NCBI RefSeq assembly: GCF_001428545.1
Contig: NZ_LMHZ01000034.1
Coordinates: forward strand, 58,174-122,173
Reading direction: 5' to 3'
Length of the DNA: 64,000 nucleotides
DNA from: Noviherbaspirillum sp. Root189
Lineage (GTDB): Bacteria > Pseudomonadota > Gammaproteobacteria > Burkholderiales > Burkholderiaceae_D
Shown: positions 1 through 64,000 of the stretch, one piece after another
Numbering within the stretch: position 1 is the stretch's first letter
Layout of the letters: each line of letters begins with the position of its first letter
Program-made: the position numbers and the translations under genes
The notes under the pieces: generated by a model
Seen by the model: the letters and a program-made list of their open reading frames with translations, nothing else
Database searches by the model: none
What the model was told of the DNA's origin: nothing

Positions 1-254
1 ACATGGTCTAGTTCACCGATGGTACGGCCGATTTGGAGCGCATAGGTTTCCGCGAGGGACTTGGCTTCGCGTAAAGCGTGTTCTTCAAGGTGGTGGCGTG
101 TATTTCGGAGTGATGAAATGAGTAACGCTGCGAGAACAATACCAAGTCCCAAACACGTCGCTGGCCATATTAAGGTTGCTTTTGGGTTTTGTCGTAGGAA
201 ACGCCACTTGTTTGGAAGAAGCCTGAAGCGTTGAGGATGAGGGTTGGCAACCAT
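1..254 (-). CDS. N-terminus of a membrane-anchored sensor protein (partial)
   Basis: Reading the minus strand from the ATG at 254 gives 84 open codons that run off the left edge. The protein starts MVANPHPQRF, has a basic stretch, and then one hydrophobic segment at about residues 28-50 (LIWPATCLGLGIVLAALLIS), followed by a charged helix rich in E, A and R (HHLEEHALREAKSLAETYAL). A cytoplasmic tail, one membrane helix and an alpha-helical periplasmic start is the usual beginning of bacterial sensors with an extracytoplasmic Cache-like domain, such as diguanylate cyclases or histidine kinases. The output domain lies outside the window, so the class is open. It has the same direction as the hybrid kinase at 709-3777, but 454 bases separate them, so a shared operon is doubtful. 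Confidence 0.6.
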   Translation of the reverse strand, partial: MVANPHPQRFRLLPNKWRFLRQNPKATLIWPATCLGLGIVLAALLISSLRNTRHHLEEHALREAKSLAETYALQIGRTIGELDH

Positions 255-708
255 GTAACATTAGACCGACAAAGAGGGCTCACTGAAAGAGTTTCCCAGA
301 TGAAACTAATCGTAGTACAAAATGAGGCTGTTGTCTTGGGTTAGTGGTATTGATGCGTCGGTATAGGAAAGCCGAAGGTGGATTTCTTGGTGACAGACGA
401 TTTGGGTAATGCGGGTTCACCAAACTCAGCCTATGAACCATCATACCTTGTAGGCAGTACCAGACTGAGAAATCGGCATAATCAAAACACCCAGAGGCAC
501 CCGCGTATCCTGAATAGGAGCACAAAGGAGCGAACACCAGCATATCGAAGAGCCGCTCCCTCAAACGGAACGTCGGCGACCCGACCGATGTATTGTATTT
601 GTATTACGGCGGATTACGGCTCAATCATTGGCTGAGCATGGCGCGTTGGATTGAATATTGGCTAGTTGCTTCGCGTCAGTCAAAAATCCCTGGAGCTGCA
701 TTTGATTT
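255..708. other. Intergenic region without a recognisable gene
   Basis: This stretch separates the partial sensor from the hybrid kinase, both on the minus strand. A 94-codon open frame exists on the minus strand (280-564), but its composition looks random and I recognise nothing in it. It probably holds the promoter of the left-hand sensor gene and possibly decayed sequence. Confidence 0.4.
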
Positions 709-3700
709 TCACTTCCTGTTCTGCACCTTCGTGAGCACCTCCAGAATCGCTCCATAACTTACCGGCTTGGTCAAGTGATAGTCGAATCCTGCCTCACGTG
801 ACTTTGAACGGTCTTCCATATTTCCCCATCCAGTCACCGCCGCCAAAACGATATCTTGCAACTGGGTCTCGCTACGAATCGCCCTGGCGACCTCATACCC
901 GTCCATGCCGGGCATCCCGATATCCAGCAATGCCAGGTCCGGGTGCATCTCCTTAAGCATCATTAATGCTGATTTACCGTCATAGGTTGCAGTTACCGTA
1001 TGGCCTTTCAATACCAGTAACTCCTTAAGAAGTTCAACCGCGTCTCGATTGTCGTCAGCGATAACGATATTTAGCGGGACTGCAGTAGTGGGCTCTTGAG
1101 ACCGTTCTAAACGGTATGCATGTACAACATCAGTATCTCGCTGCTCTACTGGTAAGCGTATAGTGAAGGTACTGCCCAGTCCTACGCCGGGACTGGATAC
1201 CAATATGCTGCCACCATGCTTTTCAGTGAGCCGCTTGACCAGGTTCAGTCCAATTCCAAGACCCCCTTGGGATTGGCCCAACCCGCGTCCGACTTGCGAA
1301 AACATCTGGAATAAATGTGACTGTTCCTCTGCTGCTATACCAATGCCATTGTCGGTCACCCTGATGGCCGCGGCATCATCTTCGCGCTGAAGCGACAGAA
1401 TGATTCTGCCACCTTCGGGTGTGTACTTGGCGGCGTTAGTCAAAAGATTGCTGATGACCTGGCCCAGCCGGTTCTTGTCAGCATCAAGCCAGATAGGCTC
1501 CTCTGCCAAGTCGATGACCAACTCATGACGCCTTTCCTTAATCAGTGGCAGGCTGACTTCGACGGCATTCTGCATGATTTCATTTAGCAGATGCCGGTCC
1601 CGTTTCAGCTCAATCTTTCCACTATTTATGCGTGCCAAGTCCAGCAAATCATTCACCAGATGAACCAGATGGTCTACTTGGCGGTTCATCATTTCATGTA
1701 CCTTGGCAATCGGCTCTGGTACGTCCATCGCCACATTCAACAAGTCCAGACCTGTACGAATTGGAGCGAGCGGATTGCGGAGCTCATGTGCCAAGGTAGC
1801 CAGGAACTCCCTTTGGCGACGATTAATTTGTGATAAATCAGCAGCCAAGCGTTGCAACTCTTCCTCATTCCGTTTTTGCTCAGTTATGTCGTTGAACAAT
1901 AGTGCGACCTGACGTCCTGGCTCATTCCCCAAGCGAGTAACGGATATGTCAAACCACCGGCTGAGTACTTTAGAGTAGTCGATAAAACGCATTGACTGCC
2001 CGGTCTTGGCTACCTGGTCATAGTTGTCAAGCCAGGTCAATGTCGGTGATGAAACGACTTCACTCAATGTTTTGCCGACAACGTTACGCAAACCACTCAG
2101 TTTTTCCGCGGCGGGATTGGCTTCGAGGAAGCGGTAGTCTACGGCACAGCCGCTTTCATCGTGAATCAACTCGATGATGTAAAAACCTTCATCAATTGCA
2201 TTGAACAAGGCGCCGTAGCGTTCCTCGCGTCGACGAAGTTTTTCTTCCGCGGCCTTCAGCGCAGTCACGTCAAGCGCTACTCCCGCTATCCATAATGGCG
2301 TGCCATCCTTTGCATATTCAACATTCCCGCGGATATGCAGGAACCGCCATCCACTTTCAGAGTTACGCACTCGATATATTTCGTGGTATGGCTGCCGATG
2401 ATTGATTGCATGCTCTCTCCGCTGCCTTTCGAATTCAACATCATCGGGGTGAAGCTTGGTGAAGTACACCTCAGGCGGTAATCCTTCATCGCTCGATAGT
2501 TTGACGTCGAATAGCCGCGCAAGATTTGCGTCGCCATACATACGGTTGGCAACCAAGTCAAAGGTCCAGGTGCCAATGTCGCCTGCGCTCAAGATGGCTT
2601 CAAGACGGAAGTGTGCCTCTTTCAGCGCTAACTCAGTTTGCTTCTTTCCAGTAATGTCAGTGTTTGTGCCAATCCATTCACGGACGGAGCCATTGCTGTT
2701 TAGGAGGGGAACGCTGCGAGCACGCGTCCAACGATATTGCCCGCTTACGTGTTTTAAACGATATTCAATTTCGTAGGTACTACGCTCTAATATGGCCTTT
2801 GACCATGCTGCGGCAGCGAGCTCCCGGTCCTCCGGATGAATCGAATCTTGCCAACCAGAACCCCTCATCTCTTCAACAGATTGGCCGGTGAATGCCCGCC
2901 ACGATGGTGAGTCCTTCATGCTCTCGCCATTGGCTTCACACCGCCAGAGTATCTGCGAAGTGGCATTTACCAACGACCGGAACAACTCTTCGCTTTCTGC
3001 CAGCGTGACCTGGGCCATTTTTTGCTCATGGATGTCTGTATAGGTGCCTATCCAGCGTACGACCCTTCCGCTGTTGTCACGTACGGGTTCACCTCGACAT
3101 AGCACCCAACGGTATTCACCGGAGCCACTGCGCAATCGGAACTGAATGGAAAGCGGTGTGCCCGTGCGAATGGCGTGCATCCACGTATGCCCGGCGGTGG
3201 TACGGTCTTCGGGATAGACGAACGTCGCCCATCCATGTCCCTGTAGCTCACTCACTGAAGCCCCGGTGAAGTCGGTCATCCGTTCATTGCAATAGTCACC
3301 GCGACCGTCAGCTAAGGCTGACCAGACCATGTGCGGAGTTGCATTCACCATGGCCTTAAACTTGGCCTCGCTTTCCTGCAACTGGAGGGCTCCTGTCGCT
3401 TCGCGCAGGTTTTTTACGAAGCCGACAATGGAGCCGTCTTCCAGTTTGAGTGCCGTTAACACGCCGTCTGCGAAGAAGCGGGAGCCGTCTTTTCTGATGT
3501 GCCACCGTACACCAGGCGCGCTACCATTTTTGAGCGCCAGCTGCATTTCGTTCTGTGGCACCGCCACCGCCACGTCCTCAGCCGTAAACAGCACACTTAC
3601 CTGCTTACCAATGACTTCGCTCGGGACCCAGCCAAAAAGGGATTGTGCGCCGAACGACCAATCAACGATGGTGCCGTCGATGTTAAGCGTAATAAGGGCC

Positions 3701-3777
3701 TGGGTCTGAAGATGGTCAAAGACCAAACGGATACGTTGGTCAAACGGAAGCTGGTCTAGGAATGGCATAGAGTCCAC
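709..3777 (-). CDS. Hybrid sensor histidine kinase with five PAS domains and a receiver
   Basis: A 1022-residue soluble hybrid kinase with no membrane segment, so it probably senses a cytoplasmic signal. Five PAS/PAC repeats follow each other at about residues 15-125, 140-252, 265-380, 388-510 and 520-635; each of the first three ends in a PAC-like motif (for example WIGTYTDIHEQ). A HisKA domain has the phospho-accepting H664 in FLATLAHELRNPL. The HATPase domain shows the N box (SNLLTNAAKY, about 775-785), G1 (DNGIGI, 809-814) and G2 (GLGIGL, 839-844). A C-terminal receiver (about 903-1020) has the phospho-acceptor D952 in LLDIGMPGMDG and the conserved K1004. No separate response regulator or HPt gene is adjacent, so the output partner is unknown. 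It is transcribed away from the DUF1488-like gene. Tandem PAS hybrid kinases of this kind are common accessory genes in Burkholderiales. Confidence 0.9.
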   Translation of the reverse strand: MDSMPFLDQLPFDQRIRLVFDHLQTQALITLNIDGTIVDWSFGAQSLFGWVPSEVIGKQVSVLFTAEDVAVAVPQNEMQLALKNGSAPGVRWHIRKDGSRFFADGVLTALKLEDGSIVGFVKNLREATGALQLQESEAKFKAMVNATPHMVWSALADGRGDYCNERMTDFTGASVSELQGHGWATFVYPEDRTTAGHTWMHAIRTGTPLSIQFRLRSGSGEYRWVLCRGEPVRDNSGRVVRWIGTYTDIHEQKMAQVTLAESEELFRSLVNATSQILWRCEANGESMKDSPSWRAFTGQSVEEMRGSGWQDSIHPEDRELAAAAWSKAILERSTYEIEYRLKHVSGQYRWTRARSVPLLNSNGSVREWIGTNTDITGKKQTELALKEAHFRLEAILSAGDIGTWTFDLVANRMYGDANLARLFDVKLSSDEGLPPEVYFTKLHPDDVEFERQRREHAINHRQPYHEIYRVRNSESGWRFLHIRGNVEYAKDGTPLWIAGVALDVTALKAAEEKLRRREERYGALFNAIDEGFYIIELIHDESGCAVDYRFLEANPAAEKLSGLRNVVGKTLSEVVSSPTLTWLDNYDQVAKTGQSMRFIDYSKVLSRWFDISVTRLGNEPGRQVALLFNDITEQKRNEEELQRLAADLSQINRRQREFLATLAHELRNPLAPIRTGLDLLNVAMDVPEPIAKVHEMMNRQVDHLVHLVNDLLDLARINSGKIELKRDRHLLNEIMQNAVEVSLPLIKERRHELVIDLAEEPIWLDADKNRLGQVISNLLTNAAKYTPEGGRIILSLQREDDAAAIRVTDNGIGIAAEEQSHLFQMFSQVGRGLGQSQGGLGIGLNLVKRLTEKHGGSILVSSPGVGLGSTFTIRLPVEQRDTDVVHAYRLERSQEPTTAVPLNIVIADDNRDAVELLKELLVLKGHTVTATYDGKSALMMLKEMHPDLALLDIGMPGMDGYEVARAIRSETQLQDIVLAAVTGWGNMEDRSKSREAGFDYHLTKPVSYGAILEVLTKVQNRK

Positions 3778-4104
3778 GAAGCAGTACGAGTAGGCTCGCT
3801 AAATTGGTTATTTATTTGCTTCAATTTTGCACATTTGAAAACATTCTATACCTTTCAACGACTTTTTCCTTCTCACATAAGTTGTCCACAGGCTTGAATC
3901 CAGAAAAAGTGGAAAACGTGAAGGCTTCCAAAAAGCTGATTCAGGTAGCTTCAAAGGGCTAAGCGACAAGAGATACGTTGCTGTAAACAATCTTGTATCC
4001 GGTTGTTGCATTTCATCTACGCGTACCTTGCATAGCCTAGTATGTAAGTAGACCAAAAGTATGTGACCAAACTTCAATCGACTCGCAACCGCCGGGAGAA
4101 AAGT
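3778..4104. promoter_or_regulatory. Divergent intergenic region between kinase and small gene
   Basis: This region lies between the starts of the minus-strand hybrid kinase and the plus-strand small protein, so promoters for both must lie here. It is A+T rich near 3805-3850. I see no clear operator palindrome. Confidence 0.4.
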
Positions 4105-4383
4105 ATGGACAACAGTACACCCACGCGTCGAACTCCAGATGGCGTTATCTTCTCTATCAATATCGACGCCCAAGAAAGGGAATGTTTAATTTCGCGTGAA
4201 GCTCTCAATACACTTTCGCAATTGAAGAACATCGACAGTTCAGATGCTGATAGCCTTGAGCTTTTTAAAGCGTTCGAGACCTTCATTCGACCTGTAGCGC
4301 ACTCACTCCTTGGTGGAAGAGTCCTTCAAACGCCTCTTCAGCTGACTCCGCAAAATATGAATGATGCTTACCGTAGCCGGTAA
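4105..4383 (+). CDS. Small DUF1488-like protein
   Basis: This is a 92-residue protein. I chose the ATG at 4105 because GGGAGA lies a few bases upstream; an in-frame start at 4063 lacks such a site. The pattern of a beta-strand-like start (GVIFSINIDAQERECLISREAL), a short acidic linker and a C-terminal helix (LELFKAFETFIRPVAHSLL) resembles the DUF1488 family of small proteins found widely in Burkholderiales. Their function is not known. It stands alone, divergent from the hybrid kinase, and is followed by a hairpin-rich region. The family assignment rests on motif memory only. Confidence 0.6.
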   Translation: MDNSTPTRRTPDGVIFSINIDAQERECLISREALNTLSQLKNIDSSDADSLELFKAFETFIRPVAHSLLGGRVLQTPLQLTPQNMNDAYRSR

Positions 4384-4553
4384 AATTCCATTTCTCAACT
4401 TATGTGATGACGTTAGCTGCCCAAACTGAAGGTGCGAAAGACCCCTCTTCTTGATACGTATTTTCCCCAATAGAGCAGGGAAGAAACTTCGGGCACATTC
4501 AGCCCGTGGTTTGAAAATAATCCATTTCCAGAGAGAGGTGGAGGAGACAGACG

Positions 4554-4586
4554 AAAGCCCACACTTTTTCCAAGTGTGGGCTTTTT
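4554..4586 (+). terminator. Intrinsic terminator (plus strand)
   Basis: The 13-bp perfect stem AAAGCCCACACTT / AAGTGTGGGCTTT closes a five-base loop (TTTCC) and is followed by two further Ts before ACTG. It is placed to end transcription coming from the DUF1488-like gene or from a short RNA starting in the gap. Confidence 0.75.
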
Positions 4587-4611
4587 ACTGTCCAGATGTC
4601 CGGTCGAAACA

Positions 4612-4656
4612 TAAAAAAGCCCATGTACTACAACCGACGGGGAGCATACATGGGCT
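4612..4656 (-). terminator. Intrinsic terminator (minus strand)
   Basis: The 10-bp stem AGCCCATGTA (4618-4627) / TACATGGGCT (4647-4656) has a 19-base loop. Read on the minus strand it is followed by TTTTTT (4618-4613), so it would end leftward transcription. No minus-strand protein gene is seen upstream of it, which suggests a non-coding transcript. Confidence 0.6.
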
Positions 4657-4849
4657 AAATCCCCGTGTGGGGGAGGAGACTACCGAATCACAGCAAGTTA
4701 CGAGCCAGCTATTCCCCCACATTACCTGTTTCAAAATCTGTTGATTCATTGCAGCGGCACCTGCATGACCGTTGCAGACAAACATCCTCCGTCCTGCTCA
4801 GCGTCAAAATTCTATCTTTTATTCTTGCCGACTTTGCTTTCAAAAAATA

Positions 4850-4869
4850 TACTGTTTATATATACAGTA
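4850..4869 (+). promoter_or_regulatory. LexA box of the umuDC operon
   Basis: TACTGTTTATATATACAGTA is a perfect 20-base palindrome and matches the proteobacterial LexA operator CTGT-N8-ACAG exactly. It ends 13 bases upstream of the umuD start, so it overlaps or lies just downstream of the promoter. It predicts SOS control of the umuDC pair. Confidence 0.93.
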
Positions 4870-4882
4870 TTTCTAGGCACCA

Positions 4883-5356
4883 ATGTCATCCCTTGTCGAC
4901 CTGAACGACCTGTCTACACTCGTCCCTATTGTCTGGCCCGCAAACCCAGGCAAACCAAAGAACATCCAGCGATTCTTGGTGAAGTGCCCGGCGGGTTTTC
5001 CTTCGCCAGCCGCTGACTATGTTGAATCAGGCCTCGACCTGAACGACTACCTCGTCAAGCATCGCGCATCAACATTCATGTTTGACGTATGCGGTGACTC
5101 GATGCGCAATGTCGGAATCCTGGATGGCGACAAGATTGTCGTTGACCGCTCCGTAGAGGCTCATCATGGGGACATCATTGTCGCCATCTTGAATGGCGAA
5201 CATACCGTGAAGCGCTTGTATGTCAAAGACGGAATTGTAGAGCTCCGAGCGGAAAATCCGATGTACCGGCCTATACGCATCAAGGAGGCGGAGGAACTCC
5301 ACGTCTTCGGTGTCGTAGTGGGAGTTGTCCGGAATATGCGACCATGTCAGCGATAG
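4883..5356 (+). CDS. umuD: UmuD, self-cleaving subunit of error-prone polymerase V
   Basis: This 157-residue S24 (LexA-like) protein is predicted to be cleaved on RecA filaments to UmuD', which joins UmuC as DNA polymerase V for translesion synthesis. The dyad is visible as S73 in CGDSM and K110 in EHTVKRL. The cleavage region reads KCPAGFPSPAADYVE, so the scissile bond should be Ala37-Gly38, where E. coli UmuD has Cys-Gly. The start at 4883 follows the LexA box directly. Its 3' end overlaps umuC by 13 bases, which implies translational coupling. Confidence 0.93.
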   Translation: MSSLVDLNDLSTLVPIVWPANPGKPKNIQRFLVKCPAGFPSPAADYVESGLDLNDYLVKHRASTFMFDVCGDSMRNVGILDGDKIVVDRSVEAHHGDIIVAILNGEHTVKRLYVKDGIVELRAENPMYRPIRIKEAEELHVFGVVVGVVRNMRPCQR

Positions 5357-6654
5357 GGCACGATGGGCCGCTATATGCGCTCGTTGACTGCAACAACTTT
5401 TATTGCTCGTGCGAGCGCGTCTTCAATCCAAAGCTGGAAAATCGTCCGCTGGTCGTCCTTTCAAACAATGACGGTTGCGCGATTGCGCGCTCGAATGAAG
5501 CCAAGGCGCTCGGCATCCGTATGGGTGAGCCTTGGTTCAAACTACGGGACCTGGTGAAGCATCACGGCATCGTTGGCCTATCGTCGAATTACACCTTGTA
5601 TGGCGACATGTCACAGCGCGTCATGCAGGTGTTGCGGGGCTTCACTCCAGACGTCGAGGTCTATTCCATTGATGAGAGCTTTCTTCGAATAGAGCGCATG
5701 CGTCTCCTGTGGGCAAACCATACCGCCATGGGCCAAGCCATTCGCGCACGAGTTCGACAATGGACGGGCATACCGGTATGCGTCGGAATCGGACCGACTA
5801 AGACGCTGGCGAAGCTCGCCAACCACATCGCCAAAAAGAATCCGGACTTCGGAGGAGTATTTGGCCTCGCCAGTTACCCGCCAGCGCAGCTTGACGCTTT
5901 GCTCGCTAACATCGATGTAGGCGAGCTCTGGGGTGTCGGGCGCCGTATTGCTGAAAAGCTGAAGAGTGCTGGAATTCATTCCGTGCAGGACTTGCGGCTG
6001 GTGCCCCCTAAGGTCATCCGAGCAAACTTTTCCGTCGTGATGGAGCGAACCGTCAGCGAGTTACAGGGGCTGCCTTGTCTGGAGCTTGAAGACATTGCAC
6101 CGCCGAAAAAACAAATCGTTTCAAGTAAATCCTTCGGGGAGATGGTCGCAACCCTAGATGAACTCAGCGAGGCTTTGTCTTCGTACGTCACGCGCGCCGC
6201 GGAAAAGCTGCGTGAACAGGGAAGCGTTTGCGGAGCACTGCAGGTCTTTGTGATGACAAACCAGTTTCGGTCGGATGACGCGCAGTACAGCAATGGGATT
6301 GTCATACCGTTGCCCAATCCATCGAATAACACCCTCGACCTGGTCCAGGCGGCACTGTTTGGGCTCAAGGCTATCTATCGGCGGGGGTACTTGTACAAGA
6401 AGACTGGTGTCATGCTGCTCGACTTAGCTCCAGCGGGTCAAACCCAAGCATCACTGTTTGACCCGCTCGAAGAGCAGGCGAAGCACTCAGAATCATTGAT
6501 GGCCGCGCTTGACGGGCTGAACAGGAGGTTTGGCCACGATACTTTGTGTGTCGCTGCGGCGGGGACGAGAAAGCGGTGGGCGGCAAAAGCTGAGAACAAG
6601 ACGCCTTGTTATACGACGCGATGGAGTGAGCTGCCGAAAGCGTTTGCGCATTAG
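5344..6654 (+). CDS. umuC: UmuC, Y-family DNA polymerase V catalytic subunit
   Basis: This is a 436-residue Y-family polymerase. The N-terminal catalytic motifs are present: YALVDCNNFYCSCERVF with the first metal-binding Asp, and SIDESF (about residue 102) with the second pair of acidic residues. The helix-hairpin-helix region follows (GVGRRIAEKLKSAGI), and the C-terminal part carries the little-finger and DUF4113-like region ending TPCYTTRWSELPKAFAH. The length matches full UmuC (about 420-440). It overlaps umuD and shares its LexA-controlled promoter. UmuDC pairs are often carried on mobile elements, in line with the accessory setting. Confidence 0.95.
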   Translation: MSAIGHDGPLYALVDCNNFYCSCERVFNPKLENRPLVVLSNNDGCAIARSNEAKALGIRMGEPWFKLRDLVKHHGIVGLSSNYTLYGDMSQRVMQVLRGFTPDVEVYSIDESFLRIERMRLLWANHTAMGQAIRARVRQWTGIPVCVGIGPTKTLAKLANHIAKKNPDFGGVFGLASYPPAQLDALLANIDVGELWGVGRRIAEKLKSAGIHSVQDLRLVPPKVIRANFSVVMERTVSELQGLPCLELEDIAPPKKQIVSSKSFGEMVATLDELSEALSSYVTRAAEKLREQGSVCGALQVFVMTNQFRSDDAQYSNGIVIPLPNPSNNTLDLVQAALFGLKAIYRRGYLYKKTGVMLLDLAPAGQTQASLFDPLEEQAKHSESLMAALDGLNRRFGHDTLCVAAAGTRKRWAAKAENKTPCYTTRWSELPKAFAH

Positions 6655-6968
6655 CTCTATCAACATCATGCATCGACATGACTGCTGCAGAAGCGTCGAA
6701 AACTAGCAACACTTTAATGGTAACTATGCGGTGTTTGGGCACGTCTTAACGAGAGCGCATCATGTTTTTATGCAATATTGTTTCTGCCTGGTTATGCATC
6801 GTCTGACGGAGTCATCTCGCAGTCTGTACTGTCCGAGCTAGGTCTTTCGTTCTATTGTCGCAGGCGGCCAAAACGGGTTCAATTCAACTTACAGGCGTGG
6901 TTCCAACAGAGGCCGCGCCAAAACTGGCGAAATCCAAAGAACATTTGAATCAGAAGGGGGCCTGAAAC
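6655..6968. other. Intergenic region, nothing recognised
   Basis: This lies between umuC and a frameshifted gene. No convincing open frame, terminator hairpin or repeat was seen. The final bases (AGAAGGGGGCCTGAAAC before the ATG at 6969) supply a ribosome binding site for the following reading frame. Confidence 0.4.
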
Positions 6969-7563
6969 ATGGAATATACATTGGTATTCCGTAGGTATGC
7001 TCCATTTGAAACTTTCGGTTTGGGTTTTGAAGGCGACGTTAGAACAGGACCGTCGACAAATTTAAAAGATACCGCCCGAACAATTGGGATAATTGGATTT
7101 TCTCCGGGCAGGGTGGGCGCACTGACAGCCCGTAGTGACGGCACTGCGTTCACCCTGCTTGGTCCGAAGGTGGCCAACTTATTAGGGAAACATATATCCA
7201 AGCTAACGTCATCGGTTTCAGTTTCTACTGCCACACATAGACTGTGTACGATTTACCGCACAGACTGCTGGTGCTAATCCAATGGTTCCGATGGCCCCTC
7301 CCATTGACACATTTGTTGACTTTGAGGCTGTCTTTCGTAAGCAGTCGCTCGAGGTCAACGGTGTCATGAGAGGTGATGATTTTCCTAATGCGGAAGCCTT
7401 CGTACTTGATTCAAAAGGTAGTGCCGCTTTACTTTTTGCATACGCCACTGACGGTGGCCAAAATACAGGTCCGATGACCCGTTTAGTTGGCAATAATTCA
7501 GGTCAATTACTCGGCGCTTTTAGGTGCGTAGTTACATTGGGCACAAGTGGAGAATTCAAGTAA
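6969..7563 (+). pseudogene. Conserved hypothetical gene broken by a single frameshift
   Basis: Two frames abut: 6969-7277 (starts MEYTLVFRRYAPFETFGLGF) and a frame open from about 7240 to 7563 that contains AQTAGANPMVPMAPPIDTF and RGDDFPNAEAFVLDSKGSA. Read together with a shift near 7240-7260 they give one protein of about 195 residues. It matches my memory of an uncharacterised bacterial family with an N-terminal GFxGDxR motif, a central ANPxxPxAPxID motif and a C-terminal GDxFPNAExF motif. The first frame alone ends in an implausible tail (RLCTIYRTDCWC), which supports a real indel or a sequencing error. The function is unknown. The strong Shine-Dalgarno sequence (AAGGGGG) suggests it was expressed recently. 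Confidence 0.6.
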
Positions 7564-7714
7564 GTTCAATTTAGTCTTCTCCCTAACTTAGCTTGACATC
7601 GCGGGAGAACCTGTAATTGATAACTCTTTACAAATTGGTTGGGAACTAGGTGATTGAGCGAACTGTATGGCAGCTCATTGTTGTGTTTCATTCGCAATCT
7701 AACGATATCTTTTT

Positions 7715-7910
7715 GACCTGTAACGTTCCAATAAAATTAATGACTTATAGGCACTGGCCAGTTGACGAAGTGTTTTGCGAAGTCAAAAAGGCGCTTCAGG
7801 AACAAAGTTTGGCCGACAGACATTATCGCTAAACTTGGCGGTGATGAGCTTGTTTTGATGTCGCTTGAGCTGTGATTTTGGCTTCAGCGCTATCTATTGG
7901 CCGAAGATGC
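7715..7910 (+). pseudogene. Decayed GGDEF (diguanylate cyclase) domain remnant
   Basis: Three neighbouring frames together spell a GGDEF domain. From 7715 the codons read DL*RSNKIND (compare DLDRFKxIND), then after a shift at 7745 YRHWPVDEVFCEVKKALQEQ (compare YGHxxGDEVLxEVAxxLQ), then after a second shift near 7818 DIIAKLGGDELVLMS (compare DxxARLGGDEFVLL), ending in a stop at 7873-7875. A possible continuation LLAEDART follows to about 7910. One internal stop and two shifts mean it is dead. No other part of the parent gene is recognisable, so this is a relic of an older insertion or deletion event. Confidence 0.7.
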
Positions 7911-8102
7911 CCGTACCAGTAAACGGACGTGGTTCCACGGCTAAACCCCTATACATTTCCCATAAATATGGGATGCAAGTACGAGTGGAGGCGGTCCTGT
8001 AAGGTTAAGTCTATGCAGTGACGCTTGCGGAATGGACACCCTTTGCAAGTCAGGCTACAGTGACCGGTCCTCCTTCGGGACACCAGAATTGCCGAGACTA
8101 GT

Positions 8103-11100
8103 ATGAGTACAGAACAGGCCGCCGTTCCAAAAATTGACATACACATTGCAGAAGAATCGTTGAATCGATTCAACGAGGTCGTCGCGCCACTGCGGTTAGA
8201 GATACAGGCGGACGGCACTACTGGCTACGCGGCGATTCAAAACAACGTCCCAGTGGTACGTGGCTTCACAATTACGAACACCAGCGAAGTTCCTCAAGAG
8301 AACGTTGACGTTCTCATATTATGCTCACCGGCGTTCGCCGCGCCGGTGAGACTGCGGTTCGAACGGTTAGCGCCAGGGGAAAGTAGGAAAATCGCACCTC
8401 TGGACCTCAAACCTGACCACGGGTATCTCGCGCAATTGGATGAGTCGGAGCGAGCAACAATCTCAATAAGAGCGTTCGCCAATGAAAAGAAAATTGGGGA
8501 GGCCGCACACAGCATCGATGTCCTCGCGTACGAGCAATGGGCGGGCACTCGTTCGCTGCCAGAATTGCTTGCTGCATTCTGCATGCCTAATTCCCGTGTC
8601 GTCGACCAGCTGATTAGCAAGGCTTCGACGTTATTGCGGGACACGAACGCAGAGTTGCAGATGAGCGGGTACCAGGCCAAGAACCGCGAGAAGGTCTGGA
8701 AGCAGATATCTGCACTCTATAGCGCTATCAGTGCCGAAAACCTGCACTACTCGAATCCGCCTGCCTCGTTCGGAAACGACGGCCAGAAGATTCGTACTCC
8801 TGAACGCATACTGGACGGACGGGTAGGCACCTGTCTTGACCTCACCATGCTGTTTGCGTCTTGCCTTGAGCAGGCCGGCATCAATCCAGTCGTGCTTGTC
8901 AAAGAGGGGCATTCGTGGGTAGGCGCATGGTTGGTCGATACATGCTTTCCGACCGCACTGGTGGACGACGTGCAGTCTGTCCGGAAGCGCGTCAAGTCGG
9001 GTGAGTTTATTGTCTTCGAAACAACAGGTGTGGCAACTAGCCAGAAGCCGTCACTACGCTGGGCGTGCTCGACGGGGGAGGAATATCTGCATGAAGAGGC
9101 AACTTTCCTGTATGCGGTAGACATCCGTCGCGCCAGGGAAGTCCAGATTCGCCCGCTACCGTCTCGTTCAACCAACGTGGACCAACCGGTTCAAATCGCA
9201 GACTCGGCACCTCCGGCAATTGAGGACATGCCAGCGCTGCCTCCTCTGGACCCGCTGGCGGTGCCAGCCGTCGAAGTCACTGTCCCTGATACTCCTGAAG
9301 GACGTCTCGCTAAGTGGAAGAGCAAGTTGCTCGACCTGACCTTGCGGAACAAACTAATTAACTTCAAGCCGACAAAGACTTCGTTACGAGTCATTTGCCC
9401 GGACCCGAATGCCCTTGAAGACAGCCTCTCTGAAGGCAAGGAATTCAAGATTCGGCCGTTGCCGCAGCTGATGAGCGGCTCTGATACTCGTGAAGCAGCT
9501 GTTTTTACGGCACGAAACGGTGCTACTCCGCTTGATGCTCTTGCACTGGATGCTCTCGGTCGCCACGAGATTATTGTTGATGTACCGGAAGAAAGCCTCG
9601 AAGGACGACTTGTCGAAATTTTCCGAGCGGCCGGAACTGGCTTGGAGGAAGGCGGTGCGAACACGCTGTTCATGTCATTCGGCCTCCTGCAGTGGCAAGA
9701 AGACAAGGACGCCGAAGCACAGCATCTGGCGCCCATACTCCTCATCCCTGTGACGCTGTCCCGGCAATCAGTGCGCAGCGGTTTCCGTCTTACGCGGCAT
9801 GACGACGACGCCTTGGTCAACCCTACGCTCGTCCAGAAACTCTGGCAGGACTTCAACCTGAAGCTGCCGTCGTTCGACGTCCTTCCTGCCGACGAAAAGG
9901 GAATCGATGTCGGCAAAGTGCTCCAGACGTTCCGATTGCACGTGGCAGAGCTGAAAGGATGGGAGGTCAAGGACCAGGTCCACCTCGGTATTTTCTCGTT
10001 CACAAAGTACCTGATGTGGAAGGACCTTCAAGACCGGCATCAGCAATTGCAGGCGAACAGCGTTGTTTCCCATCTCATCAACAATCCAGGACAAGCGTTC
10101 GCAGGGAACGACATCGGTTTCGAGCCAAGCACTCTTGACCAAACCCATCGACCCCAAGACTTGTTTGCGCCGCTGTTATCTGATTCGTCGCAGCTACGCG
10201 CTATTTGTGTCGCCAGTGATGGCAAGAACCTGGTGGTCGAAGGCCCGCCCGGAACCGGTAAGAGCCAGACAATTACCAACCTTATCTCCCACCTGCTGGC
10301 GACAGGAAAAACCGTTCTGTTCGTGTCAGAGAAAATGGCGGCGCTGGAAGTTGTACATCGCCGGCTTAATTCTCTTGGACTTGGGGCATTCTGCCTAGAG
10401 CTTCACTCTTCGAAGGCAAAGAAGGCAGAAGTACTCAAGCAGCTAGGAACGGCACTCGATGCGGCAAGCTCGAAGACCGTCAAGGAATGGGAAATAGAGG
10501 CGGAGAGGTTGGGAACGCTTCGCCAGGAACTAAATGGCGTAGCAACCGCGTTGCATCGAATCTATCCAAACGACCTCACCGTTTTTGAGGCCATCGGTAC
10601 CTGCATCAAGTATGGCAGCAAGCGCCCAGCACACCTGAGCTGGGCGGACGCCAATACCCATACCCGCTCCGAACTCGAGACATTACGCGAGACCGCACGT
10701 CAGATGGCCGCACTTGCAAGCCAGCTTTCTGACCTTCGTACTCACCCGTTGTCGGCTATTCGGCGCGGTGATTGGACTCCAAGCTGGCAACAGGAATTGT
10801 TAGACGCGGCTACGGCCTTGGAAAAAGCGGTGTCCGACCTACAGTCCAGCACTAGTGACACGCTCAAGCTTTTCGGATTAGATGTGTCGCTGTTTTCGCT
10901 GCGTGACTTCGAATCATTCGACCGCCTTGCCGATACCCTTATTCGGGCACCACGAGTGCCGGCAGGCGTTGCAAAGGCGGCTCACGACGAGTCGGCCCGG
11001 GCCAGACTAGCAATACTGCGTCAGCACGGCATAGCCCGCAAGTCGGCTTGGGATTCACTTGGTGGAGCGTATCGCGAGGATGTGGTCACCTTAAACGCTG

Positions 11101-14072
11101 CAGAAATAAAACTTCAATGGGCTGAGGCCCAGTCTACTTGGTGGCCGAAAAAATGGTTCGCAAAACGGTCTGTCACTTCCAGATTGCGGTTGTTCCGCAA
11201 CGACCAAAACCGGCCAGATGAAGGTGATGTGGCGTCGTTACTGGAAGCCCTCGCAAAAGTAAATGCAGAAGACAAAATGCTGGAGTCTATGGCAGGCGAG
11301 GCATCCACTCTACTGCTAGAGCAGTATGTCTCGTCCAAGACTGACTGGGATGTCGTGGCCGAAAGCGCAAAGTGGGCCGAGGAATTTGCAGATGCAGTCG
11401 CCCGTATGGCAGGGAGCGACCCGGAAGCGGCACGAAGCTTGCGGGAAAAACTACAGCCGTTCGTTACAGAGAATCGTTCAATGCTCAAGGGCGATGGAGC
11501 TGTTGGCGCCAACCTTGTGAAATACAGAGACGGCTACCGAGATTTGTTGTCAAAAATGCAGGTAATTGTTGAGTTAGGCAGCTGCGAGTCCGGGCTTGGC
11601 CTGGACCCTGTTACACCGGCTGTTATATCTCGTCTTCTCGGCATCCTCCAAGGATGGAGTAGAGCACAGCGACAGTTGCAACCTTGGTGCCTGTGGCAGA
11701 GTTCCCGTGCCAAAGCGATTGCTCAAGGATTACAGGGTTTGGTCGTTGCACTTGAAGGCGGCGACGTTTCGTTGGCCGAGGTGCCCGAATACTTTGAATA
11801 CAGCTACCGGAGCTGGTGGGTCAAGAAAGCTATCGACCGCGAACCGACCTTGTGCACGTTTTCGAGCGCCGACCATGAGCGGAAAATTTCGGAGTTTCAG
11901 GCAGCCGACGCACGCTTCCAAAAACTGACCCAGCAATATGTCGCTGCCAAGTTGGCTGGACACATCCCGTCGATGGGCCTCCTTATACCCGGTGTAGAGT
12001 CAGAAATGGGCAAATTACGCCGCGAACTTCAGAAACAGCGTAAGCACATGCCTATTCGTCAGCTTGTGCAGAACCTGCCGACTTTGCTGCCAAAGCTGAA
12101 GCCATGTCTTCTGATGTCTCCGCTCTCCGTTGCCCAGTACCTTGATGCGGCCCATGCGCAGTTTGACGTCGTTGTATTCGACGAAGCATCCCAAATTCCG
12201 GTCTGGGATGCCGTGGGAGCAATTGCCCGCGGAAAACAGCTGATTTGCGTTGGTGACCCGAAGCAGCTGCCGCCGACGAACTTCTTCAATCGCGTGGATG
12301 ATTCAAGCGAAGGGGTTGGAGAAGATGACATTCAGGATTTGGAAAGCATTTTGGACGAGTGCTTGAGTATTGGCATGCTAAAGCTTGGGTTGAACTGGCA
12401 CTACCGGAGTAAACACGAAAGTCTCATTACCTTCAGCAACGTAACGTACTACGACAACAGGCTGGTCACCTTCCCATCGCCCGTTACCGAGGACCGCGGA
12501 GTTCACTTTGAGCACGTAAAGGGTGTGTACGACCGTGGGGGCTCGCGAACGAACAGAGCTGAAGCCGATGCTATCGTAAAATCTATTGAGAATCACTTCC
12601 TTGACCGGTCAAAGCGCCGCCAGACACTTGGCGTCGTCACGTTCAACCAAGCACAGCAGAGTCTCATCGAGAAACTTCTCGACGAGCGCAGACGAGCGTC
12701 CGCCGAATTGGACCAGGCAATTGCGCAAGGGAGTACCGAGCCGCTGTTCATCAAGAACCTTGAAAACGTCCAAGGTGATGAGCGGGATATTATCTATTTC
12801 TCAATCACATATGGTCCGGATGCTTCTGGCAAAGTCAGCCTCAACTTCGGACCGCTGAACCTCGAAGGTGGCCACCGTCGCCTGAACGTCGCGGTTTCGC
12901 GTGCGCGTCAAGGCGTCGTTATCTTCAGTACTCTGTTGCCGGAGCATATCGACCTGTCCAAAGTTCGCGCGGCCGGCGTGCGAGACCTGAAAAATTACCT
13001 CGAATTTGCAATCAGAGGTCCGAGAGCGCTTGTAGAGCAGAGCATCCCTACTGGACAGGAACCTGATAGCCCGTTCGAGTGTGAAGTCATTTCCGCATTG
13101 CGCGAAAAAGGCTGGGAAGTGCATCCGCAAGTTGGCGTTTCCGGATACCGGATTGATATTGGTGTCGTTGACCCTCGCGCACCCGGGCGGTACCTCTTGG
13201 GCGTCGAGTGCGACGGTCGCACCTACCACTCCGGTGCGACGGCTCGCGACCGTGATAGGTTGCGGCAGCATGTGTTGGAGGGGCTGGGTTGGAAGCTACA
13301 TCGCATATGGTCCACAGATTGGTGGCTGAATCCTGAAGAGCCAATGCGGAAGCTATTGGCGAAACTGGAGCAACTCGTTGTGGACGAGCCTGAGGCGCCC
13401 GAGTCCAGCGGGGTAGACGGGACAGATGCTGAAGCAGTGGCCGCCTTAGCTCCTTCGGAGGTCGACCACGTTCCTAGGGATATCGCTTCGCACAGTGACG
13501 CACCGGCACCGGCTGAGACATTGCCTCGCTACGCTGCAGCGGTACTGGAGACAAGCAAACCCGAGTTGTTTTACGACGGACACTCAGATGCGAAACTGAA
13601 AAATCAGCTCTTGTATGTCATCAATCAGGAAGGACCAGTACTAGAGTCGGTGCTTTTCCGGCGCGTAGCCCGTTCCTGGGATTTGTCGCGTACTGGACGG
13701 CGAATCGAAGAGCGATTGAAGTCACTCGCACCTGGCAAGCTAGCTCGCGATTCCGGCGGTTTGACTGTTTATTGGCCAGAGAATGTCGTACCGAACGAGT
13801 GGGATGGTTTCCGGCTTTCAGGAAGCGATGCAGAATCCAAACGAGGCCTCGATGAAGTTGCACCGGAGGAGTTGGGTAATTTGGCATTGTTTGTCCTTTC
13901 CCAAGAAGGAAGTACTCGAGTGGTTGACTTACAGCGGGCGGTCTGCAAGCTTTTGGGAGTCTCTCGCCTTACAAGCGATGCAGAAGCACGACTGAGTAAA
14001 GCATTCACTATTGGGCGAGCAGCTAAGATAATGGTCATTGAAAACGACACTGCTTCATTGAGGCGGACGTAG
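8103..14072 (+). CDS. Giant DUF4011-helicase-nuclease-DUF3320 protein, probable anti-phage defence
   Basis: This is a 1989-residue single-gene nucleic-acid enzyme. An N-terminal region (1-390) contains a transglutaminase-like fold with C244 (GTCLDLTML) and H270 (GHSWVGAW). DUF4011 follows (about 400-600, RLAKWKSKLLDLTLRNKLINF). A superfamily 1 helicase has Walker A GPPGTGKS at 714-721, a Walker B-type FDEAS at about 1359-1363, a QGDER motif and the arginine-rich motif RRLNVAVSRAR (1592-1602); about 600 residues of helical insertion split the motor. A Vsr/PD-(D/E)XK-like nuclease lies at about 1656-1745 (FECEVISAL, YRIDIGVVDP, LGVECDG), then a winged-helix DUF3320 region from about 1815. This order matches DUF4011/helicase/Vsr/DUF3320 proteins proposed as single-gene defence systems (the type called hhe, from memory). 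It sits alone, with no strong ribosome binding site visible. Confidence 0.85.
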   Translation: MSTEQAAVPKIDIHIAEESLNRFNEVVAPLRLEIQADGTTGYAAIQNNVPVVRGFTITNTSEVPQENVDVLILCSPAFAAPVRLRFERLAPGESRKIAPLDLKPDHGYLAQLDESERATISIRAFANEKKIGEAAHSIDVLAYEQWAGTRSLPELLAAFCMPNSRVVDQLISKASTLLRDTNAELQMSGYQAKNREKVWKQISALYSAISAENLHYSNPPASFGNDGQKIRTPERILDGRVGTCLDLTMLFASCLEQAGINPVVLVKEGHSWVGAWLVDTCFPTALVDDVQSVRKRVKSGEFIVFETTGVATSQKPSLRWACSTGEEYLHEEATFLYAVDIRRAREVQIRPLPSRSTNVDQPVQIADSAPPAIEDMPALPPLDPLAVPAVEVTVPDTPEGRLAKWKSKLLDLTLRNKLINFKPTKTSLRVICPDPNALEDSLSEGKEFKIRPLPQLMSGSDTREAAVFTARNGATPLDALALDALGRHEIIVDVPEESLEGRLVEIFRAAGTGLEEGGANTLFMSFGLLQWQEDKDAEAQHLAPILLIPVTLSRQSVRSGFRLTRHDDDALVNPTLVQKLWQDFNLKLPSFDVLPADEKGIDVGKVLQTFRLHVAELKGWEVKDQVHLGIFSFTKYLMWKDLQDRHQQLQANSVVSHLINNPGQAFAGNDIGFEPSTLDQTHRPQDLFAPLLSDSSQLRAICVASDGKNLVVEGPPGTGKSQTITNLISHLLATGKTVLFVSEKMAALEVVHRRLNSLGLGAFCLELHSSKAKKAEVLKQLGTALDAASSKTVKEWEIEAERLGTLRQELNGVATALHRIYPNDLTVFEAIGTCIKYGSKRPAHLSWADANTHTRSELETLRETARQMAALASQLSDLRTHPLSAIRRGDWTPSWQQELLDAATALEKAVSDLQSSTSDTLKLFGLDVSLFSLRDFESFDRLADTLIRAPRVPAGVAKAAHDESARARLAILRQHGIARKSAWDSLGGAYREDVVTLNAAEIKLQWAEAQSTWWPKKWFAKRSVTSRLRLFRNDQNRPDEGDVASLLEALAKVNAEDKMLESMAGEASTLLLEQYVSSKTDWDVVAESAKWAEEFADAVARMAGSDPEAARSLREKLQPFVTENRSMLKGDGAVGANLVKYRDGYRDLLSKMQVIVELGSCESGLGLDPVTPAVISRLLGILQGWSRAQRQLQPWCLWQSSRAKAIAQGLQGLVVALEGGDVSLAEVPEYFEYSYRSWWVKKAIDREPTLCTFSSADHERKISEFQAADARFQKLTQQYVAAKLAGHIPSMGLLIPGVESEMGKLRRELQKQRKHMPIRQLVQNLPTLLPKLKPCLLMSPLSVAQYLDAAHAQFDVVVFDEASQIPVWDAVGAIARGKQLICVGDPKQLPPTNFFNRVDDSSEGVGEDDIQDLESILDECLSIGMLKLGLNWHYRSKHESLITFSNVTYYDNRLVTFPSPVTEDRGVHFEHVKGVYDRGGSRTNRAEADAIVKSIENHFLDRSKRRQTLGVVTFNQAQQSLIEKLLDERRRASAELDQAIAQGSTEPLFIKNLENVQGDERDIIYFSITYGPDASGKVSLNFGPLNLEGGHRRLNVAVSRARQGVVIFSTLLPEHIDLSKVRAAGVRDLKNYLEFAIRGPRALVEQSIPTGQEPDSPFECEVISALREKGWEVHPQVGVSGYRIDIGVVDPRAPGRYLLGVECDGRTYHSGATARDRDRLRQHVLEGLGWKLHRIWSTDWWLNPEEPMRKLLAKLEQLVVDEPEAPESSGVDGTDAEAVAALAPSEVDHVPRDIASHSDAPAPAETLPRYAAAVLETSKPELFYDGHSDAKLKNQLLYVINQEGPVLESVLFRRVARSWDLSRTGRRIEERLKSLAPGKLARDSGGLTVYWPENVVPNEWDGFRLSGSDAESKRGLDEVAPEELGNLALFVLSQEGSTRVVDLQRAVCKLLGVSRLTSDAEARLSKAFTIGRAAKIMVIENDTASLRRT

Positions 14073-14111
14073 TTCCTCGTCATACCATTCGTTGGAACTA
14101 TGGAGGCAGGG

Positions 14112-14675
14112 TTACAGTGTCGTTGATGTTCCATTTTCCGGAAGACGGAGATATTGTGGCGGAACGCTAGAAATCAGCCAAACCCCATTGTCAGCATGGC
14201 GGAATTGATAGCCATCCCGTACCATTGGAAACGTTTCGATAATTAGAACTACCGGTTCGCCTCGGCGCGCGCCCACAGCTTCAGCCGTTTCCCGGTTTGC
14301 AGAGAGATGGACGTCTTGGCGGCGTCCAGGCAGTAAGCCGTGCTTGCGGATGGACGCCGTAAATCTCTGTACGGTACCGTGGTAAAGCACAGGTGGTGGC
14401 GTCTTGACGGGCAATTTCAGGTCCACGGCCACAGAATGCCCTTGGGCAGCACGGATTCGCAGTCTGTCTTCGCTCAATGTAAATCGTTGCTTGTCGCTCT
14501 CCGCGACAATTTGAAGCAGCTCATCGCGATTAATGGGAGTACCTGCCGCTGCAGCTTTTGCTATCAATTCTGCAACGTCAGTCCAGCCTCGTTTGTCGAG
14601 CGTAATACCGATGGCATCTGGCCGATGTCGCAACCATCGCGAGAGCATTTTGCTTTTGTCCTTCAGTGCGTCCAT
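14112..14675 (-). CDS. kptA: KptA/Tpt1-family RNA 2'-phosphotransferase
   Basis: This 187-residue enzyme should transfer an RNA 2'-phosphate to NAD+, giving ADP-ribose 1'',2''-cyclic phosphate and nicotinamide. In yeast this finishes tRNA splicing; the bacterial role is unsettled. The N-terminal winged-helix part has LSRWLRHRPDAIGITLDKRGW, with the Arg-His pair R16-H17. The NAD-binding part has LYHGT (97-101), GRRQDVHLS with R119, and MVRDGYQFRHADNGVWL. R64 (KQRF) would complete the catalytic Arg-His-Arg-Arg set. The gene is full length and intact. It is convergent with the giant helicase (39 bases between ends) and divergent from a coiled-coil gene. Two broken kptA copies lie within 3 kb (15290-15394 and 17147-17546). 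Confidence 0.92.
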   Translation of the reverse strand: MDALKDKSKMLSRWLRHRPDAIGITLDKRGWTDVAELIAKAAAAGTPINRDELLQIVAESDKQRFTLSEDRLRIRAAQGHSVAVDLKLPVKTPPPVLYHGTVQRFTASIRKHGLLPGRRQDVHLSANRETAEAVGARRGEPVVLIIETFPMVRDGYQFRHADNGVWLISSVPPQYLRLPENGTSTTL

Positions 14676-14839
14676 TCGCTACACACCCTTTCCGCTTTAC
14701 GGTCAATCAAGGCCGAGCATGAGGCGTCAACCCGGTCCGAAAAATATTCAAAAAATGTGATGCGTTTTAGCGAGTTATGCCTATACGAACAGTGGTCGAT
14801 TTGCTTCCACGTTTCGTTATTAACTATAGGACAACCAAA

Positions 14840-15175
14840 ATGCTGCAAGAAATTCAATTACTCGAAGAACAATATCGCGATGCTCACAAAGCGTGGCTGG
14901 ACGCTGTGCGGGTGTTGAATGAGCTTCGTCCGAAATACATGGCGGCAAAAGAGGTCCACGACCGAGCTCATGACATGCATCTCTCATTGAAAGAACACGG
15001 ATATGAAGTTGAAGCAGAGGCGCTCGAACCGATGCGCTTGAACTTCGAGAAAGCATTAGCCAAGTTTGCCGAGCCCTATCGAAAGGCCGACGCAGAGTGC
15101 CGGCTTGCTGACAAAGCTGCGGAAGATTGCGGAGCCCGTCTTGAAGCTGCGAAAAAAGCGGCCGATTTGGCATAG
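14840..15175 (+). CDS. Small coiled-coil protein, copy 1
   Basis: This is a 111-residue, highly charged, all-helical protein starting MLQEIQLLEEQYRDAHKAW. I chose the ATG at 14840 because CTATAGGACA lies upstream at normal spacing and the same leader and start recur in the second copy; an in-frame ATG at 14777 is not conserved. Heptad-like runs of L, A, E and K fill the length, interrupted only near residues 54-60. There is no signal peptide, membrane segment or enzyme motif. I do not recognise the family. It is divergent from kptA with 164 bases between starts. The second copy (16118-16504) is clearly homologous, for example in EHGYEVEAEAL versus EHGFQVESDAL. A structural or adaptor role is conceivable, but nothing in the sequence proves one. 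Confidence 0.7.
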   Translation: MLQEIQLLEEQYRDAHKAWLDAVRVLNELRPKYMAAKEVHDRAHDMHLSLKEHGYEVEAEALEPMRLNFEKALAKFAEPYRKADAECRLADKAAEDCGARLEAAKKAADLA

Positions 15176-15243
15176 CCGGATTCAACGCAAATACTTTCAG
15201 ACGGCACTCCGTAAGCTGAGCAATAATTCTTCCTAACTTCAAA

Positions 15244-15270
15244 GGCTTGCCGCGGTATCGGCAAGCCTCA
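15244..15270 (+). terminator. Hairpin terminator of coiled-coil gene copy 1
   Basis: GGCTTGCCG (15244-15252) and CGGCAAGCC (15259-15267) form a nine-pair stem with a six-base loop (CGGTAT), followed by the weak T-tract TCATCGTTTT. The same hairpin follows copy 2, which shows it is part of the duplicated unit. Confidence 0.65.
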
Positions 15271-15289
15271 TCGTTTTCAGCGACCAGTC

Positions 15290-15394
15290 TTACCGCGGTG
15301 TCAGGCCGCGTTTGTCCAATGTAATGTCGATTGCATCTGGTCGATGTCGCAGTCATCGCGAGACCATCTAGTTTTTATCACGCAGAGCGGTCAT
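15290..15394 (-). pseudogene. Remnant of kptA N-terminus
   Basis: Read on the minus strand from the ATG at 15394 the codons give MTALRDKN*MVSR*LRHRPDAIDITLDKRG, clearly the first 30 residues of KptA (compare MDALKDKSKMLSRWLRHRPD in the intact gene), with two in-frame stops. Similarity fades just after the GW-equivalent position. No NAD-binding half follows. This fragment lies right after the terminator of coiled-coil copy 1, in the place where a second kptA should stand if the kptA/coiled-coil pair had been duplicated together. Confidence 0.8.
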
Positions 15395-15450
15395 TTGCTA
15401 TGCGTCCCTTCAGAGGATGCCGAATTCAGTATCTACGACAGATGTTGTGC

Positions 15451-15816
15451 TCAAGCCGGCAGTATCATTTCGCGCGCAACCACAGCACTTTGTCGCTCGA
15501 ACAAGGTTGCGCCGTTTTCAAGACGCGCGGCGGCGGCAGCAAGTGCGGCGTTGTATTCTGCGACGGTTTTCGGAAGCGCATATGGTGCATTGGTAAGGAG
15601 CCGAAATACAACCAGCTCCGTTTCGGTAAGTCGTAAGGTTGAATTCACTCTTAGCATAACGTTAATAATAAAGGGAAACGTTCTACGGTGGGGGGAATCA
15701 TATTGAATCGTTGCCAACCTCTGAGATTCAAAACAAAGTAAGTTCAATCGATTCGCGGCTAGCGAAGATTGAACGACGGTCTCTTTTGCCGCGATACTGA
15801 CTCGGACAGGTTTCAC
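15451..15816 (-). CDS. Small hypothetical protein
   Basis: This is an open frame of up to 121 residues from a GTG at 15816; an internal ATG at 15657 would give 68 residues (MLRVNSTLRLTETELVVFRL). The C-terminal part reads like real protein: a helix-rich segment LTETELVVFRLLTNAPYALP then an alanine-rich helix. The pattern around LTETELVVFRLL resembles the first helices of a winged-helix or response-regulator-like DNA-binding domain, but this is only a resemblance. It lies ten bases downstream of the stop of a truncated frame (15827-16005) in the same direction, so the two may be remains of one operon. No homologue is recognised. Confidence 0.4.
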   Translation of the reverse strand: MKPVRVSIAAKETVVQSSLAANRLNLLCFESQRLATIQYDSPHRRTFPFIINVMLRVNSTLRLTETELVVFRLLTNAPYALPKTVAEYNAALAAAAARLENGATLFERQSAVVAREMILPA

Positions 15817-15826
15817 GGCTTTGTTT

Positions 15827-16005
15827 TATGATGTCACGGGCTCCCCAAGCTTAAGAATTTTGCGTACATCTTTCAGTCCAGCGATGCCAATAATGGTTCC
15901 GTTTGCCAGGTCTGGTAACGAGTTCTGAATGCCATTCACCATATCAAATGGGCACCGCAAAAAGGCGACATCTCCTGTCTTGGCCGGAGGAGATTGGCAG
16001 CAATC
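15827..16005 (-). pseudogene. C-terminal fragment of an unknown gene
   Basis: Minus-strand codons from 16005 to the stop at 15829-15827 read CPFDMVNGIQNSLPDLANGT followed by IIGIAGLKDVRKILKLGEP, which looks like genuine coding sequence. There is no convincing start: upstream it meets a stop at 16008-16006, right at the left border of the second duplicated unit (about 16014). I read it as the tail of a gene cut by the recombination that created the duplication. The family is not recognised. Confidence 0.45.
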
Positions 16006-16013
16006 CTAAGCCT

Positions 16014-16560
16014 CAAAATAATTTTCAGAAAATGTGATGCGTCTTTGCAGGTAGTGCCTATACGTACCAGCGGTCGAGTTGTTTCCACCTTCCATTATTA
16101 ACTATAGGACAAGTAAAATGCTGCAAGAAATTCAACTCCTCGAAGAGCAGTATCGTGATGCCCACAACGCCTGGCGTGACGCCGTACAGGCGGTAGATGA
16201 ACTTCGTTCCCGATACGAAGCGGCGAAGGAACTCCACAACCGAGCGCATGACCTGCACGCCACATTGAAAGAACACGGATTTCAAGTTGAATCAGATGCA
16301 CTTTGGCCGATGGTCTTGCAATTTAAAACGGCATTGCTCGAAGTGACGACTCCATATGTCAGGGCCGACGACGCGTATAGGCTTGCTGACAAAGATGTTG
16401 AAGAGTGTCTCACTCGTCTTGAAGCTGCGAAAAAGGCGGCCGGTTTTGGCATAGCCGAAGTCAAATCGAATACTTTCAGACGGCCAACGCGCTCCGTAAG
16501 CTGAGCAATAATTCTTCCAACCTCCAAATGGCTTGCCACGGTATCGGCAAGCCTTTTCCT
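16014..16560 (+). repeat. Duplicated unit, copy 2 (leader, coiled-coil gene, terminator)
   Basis: This is the second, diverged copy of the unit at 14740-15270, offset by about 1.28 kb in the same orientation. The leader is almost as conserved as the coding part, so the promoter or leader is likely functional in both copies. Confidence 0.85.
16118..16504 (+). CDS. Small coiled-coil protein, copy 2
   Basis: This is a 128-residue paralogue of 14840-15175, starting with the identical MLQEIQLLEEQYRDAH and preceded by the same ACTATAGGACAA leader. Charged heptads and the sequence ADKxxEECxxRLEAAKKAA are shared. The C-terminus is longer (FGIAEVKSNTFRRPTRSVS) because the stop of copy 1 is replaced and reading continues into what is 3' untranslated sequence in copy 1. 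No signal peptide or membrane helix is present. The two proteins have diverged substantially while keeping the reading frame and the helical pattern, which argues that both are or were under selection. The function is unknown. Confidence 0.65.
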   Translation: MLQEIQLLEEQYRDAHNAWRDAVQAVDELRSRYEAAKELHNRAHDLHATLKEHGFQVESDALWPMVLQFKTALLEVTTPYVRADDAYRLADKDVEECLTRLEAAKKAAGFGIAEVKSNTFRRPTRSVS

Positions 16561-16562
16561 TT
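16530..16562 (+). terminator. Intrinsic terminator of coiled-coil gene copy 2
   Basis: GGCTTGCC (16530-16537) pairs with GGCAAGCC (16546-16553) and is followed by the T-rich tract TTTTCCTTT. It is homologous to the hairpin at 15244-15267. Confidence 0.75.
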
Positions 16563-16598
16563 GCAGTATGCACTCGGCCTTCGGGCATCTGGAAGTTG

Positions 16599-16985
16599 CT
16601 ACTGGTCAGGCTCTTTGCATACCCCCGGCACCGGCCATCCGAGTAATTCTGCAACGCGCCTGAACGCCCATCTCAATTGAGCTTCTGTTCCGTATCGACC
16701 TCCGGCAGCGACGGCTCGTTCGAAGTACTGTGCAATGATGTCGTGCTCCGACATATGCGCCCGTTTTCCCCGTTTCGTTTCTGGACACTGCTTCACGAAG
16801 TGCTGGACCAACGATTCGCTATATGCCCAATCGTGCCGCCTCTCTGGGGGCGTATTCCCGGGGATGTAAAACTTTCCCTCAAATTTGACCATAGCAAATT
16901 TCGGCTGCGTGCCACCGACGGCGCTCGCGATGTCGACACATGGATAGTCTGTAGGAACCTCGTCATAATTTGGAGTATCTGCCAT
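16599..16985 (-). CDS. Conserved hypothetical protein
   Basis: This is a 128-residue protein from the ATG at 16985 (MADTPNYDEVPTDYPCVDIA). A longer in-frame start at 17090 would add an unlikely hydrophobic tail. The sequence has KFAMVKFEGKFYIPG, a WAYSESLVQHFVKQCPETKRGKR helix and a C-terminal ELLGWPVP motif. I recall similar small proteins of unknown function in Burkholderiales genomes, marked by TQPKFAM, KxGKR and LGWPVP. There is no catalytic motif, signal peptide or membrane helix. It points toward the terminator of coiled-coil copy 2 (convergent). Confidence 0.6.
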   Translation of the reverse strand: MADTPNYDEVPTDYPCVDIASAVGGTQPKFAMVKFEGKFYIPGNTPPERRHDWAYSESLVQHFVKQCPETKRGKRAHMSEHDIIAQYFERAVAAGGRYGTEAQLRWAFRRVAELLGWPVPGVCKEPDQ

Positions 16986-17146
16986 GTTTTCTGTCTGGCG
17001 GGTGGGCGTTATGTTCGATTTAATAAAGACGATTGCCACAATTGCGATGAGAAGCCTCGAAGCCGTCAACCCAACGGGCACTGCAATCAATAATATTGAT
17101 GCACATTATTCGTCGCTAAGTAAATCACAAATGATTGAAGACATTT

Positions 17147-17546
17147 TTAGGGGTTCCTGTAGTGATTTTCGGCTTTCATCAGGATTGATTTAGTCATCAT
17201 TCCGCCTACAAGATGTAGCGGCCCCCGAGGAGGTAGGATTAGAACCGCTATGATGTTTCGTTTCTCGGAAACCGAATATATTTTGTTGGCACGTTTGAGA
17301 TAAGCCAAACCCCATTTGTCCGCACACCTGAATTCAAAACCGTCCCGGACCATAGAATGCGCTTCAATAACAAGAACAACCGGTGTACCTCGTCGCGCTG
17401 CCACTGTCATACCACGAACCCCATTCGTAGAAAGGCACACGTCGTTGCGGCTGCCAGGGACAAGACCATGGTCGCGAATCCGAGGCATGAGATTTCTGAC
17501 GATACCGTGGAATAAAAATGGGGCGGCGATATAACCGACGAGGTTA
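17147..17546 (-). pseudogene. Remnant of kptA C-terminal half
   Basis: The minus-strand frame ending at 17147 reads APFLFHGIVRNLMPRIRDHG, then LVPGSRNDVCLSTN, ARRGTPVVLVIEAHSMVRDG and FEFRCADKWGLAYL. It lines up over its whole length with residues 94-187 of the intact KptA (LYHGT, GLLPGRRQDVHLSAN, MVRDGYQFRHAD). The N-terminal winged-helix part with the catalytic Arg-His is missing; upstream the frame is closed by a stop near 17549. The DVHLS motif has become DVCLS. It cannot be a working enzyme alone. Its sequence differs enough from the intact gene to be an old or separately acquired copy. Confidence 0.8.
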
Positions 17547-17630
17547 GGTCTGCGGGTTTAGAGTGCTTTTGGGCTCTGAGGGAAACCGTCGTAGGTGTAT
17601 GCAGCCATGATTTAAAAGACATAACTATCG

Positions 17631-18053
17631 CTATCTGCTTCTATAGATTTCTTTGACTCCGGCGAATGACACTGGCGAATTCCAATTGCCTGCGCTTCTA
17701 TAAATCGTTATCCCTGAAGACAGAAAGAAGATATGTGTGCCGTCCTGTGTTGAAACAATCTGCTCAATAGGTTCAAGGATGAACCCGTTCTGTGCAACCG
17801 ATGGCATTCGTGAATAGAGGCGAAGCTCTGTCCATGTATTTCCTTGTAGCCGTCTAACTAAGGTAAGAGCGCTCTCAAGCTCAGCAAGAATGTACGTGGT
17901 CACAGATGGCAAGCCGTCAGCGTGAGAACAACTCTCGACTTGGAACCAAGCGTCGTTAGGGATGGCAACCATTGACCAACGGCGGACACCGCGTTCCGGG
18001 CTTTCGAGTGCGTCACGTATTTGGGTGTTAATGGAGCCTGCAAATTCCAACAT
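17631..18053 (-). CDS. Hypothetical protein
   Basis: This 140-residue protein starts MLEFAGSINTQIRDALESPE. AAGG seven bases upstream of the ATG at 18053 supports this start. The sequence alternates short strands and helices (RRWSMVAIPNDAWFQVESC, LAELESALTLVRRLQGNTW) and has no signal peptide, membrane segment or known motif. I do not recognise it. It is transcribed toward the kptA remnant and away from the XRE regulator. Confidence 0.55.
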   Translation of the reverse strand: MLEFAGSINTQIRDALESPERGVRRWSMVAIPNDAWFQVESCSHADGLPSVTTYILAELESALTLVRRLQGNTWTELRLYSRMPSVAQNGFILEPIEQIVSTQDGTHIFFLSSGITIYRSAGNWNSPVSFAGVKEIYRSR

Positions 18054-18429
18054 CTATCAACCTTTGCAAATTAACAATAATTCTTCTTATTCGAAGAAAA
18101 CGACTCAGCTGGAAAAGCGGTTTCCTCGCGGTAGTCAAATCAACTTCCGCTACTGATAAGGGAGTAACCACACTTCCATCCGGACCTTTCGATGCATCTG
18201 CACGGAACGAAATACAGCCAACTTTCCAAGGAGGCAGTTCATATTTTCACCTCGTCACATCGACCGCGCAAAAACCATCACGGTGATTTCGTCGTACGTG
18301 ATACGTTTGCTATACAAGTTCTTCAGTTTTAGTGAAAAAACCACAGCTCACGGTATTCGGCACTTCAATCCCAGCTCGCAAAATTTGCACGGGTAATCAA
18401 TGAGATAGCCAATATTAGAGCAACTTAAT
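18054..18429. other. Intergenic region, nothing recognised
   Basis: This A+T-rich stretch lies between the divergent hypothetical gene and the 15-bp repeat block. No open frame of note, hairpin terminator or known operator was seen. Confidence 0.4.
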
Positions 18430-18489
18430 GTAGATGTAAACACAGTAGATGTTTGAGCAGTAGATGTTTACCCAGTCGACATATACGCA
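18430..18489 (+). repeat. Four 15-bp direct repeats upstream of an XRE regulator gene
   Basis: Four back-to-back 15-base units: GTAGATGTAAACACA, GTAGATGTTTGAGCA, GTAGATGTTTACCCA and GTCGACATATACGCA, the last more diverged. They end 23 bases before the ATG at 18513, so they overlap the place where its promoter must be. Exact phasing of 15 bp (about one and a half helical turns) and position suggest an operator array, perhaps for the XRE protein itself. A slipped-strand tandem repeat without function is the alternative. Confidence 0.7.
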
Positions 18490-18512
18490 GGGTTGGATAA
18501 TCCTTCGATTCC

Positions 18513-18770
18513 ATGACAGTTTCCGAAACAAAACCATCCTCGCGCATGAAAGTTGCGGAAAACGTACGCGTACTACGTATGGCGATGGGAGTCTCACAAG
18601 AAGCTTTGGCTTTGAAAGCCGGGTTTCATCGGACGTATGTTAGTCAGGTCGAACGGGAGATGGTCAACCTCACGGTGGATAACCTCGATAAGCTTGCGAG
18701 GGCATTAAAAGTTGATTCCGCGAGGCTTTTGGCAATACCGAGGAAGAAGAAGGAAAAAGCCTCCCCTTGA
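18513..18770 (+). CDS. XRE-family (Cro/CI-type) transcriptional regulator
   Basis: This is an 85-residue protein consisting of little more than one HTH_XRE domain (about residues 12-72): a helix ENVRVLRMAMGVSQEALALK, recognition helix region GFHRTYVSQVEREMVNLTVD, then NLDKLARALKVDSARLLAI and a lysine-rich tail. Size and layout resemble restriction-modification controller proteins and phage-type repressors. Four 15-bp repeats lie directly upstream (18430-18489) and could be its own operator. It is followed after 70 bases by an unknown 227-residue gene in the same direction, probably co-transcribed. No methylase or nuclease gene is adjacent, so a controller role in a restriction system is not supported. 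Confidence 0.85.
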   Translation: MTVSETKPSSRMKVAENVRVLRMAMGVSQEALALKAGFHRTYVSQVEREMVNLTVDNLDKLARALKVDSARLLAIPRKKKEKASP

Positions 18771-18840
18771 GCGGATGCTAGAAGGTTTTCATATAGCTGT
18801 TCAAGACCAATGAATCGGACAGTAGAATCGATGGAGGGCA

Positions 18841-19524
18841 ATGATTGCAGTACATGTTTTGCCGGCGGATACCCTGTTTCGGCTTTATCTACAGGATGGA
18901 AACCAAACCCGAGCTCTACTATGGTTCCGTTGTTCGAACAACGGCGACTTAGTCACGCGTCCGCGGTCATCCGGGCGACGGGTTTCCGAGGTAAAAGGCA
19001 ATTTTGAAAAAGGCTACTTTAAAGGCACGTCAATCCCTGAACCTATGTCATTGAAAGGTAATGACGAAAAGGACCATGTACACCTGACGTTCCATCCGTC
19101 AGTCAAAGGTCCGAGGCCCGTTCTGTTCGGTGTCCGCAGGCGTCAAAGTATTCCGCGCTTCGACTTGTGTAGTCTTGAGCGACTCGAAGAAGTCGTAATC
19201 CATTCGCTTGCGTCTCCCGGCCACTACCCTATTGAAAGCCCCTCGTTGGACAGGTTAGATGGCAAATACCATGGAGTGATTACTAATCCCTATGCCCCCG
19301 GGGTGCAGCCCAAGATAACCTTCTGGGTTGCCCCAATAAAACGGGATATCGTGGAATTTGGGGATGAGGTGCTTGTACCAGGCTGCTTCCTATACGCGCG
19401 CTGTTCGCCAAGGAGCTTGCAACATGATTTGCTCGTGCAAGTAAAATTGGATACTGCTCCATATACCGAGTACGGAGACGTTCACATTATGGCGGCGCCA
19501 ATATCTGGTGACGGACAAACCTAG
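18841..19524 (+). CDS. Hypothetical protein downstream of XRE regulator
   Basis: This 227-residue protein starts MIAVHVLPADTLFRLYLQDG, with GGAGG close upstream (spacing only about three bases). It appears rich in beta strands: the N-terminal part reads TRALLWFRCSNNGDLVTRP, the centre SIPRFDLCSLERLEEVVIHS and KYHGVITNPY, the end DLLVQVKLDTAPYTEY. There is no signal peptide, membrane helix, nucleotide-binding loop or nuclease motif that I can identify. It likely forms a two-gene unit with the XRE regulator. I cannot assign a family, and it deserves a structure-based search. Confidence 0.6.
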   Translation: MIAVHVLPADTLFRLYLQDGNQTRALLWFRCSNNGDLVTRPRSSGRRVSEVKGNFEKGYFKGTSIPEPMSLKGNDEKDHVHLTFHPSVKGPRPVLFGVRRRQSIPRFDLCSLERLEEVVIHSLASPGHYPIESPSLDRLDGKYHGVITNPYAPGVQPKITFWVAPIKRDIVEFGDEVLVPGCFLYARCSPRSLQHDLLVQVKLDTAPYTEYGDVHIMAAPISGDGQT

Positions 19525-19800
19525 GAGGTCGGTCACTTCTGCCGAACTCCTACGGCAGTAAGTTTGCTATCTTCAATACCGCCCGTTTGATGATGCACTT
19601 CCCACGACGGATTCCTCGTCCTCAACGGATTCTATGCCCGGCGCTGAGTCGTATGTAACACAACGCCCCCTTGGCCTGTGGTTTCCCTTTGCCAAGTAAA
19701 AGAATACTAACTCGCTCCAAATAACTTCAATCGCTATATCACTGTAGCGGTGGCAAAGAGCAATCTCATTTCCGCCCACCGCATCAGACAGGAGCGACTG

Positions 19801-20028
19801 ATGACAAAATATTTGGATATTTGGGAGCTAGGTGAGCTTCTTGGGCGAGCGCCCGAAACTATACGAAAGCAGATGAGAAGCGACCCTAGACGAGTGCCGC
19901 CGAGAATGCACATTCCTGGTAAGAAGATGCCGAGATGGAGCGCTTCTGAGGTCGAGGCTTGGCTAGAGGAGCAAGCTTTTCTATATAAGGACGCAGAGCT
20001 CAAAAGGTACTCATTAGATGAAGAATGA
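19801..20028 (+). CDS. Small helix-turn-helix protein, excisionase/AlpA-like
   Basis: This is a 75-residue protein starting MTKYLDIWELGELLGRAPET. The ATG at 19801 has an excellent ribosome binding site (AGGAG, six bases upstream), better than an in-frame start at 19750. The layout is that of MerR-like DNA-binding domains of excisionases and phage AlpA regulators: a first helix IWELGELLGRAPETIRKQM, a wing-like segment RVPPRMHIPGKKMPRWSAS, then EVEAWLEEQ. Such genes usually sit close to an attachment site, and here the broken comM begins about 110 bases downstream. The frame continues open past the TGA to a TAA at 20084-20086 (see findings). The identification is by pattern only. Confidence 0.65.
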   Translation: MTKYLDIWELGELLGRAPETIRKQMRSDPRRVPPRMHIPGKKMPRWSASEVEAWLEEQAFLYKDAELKRYSLDEE

Positions 20029-20083
20029 GATGAAAATGCCGGACCCATTCTTGGTCTAATAAAAAACCTTTTAGATGAAGAAT
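20014..20083 (+). repeat. 13-bp direct repeat at the island edge
   Basis: TTAGATGAAGAAT occurs at 20014-20026 and again at 20071-20083. The first copy forms the end of the helix-turn-helix gene; the second ends its possible in-frame extension. It may be a recombination site, a small duplication, or chance. Confidence 0.5.
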
Positions 20084-20138
20084 AAACCCTTGATTTGAAA
20101 GGGGACTGGTAAATCAATCTAATGTTTTACCGGATATA

Positions 20139-20744
20139 GTACTTGATGAACTGCCGGAGTTCGATCGCAAGGTCCTCGAAGTCTTGCGCGAACCCCTTGA
20201 GTCGGGACACATCACGATTTCACGCGCGGCACGACAGGCCGACTTTCCCGCCCGTTTTCAATTGATCGCCGCGATGAATCCCTGCCCCTGTGGTTACCTC
20301 GGCCATGTTGCCAACCGTTGCCGTTGCACGCCGGATGTGATTGCGCGCTATCAGGACAAGATTTCCGGGCCGCTTCTCGACCGCATCGACATGCAGATTC
20401 AAGTCTCCGCATTACCGCATGACGAGTTGCTGCGACAAGCTAACGGCGAAGCGTCGAGTGCGATCGGCGATCGGGTGGAGCTTGCGTTCGACAGGCAATT
20501 GCGGCGCCAAGGTAAAGGCAACCATGCATTGACGACGGCCGAAATCGATCTGCACTGCAAACCTGATGATGCAGGTGAACAGATCCTGCGTACGGCGATG
20601 ACGCGCCTGCATTGGTCGGCGCGCGCGTATCACCGCGTGCTGAAGGTGGCGCGCACGATTGCCGACATGGACGGTACCGGGATTATCACGAAGGCACATG
20701 TGGCTGAAGCGATTCAGTACCGGCGCGCGTTGCGTGAGCATTAA
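20139..20744 (+). pseudogene. comM: 3' part of comM/yifB (Mg-chelatase-like AAA+ helicase), 5' part missing
   Basis: The frame open from 20094 becomes recognisable at VLDELPEFDRKVLEVLREPL, the Walker B region of ComM, and continues with the family's conserved C-terminal half: SGHITISRAARQADFPARFQ, LIAAMNPCPCGYLGH, the cysteine pair of NRCRC, SGPLLDRIDMQIQV (arginine-finger region) and the C-terminal TIADMDGTGIITKAHVAEAI. About 200 of some 500 residues remain; the N-terminal Lon-like part and the Walker A loop are absent. ComM drives branch migration during natural transformation. The break falls exactly where the accessory DNA begins, so insertion of the island has inactivated the gene, with its 5' part expected beyond the left edge. 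Confidence 0.88.
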
Positions 20745-20766
20745 CACGCCTACTCCCGCAGTCAGC

Positions 20767-22233
20767 CTATGCGACGTCCCGTGCCAAATCCGAGACGATA
20801 TGCCCAACGCGCCGTATCGCATCATCGATATCCGCCGAATAGCGCCAGCCACAACTGACACGCACAAAGGCATCAAAGCGATTCGAATTGGAAAACATCG
20901 ATCCCGGCGCGATCAGGATGCCATCGCGCAATGCCGCATCGAATACCTTTTGCGAAGACAGCCTGTGCGGCAATTCCATCCAGAGCGTGATGCCGCCATT
21001 GGGCATCGTGAGACGCGTACCAAGCGGAAAGCTGGCCGCGATTGCTTCAGCCATGCGTTCGCGTTGTGGCCGTAGCGCGGAGCGCAGGCGACGCAGATGA
21101 CGGTCATACCCGGTAGAGGCGAGGAAATCCGCGGCGGCGATCTGCGACCATTCTTCATTGTCGCGGGTGTGCGCGTATTTCAGCATGGCGACCCGCGCCT
21201 GCCATTTGCCGGCGACCATCCATCCCAGCCGCATGCCGGGTGCAAGCGTCTTGTGCAATGACGCGCAATAGATGACGTTGCCGCTGCGGTCCCAAGCCTT
21301 CAATGCATTCGGCAGCACTTCGCTTTCCACCAGCGCGGTATAGGTGTCGTCCTCGATCAGCGCGACGCCGTTGCGTTCGCAGAGTTGCACCAACCGCTGC
21401 TTGTTGGCGTCGGGCATGATGCTGCCAAGCGGATTCTGCAAATGCGGCACCACGACGACGGCCTTGATGTGGTCGTAGGTTTGCATCGCCAGTTCCAGCG
21501 CTTCGATCGACAGGCCGCTGCCGGCGCTGGTAGGAATTTCCAGTGCGCGCAGGCCCAGACTTTCCAGGATTTGCAGCAAGCCGTAAAAGGTCGGCGATTC
21601 CACCGCCACGGTATCGCCGGGTTGGGTGACGGCGCGCAGTGCCAGGTTGAGGGCTTCAATGCAGCCGTGCGTAATGGTGACCTCTTCCGGTGCCAGCACC
21701 ATGCCGTTGGCGAGTGCGCGTTTTGCAAGCACCGAACGGAAATGCAGGTTCCCGCCTGCCGGCGTGCTGCGCACCAGCAGTTCCGGATAGCGGCGCAATG
21801 CACGGATGGCCGCATTCTTTAGGTGTGCGGCAGGATAAAACTCAGGGGCGGCGCGCGCACCGGAAAAATTCACCTTGACCGGCATGGCCCGGCCTTTTGC
21901 GATGAAATCCGACACCCGTGCGTGGATGCCGACATATTGCGCCGGGTCCGGCGGTACGGCGATATCCGGCTCATCCGGCGGCATGATGGCCGCACGGCGC
22001 GGCTGGCGCACAAAGTAACCGGAACGCGGGCGCGCTTCTATCCAACCCTCGCTTTCAAGTTGCCTGCATGTCTGCAGTGCCGTCGACAGGCTGACATCGT
22101 GCAATCGCATCATGGCCCGTACCGATGGCATGCGTTCGCCCTGCGCGAGAGCGCCTGCCTTGATCGCGCCAAGGTAGTGGTTTGCCAGTTGCCGGTAGAG
22201 TGGTTGCTCCGGTTGCAGTCGTTGCGCGTCCAT
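20767..22233 (-). CDS. MocR-family regulator (GntR helix-turn-helix fused to aminotransferase fold)
   Basis: This is a 488-residue protein from the ATG at 22233 (MDAQRLQPEQPLYRQLANHY). Residues 10-80 form a GntR-type winged helix (GERMPSVRAMMRLHDVSLST, then LESEGWIEARPRSGYFV). The rest is a fold-type I aminotransferase: the PLP lysine lies in YCASLHKTLAPGMRLGW, with the conserved IEDDTYTAL aspartate before it. MocR proteins bind PLP and regulate neighbouring vitamin B6, amino acid or amine genes. The longer in-frame start at 22389 adds residues without family support. It is divergent from a small gene at 22412; the 178 bases between hold both promoters and probably its operator. Confidence 0.9.
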   Translation of the reverse strand: MDAQRLQPEQPLYRQLANHYLGAIKAGALAQGERMPSVRAMMRLHDVSLSTALQTCRQLESEGWIEARPRSGYFVRQPRRAAIMPPDEPDIAVPPDPAQYVGIHARVSDFIAKGRAMPVKVNFSGARAAPEFYPAAHLKNAAIRALRRYPELLVRSTPAGGNLHFRSVLAKRALANGMVLAPEEVTITHGCIEALNLALRAVTQPGDTVAVESPTFYGLLQILESLGLRALEIPTSAGSGLSIEALELAMQTYDHIKAVVVVPHLQNPLGSIMPDANKQRLVQLCERNGVALIEDDTYTALVESEVLPNALKAWDRSGNVIYCASLHKTLAPGMRLGWMVAGKWQARVAMLKYAHTRDNEEWSQIAAADFLASTGYDRHLRRLRSALRPQRERMAEAIAASFPLGTRLTMPNGGITLWMELPHRLSSQKVFDAALRDGILIAPGSMFSNSNRFDAFVRVSCGWRYSADIDDAIRRVGHIVSDLARDVA

Positions 22234-22411
22234 ATCGCATGATCGCCTGCCCAGCCCTCGCCGGACAGATATAGATATTGATAAAACGAACAATAACAGA
22301 TGGGTTGCCGCGGAACTGTTCCGGTTCACCAAATCGCTTCTTGTGCCTGTTACGGTGTGGGCGTCGTCTTTACGATGAAGGCATGCCAATCAACAGAAAA
22401 GAAGGTGTGCG

Positions 22412-22744
22412 ATGGAAGAATTTTCGCAAAGAATCATTCTGCAAGCCGGACAACGCCTGCCGCGATATGTCAAACCCGGTATGCAGATTGTGGCCGTTGC
22501 TGGCAGCCTGCGCATCGAGGGACCACTGTCCTCACCGGATGGGCACATGATCCGAACGGTCGTTGCCCTTCAGGAAGGCGCGGTGCATCTGATTTCGGAT
22601 ACCGGATGGATTTGCCTGTCAGCGACATCCGCGGCCGAGTTGATATGCATGACAGGCAGCGTCGAAGCACGGTCGCTGTGGCAAAGCCTGCGTGCGGCGC
22701 TCAGCCTGATGCGTCGGCGGACGGCATCGCGCTATGGCACGTGA
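22412..22744 (+). CDS. Small beta-rich protein, DUF2917-like
   Basis: This is a 110-residue protein starting MEEFSQRIILQAGQRLPRYV. The centre alternates short hydrophobic strands with turns (MQIVAVAGSLRIEG, RTVVALQEGAVHLISDTG, WICLSATSAAELICM), as in cupin-like DUF2917 proteins, and the C-terminus is a basic helix. It lies divergent from the MocR regulator, a frequent arrangement for MocR targets. No membrane segment or catalytic motif is visible. The DUF2917 label is tentative. Confidence 0.5.
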   Translation: MEEFSQRIILQAGQRLPRYVKPGMQIVAVAGSLRIEGPLSSPDGHMIRTVVALQEGAVHLISDTGWICLSATSAAELICMTGSVEARSLWQSLRAALSLMRRRTASRYGT

Positions 22745-22882
22745 GAATTGAGGACACTAAGCTGCTGCGCGCGCCGCTCGATAAAGTTCTATCATGGCGA
22801 GTATCTACAGCACACGACAGACCCGGCATTGTCGGTACGGCAATATCGGGCAGCGTGATTACGACCGCAGACACCGCAGCAT

Positions 22883-23731
22883 ATGTTCCAGCACCCGTCC
22901 GAATTCGTTACCTTCAAGGCCAGCCCGCATCTGCCGGGTGTAGAGCTGTATTCCGCACGCCTTGTCGACCATGCGTTTTCGCCGCATGTGCATGACGGCT
23001 ATTCGCTGGGCGCAATCGAAGCGGGCGTGGAGCGCTTTCGTTATCAGGGCGAGGAACATATCGCACCAGCCGGCACGCTGGTTCTGCTCAATCCCGATGA
23101 GCTCCATACCGGACAAGCGGAAGTCGATAGCGGCTGGACTTACCAGATGCTTTACATCGAACCCGCTACCTTGCTGCAGATGACGGGTAGCGAAGCCTTC
23201 TTTCCGGATGCGGCGGTACATGACCCGGTACTCGCGAACACCTACAGGGCGACGTTTCGCCAGATGTGGAATGCGCCGGATGACATTGCCTTCCTGTCCG
23301 GCTTCACACACCTGGTTGATGTGGTTGTCGCACGCTATGGCCGCAATGCACGCGATGTACAACCAACGTCACCGCGTGAACGCCAACGCATGGCAGGCAT
23401 GCAAAGAGTCATCGATTGCATCGAAGCGCATCTCGACGAGACCCTGAGCATCGAGACACTGGCGGCGGAAGCGGGTTTATCGGTATTTCATTTCGTGCGC
23501 AGTTTTTCAGCGACCTTTCATGCAACGCCGCACCAGTACCTGCAGGCCCGGCGTGCAGCGCGCGCCAAGTCCCTGCTGGCCCGGCGCGCAACGCCATCGG
23601 ACGCCGCGGCGGCGGCCGGCCTCACCGACCAGAGCCACCTGAATCGCTGGTTCAAACGCACCTACGGCGTCACGCCTGCACAATACCAACAGCAAATTGG
23701 TACAAGACCACAGGGATACGTGCGCACATAA
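22883..23731 (+). CDS. AraC-family transcriptional regulator
   Basis: This is a 282-residue regulator. The N-terminal cupin-like sensing domain (about 15-150) shows FSPHVHDGYSLGAIEAG and the LVLLNPDELHTGQ motif typical of the AraC-binding fold. The C-terminal double helix-turn-helix (about 175-270) shows LSIETLAAEAGLSVFHFVRS and the signature DQSHLNRWFKRTYGVTPAQY. It lies 31 bases upstream of an EamA-type exporter in the same direction, so it probably controls and is co-transcribed with that exporter. The ligand cannot be told from sequence. Confidence 0.93.
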   Translation: MFQHPSEFVTFKASPHLPGVELYSARLVDHAFSPHVHDGYSLGAIEAGVERFRYQGEEHIAPAGTLVLLNPDELHTGQAEVDSGWTYQMLYIEPATLLQMTGSEAFFPDAAVHDPVLANTYRATFRQMWNAPDDIAFLSGFTHLVDVVVARYGRNARDVQPTSPRERQRMAGMQRVIDCIEAHLDETLSIETLAAEAGLSVFHFVRSFSATFHATPHQYLQARRAARAKSLLARRATPSDAAAAAGLTDQSHLNRWFKRTYGVTPAQYQQQIGTRPQGYVRT

Positions 23732-23762
23732 TCGGCCCCTCTGTCCCTTTTGAATTTGCATC

Positions 23763-24740
23763 ATGCTGATCGGTTTACTCTGCGCTCTTGGCGCTGGCCT
23801 CATGTGGGGTTTGGTTTTTGTTGCCCCACTCATGCTGGGCGACTATCCGGGGCTTATGCTCTCTTTCGGGCGCTATGTTGGTTTCGGCCTGATCGCGCTG
23901 GTGCCGGCGTTCTTTGACCGGCAGCGGATTGCCGCGCTGACGCGCACCGACTGGATCGCAGCGCTCAAGCTCGCGCTGGTCGGCAATATCCTTTATTACG
24001 CCGCGCTCGCCACTGCGATCCAACTGGCCGACGCACCTTTGCCCGCGATGCTGATCGGCACGCTGCCGGTCATCATTTCCATTTTTTCGAACTGGGCACC
24101 CGGCCATCCATCGGAAGCGATTGCGTGGAGACGTCTCGCACCATCGCTGGTGATCATTTTTGGCGGACTCATGCTGGTCAATGCGAGCGAACTGGCCCAC
24201 CTCGATGGCTCGCGCTCGCTGCGCGACTATGCCCTGGGCTGCTGCATTGCGCTGGGTGCGCTGGCCGCGTGGACCTGGTATCCGATCATGAATGCGCGTC
24301 ACATGAAGCGCCATCCGCATATTCGATCTTCAACCTGGTCGACGGTACAGGGCCTGGCAACATTGCCGCTCGCGCTGACCGGCTTGGCGGGCTACGGTGC
24401 GGTCAACGCAGTCAGCGGCGGCTATGATTTTCCGCTCGGCCCACGGCCGTTGCAGTTCGTCGGGCTGATGCTGGTATTGGGCCTTTGCGCGTCATGGCTG
24501 GGCACCATGCTATGGAACAAGGCCAGCCAGAAGCTTCCGACTTCCCTGGCTGGCCAGCTGATCGTCTTTGAGACCTTGTCGGCGTTGTTGTACGCGTTTA
24601 TCTGGCGCGGTGCGGCACCCAGTGCGCCCGTCGTGGCCGGGATCGTGCTGTTGTGTATCGGGGTGATGCTGGGTATGCGCGCTTTCCAGCAAGCCGGACA
24701 TGGAGCGGCAGCCAAGGTGGAAGAAGTCGCTGCCGGCTAA
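23763..24740 (+). CDS. EamA/DMT-family membrane transporter
   Basis: This 325-residue integral membrane protein starts MLIGLLCALGAGLMWGLVFV. About ten hydrophobic segments are visible in two EamA repeats; the second repeat begins near residue 165. Members of the drug/metabolite transporter family usually export small metabolites or amino acids from the inner membrane. It follows an AraC regulator by 31 bases, a typical regulator-exporter pair. The charged tail GHGAAAKVEEVAAG is cytoplasmic. The substrate is unknown. Confidence 0.88.
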   Translation: MLIGLLCALGAGLMWGLVFVAPLMLGDYPGLMLSFGRYVGFGLIALVPAFFDRQRIAALTRTDWIAALKLALVGNILYYAALATAIQLADAPLPAMLIGTLPVIISIFSNWAPGHPSEAIAWRRLAPSLVIIFGGLMLVNASELAHLDGSRSLRDYALGCCIALGALAAWTWYPIMNARHMKRHPHIRSSTWSTVQGLATLPLALTGLAGYGAVNAVSGGYDFPLGPRPLQFVGLMLVLGLCASWLGTMLWNKASQKLPTSLAGQLIVFETLSALLYAFIWRGAAPSAPVVAGIVLLCIGVMLGMRAFQQAGHGAAAKVEEVAAG

Positions 24741-24801
24741 GTCGTATTGCCGGCCTTTCTGCACAGCTTCGTTCACCGGCCGCAGCTGTTACCATGGCGG
24801 C

Positions 24802-25344
24802 ATGTTCCCGATCACATCTACCCGTTTATGCAAGGTGGCGTGCATTGCCGCCACCGCATTGCTGCTCGCCTGCAGCCCCAAATATGACTGGCGCGAAGTT
24901 CGCAGCGCCGATGCCAACTTCATGGCGATGTTTCCCGGCAAGCCCGCATCCCATTCCCGTCCCGTTAATCTGGACGGCGCCCAGGTAACGATGAGCATGA
25001 CGGCTGCCGACGTCGATGGCGTCACTTTCGCCGTCGGCAGCGCGGTGCTGGCGGACCCCACCCAAGCCCAGACAGCCTTGCTGGCCATGAAAACCGCCCT
25101 GACGCGCAACATGGCGGGTGCGGTCCGGTATGACAAGTCAGTGGCAACCCCGGCTGCGCCCGGCATGACCGAAATCGAAGTCGCCAGCCCGGTGGGTACT
25201 GGTGCCAGCGGTCCGCCGCGCCTGTTGATTGCCCGTTTTGCCGCACGCGAACGCCGGGTCTACCAGCTGGTCGTGGTCGGCGCGGAAAAGAATATTTCAC
25301 GCGAACAGGTCGATACTTTCTTCAGTTCCTTCAAGCCGGGATGA
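24802..25344 (+). CDS. Putative lipoprotein
   Basis: This is a 180-residue protein from the ATG at 24802. The first 23 residues (MFPITSTRLCKVACIAATAL, then LLAC) are a lipoprotein signal with lipobox LLAC, so the mature protein starts at Cys23 (CSPKYDWREVRS) and is membrane-anchored. The mature part (FMAMFPGKPASHSRPVNLDG to VDTFFSSFKPG) has the look of a compact alpha/beta periplasmic domain common in betaproteobacterial lipoproteins of unknown function. An in-frame upstream start at 24700 would overlap the exporter gene and hide the signal peptide, so I reject it. Confidence 0.75.
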   Translation: MFPITSTRLCKVACIAATALLLACSPKYDWREVRSADANFMAMFPGKPASHSRPVNLDGAQVTMSMTAADVDGVTFAVGSAVLADPTQAQTALLAMKTALTRNMAGAVRYDKSVATPAAPGMTEIEVASPVGTGASGPPRLLIARFAARERRVYQLVVVGAEKNISREQVDTFFSSFKPG

Positions 25345-25470
25345 GCAAAACCTGACTTCAGGAAGCCAGGCACTGAACCCGGGAAGGCCACCAATTGTCT
25401 GATTTGGCGTATAGCAAATTTGTAAAGCCATGCTATCGTTTAATCATATCGAATCGAAATTGGAGGCTCC

Positions 25471-25815
25471 ATGTTGGTCAAATTCAAATCAAAAGCCGCT
25501 GCCGAAGTGCTGATGTACGAAGAGCATGCCAAGCGCATTCTTGATTTGCTGAACAAGGACGTCCGGCGTGGCGTTATTACCGCCGAGGAAACTCCCCTTG
25601 CCGTAAAGCGACTCGAAGCGGAAATCATGGAAAGCCGCTTACATCCGACATCGGAGGAAGTGCAACGCGACGTGCGTGCCCATCATGGCGAGAATGGCGA
25701 TGACAACGAACACGAACCGGTCGAATTCGTCACCTTTGCCACCCGCGCCTATCCCTTGCTCGAAATGCTGCGTGCGGCCAAACATGAAGGCCACGACGTG
25801 ATGTGGGGCGTCTAG
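25471..25815 (+). CDS. DUF1840 family protein
   Basis: This is a 114-residue cytosolic protein. TTGGAGG before the ATG at 25471 is a strong ribosome binding site. The sequence MLVKFKSKAAAEVLMYEEHA, then AKRILDLLNKDV and the C-terminal motif FATRAYPLLEMLRAAKHEG, is that of DUF1840, a family of unknown function found mainly in Burkholderiales and relatives. A His/Glu/Asp-rich linker (HHGENGDDNEHEP) separates the halves. Its stop overlaps the GTG start of the next gene (TAGTG), so the two are probably translationally coupled. Confidence 0.9.
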   Translation: MLVKFKSKAAAEVLMYEEHAKRILDLLNKDVRRGVITAEETPLAVKRLEAEIMESRLHPTSEEVQRDVRAHHGENGDDNEHEPVEFVTFATRAYPLLEMLRAAKHEGHDVMWGV

Positions 25816-26702
25816 TGGAGCAGGCGCCGACCATGGCAACATTGGCCGCTGCCAATCCGGTCGAACATCGGCTCCATGCCGCCGACGGCACATCGCTATT
25901 TGTCAGGGACTGGTGCCTGCCCGCTGCCAAAGGCGGCGTCCTGCTGATGCATGGCCTTGGCGAACATTGCGGCCGCTACGCGCACGTCGCACGGTTTTTC
26001 AATGAATGCGGCTGGTCGGTCCGCGCCTACGATCATCGCGGTCATGGCCGGTCCGGCGGACCACGCGGCGACATTCCCGACAGTGAAGCGATGTTGCGCG
26101 ACGCCGCCATTGTCATCAGCGATTTCGCGCCTCGATTCGATGGGCCGCCGCTATTGCTCGGTCACAGCATGGGCGGGCTGTTCGCGGCACGTTTTGCCAC
26201 GGCCGGCCTGGCGCCGTTGCGTGGACTGATCCTGTCCTCCCCTGCCCTGGCGGTGCCGCTATCAGGCGTGCAAGGCATGCTGCTCAAGGCATTACGTGCG
26301 GTTGCGCCTGGACTGGGAGTTCCCAATGGCTTGCAGACGCGATACCTGTCGCATGATCCCGCCGTTGTCGCCGCTTATGAAAAGGATTCGCTGGTGCATC
26401 CGAAAATCAGCGCGCGCCTGCTCACCGGCATGCTGGAAGCCGGAGCCTACGCGCGAAATCATGCGGCTGCTCTCAGGATACCGACCCTCTTGCTGGTCGC
26501 TGGGGACGATCACCTGGTCGATGCTTCCGGCAGTGAAGTGTTTTACGGCAGACTATCCCCGGGCATCGGCACCATGCATCGTTATGCGGGCAACTATCAT
26601 GAAATTTTCAATGAAGTTGGGGCGGCGCGCGTATTTGCGGACCTGCGCGCCTGGCTGACCCAACAGGACATCGAGGCGCTGAAGCCTGAACACGCGGCCT
26701 GA
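25815..26702 (+). CDS. Alpha/beta hydrolase, monoacylglycerol lipase/lysophospholipase type
   Basis: This protein has 295 residues if it starts at the GTG at 25815, which overlaps the DUF1840 stop; the ATG at 25833 (MATLAAANPVEHRLHAADG) is an alternative. The fold is clear: LLMHGLGEHCGRY (oxyanion hole region), YDHRGHGRSGG, the nucleophile elbow GHSMGG with the catalytic Ser, LVAGDDHLVD with the acid, and AGNYHEIFNE with the catalytic His. This set marks the hydrolase_4/monoglyceride lipase group. No signal peptide is present, so it acts in the cytoplasm. The natural substrate is not determined. Confidence 0.9.
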   Translation: MEQAPTMATLAAANPVEHRLHAADGTSLFVRDWCLPAAKGGVLLMHGLGEHCGRYAHVARFFNECGWSVRAYDHRGHGRSGGPRGDIPDSEAMLRDAAIVISDFAPRFDGPPLLLGHSMGGLFAARFATAGLAPLRGLILSSPALAVPLSGVQGMLLKALRAVAPGLGVPNGLQTRYLSHDPAVVAAYEKDSLVHPKISARLLTGMLEAGAYARNHAAALRIPTLLLVAGDDHLVDASGSEVFYGRLSPGIGTMHRYAGNYHEIFNEVGAARVFADLRAWLTQQDIEALKPEHAA

Positions 26703-26791
26703 TCGTTATTGTCGTTGAGCGGATTTGTCGCCGACAACGGCTACAATCCTGTCTTTATCTCACTGCACCCGCACTTCTGCGCGACCGTATC

Positions 26792-27430
26792 ATGAACTCC
26801 TTCGGCATTTACAATTTCGGTCTTTTCCTGGCTGCCGTGCTGTTGCTGAATGCGACACCTGGACCGGACACCGCTTACATCGTCGGGCGCAGCATTGCGC
26901 AAGGCCGTTCCGCCGGCTTGATGTCGGCACTCGGCATCTCGGCCGGCTGCTGCGTGCATGCGGTGGCTTCGGCGGTCGGCCTGAGTGCGGTGCTGGCGGC
27001 ATCAGCCACGGCGTTCATGCTGGTCAAGCTGGCTGGCGGCGCTTATCTTATTTATCTCGGCATACGCATGCTGCTGGCCAAACCGGCAGCGGACAACGTG
27101 TCGACAGCACACGCCGACGTGCGTCCGCTGCGCACGATTTTCTGGCAGGCGATGCTGACCAATGTGCTTAACCCTAAAGTCGTCCTGTTCTTCCTCGCAT
27201 TCATTCCGCAATTCGTGCAGGCGGATGCGCCGCACAAGACCCTGGGTTTCCTGTTTCTCGGCCTGGCGTTCGCCTTCATCAGCATGGGATGGAATAGCGG
27301 GACAGCTTTCCTGGCCGGCACGCTGGCGCGTCGCGCCAGCAATAATCCGCAAGTCAGGCTGTGGCTGGAACGCTTTGTCGGCACAGCCTTTGTCGGACTC
27401 GGCGTCAAGCTCGCGCTGGCCCGGCCATAA
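26792..27430 (+). CDS. LysE/RhtB-family amino acid exporter
   Basis: This is a 212-residue inner-membrane protein with about six hydrophobic segments. The LysE/RhtB signature is visible: LLLNATPGPDTAYIVGRSIA (the TPGP motif), GISAGCCVHAVASAVGLSAV, then ARRASNNPQVRLWLERFVGT near the end, and NPKVVLFFLAFIPQFV in the middle. The family exports amino acids or homoserine lactones. It stands alone, 35 bases before rsmB in the same direction. Confidence 0.92.
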   Translation: MNSFGIYNFGLFLAAVLLLNATPGPDTAYIVGRSIAQGRSAGLMSALGISAGCCVHAVASAVGLSAVLAASATAFMLVKLAGGAYLIYLGIRMLLAKPAADNVSTAHADVRPLRTIFWQAMLTNVLNPKVVLFFLAFIPQFVQADAPHKTLGFLFLGLAFAFISMGWNSGTAFLAGTLARRASNNPQVRLWLERFVGTAFVGLGVKLALARP

Positions 27431-27465
27431 CCCTTTAATACACGCAGTCACACTGCGCCATCCCC

Positions 27466-28773
27466 GTGTCAAAAATTCAACTCAAAAACGACTCTCTTGC
27501 CTTCAGCCTGTACGGTGCGGCGCATGCCGTAGCAAAGGTCAAGGCAGGAACCGCCCTGCCGCAGGCGCTGGCCGCGATCTTTGCGCGCGACAATCCTTTG
27601 CCGCAAGCGCGCGGTGCAATTCAGGACATTTCCTACCGCACGATGCGCCGGCTTGGCCAGGCGGAAGCCCTGCTTGGCCTGCTGGCCAGCAAGCCACCTT
27701 CGCCGCCGGAGTTGCATGGCCTGCTGTGCTGCGCGCTGGCGCTGATGCTGCAGACCGGCGATGATGCTCCTTATGAATCGTTTACCGTCGTCGACCAGGC
27801 TGTCACCGCGTGCGCGGCCGACCCCGGCATGGCGCACGCAAAAGGCATGGTCAATGCGGTGTTAAGGCGCTTCCTGCGGGAGCGCGACACCCTCCTTCAG
27901 CAAGTCGGCAAGCAGCCGCCGGGACAATGGAATTACCCGACCTGGTGGATCGACAGTGTCCGCAGCGCGTATCCATCGCAATGGCAAGCGATTCTTTCGG
28001 CGGGCAACAGTGCGCCACCACTGACCTTGCGCGTGAACCGTCGCAAGGCCACGGTCACCGACTATCTGCAGACACTCGAAGCCCAGGGCATGGCTGCCAC
28101 GGCCATCGGTCCGTTCGCGGTACGCCTTGAGCGTCCGCTACCGGTCCAGCAGATTCCCGGCTTTGCCGAGGGCGTCGTCTCGGTGCAGGACGCCGCCGCG
28201 CAACTGGCGGCTCCCTTGCTGGACCTGCAGGATGGCATGCGCGTGCTCGACGCCTGCGCAGCACCGGGCGGGAAGACCGGGCACATTCTTGAGCAGGCGG
28301 CGGTCGACGTTACTGCGCTGGACAGCGATGCGCATCGTCTGACCCGCATCAATGAAAACCTGCAGCGGCTGCAACTCGATGCAACACTGCGTCAAGGCGA
28401 TGCCGCGCAACGCGACTGGTGGGATGGCCGCCTGTTCGACCGTATCCTGGCCGACGTACCGTGTACAGCGTCCGGCATTGTCCGCCGTCATCCGGACATT
28501 CGTTGGCTGCGACGCAAAGCCGATACCGCGCAACTCGCCGCCCTGTCGGCCCACATCCTCGACAATCTGTGGAAAATGCTGCAACCCGACGGCAAACTGC
28601 TGTTTGTCACCTGCTCGCTGTGGCCACAGGAATCGGAAGCGCAGGCAGCCGCATTTGCAGTCAGAAATGACGCCATCCGGCTACCGGCGCCGGGCCAGTT
28701 GCTGCCGACAGCCGGGCAACAGCAAGATCACGACGGTTTGTTCTATGCGCTATTCCAAAAGAGCAGCGTCTGA
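27466..28773 (+). CDS. rsmB: RsmB, 16S rRNA (cytosine-967-C5)-methyltransferase
   Basis: This is a 435-residue protein starting at GTG 27466. The N-terminal NusB-like RNA-binding domain (about 12-150) is followed by a SAM-dependent methyltransferase domain with the SAM loop LDACAAPGGKTGHILE. C333 in DVPCTASGIVRRHPDIRWLR (motif IV) and C383 in FVTCSLWPQES (motif VI) are the two cysteines of RNA m5C enzymes; C383 is the expected nucleophile. The length matches E. coli RsmB (429). In many Burkholderiales it precedes DUF4390 and the NtrY-like kinase, as here. Confidence 0.95.
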   Translation: MSKIQLKNDSLAFSLYGAAHAVAKVKAGTALPQALAAIFARDNPLPQARGAIQDISYRTMRRLGQAEALLGLLASKPPSPPELHGLLCCALALMLQTGDDAPYESFTVVDQAVTACAADPGMAHAKGMVNAVLRRFLRERDTLLQQVGKQPPGQWNYPTWWIDSVRSAYPSQWQAILSAGNSAPPLTLRVNRRKATVTDYLQTLEAQGMAATAIGPFAVRLERPLPVQQIPGFAEGVVSVQDAAAQLAAPLLDLQDGMRVLDACAAPGGKTGHILEQAAVDVTALDSDAHRLTRINENLQRLQLDATLRQGDAAQRDWWDGRLFDRILADVPCTASGIVRRHPDIRWLRRKADTAQLAALSAHILDNLWKMLQPDGKLLFVTCSLWPQESEAQAAAFAVRNDAIRLPAPGQLLPTAGQQQDHDGLFYALFQKSSV

Positions 28774-28988
28774 TAGTATCTTTTTCGATAAACCGGTCAC
28801 CGCTGGAAGGAAGCATGAATACAACTGTTTGCAGTTTTACATTTTCTTGCCTGGATTGCCCCAGCGAGGCCATGGCACGCAACCATACGGGCACGACACC
28901 ACCAGAAAACACGTCGGCATTGCAATGCCGATCAGGCAATATTTGAGTACCGGCATGTCTCATCATCCCTGAACGGCGCCCGATACGA

Positions 28989-29567
28989 GTGACTCACCGT
29001 TTCTTCCGATTCCTGGCAGGCTTTTTCCTGACGGCGCTGCTGCTAGCGCCAATATTCACGCCTTCTGCACACGCTGCGGAAGGCGTCGACATTACGCATG
29101 CCAATCTGGAAAGCACCGAGGACGGTTACCGGCTGGCCCTGGGATTTTCATTCGAGCTGACACGTGGCCTGGAAGATGCGATCACACGTGGCATTCCGCT
29201 GTATTTCACCACCGAGGTACAGATCAATCGTCCACGCTGGTACTGGTTCGATGAAAAAACGATCACGGCGTCGCAAACTATCCGGATCTCCTACAATGTA
29301 TTGACCCACCAATACCATGCATCGATTGGCGGGCGCCTGCAACAAAGCTTTGCCACGCTCGACGATGCGCTGTCGCTGGTGCGACGGCCGAGCCGCTGGA
29401 TCGTGGCCGACAAGAGTGCGCTCAAGCCCGGCGAAACTTATTATGTCGCGGTCCGCATGGGACTCGATGTCGCAAGGCTGCCCAAGCCGTTCCAGGTCCA
29501 TGCGCTCAACAGTTCCGACTGGCGTTTTTCGTCAGACTGGCTGCAATTCACTTTCAAGGCTGAGTAA
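28989..29567 (+). CDS. DUF4390 secreted protein
   Basis: This is a 192-residue protein starting at GTG 28989. A Sec signal peptide spans about residues 1-30 (FFRFLAGFFLTALLLAPIF, cleavage likely after SAHA). The mature part has YRLALGFSFELTRGLEDAIT, the DUF4390 core INRPRWYWFDEK and the end SSDWRFSSDWLQFTFKAE. The family is of unknown function and nearly always precedes the NtrY-like kinase gene, which starts two bases after its stop. A periplasmic partner of that kinase is a reasonable inference. The 215 bases upstream hold only a 43-codon frame (28815-28946) with a fair ribosome binding site and no recognisable sequence. Confidence 0.92.
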   Translation: MTHRFFRFLAGFFLTALLLAPIFTPSAHAAEGVDITHANLESTEDGYRLALGFSFELTRGLEDAITRGIPLYFTTEVQINRPRWYWFDEKTITASQTIRISYNVLTHQYHASIGGRLQQSFATLDDALSLVRRPSRWIVADKSALKPGETYYVAVRMGLDVARLPKPFQVHALNSSDWRFSSDWLQFTFKAE

Positions 29568-29569
29568 CC

Positions 29570-31873
29570 GTGCAGCGTTTCCTGCGTTACTTCCTGATCG
29601 TCGGCGGTGCTATCGTCAGCATTTTGCTGTTTCTGCTGGCGTCAGCCTCCGAGAATTCTGCTTTCTTTGACCGGCACTATCCCGAGCTGCTGGTCCTTAA
29701 CGCCGTCATCGCGGTTGCCTTGCTCGCATTGGTGAGTCTGCTTCTCGCCAGGTTATACAGGGGCTATAAACGGCGCGAATTCGGCTCGCGGCTGATGGCG
29801 CGACTAGTCTTGCTGTTCGCCATGATCGGCATCTTGCCGGGCATCGTCATTTACATCGTTTCGGTGCAATTCGTCTCGCGCTCGATTGAATCCTGGTTCG
29901 ACGTGCGGGTCGAGTCAGCGCTGGAATCCGGCCTGACCCTGGGCCGCACCGCGCTTGACGGCTCGCTTGCCGACCTCACCGCCAAAGCGCGCAGCATTGC
30001 CCTTGAATTGTCCGAGCTGTCCGACGCGGCGCAGATCACCCAGCTGTCACGTGTGCGTGATCAAAGTCAAATGCAGGAAGCAACTATCGTGACGTCGAGC
30101 GGTCAAATTGTCGCGACCGTCGGTGGCCGACTGGGAAGCTTCATTCCCGACTTGCCGAATGCGACGATGCTGCGACAGGCCCGCCTGACGCGTTCGTATT
30201 CAGCCATCGAGGGAGGCATTGATTTTCACGAGAATCCTGCCAGGGAAGAGAGCGCCTCGGGCGAACAGCCGAACGTCGCTTCCGCAAGCGATCCGGGCGA
30301 TGCGGGTGGTTTGCGCTTGCGCGTGGTGGTAGCGATCCCCGCATCGAACAATGAACTCAGCCTGCAAAGCGAATCGCGCTTCCTGCAGTTGCTGCAACCG
30401 GTGCCCGCGCATCTGGCCGCCAACGCCGAAGCCTTACGGGCCGCCTATAGTGAGTATCAGGAACGCTCACTGGCCCGTACCGGCCTGCGCAAGATTTATA
30501 TCGTCACGCTGACCCTGACGTTGCTGCTGGCGATTTTTGGCGCGATTGCAGCCGCATTCCTGATTGCGGGCGACCTTGCGCAACCGTTGCTGGTGCTGGC
30601 TGAAGGTACCAAGGCCGTCGCCGAAGGCAATTTATCGCCGCGGCCCATCGTCGCCAGCTCCGACGAACTTGGCACACTGACCCAGTCGTTCAATACCATG
30701 ACGCGACAGTTGTCGGAAGCGCGCATGTCCGTCGAACGCAATCGTGCTGCGCTGGAAAACGCGAAGGCTTACCTGGAGTCGGTGCTAGCCAATATGTCCG
30801 CCGGCGTCATGGTGCTCGATGGACAGTTCCGGCTAGTGACATGCAACGAATCGGTCGAGCGCATCCTGCAGCACGATTTCGATCCGCACATCGGCAAACC
30901 GCTGGTCGGCATCAATGGGCTCGAGCCACTGGCAACGGCGATCACCAAGGCTTTTTCGGAACAGAGCGCACAATCAGCGGGCAGCTCCGAAGAATTGCAT
31001 TGGCAGAAACAGATTGAAATACCTCGTCCTGCCGCGAGCGTTGAAAATGATAACAACCTCACCCTGCTGGCGCGTGGCTCGTATCTGCCAATCGCAGGAG
31101 GGAAAGGTTATATCGTGGTGTTCGACGATATTTCCGATGTCATTTCAGCCCAACGGTCCATTGCATGGGGCGAAGTTGCACGGCGTCTGGCCCATGAAAT
31201 CAAAAACCCGCTGACACCGATCCAGCTGTCGGCGGAGCGTCTGCAGATGAAACTGGAAACCAAGCTGGCGGACGCGGATGCAGCAATGCTGACAAAGAGC
31301 ACTGCCACCATTGTCAACCAGGTATCGGCCATGAAGCGCATGGTGGACGATTTCCGCGATTACGCGAAGACGCCGCCGGCGATGCTAACGCCACTGAGCC
31401 TGAATGAACTGGTGGAGGAAATTCTGCATCTCTACACCGCCGGCGATGAACGCGACATCATTCATGCTGTGCTCGCCCCGAATTTACCGCAGGTAATGGG
31501 TGATGAGACGCAACTTCGGCAAGTGATTCACAATCTACTGCAGAATGCGCAGGATGCCGTTGCCGATCGCCCAGCCGATGCGGCGAAAGCAAGAATTGAT
31601 GTGTTGACCGAAACAGTGCATTACCAGGATTCGGACGGCGAGAGCCGTACTGCGGTAAGGCTCTCGGTGACAGACAACGGGCCCGGCTTTTCGTCGAAAA
31701 TTCTGGCGAGGGCATTTGAGCCCTATGTCACATCAAAGGCAAAAGGCACCGGATTGGGACTCGCCATGGTAAAAAAGATTATTGATGAACACGGTGGCCG
31801 GATTGATATCAAAAACCAATCAAGCGGCACTGGTGCAAAAGTAGCAATTTTGCTGTTAAAGTTAGCGACGTGA
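29570..31873 (+). CDS. NtrY-like membrane sensor histidine kinase
   Basis: This is a 767-residue protein starting at GTG 29570. Membrane helices lie at about 7-27, 40-60, 85-105 and 310-335, enclosing a periplasmic sensing region of about 200 residues. A HAMP domain follows the last helix, then a PAS domain (about 400-520), then HisKA with H542 in EVARRLAHEIKNPLTPIQLS, and a HATPase domain (QVIHNLLQNAQDAVAD, VTDNGPGF, GTGLGLAMVKKI). This layout is that of NtrY. It is followed after 82 bases by its probable response regulator. In related bacteria the NtrYX pair is linked to nitrogen or redox control; the signal here is unknown. Confidence 0.93.
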   Translation: MQRFLRYFLIVGGAIVSILLFLLASASENSAFFDRHYPELLVLNAVIAVALLALVSLLLARLYRGYKRREFGSRLMARLVLLFAMIGILPGIVIYIVSVQFVSRSIESWFDVRVESALESGLTLGRTALDGSLADLTAKARSIALELSELSDAAQITQLSRVRDQSQMQEATIVTSSGQIVATVGGRLGSFIPDLPNATMLRQARLTRSYSAIEGGIDFHENPAREESASGEQPNVASASDPGDAGGLRLRVVVAIPASNNELSLQSESRFLQLLQPVPAHLAANAEALRAAYSEYQERSLARTGLRKIYIVTLTLTLLLAIFGAIAAAFLIAGDLAQPLLVLAEGTKAVAEGNLSPRPIVASSDELGTLTQSFNTMTRQLSEARMSVERNRAALENAKAYLESVLANMSAGVMVLDGQFRLVTCNESVERILQHDFDPHIGKPLVGINGLEPLATAITKAFSEQSAQSAGSSEELHWQKQIEIPRPAASVENDNNLTLLARGSYLPIAGGKGYIVVFDDISDVISAQRSIAWGEVARRLAHEIKNPLTPIQLSAERLQMKLETKLADADAAMLTKSTATIVNQVSAMKRMVDDFRDYAKTPPAMLTPLSLNELVEEILHLYTAGDERDIIHAVLAPNLPQVMGDETQLRQVIHNLLQNAQDAVADRPADAAKARIDVLTETVHYQDSDGESRTAVRLSVTDNGPGFSSKILARAFEPYVTSKAKGTGLGLAMVKKIIDEHGGRIDIKNQSSGTGAKVAILLLKLAT

Positions 31874-31955
31874 CAAGATTTCGGCTTTTGCATGCTGACG
31901 TGCAATTGTGCATACGAACGAACTTGGCGACATTAGAAGCAGATAAGGTAAGCAT

Positions 31956-32684
31956 ATGGCAAATATTCTGGTAGTCGATGATGAAATGGGAATCCGTGAA
32001 TTACTTTCGGAAATCCTGGGAGATGAAGGCCATGTCGTCACCACCGCGGAAAACGCGCAACAGGCACGCGACGTCAGGGCTCAGGGTGCGCCCGACCTGG
32101 TGCTGCTTGACATTTGGATGCCAGACACCGATGGCGTCACCCTACTCAAGGAATGGCAACGTGATGGCATGCTGACAATGCCCGTCATCATGATGTCCGG
32201 ACATGCAACCATCGATACGGCCGTGGAGGCAACGCGGATCGGCGCGCTAAATTTTCTCGAAAAGCCGATCGCTTTGCAAAAATTACTCAAAGCCGTGCAG
32301 CAAGGGCTCACCCGCACATCGGAAGCCATCCGTCCCATGCCCGTGTACCAGCCACGGCCCGCCCCCGTTGCTCTGGAAGAACCTGCGACTGCAGCGGCAG
32401 TGGCGACTGCCGTGTATGCGCCGGGATCCAACACCGGAAATGGCGTTGCACAGTCCCCGCAAGTGCCAGTCCAAACGGAGACGGCGGTATTTGGACTGTC
32501 CTTCGACATGCCGCTGCGGGAAGCCCGCGATGCCTTTGAGCGCGCGTACTTCGAACACCATCTGGTTCGTGAAGGCGGCAGCATGACGCGCGTTGCCGAG
32601 CGTACCGGACTTGAGAGAACACACCTGTATCGCAAACTCAAGCAGCTGGGCGTCGAACCAAGTAAAGCCTCCAGAAAAGGCTGA
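31956..32684 (+). CDS. NtrX-like response regulator without a AAA+ domain
   Basis: This is a 242-residue protein. The receiver (1-120) shows ILVVDDEMGIREL and the phospho-acceptor Asp in LVLLDIWMPDTDG, then MMSGHATIDTAVEATRIGA and the conserved Lys in FLEKPI. A 65-residue proline/alanine-rich linker follows. The C-terminal Fis-type helix-turn-helix (about 185-240) reads REARDAFERAYFEHHLVREG and MTRVAERTGLERTHLYRKLK. Classic NtrX has a sigma-54-interacting AAA+ domain between receiver and Fis domain; here it is absent, so the protein cannot activate sigma-54 promoters itself. It is the probable partner of the NtrY-like kinase. Confidence 0.93.
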   Translation: MANILVVDDEMGIRELLSEILGDEGHVVTTAENAQQARDVRAQGAPDLVLLDIWMPDTDGVTLLKEWQRDGMLTMPVIMMSGHATIDTAVEATRIGALNFLEKPIALQKLLKAVQQGLTRTSEAIRPMPVYQPRPAPVALEEPATAAAVATAVYAPGSNTGNGVAQSPQVPVQTETAVFGLSFDMPLREARDAFERAYFEHHLVREGGSMTRVAERTGLERTHLYRKLKQLGVEPSKASRKG

Positions 32685-32691
32685 TGCCCGG

Positions 32692-33054
32692 GTGACCCTG
32701 ACAACGCTGGTAACCGGTTCCACTGCGGCAAAGCGTGAGGCGGCAATCGCCACCCTGCTTAAGCCGCAGCTCTCCACGGCTCTCATCCTCGAAGGCTTGC
32801 CCGATGGCGGCGCCGGGTCGCTGGACGACAACGCACATGCCCCTGCACTCCTTGTTTCCCGTATTGCGCCGGGTTGCCTTTGCTGTACCGGCAATCTGAC
32901 CATGCGCGTGACCCTGAACCGCATGTTGCGCAAGCGCCCTGAACGCCTCTTTATTGCTCTGGCGAACTCAGAACATCTGGACCAGATCCGCCTGTTTCTT
33001 TCACAAGCTCCTTACGACAGCCTGCTGGAGCTCACGGCAGATCTTCAAACCTGA
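32692..33054 (+). CDS. CobW-like GTPase remnant domain with degenerate P-loop
   Basis: This is a 120-residue protein from GTG 32692, seven bases after the regulator stop, so in the same operon. It begins TLTTLVTGSTAAKREAAIAT where CobW/G3E GTPases have a Walker A loop, but the GxxGxGKT sequence is lost. The CobW metal-site-like motif is kept as RIAPGCLCCTGNLTMRVTLN, followed by RPERLFIALANSEHLDQIRL. Only the first third of a CobW protein is present. From memory, short proteins of this kind occur at this place in other Burkholderiales, so it may be a stable reduced paralogue that binds metal by the Cys-Leu-Cys-Cys motif but not GTP. Confidence 0.7.
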   Translation: MTLTTLVTGSTAAKREAAIATLLKPQLSTALILEGLPDGGAGSLDDNAHAPALLVSRIAPGCLCCTGNLTMRVTLNRMLRKRPERLFIALANSEHLDQIRLFLSQAPYDSLLELTADLQT

Positions 33055-33224
33055 GCATTTGAAACCGGGTCAGTCAGCGCCCGCCCTTATATGCAGCGGA
33101 TCAGGCAGTTGTCGCTTCTTCAACACGGAATTTGGGCGTCCACCTTGAAAAGAAGTGAGGTGGCCTCATTTTTGCATCAGAGGGAAGTGGGTTAACCACA
33201 CAATCCCGTAACAAGGAGCGCAAT

Positions 33225-33482
33225 ATGAACTTAATCTACAACAGCGAGCAGTACAGCGTGGTGGAGTTTGGTGCAGACGACGGCCGCGAGGCCTTGCGCT
33301 TTGGCGGATATGAAATTATGGATAAGTCCGGCAAACGTGAAATCTTCATCGGCGGTACTCTTGCAAGGTCGTTCCGCGAAGAAGTGGAAAACCTGATTGC
33401 CACCGAACCCAGCGTTGAAGAAATCGACGACTTCCTCGGTAAATATGACGCGTTGATGCGCCAGCCGGTCACGCTGCACTAG
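33225..33482 (+). CDS. DUF3567 family protein
   Basis: This is an 85-residue acidic cytosolic protein, MNLIYNSEQYSVVEFGADDG, with the DUF3567 core LRFGGYEIMDKSGKREIFIG and VENLIATEPSVEEIDDFLGK. An AAGGAG site upstream of the ATG is well placed. The family is small, nearly limited to Burkholderiales, and without known function. It is monocistronic here. Confidence 0.92.
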   Translation: MNLIYNSEQYSVVEFGADDGREALRFGGYEIMDKSGKREIFIGGTLARSFREEVENLIATEPSVEEIDDFLGKYDALMRQPVTLH

Positions 33483-33922
33483 TTTTTTCAATGCTCGCCA
33501 CGGAATGCCTGGCATTCTGTGGCGCTTCAGCAGATAAGGCGGCCTTTCCTACGGCCACTGCTGCGCCCGACTCCTGCCGAACTGGCATGATCGTGGCATC
33601 CGCTCCGACTCCTTGCACGACAAGACATGCGTAGCCCACCGCCCACAACCGGGTGGCGGTCATACTTTTGCGTCTTGAAGAGGAACGTGCCGCACGTGAA
33701 GCACAAACATGCAAACACGGGAAAATGCACAGGGCGGCCCAGCCACCAGCATGGCGGCTTGTTGGATACTGGCAATGTCCTCAATGCAGGCAAAACTCTC
33801 TGCCGCACGGCAGCCTTCGCTGCTGCGCGCTGTCCACGATCCGGTGGTCCCATTACAATCTCGGCGTGCAACACCTTCCGCACATGCTATCGGTGGCGGA
33901 TACACTTTCCCAATTTCCAGCT
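33483..33922. other. Intergenic region with one hairpin
   Basis: No real gene is seen. A strong hairpin, GCCACGGAATGCC (33497-33509) with GGCATTCTGTGGC (33511-33523), lies 15 bases after the DUF3567 stop but lacks a T-run after it; it may act as an mRNA-stabilising or weak termination signal. The rest may contain the promoter of the methyltransferase gene. Confidence 0.45.
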
Positions 33923-34591
33923 ATGTACGCCAATTCCAGTCCCGTCAGCAGTACCCAAACCGACATCCACGAGCACTTATTTACACTTGTCGATAAACAC
34001 GTTCGCACGCGGTTTCACAAACCGGTCATGCCTTACAACACGGAAGCCTTTGAACGCAGTATGGCCGCATGGGCGAAAGCCGGTTCACCGCCACTGATTC
34101 TGGATGCCGGGTGTGGTGTCGGACTGTCTACGTTGCATCTTGCGACGCTTTATCCTGATCATTTTGTTATCGGCGTCGACCAATCGGCTGATCGTCTTTC
34201 TCGTAAGACACTCTGGCCAGGAACACCACCAGAGAACTGTATGACCGTACGTGCCGACCTGGTCGACTACTGGCGCCTGATGCACGCGGCAGCGGTACGA
34301 CCGGCACGGCACTATATCCTGTATCCCAATCCCTGGCCAAAGCTGGGACAACTGGCCAGACGCTGGCATGGCCACGCCGTTTTTCCTACTATTGTCAGCC
34401 TTGGCGGCGAACTGGAATGCCGTAGTAACTGGCGTCTCTATATCGCCGAATTTGCGGCGGCTCTCGAACGGCTGACCGCAAAAACGATCACTTGCGACGC
34501 CTACATTGCCGCCTCGCCCATCACACCGTTCGAGCAAAAATACACGGCGTCCGGTCACGACCTCTGGCGCTGTCGCGTGTCCCTGGGATAA
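33923..34591 (+). CDS. TrmB-like SAM-dependent methyltransferase
   Basis: This is a 222-residue protein from the ATG at 33923 (MYANSSPVSSTQTDIHEHLF); an in-frame ATG at 33884 is the alternative. The SAM-binding loop is LILDAGCGVGLSTLHLA, followed by DHFVIGVDQSADRL. The motif YILYPNPWPK matches the TrmB signature (PDPWPK), which points to tRNA guanine-N7 methyltransferase or a close paralogue. The C-terminal TPFEQKYTASGHDLWRCRVS resembles the TrmB end (TxFExKxxxxGxxIxxL). It differs enough from housekeeping TrmB that a separate bona fide trmB elsewhere is likely. The target RNA is not certain. Confidence 0.8.
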   Translation: MYANSSPVSSTQTDIHEHLFTLVDKHVRTRFHKPVMPYNTEAFERSMAAWAKAGSPPLILDAGCGVGLSTLHLATLYPDHFVIGVDQSADRLSRKTLWPGTPPENCMTVRADLVDYWRLMHAAAVRPARHYILYPNPWPKLGQLARRWHGHAVFPTIVSLGGELECRSNWRLYIAEFAAALERLTAKTITCDAYIAASPITPFEQKYTASGHDLWRCRVSLG

Positions 34592-34915
34592 GTATCGTCC
34601 CTGACTGAATTCATCAAAAAAGACACCATACTGCGGGCAATAGACCGACAAAGCCACACTTATTGACAAAAAACAAATGCCTATTCAGTTGAAAGGAAAT
34701 CCCCTGTTTATGGCATTGTTCGGCCTGATAAAAGCAGCTAAGCTCAGTCGGGTTCGAGTCTCATTTCAGACTCTTTTGCCAACGTTTAGGCGTCGAGGAC
34801 ACCGTTATTAATTGCCCGAGGGTGATTGCCGGTGGCAGGACCTGCACCGGATGCTGCTGACTATTTCCACGCGGGCTCGACGCTTCAATAAGCATCAACA
34901 AGAAAGTATTGTGAA
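34592..34915. other. Intergenic region
   Basis: No gene is seen. A small hairpin GAGTCT/AGACTC followed by TTTT (34756-34777) may terminate the upstream gene. The rest is the leader of the sigma-54-type regulator. Confidence 0.4.
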
Positions 34916-36370
34916 ATGCTTTACGCGTCCCATTCTGCACCTGCGGCCCAGCCGGTCCTCGTATTGCGGCTTACAGGCCGCAACGGACCGGCCTGCAAGT
35001 ACACCGATGTACTGCGTGGACAAGGGTTGAGCCTGATCGAGTGCTTCAGCTTTGAATCGGCCAACGATGCCATACAGGCAGGATGCCGTGTCGGCCTGCT
35101 CAGTGTCACCCAGGAAGCCGACCTCACGCATCTCGACAAATACGAGCCGTTTGTCAGCAATACCCGGATCACCTGGGTTGGCCTTGTCGCCCAGGAATTG
35201 ATTCCGTTGCCACGCATGCGTGAATTCATCGGCGAGCATCTGTTTAATTTCATCTCCATTCCCGCGCAGCTCGACCATATCGTGCTGACTTTGCGTCATG
35301 CCTGGGGCATGGCCTATCTGCGCGATTTCAAGAATGCCTCTTCCAGCCAGCCGACGCCGCTCAACAACGACGGCGATTTTGCGATGGTCGGCAAGACGCC
35401 GCAGATGCTGCAGCTGTTCAGCCAGTTGCAAAAGGTGGCCCGTACCAACGCATCGGTATTGATTACCGGGCCTTCAGGTACCGGCAAGGAACTCGCAGCG
35501 CTGTCTATCCATCGTCAATCGGCACGCAGGAATGCGCCCTTCGTGGCGGTCAACTGCGGAGCGATTGCACCGCAGTTGTTCCAATCCGAACTCTTCGGCT
35601 ATGAGAAGGGAGCGTTCACCGGAGCGAACCAGCGCAAGATAGGACGTATCGAAGCCGCTCAGGGCGGGACGCTCTTTCTCGATGAGATCGGCGACATGCC
35701 CTATGACATGCAGGTCAATCTGCTACGTTTCCTGCAGGAAAAGACGATTGAACGTGTCGGCGGCAATGATAGTCTCGACATCAATGTGCGCGTGATTGCA
35801 GCAACGCATATCGACCTTGCCGAAGCAGTCGCGCAAGGCCGTTTTCGTGAAGACCTGTATTACCGTATCAATGTTGTCTGCATCGAGATTCCGCAACTGG
35901 CGGACCGCGGACAGGATATCGAAGACATCGCCAAATATTACTTCTCCAAGTTCGCCAGCATGCACAACCGCAGTCTGCGCGGATTCTCCAAGGCGGCCAT
36001 GAATGCGATGCTGAGCCATTCATGGCCGGGCAATGTGCGTGAACTCGTCAATCGGGTCCAGCGCGCGACGGTGATGGCGGAAGGAAGATTCATCCAGCCG
36101 GAAGATCTTGGCTTGAACCGTGGCAGCGCCGATACGCAACTGATGTCGCTTGAGGATGCCCGTGCCGCGGCGGAACGCACGATGATCAGGCGCGCACTCG
36201 CACAGTCACGGAACCAGATTTCTCGCGCTGCGTCGTTACTGGGCGTATCACGGGTGACGCTGTATCGGCTGATCGAGAAATACAACATCCGGCCAGAAGT
36301 GATCACAGGAGCGGGACGTAGCTTTGCCGGAAACGCTGGCGCCAGTGCCGACATGGAAGCGCACAAGTAA
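34916..36370 (+). CDS. VpsR-like sigma-54-dependent Fis-family regulator
   Basis: This is a 484-residue protein. The N-terminal 140 residues form a receiver-like VpsR domain that lacks the usual acidic pocket. The AAA+ domain (about 158-390) has Walker A GPSGTGKE (185-192), the sigma-54 contact loop GAFTGA (232-237), Walker B GGTLFLDEIGDM and arginine finger region FREDLYYRINV. A Fis-type HTH closes the protein (ISRAASLLGVSRVTLYRLIE). VpsR-type regulators control exopolysaccharide and biofilm genes, often in response to cyclic di-GMP. No polysaccharide operon is adjacent, so the targets lie elsewhere. A MITE copy begins right at its stop codon. Confidence 0.9.
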   Translation: MLYASHSAPAAQPVLVLRLTGRNGPACKYTDVLRGQGLSLIECFSFESANDAIQAGCRVGLLSVTQEADLTHLDKYEPFVSNTRITWVGLVAQELIPLPRMREFIGEHLFNFISIPAQLDHIVLTLRHAWGMAYLRDFKNASSSQPTPLNNDGDFAMVGKTPQMLQLFSQLQKVARTNASVLITGPSGTGKELAALSIHRQSARRNAPFVAVNCGAIAPQLFQSELFGYEKGAFTGANQRKIGRIEAAQGGTLFLDEIGDMPYDMQVNLLRFLQEKTIERVGGNDSLDINVRVIAATHIDLAEAVAQGRFREDLYYRINVVCIEIPQLADRGQDIEDIAKYYFSKFASMHNRSLRGFSKAAMNAMLSHSWPGNVRELVNRVQRATVMAEGRFIQPEDLGLNRGSADTQLMSLEDARAAAERTMIRRALAQSRNQISRAASLLGVSRVTLYRLIEKYNIRPEVITGAGRSFAGNAGASADMEAHK

Positions 36371-36487
36371 TACCAATCCCAACCTGTAACGTGACAAATG
36401 AGATCGATGGATTTTTTTGACTGGCAAGGCGCAGGAGGAGTCAATAGCGGGCTATTGACGACGGTGCGTTATGGGTTGCGATTGGTA
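36371..36487 (+). mobile_element. MITE-like element, copy A (internally deleted)
   Basis: This is a 117-base element with ends TACCAATCCCAAC and GGTTGCGATTGGTA (terminal inverted repeats with one mismatch). The interior matches copies B and C (GAGATCGATGGATTTTTTTG, GGCGCAGGAGGAGTCAATAG, GGGCTATTGACGAC) but lacks about 50 bases before GTGCGTTATGGG. It has no coding capacity. Flanking TA bases suggest a TA-type target. It starts next to the stop of the VpsR-like gene. Confidence 0.85.
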
Positions 36488-36598
36488 TAAGGCGTTGGCA
36501 GTTCAATAACCGTGCCGGAACTCCTTGAACAGGACCAGAGCCCTGGGCGTGAGTGCCTTCACCAGAATTCCCCCTAACAAAATAAAGAGACGCATGTG

Positions 36599-36638
36599 AA
36601 AAATGGCTGAAGGTGCCTCTGCACCTTCAGCCATTTTT
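36599..36638. terminator. Bidirectional intrinsic terminator
   Basis: A perfect 18-bp stem, AAAAATGGCTGAAGGTGC (36599-36616) with its complement (36621-36638), closes on a four-base loop CTCT. A-run before and T-run after make it work in both directions, between the convergent VpsR-like and LysR genes. Confidence 0.9.
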
Positions 36639-36671
36639 CATGGTTTATACCAATCGTTCGGACTCTTCTGT

Positions 36672-37700
36672 TTATCTTGCCATGATGTTGTCGTATTTCG
36701 TCTGCGACTGTGTTGACGATTCGCCGCCCGCTAGCCCCCTCAGGACATCCGCAAGCCTGCCAGCCGCTGCAGTAGACGCCCAGGGGCGTCCATGGATCAG
36801 GTACAGCATGGTTTTATGTGGGCGACTTTCCCCAAGCGGCAGTCGCACCAGCGAACCGTCATCTAGCCAGCGACGGATCCGGTGTTCTGGCAGCCATGCA
36901 TAGCCAAGGCGCTCGGTCACGGCCTCAACCACTGTATCCAGACTACTCATTGCCCAACGACGCATCGGCTTCGAACTTGACATCGGACGCTCACGCTCAC
37001 CCGTTTGGCCTACGCCGATTTGCACATGCTGCGCCAGGTCCATTGCAGTGACGTCGCGTCCGAGCTTGAGCAGCGGATGCTCGGGATGCGCGACCGGCAG
37101 ATGCTCTACCTCGATCAGGGGCTCACCCAGAAATCCCAGCGGAACGCGTTCGCTAATGGCCAGATCCACACTCAAGTCTCGCAATACATCTTCTGCATGC
37201 AGGGTATCGACTTCGCTCAGCTTGACATGGCTGGCAACTCTTCCTATCCGCGAAAATTCGCTTAGCGCGCGTACCAGCAAATGTGGAGGGAAGTTGTGAT
37301 CAACGACCAGACGCACTTCGCCACCCAAGCCCTGTCCGAGATTTTTAGCAAAGTTTTCCAGCTCGATCGCTTCCTTCAGAACGTGGCGTGAGCGATCGAG
37401 CAAAGCCTTTCCCTCCGGCGTCAAATTCGCTTTTCGACCCTCGATACGCAGCAGTGGTGTGCCTAGCTGGTCCTGCAATTTCGAAACCGTATAGCTAATG
37501 GTGGATTGACTCAGATGGAGCGACTTGGCAGCTTCGGCGAACCCGCCGCAATCAATCACGGCATGGAAAATTCTCCACTGCTTGAGACTGACGTAAAGAT
37601 TGTGGATGTCGTGCGGGCGAGAGCGATAGGTTGCACGTCCCAGATCCATTGCCGGTCCCTGCCCTGATGCTTGCGTTCTTGTTTGAGTCATGTGTTTCAT
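36672..37700 (-). CDS. LysR-family transcriptional regulator
   Basis: This is a 342-residue protein. After a non-conserved extension of about 35 residues comes the LysR helix-turn-helix (VSLKQWRIFHAVIDCGGFAE, then AAKSLHLSQSTISYTVSKLQ) and the linker helix GRKANLTPEGKALLDRSRHV. The effector domain (from about 125) contains VRLVVDHNFPPHLLVRALSE. The start may lie closer to the HTH (for example the Met at residue 18), since LysR proteins usually have about 300 residues. It is convergent with the VpsR-like gene, and no target operon is divergent from it within 1 kb. Confidence 0.9.
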   Translation of the reverse strand: MKHMTQTRTQASGQGPAMDLGRATYRSRPHDIHNLYVSLKQWRIFHAVIDCGGFAEAAKSLHLSQSTISYTVSKLQDQLGTPLLRIEGRKANLTPEGKALLDRSRHVLKEAIELENFAKNLGQGLGGEVRLVVDHNFPPHLLVRALSEFSRIGRVASHVKLSEVDTLHAEDVLRDLSVDLAISERVPLGFLGEPLIEVEHLPVAHPEHPLLKLGRDVTAMDLAQHVQIGVGQTGERERPMSSSKPMRRWAMSSLDTVVEAVTERLGYAWLPEHRIRRWLDDGSLVRLPLGESRPHKTMLYLIHGRPWASTAAAGRLADVLRGLAGGESSTQSQTKYDNIMAR

Positions 37701-38738
37701 CCTTTATCTTCTAGGCGAACGATCAGCGCCTTGGCACCAGATGTGACAGGCACGGCTTACCGTGACGCTCATCCTGATGTCGCTGGCTCGAGTGTCTGTA
37801 GCAAAAGGCAAGCCTGCTACCTAAATCGTTGATTCCTCAAGACTTCTTCTTTTATCTGGAAAACAGCCGTCCAAATATGTAAAGGATGGCGCAGAACTTA
37901 ATTTTCACAGTGCAACTCCTGATCCATTTCCTGTAATGCGTTAACTACCCGCCAGGAAACTAAGTTGCGAAAAGGCATTAGCTTCGGTAAGCCTTGGATA
38001 GCTACGGCGCAGGCAATCTCAGTCTTTATCACGCTTCGCGACGAAAAAAGCTTCTTTGTTTCATTCAGATGCCACCTGTTCGTTTGCTCAGCTTCTTAAT
38101 GTACGGAAACGAACTACGTTCGCTCTGTCACATGAACTGCTTGTCCAAAAGTGTCAATCTCTATTCGATCATGAAGCCATTTGTCGTTTCAAGCGATAGA
38201 TCACGGGATATTGGACTGTGTGGACTGTGGCGCGGGCGCAGGCGCAGGTGAATAGATGGAGATGGCGAAGCAAGAAAAAACCCGCCACGCCCACAGGTGC
38301 GGACAATGGCGGGAACCGGAGATTGATAGGCCTAGAGCACTTTCGTCCTAAGCAGGACGCTATGCGAGAACGCTGAAAACACGACGGCACAAACAACGCC
38401 AGAACCAATGTCCATGGATTCATATCGGTACATCGTGTCTTTTCACAGCCGGCCCGGATAACTCCGCAAGACACATGCCTGCATACCCAAGCACTTGATT
38501 CAATTGACTTACCCGGTTTGAACGGTCGCCATGCGTATAGAAGCCGTCCGTGATTGTGTCGAATCTTTTGCATAGATCCACACCGCCGGCAATTCCGTAT
38601 ATAAACATGCACCAGGCACACATTTTTTCCTATCAAGCACAGCGCATCCATTGTGTGTTCCACAAAAAAGGTCAATAATCAACGACGACTATTCCCCAAT
38701 CAGAAACAGTCAAGGCCCAAGGAACAGAAGGTAAAAAT
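37701..38738. other. Long intergenic region between two LysR genes
   Basis: This 1-kb stretch has no convincing protein gene. An A-run plus hairpin at 38275-38313 forms a minus-strand terminator, which implies a leftward transcript starting between 38320 and 38738. Frames on that strand (for example 38420-38623, 67 codons) carry no recognisable sequence. A non-coding RNA or a small unknown protein is possible. Confidence 0.4.
38275..38313 (-). terminator. Intrinsic terminator on the minus strand
   Basis: CCCGCCA (38281-38287) pairs with TGGCGGG (38307-38313); on the minus strand the hairpin is followed by TTTTTT (38280-38275) and CTTGC. It is well formed but has no annotated gene upstream of it. 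Confidence 0.65.
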
Positions 38739-39656
38739 ATGGATCGATTGCAATCAATGCGCGTGTTCGCGAAAGTGATAGAACAGGGCAGCTTTGCCCG
38801 GGCAGCGCAGGCGCTCGACATGTCGAATGCAGTAGTCACACGCCATGTCGCGGACCTGGAGGATCACCTCGGCACACGACTGATGAACCGCACCACGCGC
38901 AAACTTTCGCTGACGGAAACCGGCCATGCTTATCTTGAGCGCGTTCTGCAGATCCTGCAGGAAGTGGAGGATGCGGAAGCCATCGCATCGTCACAGTCCA
39001 AAAAACCAGCCGGTATCCTGCGGATTTACTCTCACCTTGGCTTCGGACAACAGCAACTTGCGCACTTGCTGCCCCTCTACGCAAGCCAGTATCCGGACGT
39101 CACCCTGGACGTTACACTTTCGGACAGGACCGTTGATCTGGTGGAAGACGGCTTCGATGTCGGTATTTTTATTAACTTACAGAAATTCGATGCCAACATG
39201 ATCGCGCGACAGCTCGCTGTGTCCGAGGCGCTGCTTTGCGCTTCGCCAGATTATGTCAGGCGTCACGGCGCTCCCGAAGAGCTGGAAGATATTTCTCGCC
39301 ATTCCTGTCTGAACTTTTCGTACGAACAGTTACGGCATCAGTGGCCGGTCAAAGGGCCGGATGGCAGCCTGATCAACATTCCCGTGACCGGCAAAGTAGT
39401 GTCTAACAACGGCGATCTGTTGCGACACTGCGCGATCGCGGGAATGGGGATTACGATCCGCCCTTCGTTTGCACTGGGCGACGACCTTGCCGCAGGCAAG
39501 CTGGTGCGCTTGCTGGCAGATTATGAGCTTGGCCGGCTACCCGTCATGCTGGTGTATCCAAGCCGGCGCCTGTTGTCAGCAAAAGTACGCACCTTCGTCG
39601 ATTTCATGTCGAAACAGTTTCCGCGCCCCGAGCATGATCCGTGGCAAACAACGTGA
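38739..39656 (+). CDS. LysR-family transcriptional regulator
   Basis: This is a 305-residue regulator of normal LysR length. The HTH is MRVFAKVIEQGSFARAAQAL followed by DMSNAVVTRHVADLEDHLGT, then the linker helix TRKLSLTETGHAYLERVLQI. The effector domain begins near residue 88 (GILRIYSHLGFGQQQLAHLL) and ends SAKVRTFVDFMSKQF. This sub-group resembles the DsdC/CrgA-type regulators that act on neighbouring genes, but no divergent target is seen. AGAAGG upstream of the ATG gives the ribosome binding site. Confidence 0.93.
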   Translation: MDRLQSMRVFAKVIEQGSFARAAQALDMSNAVVTRHVADLEDHLGTRLMNRTTRKLSLTETGHAYLERVLQILQEVEDAEAIASSQSKKPAGILRIYSHLGFGQQQLAHLLPLYASQYPDVTLDVTLSDRTVDLVEDGFDVGIFINLQKFDANMIARQLAVSEALLCASPDYVRRHGAPEELEDISRHSCLNFSYEQLRHQWPVKGPDGSLINIPVTGKVVSNNGDLLRHCAIAGMGITIRPSFALGDDLAAGKLVRLLADYELGRLPVMLVYPSRRLLSAKVRTFVDFMSKQFPRPEHDPWQTT

Positions 39657-39757
39657 AATAATGCGACCGATGGCCGCTACCTGTTGGTGTACGCTGTCTT
39701 ATCGTGTGTTCGCATAATCGTTTTACCCATCCTAAAAGTACTATCACTCGCCTCGCT

Positions 39758-40543
39758 ATGTGCCAGCTTCTCGGAATGAACTGTAATGTTCCCACGGACA
39801 TCGTATTCAGCTTTACCGGCTTTGCCACTCGGGGTGGCCGCACGGACGTCCATAACGATGGATGGGGGATCGCTTTCTTCGAAGGTGCGGGCGTTCGCCA
39901 TTTCGTCGACCATGATGCGGCGATTGCTTCACCGATCGCCGACCTGATCAAGCGCTGGCCGATCAAGTCGAAAAACGTGATCGCACATATTCGCAAGGCG
40001 ACCCAGGGCCGCGTGGCATTAGAAAACTGCCATCCCTTCGTGCGTGAACTCTGGGGCCATTATTGGGTGTTCGCCCATAACGGCGATCTCAAGGATTTCG
40101 CGCCCCCGCTCACAGGCGCGTTTCGGCCAGTCGGCAATACCGATAGCGAGCTGGCCTTCTGTTTCCTGCTGCAGGAACTGCGGCGCCGCTTCGGCGATAT
40201 TGCGCCCGCCCTGCCGGAATTGAGTGCGGCATTGCGTGAACTGACCACGGAGATTGCGGCGCATGGGCCGTTCAATATGATGTTGTCCGATGGCTCCGCC
40301 TTGTTTGCACATTGCTCGACCAACCTGCATTACATCATCCGTCAATACCCGTTCGCGACCGCGGTTCTGTCGGATGAAGAAATGACGGTCGACTTTTCGG
40401 AAGTGACGACGCCCAAGGACAGAGTCGCCGTCATCGTCACCGCCCCTCTGACCAATAATGAAACCTGGACACAATTCGCACCCGGCGAGATGAAGGTGTT
40501 TGTCGACGGCGCACCAGTCGACGAGTCAGCACCTGAGCAATAA
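39758..40543 (+). CDS. Class II glutamine amidotransferase (YafJ-like)
   Basis: This is a 261-residue protein. I chose the ATG at 39758 because Cys2 must become the N-terminal nucleophile after methionine removal (MCQLLGMNCNVPTDIVFSFT); the longer frame would bury it. The NTN-hydrolase fold is shown by GGRTDVHNDGWGIAFFEG, the ammonia-binding IAHIRKATQG and FAHNGDL, and NTDSELAF. YafJ-like proteins have been linked to gamma-glutamyl or glutamine hydrolysis with a still uncertain acceptor. It follows a LysR gene in the same direction by 101 bases and stands alone. Confidence 0.9.
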   Translation: MCQLLGMNCNVPTDIVFSFTGFATRGGRTDVHNDGWGIAFFEGAGVRHFVDHDAAIASPIADLIKRWPIKSKNVIAHIRKATQGRVALENCHPFVRELWGHYWVFAHNGDLKDFAPPLTGAFRPVGNTDSELAFCFLLQELRRRFGDIAPALPELSAALRELTTEIAAHGPFNMMLSDGSALFAHCSTNLHYIIRQYPFATAVLSDEEMTVDFSEVTTPKDRVAVIVTAPLTNNETWTQFAPGEMKVFVDGAPVDESAPEQ

Positions 40544-40825
40544 TCGGAGAATGCAGCGCAACATCGAAAATTGCAACGCGGCAATTAAAATGCGCTAGAG
40601 TGTATTAAAAGACGCGTTGCCAGTTCGCCGCAAAGCTGACCACGTGCGAAGAGGCCGTGTGCGTTGCCGTGTAGCTGAGTTGTTATAGGCCGGAAAACCG
40701 ACGGTCAATCTCAATCGCTACCTATGACCCATACGACCTGTTCGTATTTGCAGATTCGATTTGCTGATGCGAACAGGCGGCGCATGGCGCGCTCCCCCAA
40801 TGTTGGCGAAGACAAGAATAACGCG

Positions 40826-42109
40826 ATGATTGCCACTTCCTTGCCAGAGAACGATACGACACGCCCGCTGCGCGTGCGCGAATTCTTCCTTGCCCGCCAA
40901 CCCATCCTGGACCGTAACCAGGCGCTGGTGGCTTACGAACTGCTGTTCCGCAATGCGGCTACCGGACCGGCCAACGTCACCAGCGATTTGTCGGCGACCG
41001 CATCCGTCATTGCGCATACTTCCCAGCTGGGCATGGAGAAAGTGATCGGCGATGCGCTCGGTTACCTGAATGTCGATGCGGCAGTATTAATGAGCGATAT
41101 CTTCCAGTTCCTGCCGCGCGAAAAAGTTGTGCTTGAAATTGTCGAGACGATGAAAGTGACGCCGGAAATCCTGGCGCGTATCGAACAGCTCGTGAAGGAA
41201 GGTTTTCGCTTTGCGCTGGACGACGTCATTGCCGATACAACCGAAGTAAAACAACTGCTGCCGCTGGTGGAAATCATCAAGTTTGACTTGCGCGACATGC
41301 CACTTTCCGCGCTGCTCAAGCTGACGCCGCAATTCAAGCTGGCGGGTAAGGCACTGCTCGCCGAAAAAGTGGAGACGCAGGAGCAATTCGATACCTGCTT
41401 GAAGCTCGGCTTCGATTTCTTCCAGGGTTACTATTTCGCGAAACCGGTCATCCTGACAGGCAAGAAATTATCACCGTCCCAGCTGGCCATCATGCAACTG
41501 ATGGGGCAGCTGAATTCAGACGCGGACACTGCGGACATCGAACGCAGCATCAAGCAGGATGTCTCGCTCTGCTTCAATTTACTGCGCCTGGTGAATACGC
41601 CGGCAGTGGGCGCGCGGCGCCGTATCGATTCGGTCAACCAGGCCCTGATGCTGCTCGGCCGCAGCCAGCTACAGCGCTGGCTGCAAATCATGTTGTACGC
41701 GGAACCCTGCAAGAAGGGGCATTGCATGACGCCATTGCTGACCTTGGCAGCGACGCGCGGCAAGTTGCTTGAACTGATCGCGCAACAGGTAGAACCTCGT
41801 AATCAAAGCATGGCGGACACCGCGTTCACCGTGGGCATCATGTCGCTGATGGATACGCTGTTCAGCATTCCGATGAAGGACATTCTGGAGCAGGTTGCGG
41901 TAATCGACGAAGTTTGCGATGCATTGTTGCATCGCAAGGGAGTGTACGGCTCCATGTTGCGCCTTGCCGAACATATGGAGCGAATCGAAGAAGCCGGTTC
42001 GATGCTCGATGAGCTGATTGATCGTCTTCGTCTGGGGAGCGAAGACCTGTACAACCTGCAGGTCTCGGCATTTGAATGGGGTGATGCGGTGGCGCGCAGC
42101 GCGCATTGA
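40826..42109 (+). CDS. EAL-HDOD signalling protein (YuxH/CdgJ type)
   Basis: This protein has 427 residues from the ATG at 40826; in-frame starts at 40784 or 40724 are possible. The N-terminal EAL domain has FFLARQPILDRNQALVAYEL with the ELLFR signature, EIVET, FALDDVIAD, IKFD and AEKVET, but lacks the usual DDFGTG sequence, so cyclic di-GMP cleavage is doubtful. The C-terminal HDOD domain (from about 195) has LCFNLLRLVNTPAVGARRRI and LMLLGRSQLQRWLQIMLYA. Proteins of this group regulate motility and surface behaviour, some by binding rather than cleaving cyclic di-GMP. Confidence 0.88.
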   Translation: MIATSLPENDTTRPLRVREFFLARQPILDRNQALVAYELLFRNAATGPANVTSDLSATASVIAHTSQLGMEKVIGDALGYLNVDAAVLMSDIFQFLPREKVVLEIVETMKVTPEILARIEQLVKEGFRFALDDVIADTTEVKQLLPLVEIIKFDLRDMPLSALLKLTPQFKLAGKALLAEKVETQEQFDTCLKLGFDFFQGYYFAKPVILTGKKLSPSQLAIMQLMGQLNSDADTADIERSIKQDVSLCFNLLRLVNTPAVGARRRIDSVNQALMLLGRSQLQRWLQIMLYAEPCKKGHCMTPLLTLAATRGKLLELIAQQVEPRNQSMADTAFTVGIMSLMDTLFSIPMKDILEQVAVIDEVCDALLHRKGVYGSMLRLAEHMERIEEAGSMLDELIDRLRLGSEDLYNLQVSAFEWGDAVARSAH

Positions 42110-42130
42110 GCAATAGAAGATGGATGGATA

Positions 42131-42174
42131 AAGGCGGTGCACTGCCCGACAGCAATGCACCGCCTTCCGTTTTT
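42131..42174. terminator. Intrinsic terminator between EAL-HDOD gene and metH
   Basis: AAGGCGGTGCA (42131-42141) pairs with TGCACCGCCTT (42156-42166), followed by CCGTTTTT on the plus strand. The genes on either side converge, so it may stop both, though the T-run favours the plus strand. Confidence 0.8.
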
Positions 42175-42192
42175 GGGGAAACAGGTTTAGGA

Positions 42193-45936
<3,744 letters not shown>

Positions 45937-45951
45937 GTTATCCCTTAAAGC

Positions 45952-45983
45952 AAAAAACCCGGCCTGCAAAGCGGGACCGGGTT
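45952..45983 (-). promoter_or_regulatory. Terminator hairpin in the metH leader (attenuator candidate)
   Basis: On the minus strand, AACCCGG (45983-45977) pairs with CCGGGTT (45962-45956) and is followed by a run of six T (45957-45952), then the metH ribosome binding site and ATG. An intrinsic terminator between promoter and start codon is the mark of an attenuated leader. It overlaps the upstream in-frame extension, which is therefore not coding. Confidence 0.6.
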
Positions 45984-46078
45984 CTGATGTCCGCTTTAGC
46001 TGCATTTGGAATGGGACTTGGACCCTGGCGCCCGCAAGCTGGGTTTTGACTTTTTCCAATCAAATCGGCGCAGTAAAA

Positions 46079-46084
46079 ATTATA
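46079..46084 (-). promoter_or_regulatory. Probable -10 element of the metH promoter
   Basis: On the minus strand the sequence is TATAAT exactly, 143 bases upstream of the metH start. A fitting -35 (TTACCC or similar) lies about 16 bases further upstream. It predicts a leader of about 135 nucleotides. Confidence 0.5.
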
Positions 46085-46259
46085 CGTGAAATCAATATGT
46101 TGGGTAAGAATGTAAGAAAAATGGAAAAGCTGCGCTCGCTTTCCAAAAATCGCTAGAGCGGAGCCGCATGGGCCCATGCTTTTCTAGTAAAAATCCGGTC
46201 GCAATCCCGCACAAGCTTTCTCATTGTCATGTAATACGTTTTTGAGATACAGCAGGTTG

Positions 46260-47213
46260 CTAGTTGAAGCGTTCGCCTTCCAGGGGAAAACCTTTAAGGA
46301 ACTCCGCAGCAGCCAGGCGCTTGCCACCGGGCTTCTGCAATTCCAGGATGCGCAATGCACCTTCGCCACAGGCTACCAGCACGCCATCATGGCCATTGGC
46401 TGCAAGGACTTGTCCCGGTATTGCGCCGGCAGGTGCCGCCGCCAGTTCAGCGCGCCAGAATTTCACCGGAACACCGTTGAGCTGGGCAACCGCGCCGGGA
46501 AAGGGATTGAAGGCTCGCAGTTTCCGGTGCAGCACGACCGCCGGTTGTGTCAGGTCGAGTGCGGCTTCTTCTTTGGCGATCTTGGCCGCATAGGTCGTCC
46601 CCTGTTCTGGCTGGGGAGTGGGCGACAACGCGCCCTGCGCGACCTTGCTCAAAGCGTCGACGATCAGTTTGCCGCCCAGCGTTGCCAGTTTGTCGTGCAG
46701 CGTCGCTGTCGTTTCATCGTCGGCAATCGGCAGGCCTTCCCGCAGCAGCATGGGCCCTGTATCCAGTCCTTCTTCCATCTGCATGATGGTAACGCCGGTT
46801 TCCGCATCGCCAGCTTCAATGGCACGATGGATCGGCGCCGCGCCGCGCCAGCGTGGCAGCAGCGATGCATGGATGTTGATGCAACCGAATCTCGGAATTT
46901 CCAGGACACTGCGCGGCAAGATCAGTCCGTAAGCCGCAACCACCATCACGTCATGCGGTGTCGCATGCAGCAGGGCGTGCGCTTCTTCAGCGACCTCCGG
47001 ATATTTGCCGTCCAGTCGCAGCGATTGCGGCTGGGCAACCGGTATGTCATGGGCCAGCGCAAACTGCTTGACCGGAGAAGCCTGCAATTGCATGCCGCGT
47101 CCGGCCGGGCGATCGGGCTGGGTGAGTACCAGAGGGATCGAGAAGCCGGCATTGTGCAGGGCTTCGAGGGCGATCGCGGCAAACTCGGGTGTACCGGCAA
47201 AGATGATTTTCAT
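46260..47213 (-). CDS. fmt: Fmt, methionyl-tRNA formyltransferase
   Basis: This 317-residue enzyme formylates initiator methionyl-tRNA using 10-formyltetrahydrofolate. The start [20 protein letters not shown] is canonical. The folate/catalytic region has [10 protein letters not shown] and [20 protein letters not shown] (the conserved Asn-x-His and SLLP motif), then [17 protein letters not shown]. The C-terminal domain ends [12 protein letters not shown]. It lies in the usual order def-fmt with def 153 bases upstream in the same direction. Confidence 0.97.
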
Positions 47214-47365
47214 GGGACGAAAGTAAAAGGTTGGCAACGTTCGCGCTGCGCAGGCATAGCGCTCTGCGCGTCCCGCGAAGCTGCGTCCCATCAGCTTGCC
47301 ACCAGCCTACCTGCCGGGACGCAGGCGACAGGGTTGGTTCGATCACAAGTAAGAACTTGGCAGAT

Positions 47366-47902
47366 CTAGCGTACGGCAGCCGTTTTCTTCTTGTCACGGC
47401 TCAGTTCTCGCTCTTCCTTGAGCAACTTGGCCTTGATGCGATTGCGTTTCAGCGGCGACAGGTATTCGACGAAGACCTTGCCTTTCAGATGATCCATTTC
47501 GTGCTGGATACAGACTGCCAGCAGATCGTCAGCCTCGATTTCAAACGGCTTGCCGTCAAGGTCAAGGGCTTTGACTTTGACGCGGGCCGGTCGCTCGACG
47601 CCGTCGTAGATGCCCGGCACCGACAGGCAGCCCTCGTCATAGACGCGGCGCTCTTCGCTGGCCCAGGTGATTTCGGGATTGATGAAAACCTGCAACTGGT
47701 CATGGGTATCCGAGGTGTCGATGACAATCAGTTGCTCATGCACGTCCACCTGGGTCGCGGCGAGGCCGACGCCGGGCGCTTCGTACATGGTTTCAGCCAT
47801 GTCGGCGGCCAGCTTCTTCAGGCGTGCGTCGAAAACGGTGACCGGCTTGGCCACCTTATGCAAACGCGGATCGGGATAACGCAAAATATTTAATAGGGAC
47901 AT
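47366..47902 (-). CDS. def: Def, peptide deformylase
   Basis: This is a 178-residue metalloenzyme that removes the formyl group from nascent proteins. All three motifs are present: GVGLAATQ (motif 1), EGCLSVPG (motif 2, Cys ligand) and QHEMDHLKG (motif 3, HExxH metal site). The start [20 protein letters not shown] at 47902 fits the family; the longer frame from 47920 adds only six residues. A lysine/arginine-rich tail follows the core. It is divergent from the LysM protein gene (201 bases between starts). Confidence 0.97.
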
Positions 47903-48103
47903 ACGGCTTTTGTGCAACAACCTCGTCTTGACGAGGCGTCGTTTCTCTTGCTAGTTCAAGGATTTATGTGCAGAATTTGATTCACTTTGACAAGTTTTGT
48001 CGCGGCAATTCTTTACACGTTGGCAATATACAGTGGCGATCACCGTCGCGATGGATATGAGGTTGGAGTCACGCCACACAAGCCACGTTCACCGGATACA
48101 TTT

Positions 48104-49213
48104 ATGAAAAAGTTTAGCACAGCAGCCCTTCTACTCGCTCTGACGGCGGCTGCAAATGGCTTTGCGGCCACCGGCGACAACGGTACGATTTCCCCGCGCT
48201 GTGCTTTCCTGCCCAATGCGCCTGACCAGCATACGGTGGTTCGCGGCGATACACTATGGGACATTTCCGGCAAATTCCTGCAGCATCCCTGGTGCTGGCC
48301 GCAGGTCTGGGGCCTGAATCGCGACCAGATCCGCGACCCGCACTGGATTTATCCTGGCCAGATTGTCTATTTCGACCGTGCAAGCGGCAGGCTTCGCCTC
48401 GGCAATGCAGTGGGTTCCGCGTCAGGCACGCCGACTGTCAAATTGTCGCCACAGGTGCGCACCGAAGGCCTGGGCCAGGACGCCATTCCGGCCATTCCCT
48501 CCAGTGTGATCGAGCCTTTCCTGTCGCAACCGCTGATCGTTTCCGAAAACGAACTCAAGAACGTCCCGCGCATCATGGCAACCGACGAAGGACGAGTCAT
48601 CCTTGGCAAGAATGACAAGGCCTATGTGCGCGGCGACCTGCAGTCCGGCACTTCATTTCAGGTATTTCGACCCGGGATTCCTCTCAAAGATCCAGGCACC
48701 GGCAAGGTCATCGGCTACGAGGCCGCTTACCTGGGCACGGTCAAGCTTGAGCGCGAAGCCAAATCGCCCGATGAAGCGCATGTGTTCCGTGTCGTCACGG
48801 TCAAGGAAGAAATGGGCATCGGTGACCGCCTGATGCCAGTGCCACCGACGCCCATCCTGAATTACATGCCGCATCCGCCCGAAGCCAATGTCGATGCACG
48901 CATCGTCTCTGTCTATGGCGGCGTGTCGCAGGCGGGTCAGAACCAGATCGTGACCGTGAACCGCGGCAGCAAGGATGGTCTCGACACCGGGACGGTGCTG
49001 GAGCTGTATCGCTTCGGCCAGGTGGTGTCCGACCGTACCGACGACAGCGGCTTCTTTTCGTTTTCGTCCTGGGGCCGCAAGAAGGTCAAGCTTCCCGACA
49101 CCCAGTATGGCAGCCTGTTCGTTTTCCGGGTGTTCGACAACATCTCGTATGGTCTTGTGATGCAGGTGACCGACAGCGTCCAGATAGGCGACGTTGCGCG
49201 CTCACCAGACTAA
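48104..49213 (+). CDS. Secreted LysM-domain protein
   Basis: This is a 369-residue protein from the ATG at 48104 (MKKFSTAALLLALTAAANGF), a Sec signal cleaved near residue 22. A LysM domain follows (QHTVVRGDTLWDISGKFLQH to WIYPGQIVYF, about 45-95), which binds peptidoglycan. The remainder is a long beta-rich region with TVNRGSKDGLDTGTVLELYR, similar to the C-terminal part of LysM proteins encoded next to dprA in betaproteobacteria. It probably acts in the periplasm on or near the cell wall. A MITE separates it from dprA. Confidence 0.88.
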   Translation: MKKFSTAALLLALTAAANGFAATGDNGTISPRCAFLPNAPDQHTVVRGDTLWDISGKFLQHPWCWPQVWGLNRDQIRDPHWIYPGQIVYFDRASGRLRLGNAVGSASGTPTVKLSPQVRTEGLGQDAIPAIPSSVIEPFLSQPLIVSENELKNVPRIMATDEGRVILGKNDKAYVRGDLQSGTSFQVFRPGIPLKDPGTGKVIGYEAAYLGTVKLEREAKSPDEAHVFRVVTVKEEMGIGDRLMPVPPTPILNYMPHPPEANVDARIVSVYGGVSQAGQNQIVTVNRGSKDGLDTGTVLELYRFGQVVSDRTDDSGFFSFSSWGRKKVKLPDTQYGSLFVFRVFDNISYGLVMQVTDSVQIGDVARSPD

Positions 49214-49351
49214 TACCAATCCCAACCCATAACGCACCATGACATCGCGTCTTTTTCCGCCTGCCTGCGTTGCACTCGTCGTCAATAGCCCGCTATTGAC
49301 TCCTCCTGCGCCTTGCCAGTCAAAAAAATCCATCGATCTCAGGGATTGGTA
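49214..49351 (-). mobile_element. MITE-like element, copy B (inverted orientation)
   Basis: This is a 138-base element beginning TACCAATCCCAACCCATAAC and ending AGGGATTGGTA, in the opposite orientation to copies A and C. Compared with copy C it lacks 20 bases next to one end and about 12 bases in the centre. It lies between the LysM gene stop and the dprA start, where it may influence dprA transcription or act as a terminator. Confidence 0.88.
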
Positions 49352-49363
49352 TAACATCACGCG

Positions 49364-50476
49364 ATGATCGATACCGACTGGGCGCGGGACCTCGCGCAAT
49401 GGATACGCTTTGAGCAAACGCCAGGCGTGGGGAACGACACCGGACGCAGACTGCTGTCGGCCTTCGGCTTGCCGCAACATGTCTTTGATGCGGACTTCGA
49501 GGCGCTTGCCGCCGTCGTGCCCGAGCGGGTTGCCCGTGCCTTGCTGGCACCGCTGCCAAGTGACACGCGCGCGCTGATCGACAAGACGCTGGACTGGGCA
49601 AGCCTTCCGGGTAACCGCGTACTGACGCTGGCCGACGATGACTATCCGCGACAGCTGCTCAATATTTCCGATCCGCCGCTACTGCTCTATATTAAAGGGC
49701 GCATCGAACTGTTGCGGGCGACGTCGATTGCCGTTGTCGGCAGCCGCAATGCCACTGCCCAGGGCGTCCTGAATGCAGAGAAATTTTCCGAATCGCTCAG
49801 CCGCGAATGCCTGACCATTGTTTCCGGCCAGGCGCTGGGCATCGATACCGCCGCACATCTCGGCGGGCTGCGTGGCGTCGGCTCGACCATTGCCGTCATC
49901 GGCACCGGTGCTGATACCGTTTACCCGGCACGTAACCGTGCACTCGCGCACCAGATCGCGGACCAGGGCTGCATCGTCAGTGAGTACGCGCTTGGAGAAG
50001 GGCCGATCGCATCGCATTTCCCGCGGCGTAACCGGCTCATCTCCGGCCTGTCGCGCGGCGTACTGGTCATCGAAGCCGCAGCGCAGTCCGGTTCCTTGAT
50101 CACTGCACGCATGGCGGCCGAACAGGGCCGCGATGTATTTGCGATACCCGGCTCCATCCACTCGCCGCTGTCCAAAGGATGCCATCTGCTGATCCGGCAA
50201 GGGGCCAAGCTGGTCGACTCGGCACAACATATCCTTGAAGAAATCGGCGAACTGCCTTCCCGGTTGCCTGCGGTCAAGGCGCCTGCGGTTTCCGGCAGCG
50301 CACCGGAATGTATGGTACTTTCTGCGCTGGGTTACGACCCGGTCGATATGGATACGTTGGCAACGCGTTGCGAAATCGGTATTGCAGAACTGAGCGCACG
50401 TCTTTTGACGCATGAACTTGATGGCCTGGTGGAAACTCTTCCCGGCGGAATGATCCGCCGAATCGCAACATCCTGA
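49364..50476 (+). CDS. dprA: DprA, DNA-processing protein
   Basis: This is a 370-residue protein that loads RecA on incoming single-stranded DNA in natural transformation. The N-terminal helical region (FEQTPGVGNDTGRRLLSAFG) precedes the Rossmann-like core with IAVVGSRNATAQGVLNAEKF, SGQALGIDTAAHLGGL, AVIGTGADTVYPARN and RNRLISGLSRGVLVIEA. The C-terminal winged-helix domain (about 305-370) ends LDGLVETLPGGMIRRI. The start MIDTDWARDLAQWIRFEQTP follows the MITE. DprA is intact although comM, another transformation gene, is broken in this strain. Confidence 0.96.
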   Translation: MIDTDWARDLAQWIRFEQTPGVGNDTGRRLLSAFGLPQHVFDADFEALAAVVPERVARALLAPLPSDTRALIDKTLDWASLPGNRVLTLADDDYPRQLLNISDPPLLLYIKGRIELLRATSIAVVGSRNATAQGVLNAEKFSESLSRECLTIVSGQALGIDTAAHLGGLRGVGSTIAVIGTGADTVYPARNRALAHQIADQGCIVSEYALGEGPIASHFPRRNRLISGLSRGVLVIEAAAQSGSLITARMAAEQGRDVFAIPGSIHSPLSKGCHLLIRQGAKLVDSAQHILEEIGELPSRLPAVKAPAVSGSAPECMVLSALGYDPVDMDTLATRCEIGIAELSARLLTHELDGLVETLPGGMIRRIATS

Positions 50477-50684
50477 TACCAAAAACACGCTGTCAGCATT
50501 TTCTTTTTTAAGATATGCTGTACCTGTAAGACTGCAATTTATTTGTACTGTCGCTGGCATGGCACCTCTTTTCTTGGCTTCAGGTGTTTTCATGCAAGAA
50601 AAGATGATCACGAGAGTGTCATTTATTCGCAACCTGGTTGCTGCCCTGCACATTGGGCAATGACCTTAACGGTACAGTGAAATC

Positions 50685-51161
50685 ATGTTCGACGTTCTCG
50701 TTTACCTCTACGAAACTTATTACCGCCCCGACGCCTGTCCGGATTCGGAAGCACTCGTCAAGAAGCTGTCGGCTGTCGGCTTCGAGGAAGAAGAGATTTC
50801 CAAAGCACTCGGCTGGCTCACCGATCTTGCCGAAGCGACCAATGAGCTTTCCGACCGCTATCCGCAGCAGGCTGCGTTTTCCTTCGGCATCCGCATCTAC
50901 GCCCAGCGGGAAATGGATGTGCTCGGTACAGAGGCTGTCGGCTTCCTGCAGTTCCTTGAGTCAGCCAAAGTCATCGACTCAATCCAGCGAGAAATCATCA
51001 TTGAGCGCGCACTCGCTGTGAGCGACTCCCAAGTATCGCTCGACAAGATCAAGGTGATTGTCCTGATGGTGCTATGGAGCCAGGGCAAGGAACCGGATGG
51101 TCTGATCTTCGATGAATTGTTTTCCGACGACGAAGACGCCGAGCCGCGTCTCTTGCATTAA
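50685..51161 (+). CDS. smg: Smg family protein (DUF494)
   Basis: This is a 158-residue acidic protein, [20 protein letters not shown], with [20 protein letters not shown] and the C-terminal [15 protein letters not shown]. This is the Smg family, encoded next to dprA (smf) in many beta- and gammaproteobacteria and of unknown function. The position between dprA and a topoisomerase gene is the usual one. Confidence 0.93.
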
Positions 51162-51430
51162 CAGCAATAGTACTGCAACCGCAACTATCGCCGAAAAGGC
51201 AATTCATACGTTTATCCGCAACATCCGCCCGCTGTTGTCGTACGGGATTACCGTCGCACAGCGGGCACTCACATTCCTCGTTGCTTGCGGTTTCTCCCGC
51301 AACGCGCTTATCATTGGCCGCTCAATCTCCAGATAAGTTGCTATATTAGTAGGGGGTTGCACTGAAGCAAGCCCATCTACCTGCCATTACCGCGTTACCG
51401 CGCTAGCCGCGCACTAAAGAGAATACGCTT

Positions 51431-54052
51431 ATGACCAAGACCCTCATCATCGCAGAGAAGCCCTCTGTCGCGAACGATATCGCGAAGGCGCTCGGCGGCT
51501 TTACAAAGCACGATGAGTACTTTGAATCCGACGAGTATGTCCTGTCCTCCGCAGTCGGCCACCTGGTCGAAATCGCGGTTCCGGAAGAATATGACGTCAA
51601 ACGCGGCAAGTGGACGTTCACGCACTTGCCGATGATTCCGCCGCATTTTGCCCTCAACCCGATTGCCAAGACCGAATCGCGGCTGAAGGTGCTGAACAAG
51701 TTGATCAAGCGCAAGGATGTCACGGCCCTTATCAACGCATGCGACGCCGGGCGCGAGGGCGAACTGATCTTCCGCCTGATCGTGCAATACGCGAAAGCCA
51801 AGCAGCCGATCAAGCGCCTGTGGCTGCAATCCATGACGCAGGGCGCAATACGCGACGGCTTTGCCCGGCTGCGTGAAGACCGCGAAATGCTGCCGCTGGC
51901 CGACGCCGCACGCTGCCGCAGCGAGGCCGACTGGCTGATCGGCATCAATGGCACGCGCGCGATGACTGCCTTCAATTCCAAGGAAGGCGGTTTCTACCTG
52001 ACGACCGTCGGTCGCGTGCAGACGCCGACCCTGTCGATCGTGGTGGAGCGTGAAGAAAAGATCAAGAATTTCGTGCCACGCGACTATTGGGAAGTGCGCG
52101 CCGAATTCGTCTGTGCCGCCGGCATCTATGAAGGCCGCTGGCTCGACACCAAGTTCAAGAAGGACGAAACCGATCCGGAAAAACGCGCTGAACGGTTGTG
52201 GAGCAAGGCTGCCGCCGAATCCATTGTCGCCGCCTGCCGCGGCAAGCAAGGCACGGTTACCGAAGAATCCAAACCTGCCACCCAGATGGCGCCGGCATTG
52301 TTCGATCTGACCAGCCTGCAGCGCGAGGCCAATGCGCGCTTCGGCTTTTCTGCGAAGAACACGCTTGGCCTGGCACAGGCGCTGTACGAAAAGCACAAGG
52401 TGCTGACCTATCCGCGTACCGACTCGCGCCACTTGCCGGAAGACTATTTGCAGACCGTCAGGCAAACGCTGGAAACGGTATCGGAAAACCATAACTATCA
52501 GCAGTTCGCCTCGCAGATCCTGAACAAGAACTGGGTCAAGCCGAACAAGCGCATTTTCGACAACAGCAAGATCAGCGATCACTTCGCGATCATTCCCACC
52601 ACCCAGGCGCCGAAGAACCTGTCGGAGCCCGAGCAAAAGCTGTACGACCTGGTGACACGCCGTTTCATGGCGGTGTTCTTCCCTGCGGCCGAATTCCAGG
52701 TAACGACCCGCTATACCGAAGTCTCCGGCCATCAGTTCAAGACCGAAGGCAAGGTCATGACCAATCCGGGCTGGCTGGCCATCTACGGCAAGGAAGCGGC
52801 GAACGACGACGACAAGGAAAACGCCGGCACGCTGGTTCCCGTGGCGAAGGATGAAAAGGTCAAGACCGAAAAAATCACCGCCAACGGTCTGGTCACCAAA
52901 CCGCCTGCACGGTATTCGGAAGCGACACTGCTATCGGCGATGGAGGGTGCGGGCAAACTGGTCGACGATGAGGACCTGCGTGAAGCGATGGCCGGCAAGG
53001 GCCTCGGTACGCCGGCGACGCGCGCGGCCATCATCGAAGGCTTGCTCAATGAAAAATACCTGCTGCGCGAGGGACGCGAAATCATTCCCACGGCAAAGGC
53101 CTTCCAGCTGATGACCTTGCTGCGCGGTCTGGGCGTGAATGAACTGACCGCACCTGAACTCACCGGTGAATGGGAATACAAGCTGTCGCAGATGGAACGC
53201 GGCAAGATCAGCCGTGAGGAATTCATGCGCGAGATCGCGCAGATGACGCAAATCATCGTCAAGCGCGCGAAGGAATACAACAACGACACTATTCCCGGTG
53301 ACTATGCGACGCTGAAGACGCCGTGCCCGAATTGCGGCGGCGTGGTGAAGGAAAACTATCGACGTTTCGCCTGCACCAAGTGCGAATTTTCAATGAGCAA
53401 AATCCCCGGCAGCCGCCAGTTTGAAATCGCGGAAGTCGAAGAGTTGCTGGAGAAGCGTGAGATCGGTCCCTTGCAAGGCTTCCGTTCCAAGATGGGCCGT
53501 CCGTTTGCAGCCATCCTGAAGATCGTACGTGACGCGGAAATCAACAACTTCAAGCTGGAATTCGATTTCGGTCAGAACCAGGATGAAGGCGAAGATGGCG
53601 AAGGTGTCGATTTCACCGGGCAGACAGCGCTCGGTGCTTGCCCCAAGTGCGGCAGCGGCGTGTACGAAATGGGCTTGGCCTATGTCTGCGAAAAGACGGT
53701 CGCCAAACCCAAGGCCTGCGATTTCCGCAGCGGTCGTATTATCCTGCAGCAGGAAATCCTGCCCGAGCAGATGGCCAAGCTGCTCAATGATGGCAAAACC
53801 GATCTGCTGCCAGGTTTCATTTCGCAGCGCACCCGCAGACCTTTCAAGGCTTATCTGGTAAAAGACAAAGTCGGCAAGGTGAGCTTCGAGTTTGAAGAAC
53901 GCAAGGCCAAGGCCCCCGCCAAGGGCAAGGTCGCCGAAAAGGACGCGGCAGCGGAGGAAGCACCAAAGAAAGCGGCGCCGGCCAAGAGTGTCGCCAAGCC
54001 GGCTGCGAAGAAGGCTGTCGCTAAAAAAGCAGCAGCGAAGAAGGCTGCGTAA
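51431..54052 (+). CDS. topB: DNA topoisomerase III (type IA)
   Basis: This is an 873-residue type IA topoisomerase that relaxes and decatenates DNA through a 5'-phosphotyrosine link. The Toprim domain (1-150) shows LIIAEKPSVANDIAKAL and the acidic pair in INACDAGREGELIFR. The active-site tyrosine is Y327 in VLTYPRTDSRHLPEDY. The C-terminal part has a four-cysteine zinc ribbon (CPNCGGVVKENYRRFACTKC), a second one (CPKCGSGVYEMG) and a lysine/alanine-rich tail of about 60 residues, typical of betaproteobacterial enzymes. E. coli TopB has 653 residues; the extra length is the C-terminal region. Confidence 0.93.
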   Translation: MTKTLIIAEKPSVANDIAKALGGFTKHDEYFESDEYVLSSAVGHLVEIAVPEEYDVKRGKWTFTHLPMIPPHFALNPIAKTESRLKVLNKLIKRKDVTALINACDAGREGELIFRLIVQYAKAKQPIKRLWLQSMTQGAIRDGFARLREDREMLPLADAARCRSEADWLIGINGTRAMTAFNSKEGGFYLTTVGRVQTPTLSIVVEREEKIKNFVPRDYWEVRAEFVCAAGIYEGRWLDTKFKKDETDPEKRAERLWSKAAAESIVAACRGKQGTVTEESKPATQMAPALFDLTSLQREANARFGFSAKNTLGLAQALYEKHKVLTYPRTDSRHLPEDYLQTVRQTLETVSENHNYQQFASQILNKNWVKPNKRIFDNSKISDHFAIIPTTQAPKNLSEPEQKLYDLVTRRFMAVFFPAAEFQVTTRYTEVSGHQFKTEGKVMTNPGWLAIYGKEAANDDDKENAGTLVPVAKDEKVKTEKITANGLVTKPPARYSEATLLSAMEGAGKLVDDEDLREAMAGKGLGTPATRAAIIEGLLNEKYLLREGREIIPTAKAFQLMTLLRGLGVNELTAPELTGEWEYKLSQMERGKISREEFMREIAQMTQIIVKRAKEYNNDTIPGDYATLKTPCPNCGGVVKENYRRFACTKCEFSMSKIPGSRQFEIAEVEELLEKREIGPLQGFRSKMGRPFAAILKIVRDAEINNFKLEFDFGQNQDEGEDGEGVDFTGQTALGACPKCGSGVYEMGLAYVCEKTVAKPKACDFRSGRIILQQEILPEQMAKLLNDGKTDLLPGFISQRTRRPFKAYLVKDKVGKVSFEFEERKAKAPAKGKVAEKDAAAEEAPKKAAPAKSVAKPAAKKAVAKKAAAKKAA

Positions 54053-54060
54053 GCGCTTTA

Positions 54061-54230
54061 TACCAATCCCAAGCTATAACGTGACAAATGAGATCGATGG
54101 ATTTTTTTGACTGGCAAGGCGCAGGAGGAGTCAATAGCGAGCTATTGACAACGAGTGCAACGCAGGCAGGCGGCTCGGCGCCCCCGAAAAAAGACGCGAT
54201 CTCATGGTGCGTTATGGGTTGGGATTGGTA
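54061..54230 (+). mobile_element. MITE-like element, copy C (longest copy)
   Basis: This is a 170-base element, TACCAATCCCAAGCTATAAC to GGTTGGGATTGGTA. It contains all blocks seen in the other copies plus a central GC-rich palindrome (CGGCTCGGCGCCCCCG). No open frame of sense is present, so it must be moved by a transposase encoded elsewhere. It begins eight bases after the topoisomerase stop. Confidence 0.88.
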
Positions 54231-54292
54231 TTACTTCGCAGACGTGTTCGGGTTGCGCTTTGCAGGTTTGCGGAAAACGACATGAACCAAAC

Positions 54293-54325
54293 AAAACGGC
54301 TTGCGCAGTTGCGCAAGCCGTTTTT
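54293..54325. terminator. Bidirectional intrinsic terminator
   Basis: AAAACGGCTTGCGCA pairs with TGCGCAAGCCGTTTTT with a tight loop (effectively AGTT). It sits after the MITE and would stop transcription from topB as well as from the minus-strand GFA gene. Confidence 0.85.
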
Positions 54326-54423
54326 CATTTCAGGCCACTGATCTCACAAATCCCACAATGCTGCGTAATGCCATGCGCCCCTCGAACTCCGATACGCGAC
54401 AATCAAACAGGCAACTGAAGGCT

Positions 54424-54831
54424 TCAGCGTCGCCCGGGTTCATGCGTATCGTACTGCGGCAGCGTGTCATTGATCGCAGCCCATGGAGGAATACCTGAGG
54501 TAAAAATATGCGCGGCAGGCGTGGCTTCCGTCGGCGTGTCTACCGTCCCCATGCGCAAACGCAATACCTCCGGCGTGTCATCCCGGCGTGAATACAATGG
54601 CGAGCCGCAGCGACTGCAAAATGCGCGTTTCTTGCCGGGCGAAGACGCGTATTCGGTGATCAGTTCCTCGCCTTGCACCCACTGGAACTGCTTTCTGTCC
54701 ACCGGTGCGGCGACGACCGCGCTGGTACCTTGCGCCTTACGGCAATCGCTGCAGTGACACACGGTGATGGTGCCGAAGTTTCCGCCGTATTCGTATTGCA
54801 CGCCACCACACATACAACTTCCCTTGATCAT
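54424..54831 (-). CDS. GFA-family (glutathione-dependent formaldehyde-activating-like) protein
   Basis: This is a 135-residue protein from the ATG at 54831, which has GGAAGG at good spacing. The zinc-binding cysteines of the CENP-V/GFA fold are clear: GSCMCGGVQYE, VCHCSDCRKAQGT and AFCSRCGSPLYS. The C-terminal part reads LRLRMGTVDTPTEATPAAHI and ends in the common GFA pattern (IPPWAAINDTLPQYD). The family is named after a proposed S-hydroxymethyl-glutathione synthase, but that activity has not been confirmed for most members. It is a monocistronic gene ending at the bidirectional terminator. Confidence 0.9.
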   Translation of the reverse strand: MIKGSCMCGGVQYEYGGNFGTITVCHCSDCRKAQGTSAVVAAPVDRKQFQWVQGEELITEYASSPGKKRAFCSRCGSPLYSRRDDTPEVLRLRMGTVDTPTEATPAAHIFTSGIPPWAAINDTLPQYDTHEPGRR

Positions 54832-55035
54832 GTTGCGTCCTTCCATAGTGAGGATTGCTGCACCGCACAGGCATCCATGGAAGCTTGAATGCGCGGTATC
54901 AACAAGCCATTCTTCGAGACAATGCCAAACCGGAACTATCACCGTAGCGCAAAGGTCGAACTTTTGCAAAAGCCATAAGACATTGTTTTCCGATGGTGAT
55001 GGGAAGCGATGGATTCCAACGTTCCGGAGGATATG

Positions 55036-55248
55036 ATGAAACAACGTACTTTGATTTCGGTAATAAGCGCCATCACATTGGCATCCGCACTCTCGGCATG
55101 CGGCACACCAACAAGGCAGCAGGTTGGTGTAGGCACCGGCGCCGTGCTTGGCGGCGTGGCAGGACATGCAGTAACCGGCGGCAGTACCATGGGTACGGTA
55201 GGCGGCGCCGCAGTGGGTGGCCTGCTTGGTAATGAGGTATCGAAGTAA
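55036..55248 (+). CDS. Glycine-zipper lipoprotein (OsmB-like)
   Basis: This is a 70-residue lipoprotein. The ATG at 55036 lies five bases after CGGAGG; the preceding ATG at 55033 is too close. The signal peptide MKQRTLISVISAITLASALS ends in the lipobox SAC (Cys22). The mature part is a glycine zipper (GVGTGAVLGGVAGHAVTGGS then MGTVGGAAVGGLLGNEVSK), as in osmotically inducible OsmB and Pcp-like outer membrane lipoproteins. It probably sits in the outer membrane. Confidence 0.85.
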   Translation: MKQRTLISVISAITLASALSACGTPTRQQVGVGTGAVLGGVAGHAVTGGSTMGTVGGAAVGGLLGNEVSK

Positions 55249-55593
55249 TCGAAGAGCCATTCCGGCTTGGTCAATTCGGCCTTGCCATCGCTTCACCTGT
55301 CGCGGATGCCTGTATCTCGTCACGGCTTTCTAAAGCGTGCCAAGGCTTCCGCGATCTTCCGCATGCTTTATTTCATCGATCTTCCCATTCCGTTCAGACT
55401 GCAGCAATAAGGTCGATCAGTAAGGTCCGCCAGTGACGTACAGATACGCCTTATTGACCATGTCGTGTAACCAAATGCATCTGCCGGAACTTTCGAGTAT
55501 TGAAAGTTTCTACACACTCGCAACATGCAATTTTGGCATGAGCATGTCTTCCAGTTGTCTCTGGTAACTGAACGATTCTTAAGGAGAATTCTT
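55249..55593. other. Intergenic region, nothing recognised
   Basis: This lies between two small lipoprotein genes. No strong hairpin or open frame was seen. The end holds the ribosome binding site AAGGAGA of the next gene and presumably its promoter. Confidence 0.4.
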
Positions 55594-55914
55594 ATGATGA
55601 AATGGACTATCCCCTTGGTATGCGCATTGGTGTTGAGCGCATGCGGCACCTCTGGCTCTGGCATGAGGTCCGGCTCCGGCGGCTACGGCTCCAGCTCCAG
55701 CGGCGCTTCCAGCACAAGCCCAAGCTCGTCCTCGTCCTCGTCCGGCATGTCTTCGCCGAGCAGCAACGTGCCGACTCCTAGCTCCGCTACAGGCTCGTCC
55801 ACTACCACTTCATCCGGTATGTCGGGTGCGGGCACCACAGGCACCACCGGTGTTGGCGCTGGTACTGGTTCCGGTGCTAGCGGTGGCGCGGGTGCAGCAG
55901 GTGGCGCGAAGTAA
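55594..55914 (+). CDS. Serine/glycine-rich low-complexity lipoprotein
   Basis: This is a 106-residue protein. AAGGAGA precedes the ATG at 55594 at normal spacing. The signal MMKWTIPLVCALVLSACGTS has the lipobox LSAC (Cys17). The rest is almost only Ser, Gly, Thr and Ala (GSGGYGSSSSGASSTSPSSS and later TTGTTGVGAGTGSGASGGAG), with no folded-domain motif. Such proteins are usually flexible cell-envelope spacers of unknown role. The low complexity means homology searches will be uninformative. Confidence 0.75.
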   Translation: MMKWTIPLVCALVLSACGTSGSGMRSGSGGYGSSSSGASSTSPSSSSSSSGMSSPSSNVPTPSSATGSSTTTSSGMSGAGTTGTTGVGAGTGSGASGGAGAAGGAK

Positions 55915-56058
55915 TCGAGCGTTTCGGCAGTGTGCTGCATGCATCCGCGGTTCACGCGCAACCCTCCATGCGCGAGATCTTGCGAATAGCATTGCACACT
56001 GCTGATCAATGCGGCTGGCCAGCCCAGCCTTTCTTTTTCTTTTTTCCTTTTTTCTTCC

Positions 56059-56613
56059 CTATTCCTGCAGCAAAAGGCGCGTCTGTCCGTCAGCGAAAAA
56101 ATCTGCCGCAGCGGGTATCGCTGTTTCGGCACCACGATAATTCTTTTCTTCCAGCGCCAGCAAGTACCTCTTACGATCGAGTCCGCCCGCATAACCGGAC
56201 AATGCACCCGAGCTTCCCAATACCCGATGGCATGGCACGATGATCGATACCGGATTACGCCCGATCGCCGTACCCACCGCACGTACCGCCTTCGGACTGG
56301 CAACGCGCTGTGCAATGGACTGATAGGTGGCAGTTAGTCCAAAAGGCAGCAACGCCAGAGCGTCCCAAACCGCACGCTGGAAGGGTGTGCCACGCAAATC
56401 GAGCGCGACGTCGAATACCTGCCTCTGCCCGGCAAAGTATTCATCGAGTTGGTCCTTCGTGCGCAAAAGATGATCATGCCCATCGTCGCGCCGCCAATCC
56501 TGCGTGCCCTTGAAGTATTTGTGCTGCTCGAAATACAGGCCCGACAGGCCGCGCTCGGTGGCGGCAAGCAGCAAGATGCCCAAGGGACTGCGGTATTCGG
56601 AGTATGAAGTCAT
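56059..56613 (-). CDS. ogt: Methylated-DNA-protein cysteine methyltransferase
   Basis: This is a 184-residue suicide repair protein for O6-alkylguanine. The active site is IIVPCHRVLG with acceptor C128. The helix-turn-helix (ATYQSIAQRVASPKAVRAVG) and the asparagine hinge (GTAIGRNPVSIIVPCHRV) precede it. The start MTSYSEYRSPLGILLLAATE lies two bases after the stop of the upstream Ada-AlkA gene, so the pair is an operon. The N-terminal domain is present, so this is the Ogt/AGT type and not an isolated Ada C-domain. Confidence 0.94.
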   Translation of the reverse strand: MTSYSEYRSPLGILLLAATERGLSGLYFEQHKYFKGTQDWRRDDGHDHLLRTKDQLDEYFAGQRQVFDVALDLRGTPFQRAVWDALALLPFGLTATYQSIAQRVASPKAVRAVGTAIGRNPVSIIVPCHRVLGSSGALSGYAGGLDRKRYLLALEEKNYRGAETAIPAAADFFADGQTRLLLQE

Positions 56614-56615
56614 GT

Positions 56616-58094
56616 CTATCCCATCCACAATGAAAGCGCGGCATAACCGCGCCATGGCGCCCAGGCACTGGCCCGGGCGGCGAGCTGCTTTTCCGTGAGA
56701 CGCCCGCCCTCTTCGGCTGCCGCTTTTTGCAGCCCGAGGTCGCCGGCTGGAAAAGCATCAGGAAAACGCAGCGCCCGCAACGCAATGTAATGCGCAGTCC
56801 AGTCACCGATGCCACGTACCGTCCTCAGGCAGGCCACCGCGTCGTCCAGCGTCATGCCCGGCCGCAGTTGCAAGCCGCCTTGCGCAGCAAATTGCGCAAG
56901 GTTGCGTATCGTCTGCGCGCGTGTCTGCGGCAAGCCGATGGCCGCTATGGCACTGACGTCCGCCTGTGACAGCACTTCCGGCAGCGGGAAAGCATGCGTG
57001 ACGGCGGCAAACGGCGTGGCGGACAGTGTCCCGAAGCGTTGCACCAGCCGCCCCGACAGCGTGGTGGCACCGGCCACGCTGACCTGCTGTCCGAGCACAG
57101 CCCGCACGGCAAGCTCGAAAGCGTCGAATGCGCCGGGCACGCGCAGGCCCGGCGTCGCGGTGATACGCGGGCCAAGCAACGGGTCCTGCTTCAAATGCGC
57201 TTCAATAATGGCCGGGTTGGCATCGAGGTCGAACAGCTTGCGCATCCGTCCGAGCAGCGGCATCAAGACCGGGGCCAGCGACGGTGCGACTTCCAGTTCG
57301 AGCTGGTGCCGCGATGGCGCATGCGTGACGCGTACCCATCCGGTGGCGCTGTCCAGACGCACGCTGCGCAGGTAAGCCGCCGCTTGCAGGTCCACTGCCT
57401 CGACCCCGGCGATCGCGCGGCCGGACAGGTAGCCCAGCAAGCGTTCCCACTGGAGCGGAGGACGATAGGCAAGGCGCAGCGTCAATGCATCGGGTGTGGC
57501 CGTGGGCCTCGGCAACGCACGGCGAATGCTGCCGGGCGCCATTCCGTAGCGCTGGGCAAACAGGGCGTTGAAACGCCTGACACTGCCGAAGCCGGCGGCA
57601 AACGCCACATCGGTCATCGGCATCGCGGTTTCCTGCAACAGCTTCTTGGCGAACAGCAGTCGCTGGGTCTGCGCCAGCTCAACCGGCGTGACACCGAAAT
57701 GCTGCAACAGCACACGTCGTAACTGCCGCGACGACAGACCAACTTCACCGGCAAGGCGTTCGACATCGCCATCGTTTAACGCCCCGCTGGCGATACGCTG
57801 CCACACTGCATGCGCCAGGTTTTCCTGAAGCGCGTAGGGCGCCAGTTCCGGACGGCAGCGCAAACAGGGCCGGAACCCCGCCGCTTCGGCTGCCGCCGCG
57901 CTGCTGAAGAATCGGCAGGACGACGCGCGCGGCGTCTTCACTGTGCATACCGGCCTGCAGTAAACACCGGTCGTGGTGACCCCGGTGAAAAACACCCCAT
58001 CGAAACGTGTATCTTTGGCTGCGAGCGCACGGTAGCAGCTGGCGCTGTCCATGGCATTCGGCGGTTCCGCGACGAGGGTGGTAACGGTATCCAT
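56616..58094 (-). CDS. Ada-type regulator fused to AlkA 3-methyladenine DNA glycosylase
   Basis: This is a 492-residue fusion. Residues 15-85 form the Ada zinc domain that accepts methyl groups from phosphotriesters (ligands C46, C50, C77 and C80 in VYCRPVC and PCLRC). An AraC-type double HTH (about 95-200) follows: VERLAGEVGLSSRQLRRVLL and TDVAFAAGFGSVRRFNALFA. The C-terminal AlkA domain (about 210-490) has the helix-hairpin-helix VRGIGDWTAHYIALRAL and the catalytic D452 in FPAGDLGLQKA. It thus joins alkylation sensing, transcription control and base excision. The methyltransferase domain of classic Ada is missing and is supplied by the neighbouring ogt gene. The start could also be the Met at residue 15. 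Confidence 0.93.
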   Translation of the reverse strand: MDTVTTLVAEPPNAMDSASCYRALAAKDTRFDGVFFTGVTTTGVYCRPVCTVKTPRASSCRFFSSAAAAEAAGFRPCLRCRPELAPYALQENLAHAVWQRIASGALNDGDVERLAGEVGLSSRQLRRVLLQHFGVTPVELAQTQRLLFAKKLLQETAMPMTDVAFAAGFGSVRRFNALFAQRYGMAPGSIRRALPRPTATPDALTLRLAYRPPLQWERLLGYLSGRAIAGVEAVDLQAAAYLRSVRLDSATGWVRVTHAPSRHQLELEVAPSLAPVLMPLLGRMRKLFDLDANPAIIEAHLKQDPLLGPRITATPGLRVPGAFDAFELAVRAVLGQQVSVAGATTLSGRLVQRFGTLSATPFAAVTHAFPLPEVLSQADVSAIAAIGLPQTRAQTIRNLAQFAAQGGLQLRPGMTLDDAVACLRTVRGIGDWTAHYIALRALRFPDAFPAGDLGLQKAAAEEGGRLTEKQLAARASAWAPWRGYAALSLWMG

Positions 58095-58204
58095 GTCGAA
58101 CGTTATACGCGCCGGCCTGCTCGGCGTCTAGCCGTTTTCGGACACCATTCGACGACTGCTTTTTTGCGGTAATGCATTCACAATGAGCCGAATCAACGTC
58201 CATC

Positions 58205-58217
58205 GTAGTTTTACTAC
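58205..58217. promoter_or_regulatory. Inverted repeat upstream of the Liv-type operon
   Basis: GTAGTTTTACTAC is a perfect inverted repeat (GTAGT, three-base spacer, ACTAC) 117 bases upstream of the binding-protein start. Its size fits a regulator half-site pair. No proof of function. Confidence 0.35.
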
Positions 58218-58333
58218 TTTCCCCAAAACACGCCTTGGAGTAACCTGCTCCAAGCCTGATTCCGTCCGCCGTTCGCTACGGTCCCAGACAGAACACGGCA
58301 GTAAAAACAACAACCCTTCAGAGGAAGTGAGAC

Positions 58334-59506
58334 ATGAGACATCACCTGCTTGCGGCAGTCGCCGCGCTTTGCTGCACCACAGCAGTCCACGCCAAAGATA
58401 TCAAGATCGCCCACGTATACGACAAGACCGGCCCGCTGGAAGCCTACGCGAAGCAGACGCAGATCGGCCTGATGATGGGCCTGGACTATGCAACCGGCGG
58501 CACCATGACCGTGAACGGCAACAAGCTGGTGGTCATCGAAAAGGATACCCAGGGTAAGCCTGACGTCGCAAAGTCGCAGCTTTCCGCTGCCTATGCCGAC
58601 GACAAGGCCGACATCGCGGTCGGCCCGACCGGCTCCGGTGTGGCGCTGGCCATGCTGCCGATCGCCGAAGAATACAAGAAGATCCTGCTGGTCGAGCCGG
58701 CGGTCGCCGATGCGATCACTGGCGACAAGTGGAACCGCTACATCTTCCGCACCGGCCGCAACTCCTCGCAGGACGCGATCTCGAACGCCGTGGCGCTCGA
58801 CAAGGAAGGCGTGACCATTGCCACACTGGCGCAGGACTATGCGTTCGGCCGTGACGGCGTCAAGGCCTTCAAGGACGCGCTGAAGAAGGCGAAGATCGTT
58901 CATGAAGAATACCTGCCGACCAATACCACCGACTTTACCGCCGGTGCGCAACGCCTGTTCGATTCGCTGAAGGACAAGCCGGGCCGCAAGGTCATCTTTA
59001 TCATCTGGGCGGGCGCGGGCAATCCGTTCAAGATCGCCGACCTCGATCCCAAACGTTACGGCATCGAGATCGCCACCGGCGGCAACATCCTGCCGGCCAT
59101 GGCCGCATACAAGAACTTCCCCGGCATGGAAGGCGCGACCTACTACTACTTCGGCATCCCGAAGAATCCGGCCAACAACTGGCTGGTGTCCGAACACTAC
59201 AAGCGCTATAAGAACCCGCCTGACTTCTTTACCGCCGGCGGCATGTCGGCCGGTATTGCACTGGTGGAAGCGCTGAAAAAGACCGGCGGCGACACCAATA
59301 CCGAGAAGCTGATCTCGACCATGGAAGGGATGAGCTTCGAGACCCCGAAAGGCAAGATGACTTTCCGCAAGGAAGACCATCAGGCACTGCAGTCGATGTA
59401 CCACTTCAAGATCAAGGTCGATCCCGCCTTCCCGTGGGGCGTGCCGGAGCTGGTGCGCGAGATCAAGATCGAAGACATGAACATTCCGATCAAGAACAAG
59501 CGTTGA
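58334..59506 (+). CDS. Branched-chain amino acid-type ABC transporter, periplasmic binding protein
   Basis: This is a 390-residue type I periplasmic binding protein (Peripla_BP_6). The signal peptide MRHHLLAAVAALCCTTAVHA is cleaved after residue 20. The mature protein starts KDIKIAHVYDKTGPLEAYAK and shows the usual IAVGPTGSGVALAMLPIAEE and FIIWAGAGNPFKIAD. AGAGGAAG upstream of the ATG gives the ribosome binding site. It heads the liv-type operon, separated from the ATPase gene by an inverted REP pair, which may lower downstream expression relative to the binding protein. The ligand is unknown; this subgroup often carries substrates other than leucine. Confidence 0.9.
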   Translation: MRHHLLAAVAALCCTTAVHAKDIKIAHVYDKTGPLEAYAKQTQIGLMMGLDYATGGTMTVNGNKLVVIEKDTQGKPDVAKSQLSAAYADDKADIAVGPTGSGVALAMLPIAEEYKKILLVEPAVADAITGDKWNRYIFRTGRNSSQDAISNAVALDKEGVTIATLAQDYAFGRDGVKAFKDALKKAKIVHEEYLPTNTTDFTAGAQRLFDSLKDKPGRKVIFIIWAGAGNPFKIADLDPKRYGIEIATGGNILPAMAAYKNFPGMEGATYYYFGIPKNPANNWLVSEHYKRYKNPPDFFTAGGMSAGIALVEALKKTGGDTNTEKLISTMEGMSFETPKGKMTFRKEDHQALQSMYHFKIKVDPAFPWGVPELVREIKIEDMNIPIKNKR

Positions 59507-59587
59507 TTGATTGGTCGGTTGATGTGGCGAGGCTGTAGCCTCACTATCGAAACCACGATTTACCTGTAAGTCTTCCACATGCCGGTT

Positions 59588-59700
59588 CCCTCCCCCTGGT
59601 AGGGGGAGGGTTAGGGTGGGGGTGGGAAGGTCGAATCAAGCGCAGTCCCTTGCACGACCTTCACACCCCCATCCCAACCTTCCCCCTGCAAGGGGGAAGG
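59588..59700. repeat. Inverted pair of REP-like elements
   Basis: Two copies of one G/C-biased motif face each other. The first has CCCTCCCCCT/AGGGGGAGGG as a hairpin (59588-59610), followed by TTAGGGTGGGGGTGGG. The second, inverted, is ACCCCCATCCCAACCTTCCC (59665-59684) and ends with the hairpin CCTTCCCCCT/AGGGGGAAGG. Such pairs occur as BIMEs between genes of one operon, where they protect or separate mRNA segments. Confidence 0.85.
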
Positions 59701-59735
59701 AGCCCGCATGCAGGGATTTCAACCGTGGAGCACCC

Positions 59736-60530
59736 ATGTCCCAGCCTCAATCCCCGGGCTCTCACGCCGGTACACTTGAAACCCGCGACCTGACCATCCG
59801 CTTCGGCGGCCATGTTGCCGTCAATGCGGTGTCCTGCAAGTTCGCCCCCGGTACCCTGACCGCCATCGTCGGTCCCAACGGTGCCGGCAAGACCACCTAT
59901 TTCAACCTGATTTCCGGCCAGCTCAAGCCGAGCGCAGGTCAGGTGCTGCTCAATGGGAACGACATCTCATCGCTGTCGGCTTCGGCGCGCACCCATGCCG
60001 GTCTGGGCCGCGCCTTCCAGCTGACCAGCCTGTTCCCGAATCTCAGCGTGATGGAAAACGTGCGCCTGGCCTTGCAGTCGCGCCGTCGTGTCGGCCTGGA
60101 TATGTGGAATGTCTGGAGCCACCATCGCGACCTGATCGAGCGGGCCGAGCAATTACTCGACAGCGTGGCGCTGCTGTCCAAGCATGATGTTCAGGCATCG
60201 GCCCTGCCGCACGGTGATCAGCGCAAGCTGGAAGTCGGCCTGCTGATGGCGCTCGACCCCGAGGTCTACATGTTCGACGAACCGACCGCCGGCATGAGCG
60301 TGGATGAAGTGCCGGTGATCCTGGATCTGATCCGCGCACTCAAGGCGCGGGGCGACAGGACCATCCTGCTGGTCGAACACAAGATGGATGTGGTGCGGGA
60401 ACTGGCCGACCGCATCATCGTGCTGCACAACGGCACCCTGATGGCCGACGGCGATCCGGAAACGGTGATTTCGTCGCCGGTGGTACAACAAGCCTATCTC
60501 GGCCTTGCGCCGGTGGAGGAAGCGGCATGA
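59736..60530 (+). CDS. livG: ABC transporter ATP-binding protein, LivG type
   Basis: This is a 264-residue ATPase from the ATG at 59736 (GGAG six bases upstream); the in-frame start at 59616 would translate the REP element. Walker A is GPNGAGKTT, the Q-loop lies near LTSLFPN, the signature is LPHGDQRKLEVG (a common LivG variant of LSGGQ), Walker B is VYMFDEPTAGM and the switch His lies in LLVEHKMDVV. The tail GTLMADGDPETVISSPVVQQ is typical of LivG. Its last four bases overlap the start of livF. Confidence 0.95.
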   Translation: MSQPQSPGSHAGTLETRDLTIRFGGHVAVNAVSCKFAPGTLTAIVGPNGAGKTTYFNLISGQLKPSAGQVLLNGNDISSLSASARTHAGLGRAFQLTSLFPNLSVMENVRLALQSRRRVGLDMWNVWSHHRDLIERAEQLLDSVALLSKHDVQASALPHGDQRKLEVGLLMALDPEVYMFDEPTAGMSVDEVPVILDLIRALKARGDRTILLVEHKMDVVRELADRIIVLHNGTLMADGDPETVISSPVVQQAYLGLAPVEEAA

Positions 60531-61264
60531 ACGCCCCCTTGCTCAAACTCGACGGTGTGCATACGCATATCGGCGCCTATCACATCCTGCACGGTGTCGA
60601 CCTCGAGGTGCCGCGCGGCCAACTGACCATGCTGCTGGGCCGCAACGGCGCCGGCAAAACCACGACGCTGCGCACCATCATGGGCCTGTGGCAGGCATCG
60701 CAAGGCCGCATCAGCTTCGATGGCCGCGACATTACTGCAACGTCGACACCCGATATTTCGCAGCTTGGCATCGCGTACGTGCCGGAAAACATGGGCATTT
60801 TCGCCGACCTGTCGGTGAAGGAAAACATGCTGCTGGCGGCACGGGGAGCGCGTCGCATCGATGACATCGACACGCAGCGCCTGGAATGGATCTTTGGCTT
60901 GTTTCCGGCGATGAAAAAATTCTGGCTGCACCCGGCGGGCAAACTGTCCGGTGGCCAAAAGCAGATGCTGGCCGTATCACGCGCCATTGTCGAACCGCGC
61001 AAACTGTTGCTGATTGACGAGCCAAGCAAGGGTCTGGCGCCGGCCATCATCGCCAACATGATCACCGCCTTCCGCGAACTGAAGCAGACCGACACGACCA
61101 TCTTGCTGGTCGAGCAGAATTTCAACTTCGCCAGGCAACTGGGCGATACGGTCGCGGTGATGGACGACGGCAAGATTGTGCATCGCGGACAGATGGCGGA
61201 ACTGGCCGAGAACGAAGAATTGCAAACGCGCCTGCTGGGCCTGTCGCTGGCTGCGCATCATTAA
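60527..61264 (+). CDS. livF: ABC transporter ATP-binding protein, LivF type
   Basis: This is a 245-residue ATPase, MNAPLLKLDGVHTHIGAYHI. Walker A is GRNGAGKTT, the LivF-specific segment GIAYVPENMGIFADLSVKEN follows, then the signature LSGGQKQMLAVSRA, Walker B LLLIDEPSKGL and the switch region LLVEQNFNFA. The gene overlaps livG by four bases (ATGA) and is followed by the permease gene after three bases, so all are co-translated. Confidence 0.95.
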   Translation: MNAPLLKLDGVHTHIGAYHILHGVDLEVPRGQLTMLLGRNGAGKTTTLRTIMGLWQASQGRISFDGRDITATSTPDISQLGIAYVPENMGIFADLSVKENMLLAARGARRIDDIDTQRLEWIFGLFPAMKKFWLHPAGKLSGGQKQMLAVSRAIVEPRKLLLIDEPSKGLAPAIIANMITAFRELKQTDTTILLVEQNFNFARQLGDTVAVMDDGKIVHRGQMAELAENEELQTRLLGLSLAAHH

Positions 61265-61267
61265 GGG

Positions 61268-62377
61268 ATGACGATGGGAACGACAACGGAACAGACTTCC
61301 GCAGCGCCAACACCAGACATGCCAAACATGCCGAGCATGGCAAACACGGTGGTGACGACCGTGGACACGGCAGCGCCCGCAAGCAGCGCGCCGCCTCTGA
61401 CCACGAAAATTGACTGGGCGCCGCTGGCGCTGGTACCGGTGCTGGCATTGGCCGCGTTACCCTTCATCGGCTCTACCTCGACCTGGATCACGCTGACTGC
61501 GGCCGGACTGGCGATGGGAATGATCATCTTCATCATCGCTTCCGGCCTGACGCTGATCTTTGGCCTGATGGACGTGCTGAACTTCGGTCACGGCGTGTTC
61601 ATCGCACTCGGCGCCTTCGTCGCGGTGTCGGTAATGGGTTCGATGTCGGAATGGAGCAACGCCGACAGCCTGGCGCAGAACCTTGGTGCGCTCGGCCTGG
61701 CGATGCTGGCGGCGATGGTCGTGGCCGGCGTGCTCGGCGCTGTATTCGAACGGGTGCTGGTGCGGGTGGTGTACGGCCAGCATCTGAAACAGATCCTGAT
61801 CACGATGGGCGGCATGGTAGTCGGCGAAGAACTGATCAAGGTGATCTGGGGCCCTGCGCAAATTCCGCTGCCCTTGCCGACCGCCCTGCGCGGCTCGGTG
61901 CTGCTCGGCGATGCGGCCATCGAAAAATACCGGCTGATCGCGGTGGTGGTTGGCCTCGCGGTGTTCGCCGCGCTGGTCCTGGTGCTCAACCGCACCAAGC
62001 TCGGACTGCTGATCCGCGCCGGTGTGCAGGATCGCGAAATGGTCGAAAGCCTCGGTTACCGGATCCGCCGCCTGTTCGTCGGTGTCTTCATCGCCGGCTC
62101 GGCGTTGGCTGGCCTTGGCGGCGTGATGTGGGGCCTGTACCAGCAGAACGTGATTCCGCAGATGGGCGCGCAGGTCAACGTGCTGATCTTCATTGTCATT
62201 ATCATCGGCGGCCTCGGTTCGACCGGCGGCTGCTTCCTCGGCGCGCTGCTGGTGGGATTGCTGGCGAACTACACCGGCTTTCTGGTGCCGAAAGTTGCGC
62301 TCTTTTCCAACATTCTCCTGATGATCGCCATTTTGCTGTGGCGTCCTCAGGGCGTCTATCCGGTCACGAACAGGTGA
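61268..62377 (+). CDS. livH: ABC transporter permease, LivH type
   Basis: This is a 369-residue inner-membrane permease. The first 50 residues are an unusual Met/Pro/Thr-rich cytoplasmic extension (TPDMPNMPSMANTVVTTVDT); core LivH proteins have about 290-310 residues. The hydrophobic core starts near residue 56. LivH motifs are present: SGLTLIFGLMDVLNFGHGVF and the EAA-like loop AGVQDREMVESLGYRIRRLF, then SALAGLGGVMWGLYQQNVIP. A later internal start is possible, but the frame and short spacing to livF favour 61268 or the second Met. Confidence 0.9.
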   Translation: MTMGTTTEQTSAAPTPDMPNMPSMANTVVTTVDTAAPASSAPPLTTKIDWAPLALVPVLALAALPFIGSTSTWITLTAAGLAMGMIIFIIASGLTLIFGLMDVLNFGHGVFIALGAFVAVSVMGSMSEWSNADSLAQNLGALGLAMLAAMVVAGVLGAVFERVLVRVVYGQHLKQILITMGGMVVGEELIKVIWGPAQIPLPLPTALRGSVLLGDAAIEKYRLIAVVVGLAVFAALVLVLNRTKLGLLIRAGVQDREMVESLGYRIRRLFVGVFIAGSALAGLGGVMWGLYQQNVIPQMGAQVNVLIFIVIIIGGLGSTGGCFLGALLVGLLANYTGFLVPKVALFSNILLMIAILLWRPQGVYPVTNR

Positions 62378-62384
62378 GCAACCG

Positions 62385-63443
62385 ATGATTACCCGCCTTC
62401 TTTCCCATGATTTGCCGCGCAGCCGTGTACTGGCGGTGATCCTGACCGTGATCGTGCTCGGTCTGGCATTTGCGCCTTTCATTTTCCCGGGCGCAAAGTC
62501 GCTCAATGTGGCCGCGAAGATCCTGATCTTCATTGTGCTGGTGGCCAGCTTTGATCTGCTGCTTGGCTATACCGGGATCGTTTCCTTCGCGCATACGATG
62601 TTCTTCGGCATTGGCGCTTATGGCATCGCGATTGCCAGTACCCGCATGGGACCGGGCTGGACCAGCCTGCTGGCCGGAGCGCTCGGCGCGATGCTGCTGT
62701 CGCTGCTGCTGTCGCTGATGATCGGCTTGTTTTCACTGCGGGTGCGGGCGATCTTTTACGCGATGATCACGCTGGCGGTGGCCTCGGCATTTCAGACCCT
62801 GGCTTCGCAGCTGTCGGAAATCACCGGCGGTGAGGATGGCTTGAATTTCAAGCTGCCGGAAGTCCTGGCCCCGTCCTTCCATCTGAGCGACAACCCTTTC
62901 CTCGGCGCCTCGCTCGATGGCAGGTTCATCACCTACTATCTCGTGTTTTTCAGCGCGGTCGTGCTGTTCCTGGCCATGCTGCGCATCGTCAATTCGCCAT
63001 TCGGTCGCGTGCTGCAGGCGATTCGCGAAAACGATTTCCGTGCAGAGGCGATCGGTTATCGCACCGTCGTCTACCGCACCTGGTCGAATGTGCTGGCCGC
63101 CGTGTTCGCCACGCTGGCCGGTTGCCTGCTGGCGATCTGGCTGCGCTACAACGGTCCGGACACCTCCTTGTCGTTCGAAATCATGATCGACATCCTGCTG
63201 ATCGTCGTGATCGGCGGCATGGGCACCATGTACGGGGCGATCTTCGGCGCCACGGTATTCCTGCTGGCGCAGAGCTACCTGCAGGACCTGATGGGCATGG
63301 CGGCAAACGCGACGCAATCGGTGCCGCTACTGTCGGCGCTGCTGTCGCCCGACCGCTGGCTGCTGTGGCTGGGCATCCTGTTCATCCTGTCCGTGTACTT
63401 CTTCCCGACCGGCATCGTCGGCAAACTGCGGGAGCGTCAATGA
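62385..63443 (+). CDS. livM: ABC transporter permease, LivM type
   Basis: This is a 352-residue inner-membrane permease with about eight hydrophobic segments. LivM motifs are visible: FDLLLGYTGIVSFAHTMFFG, then VLQAIRENDFRAEAIGYRTV (the cytoplasmic EAA-like loop contacting the ATPases) and IVVIGGMGTMYGAIFGATVF. It follows livH by seven bases and overlaps the downstream hydrolase start by four bases. Confidence 0.94.
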   Translation: MITRLLSHDLPRSRVLAVILTVIVLGLAFAPFIFPGAKSLNVAAKILIFIVLVASFDLLLGYTGIVSFAHTMFFGIGAYGIAIASTRMGPGWTSLLAGALGAMLLSLLLSLMIGLFSLRVRAIFYAMITLAVASAFQTLASQLSEITGGEDGLNFKLPEVLAPSFHLSDNPFLGASLDGRFITYYLVFFSAVVLFLAMLRIVNSPFGRVLQAIRENDFRAEAIGYRTVVYRTWSNVLAAVFATLAGCLLAIWLRYNGPDTSLSFEIMIDILLIVVIGGMGTMYGAIFGATVFLLAQSYLQDLMGMAANATQSVPLLSALLSPDRWLLWLGILFILSVYFFPTGIVGKLRERQ

Positions 63444-64000
63444 CCCCATCGTCCCATTACACATTGTGCTGCCGGCGTGAAATCCATTACGTCGAATGGG
63501 GCACACGCGGCCAGCCGCCGATCATCATGTGGCACGGACTGGCGCGCACCGGCCGCGATTTCGATGACCTGGCAGAAGCGCTGTCGGATCGCTATCACAT
63601 CATTTGCCCGGATACGCTGGGGCGCGGATTTTCACAGTGGAGCCCCGATCCCGATAACGAGTACTGCCTTGCCTTCTATGCACGCATTGCGGCCGAACTG
63701 GTTGACCGGCTCGGCTTTTCGCAAGTACGCTGGGTCGGCACCTCGATGGGTGGCGCGATCGGTACGGTGGCAGCGGCAACCACGCTGAAAGGCCGTATCA
63801 GTCACCTTGTCCTCAACGATAACGGGCCGGCACTGGCGGCCGCAGCGATCGAGCGGATCAAGACGTATGCGGGCAATCCGCCGCAGTTCGACACCCTGAC
63901 CGAATTCGAAGAATTTTTGCGCACCGTGTACAGGCCCTACGGCTGGCAAAGCGATGCGCAATGGCGGCGCATGGCCGAGACTTCGGCGCGGCGTCTGCCG
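63440..64000 (+). CDS. Alpha/beta hydrolase (partial, cut by window end)
   Basis: The first 187 codons of an alpha/beta hydrolase start at ATG 63440, overlapping the livM stop (ATGA), so it belongs to the transporter operon. The fold is clear: VEWGTRGQPPIIMWHGLART (oxyanion region), CPDTLGRGFSQWSPD, the nucleophile elbow GTSMGG with the catalytic Ser, and LVLNDNGPALA. The cap domain follows; the acid and His lie beyond the edge. The coupling suggests that the transporter imports an ester, amide or similar compound that this enzyme then opens. That link is inference. Confidence 0.88.
   Translation, partial: MTPSSHYTLCCRREIHYVEWGTRGQPPIIMWHGLARTGRDFDDLAEALSDRYHIICPDTLGRGFSQWSPDPDNEYCLAFYARIAAELVDRLGFSQVRWVGTSMGGAIGTVAAATTLKGRISHLVLNDNGPALAAAAIERIKTYAGNPPQFDTLTEFEEFLRTVYRPYGWQSDAQWRRMAETSARRLP

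Follow-up and report, generated by a model that had tools for sequence, protein, structure and literature searches.

The closest described relatives of the locus reported here are the KptA/Tpt1 family itself (PF01885), the predicted NAD-ADP-ribose RNA-repair systems, in which KptA occurs with 2H and Macro genes, the HAD domain of the Swiss Army Knife RNA repair proteins (PF18143), and the ProA/Hhe-type anti-phage helicase-nucleases. The Swiss Army Knife HAD is a single domain within a large repair protein. A review portrays KptA as cleaning up RNA ends in phage conflict, and lists HAD with the enzymes that accompany related sirtuin systems (PMC9503650).

The locus lies in a window of 64,000 nucleotides (the whole stretch of DNA analysed) from Noviherbaspirillum sp. 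Root189; it and the loci elsewhere that hold the same families are termed cluster loci. KptA of the cluster loci is like the rest of its family in its full-length domain, NCBIfam equivalog assignment and Arg-His-Arg-Arg tetrad, but differs in forming a separate clade and in its recurrent company: HAD_SAK phosphatases, a coiled-coil protein (CC), a small protein (P5) and, in other genera, SSY. The pairing of an ADP-ribosyl enzyme and a HAD phosphatase at conflict-related loci recalls the predicted NAD-ADP-ribose RNA-repair systems, although no 2H or Macro gene was present among the limited set of proteins scanned, and CC, P5 and SSY do not appear in the sections consulted on those systems (PMC9503650). 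The HAD_SAK genes adjoining kptA resemble the Swiss Army Knife HAD but are stand-alone genes of 166–246 aa; a literature search on KptA with Swiss Army Knife returned nothing useful. The ProA/Hhe-type protein is a direct neighbour (8103–14072) but falls outside the cluster, other loci holding other defence genes. With moderate confidence, we take the locus to be one instance of a modular gene set that moves horizontally, is built on a distinct KptA clade and is carried in defence islands.

Structure of the locus

An island of ~55 kb splits comM, and the locus sits towards the right end of this island; the 3′ part of comM (20145–20744, + strand) forms the right border, the 5′ part being outside the window. 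To the left of the locus is a DUF4011/SF1 helicase/MTES_1575 nuclease/DUF3320 protein (8103–14072, +) of ProA or PDC-S37 type (NCBIfam NF058533, 2311.7 bits, cut-off 1500; PADLOC PDC-S37, 1344 bits); a literature search on PDC-S37 returned nothing useful. To its right, a 140-aa gene (17631–18053, −) has a counterpart at the kptA locus of a related genome, G184 (40% identity, 9e-33), and the neighbourhood common to the window and G184 extends to 18053 and beyond. An XRE-type regulator close to the island end (18513–18770, +; HTH_3, 2.6e-12) and an HTH_17-like small gene at the end itself (19750–20028, +; below the Pfam cut-off) both have like genes in G184 and G195.

The intact gene, kptA1 (14112–14675, −), matches PTS_2-RNA (PF01885) over residues 7–168 (1.9e-42, 145.7 bits against a cut-off of 26) and the equivalog NF002014 at 242.5 bits (cut-off 239). 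R16, H17, R64 and R119 align to Arg18, His19, Arg68 and Arg121 of CthTpt1 (6e3a), as taken by eye off the alignment, and by this sequence comparison KptA1 is a full-length KptA/Tpt1 family member that has kept the predicted 2′-phosphate-binding tetrad.

Divergent from kptA1, across a gap of 164 bp, is CC1 (14840–15175, +; 111 aa), preceded by a leader (14740–14839, +) that contains a GCCTATAC box and AGGACAA ahead of the start codon. The gene has been duplicated together with its flanks (552 bp at 77.0%), so that CC2 (16118–16504, +; 128 aa; protein 63% identical to CC1) is likewise preceded by a leader (16017–16117, +), recognisable by its likeness to other CC leaders and as part of the duplicated unit. 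Terminator-like hairpins lie 3′ of CC1 (15243–15268, +) and of CC2 (16530–16553), the region holding three matches compared with a mean of 4.5 in shuffles. P5, the unknown gene of the first-pass annotation, follows at 16599–16985 (−), and a 121-aa ORF at 15451–15816 was rejected as a gene, having no match in Pfam, PADLOC or NCBIfam.

Two kptA remnants, both exceeding chance, accompany these genes. The first, kptA2 (15281–15394, −), covers residues 1–38 and contains stops (E 4.4e-8; 75% identity to kptA1); the second, kptA3 (about 17248–17524, −; about residues 94–185), is broken between frames, with residues 94–163 at 17315–17524 (E 1.5e-17) and residues 162–185 at 17248–17319 (E 0.003), 56% identical to kptA1 in one frame and 68% in the other. 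Profile and sequence comparison thus bore out the inventory of the first-pass annotation: an intact kptA, N- and C-terminal relics and a duplicated coiled-coil gene. Its count of three kptA copies held for one intact gene and two remnants; two extra copies would be the simplest reading of the sequence but are not proven, the remnants representing different, non-overlapping parts of KptA. A simple split of one copy was rejected, since the parts stand in the wrong order on the strand and have diverged unequally; a single rearranged copy behind both remnants is possible. The kptA3 remnant occupies the place of the intact kptA in G184.

CC recurs beside kptA and without it

CC1 is predicted to form a helical hairpin of two antiparallel helices (AlphaFold2, pLDDT 95.5); a fold search with it brought up nothing at E ≤ 0.001. 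Of 385 genomes of the family scanned with a profile, 16 were matched, and eight of these hold credible homologues; the remainder (G162, G045, G109, G182, G202, G238, G248 and G323; E 7e-4 to 0.01) were set aside as coiled-coil matches probably due to chance, and G182, on further inspection, carried none of the cluster families. A match in G123 was unconfirmed on follow-up. In a sample of 399 genomes from the order the own genome was the only match, 12 other genomes of the same family being among the 21 listed. Viral contigs yielded 0 CC relatives, plasmids nothing useful, and an Acidobacteria MAG, where a profile scan found none of the cluster families, a 43% match over 35 residues.

In another genus, by a test set beforehand, CC adjoins an intact kptA in 3/40 species (G304, G319 and G314; gaps 180–224 bp), so the proposed pairing does recur outside the genus. 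Orientation there is convergent, and divergent in the window; the G304 CC has stops in the part matching the tail of other CCs. Because CC occurs where no kptA was found (G195, G215 and G377), and the G184 genome, with its intact kptA, gave no match to CC at E 0.01, the two are separable and form no obligate pair. A similar leader precedes 9/9 CC copies, and a scan for its motif gave two matches away from CC (L015 and L080), approximately the chance expectation by a rough estimate.

Cluster KptAs form a clade with recurrent partners

The 114 kptA entries compared comprised nine from the cluster, two second pieces of a locus, 100 further loci that were fetched (88 with ~7 kb on each side, 12 shorter) and three left out (G105, G257 and G017). 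None of the 100 carried CC, P5, HAD2 or SSY and one, in G364, carried HAD; its KptA falls in the cluster clade, and the 99 other family loci had none of CC, HAD_SAK, P5 or SSY in the stretch searched. In a tree that omits eight of the 100 loci (no KptA of 150 residues) and the fragments of G141 and G115, KptAs from cluster loci formed one clade (7/98 proteins, 100/100). Every kptA of the clade (7/7) adjoins at least one of CC, a HAD_SAK phosphatase, P5 or SSY, the HAD_SAK gene doing so in 6/7, although the cluster loci are related and these counts are therefore not of independent events. Possession of these partners sets an accessory KptA apart from the more widespread KptA. Treating kptA and CC as the unit, as had been proposed, was sound as regards recurrence of the pair but too narrow, the set also holding HAD_SAK phosphatases, P5 and SSY.

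The families recur at loci in 11 other genomes, with gene content differing from locus to locus. No HAD gene is present at the window locus; the Root189 genome has just one HAD_SAK match, on a different contig, where the 20 kb examined contained neither KptA nor CC nor P5. P5 has no match in Pfam, PADLOC or NCBIfam, and its structure prediction, made without relatives, reached pLDDT 42. Its homologues lie near HAD_SAK in G141, G195, G159 and G215, and across 343 genomes of the family P5 and HAD were close together in 9/30 P5 loci, three of the nine already known. A search of viral contigs for P5 gave nothing useful.

The expectation that kptA–CC loci would sit beside defence genes was borne out, strong PADLOC matches to known or candidate defence genes being present at 9/11 cluster loci. 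In the control, at kptA loci, the families listed (25 of 60) were all of Gabija or retron proteins and came from at least 11 loci, one of them with a kptA fragment. Examples of CC, KptA, P5, HAD, HAD2 and SSY themselves had no hit among the PADLOC families at the thresholds applied.

A putative role in RNA end repair

For a modular set of KptA, HAD_SAK-type phosphatases, P5, CC under a conserved leader of its own and, in other genera, SSY, the role we infer is RNA end repair in conflict. KptA would strip 2′-phosphates using NAD+ and the HAD enzyme would take off terminal phosphates, which could restore RNA cut by metal-independent ribonucleases, whether these are toxins, act as suicide effectors or come from phages or competitors, with CC as a possible scaffold or regulator of KptA or damaged RNA. 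As an incidental observation that speaks against this role, no RNA ligase came to notice in the cluster. More tentatively, KptA–CC–HAD–P5(–SSY) may be an undescribed conflict module for RNA end-repair or RNA-end-sensing, in which a helical-hairpin protein expressed from a conserved promoter and a dedicated KptA clade would shield cells when phages, competitors or co-resident suicide defences attack with ribonucleases. Were this so, it would provide a natural setting for bacterial KptA, which lacks a clear role; the clade, with its few partners and its defence-gene setting, in any case offers concrete genes for experimental work.

Shared islands alone could, on the other hand, cause these genes to co-occur. 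They would then be unrelated small cargo of one island type, shuffled, duplicated and broken by recombination, and the company of KptA would carry no functional meaning; variable content, common fragments and a position close to the end of the comM island all suit such passengers. We consider this possible but rather doubtful, since cluster loci span several genera, the leader is kept at all CC genes, and G319 and G159 carry both kinds of KptA with partners only at the cluster-clade copy; the association of P5 with HAD_SAK, moreover, is found also on a replicon of Paraburkholderia caribensis.

Less likely still is that cluster KptA is an effector, an NAD+-dependent toxin or capping enzyme that ADP-ribosylates RNA and is held in check by CC, P5 or SSY, the relics being remains of a toxic gene. 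Tpt1/KptA-type enzymes do ADP-ribosylate RNA 5′-phosphate ends, according to the relevant part of one report (PMC11833690), decay is common in what is a defence-island setting, and SSY matches, below threshold (E 0.0011; 19.3 bits, cut-off 24.5), PF09722, the toxin-binding domain of Xre/MbcA/ParS antitoxins. A strict toxin is nevertheless disfavoured because in G184, whose kptA is intact, the genome yielded neither CC nor P5 and the 18 kb analysed no SSY, and CC as a strict antitoxin was rejected on the same genome; G364 is locally like G184, but its contig ends ~240 bp from kptA. Conservation of the 2′-phosphate-binding tetrad also argues against an effector.

Duplication, decay and selection

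Under the modular-set reading, the cluster would have been duplicated in this genome, as the 552-bp CC unit with the kptA N-part, next to an older relic of kptA that marks the ancestral position, one kptA afterwards being kept intact. Ordinary local duplication and decay, peculiar to this genome and of no wider meaning, would yield the 77% duplicate, but is very improbable and, in its narrow form, refuted because the families recur elsewhere. Fragments of kptA, HAD or P5 are present at other cluster loci too, and the repeated gain and decay first noted here is consequently not peculiar to the window; the gene set is best read as undergoing frequent duplication and decay. The suggestion of diversifying selection did not survive: pN/pS was 0.20–0.30 for kptA (synonymous sites saturated) and 0.39 between CC1 and CC2, and from these sequences selection looks purifying.

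Structure of the kptA locus

The intact kptA copy of the window (kptA1, 14112–14675, minus strand) is divergent from CC1, a gene encoding a 111-residue helical protein (14840–15175, plus strand), beyond which lie a kptA N-terminal remnant (15281–15394), a second CC gene, CC2 (16118–16504, plus strand), the small gene P5 (16599–16985, minus strand) and a kptA C-terminal remnant (17251–17521). Nucleotide comparison within the window showed the CC unit, including leader and hairpin, to be duplicated (552 bp, 77.0%), and matched kptA in its N-terminal part over 96 bp (77.1%) and in its C-terminal part over 154 bp (72.7%). Because the kptA N-part match (77.1%) and the CC unit (77.0%) are so close, the N-terminal remnant looks, on nucleotide divergence, roughly coeval with the CC duplication. 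The C-terminal remnant is about equally distant from kptA1 and the kptA of a related genome, G184, and occupies the position of the intact gene there, kptA or remnant lying in both on the same side of a shared 140-aa gene, genes of XRE and HTH_17-like type and the 3′ part of comM. It is best read as an ancestral kptA copy that has decayed.

The surrounding island of approximately 55 kb (window 1–20144 plus 23616–58173 of contig C34, which holds the window) splits comM into a 5′ part ending at C34:23615 and a 3′ part starting near window position 20145, approximately 54.7 kb apart. The 5′ part is followed by four genes (201–862 aa), with a weak Pfam match in just one. G184 comM is likewise split by an island of its own, with kptA in the same end zone. 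In G195, XRE and HTH_17-like homologues stand alongside P5, HAD_SAK, SIR2-HerA and CC; there is no kptA, and the stretches fetched showed no part of comM.

Recurrence of CC and its partners

The kptA–CC pairing proposed by the first-pass annotation recurs in other genomes: in three genomes of another genus (G304, G319 and G314), CC is convergent with an intact kptA across a gap of 180–224 bp. The CC of G304 has stops in the part corresponding to the tail of other CCs. A nine-sequence CC profile matched 3/40 species of that genus, again the same three. A four-sequence profile matched 16/385 family genomes at E≤0.01, eight of which were kept as credible (E≤2.4e-6) and eight dropped. The single-sequence search with CC1 gave matches in 3/392 family genomes, one of which (G123) was dropped when later checks did not confirm it. 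CC was found only in the window's own genome in an order sample of 399, and had no match in viral contigs and plasmids.

Home-made profiles for CC, P5, HAD_SAK-type phosphatase (HAD), KptA and the further partner families HAD2 and SSY were used to score locus contents. The window holds kptA, two CC genes and P5; G184, kptA and HAD; G141, a kptA fragment, P5 and HAD; G115, a kptA fragment and HAD; and G195, P5, HAD and CC. G215 has CC near a contig end, with P5 and HAD adjoining on another contig. G304 combines kptA, HAD, HAD2, SSY and CC; G319 the same with a divergent HAD; G314, kptA, HAD, SSY, a broken P5 and CC; and G377, HAD, SSY and CC. In G159, P5, HAD and CC share one contig, and another has kptA, HAD, SSY and a weakly matching piece of HAD2. 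Intact P5 lay approximately 14 kb (G304) and 27 kb (G319) from the cluster, and extra HAD or P5 pieces were present in G159, G377 and G115. P5 occurred in 55/343 family genomes, with at most four matches per genome, and HAD lay within 1.5 kb of it at 9/30 P5 loci examined, three of them (G195, G159, G141) previously known. G297 and G305 had up to four P5 matches, some of them fragments, resembling a family in rapid turnover. A Paraburkholderia caribensis MBA4 replicon (fetched stretch L122, 6181–8285) carries a P5 homologue with two HAD_SAK-like genes beside it; the 16 kb fetched showed no kptA or CC.

Among 100 further family kptA loci (approximately 7 kb either side in 88; three kptA places left out), CC, P5, HAD2 and SSY were absent and HAD_SAK was present once (G364). 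G364 and the six other cluster KptAs formed a single clade (100/100) in a 98-protein KptA tree. All seven clade loci had at least one partner, against 0/99 others (91 placed in the tree and eight unplaced fragments; Fisher p 4e-11, which is too optimistic as the loci are related). G319 and G159 hold both kinds of KptA, the non-clade copy without a partner.

Defence genes near the cluster

The 11 cluster loci were scanned with PADLOC at 1e-30 (73 proteins of ≥200 residues) and protein by protein. The expected proximity to defence genes was borne out, the per-protein scans giving strong matches at 9/11 loci, some of them, such as PDC-S36, to candidate families only. In the window, the 8103–14072 product is an anti-phage protein of ProA type (NF058533, 2311.7 bits against a cut-off of 1500; also PDC-S37). 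Matches elsewhere were PDC-S36 (G184), SIR2-HerA and CBASS cyclase (G141), CBASS cyclase (G115), SIR2-HerA (G195), CBASS cyclase and phospholipase (G304 and G314), TerY, STK_OB and PP2C (G319) and Avs3a (G377). At the two G159 loci one protein partly matched candidate family PDC-S40 (2.4e-31, 81 residues), and the other proteins that were scanned singly against PADLOC gave nothing at 1e-10. Eleven random other kptA loci (105 proteins) included Gabija and retron proteins among the 25 of 60 matching families listed, so a numerical contrast with the cluster loci is not established.

Protein features and selection

KptA1 retains, in alignment, the Arg-His-Arg-Arg tetrad, as named for CthTpt1 (PMC6333775). 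The diversifying selection suggested by the first-pass annotation left no sign: pN/pS was 0.20–0.30 for kptA1 against five members of its clade, with saturated synonymous sites, 0.39 for CC1 against CC2 and 0.43–0.59 for other CC pairs. CC1 and CC2 are probably both in use. The predicted CC structure comprises two long antiparallel helices (pLDDT 95.5), and a fold search gave no PDB match at E≤0.001. A common leader precedes all nine CC genes, containing a box of GCCTATAC type (in one gene the variant GCCTACAC, in another ACCTATAC) and, 5′ of the start codon, a stretch resembling AGGACAA. P5 had no family match in Pfam, PADLOC or NCBIfam; SSY gave a sub-threshold match to the toxin-binding domain of Xre/MbcA/ParS.

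A putative role in RNA-end repair

Since this gene company is kept across genera despite shuffling, the KptA, CC, HAD, P5 and SSY genes likely share a common task. The KptA and HAD_SAK families act on RNA ends. The set is best read as mobile RNA-end-repair genes in defence islands, in which CC may be a helper or regulator and conflict would be the setting of repair; one review has KptA repairing RNA that is cleaved in phage conflict (PMC9503650). The genes may instead be passengers or effectors. No prior description of the set was found in searches of openly licensed PubMed Central literature.

KptA relatives of <60% identity occur in 94 phage records, mainly of Erwinia, Dickeya, Klebsiella and Serratia phages. 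The islands of four related genomes contain a gene for a secreted-looking, non-specific endonuclease (Endonuclease_NS; 2021–2851 of fetched stretch L050), which genes at L018 10989–11819, L015 3785–4375 and L090 8678–9508 resemble by eye in their first residues; in G195 and G215 it comes immediately after CC. An HNH-endonuclease gene is present in the G195, G215 and G184 islands (L080 7694–9152, L018 12416–13480 and L015 5729–7221). In G195 (by eye) and G184 it follows a HIT-like gene, and in G195 and G215 it sits before CC.
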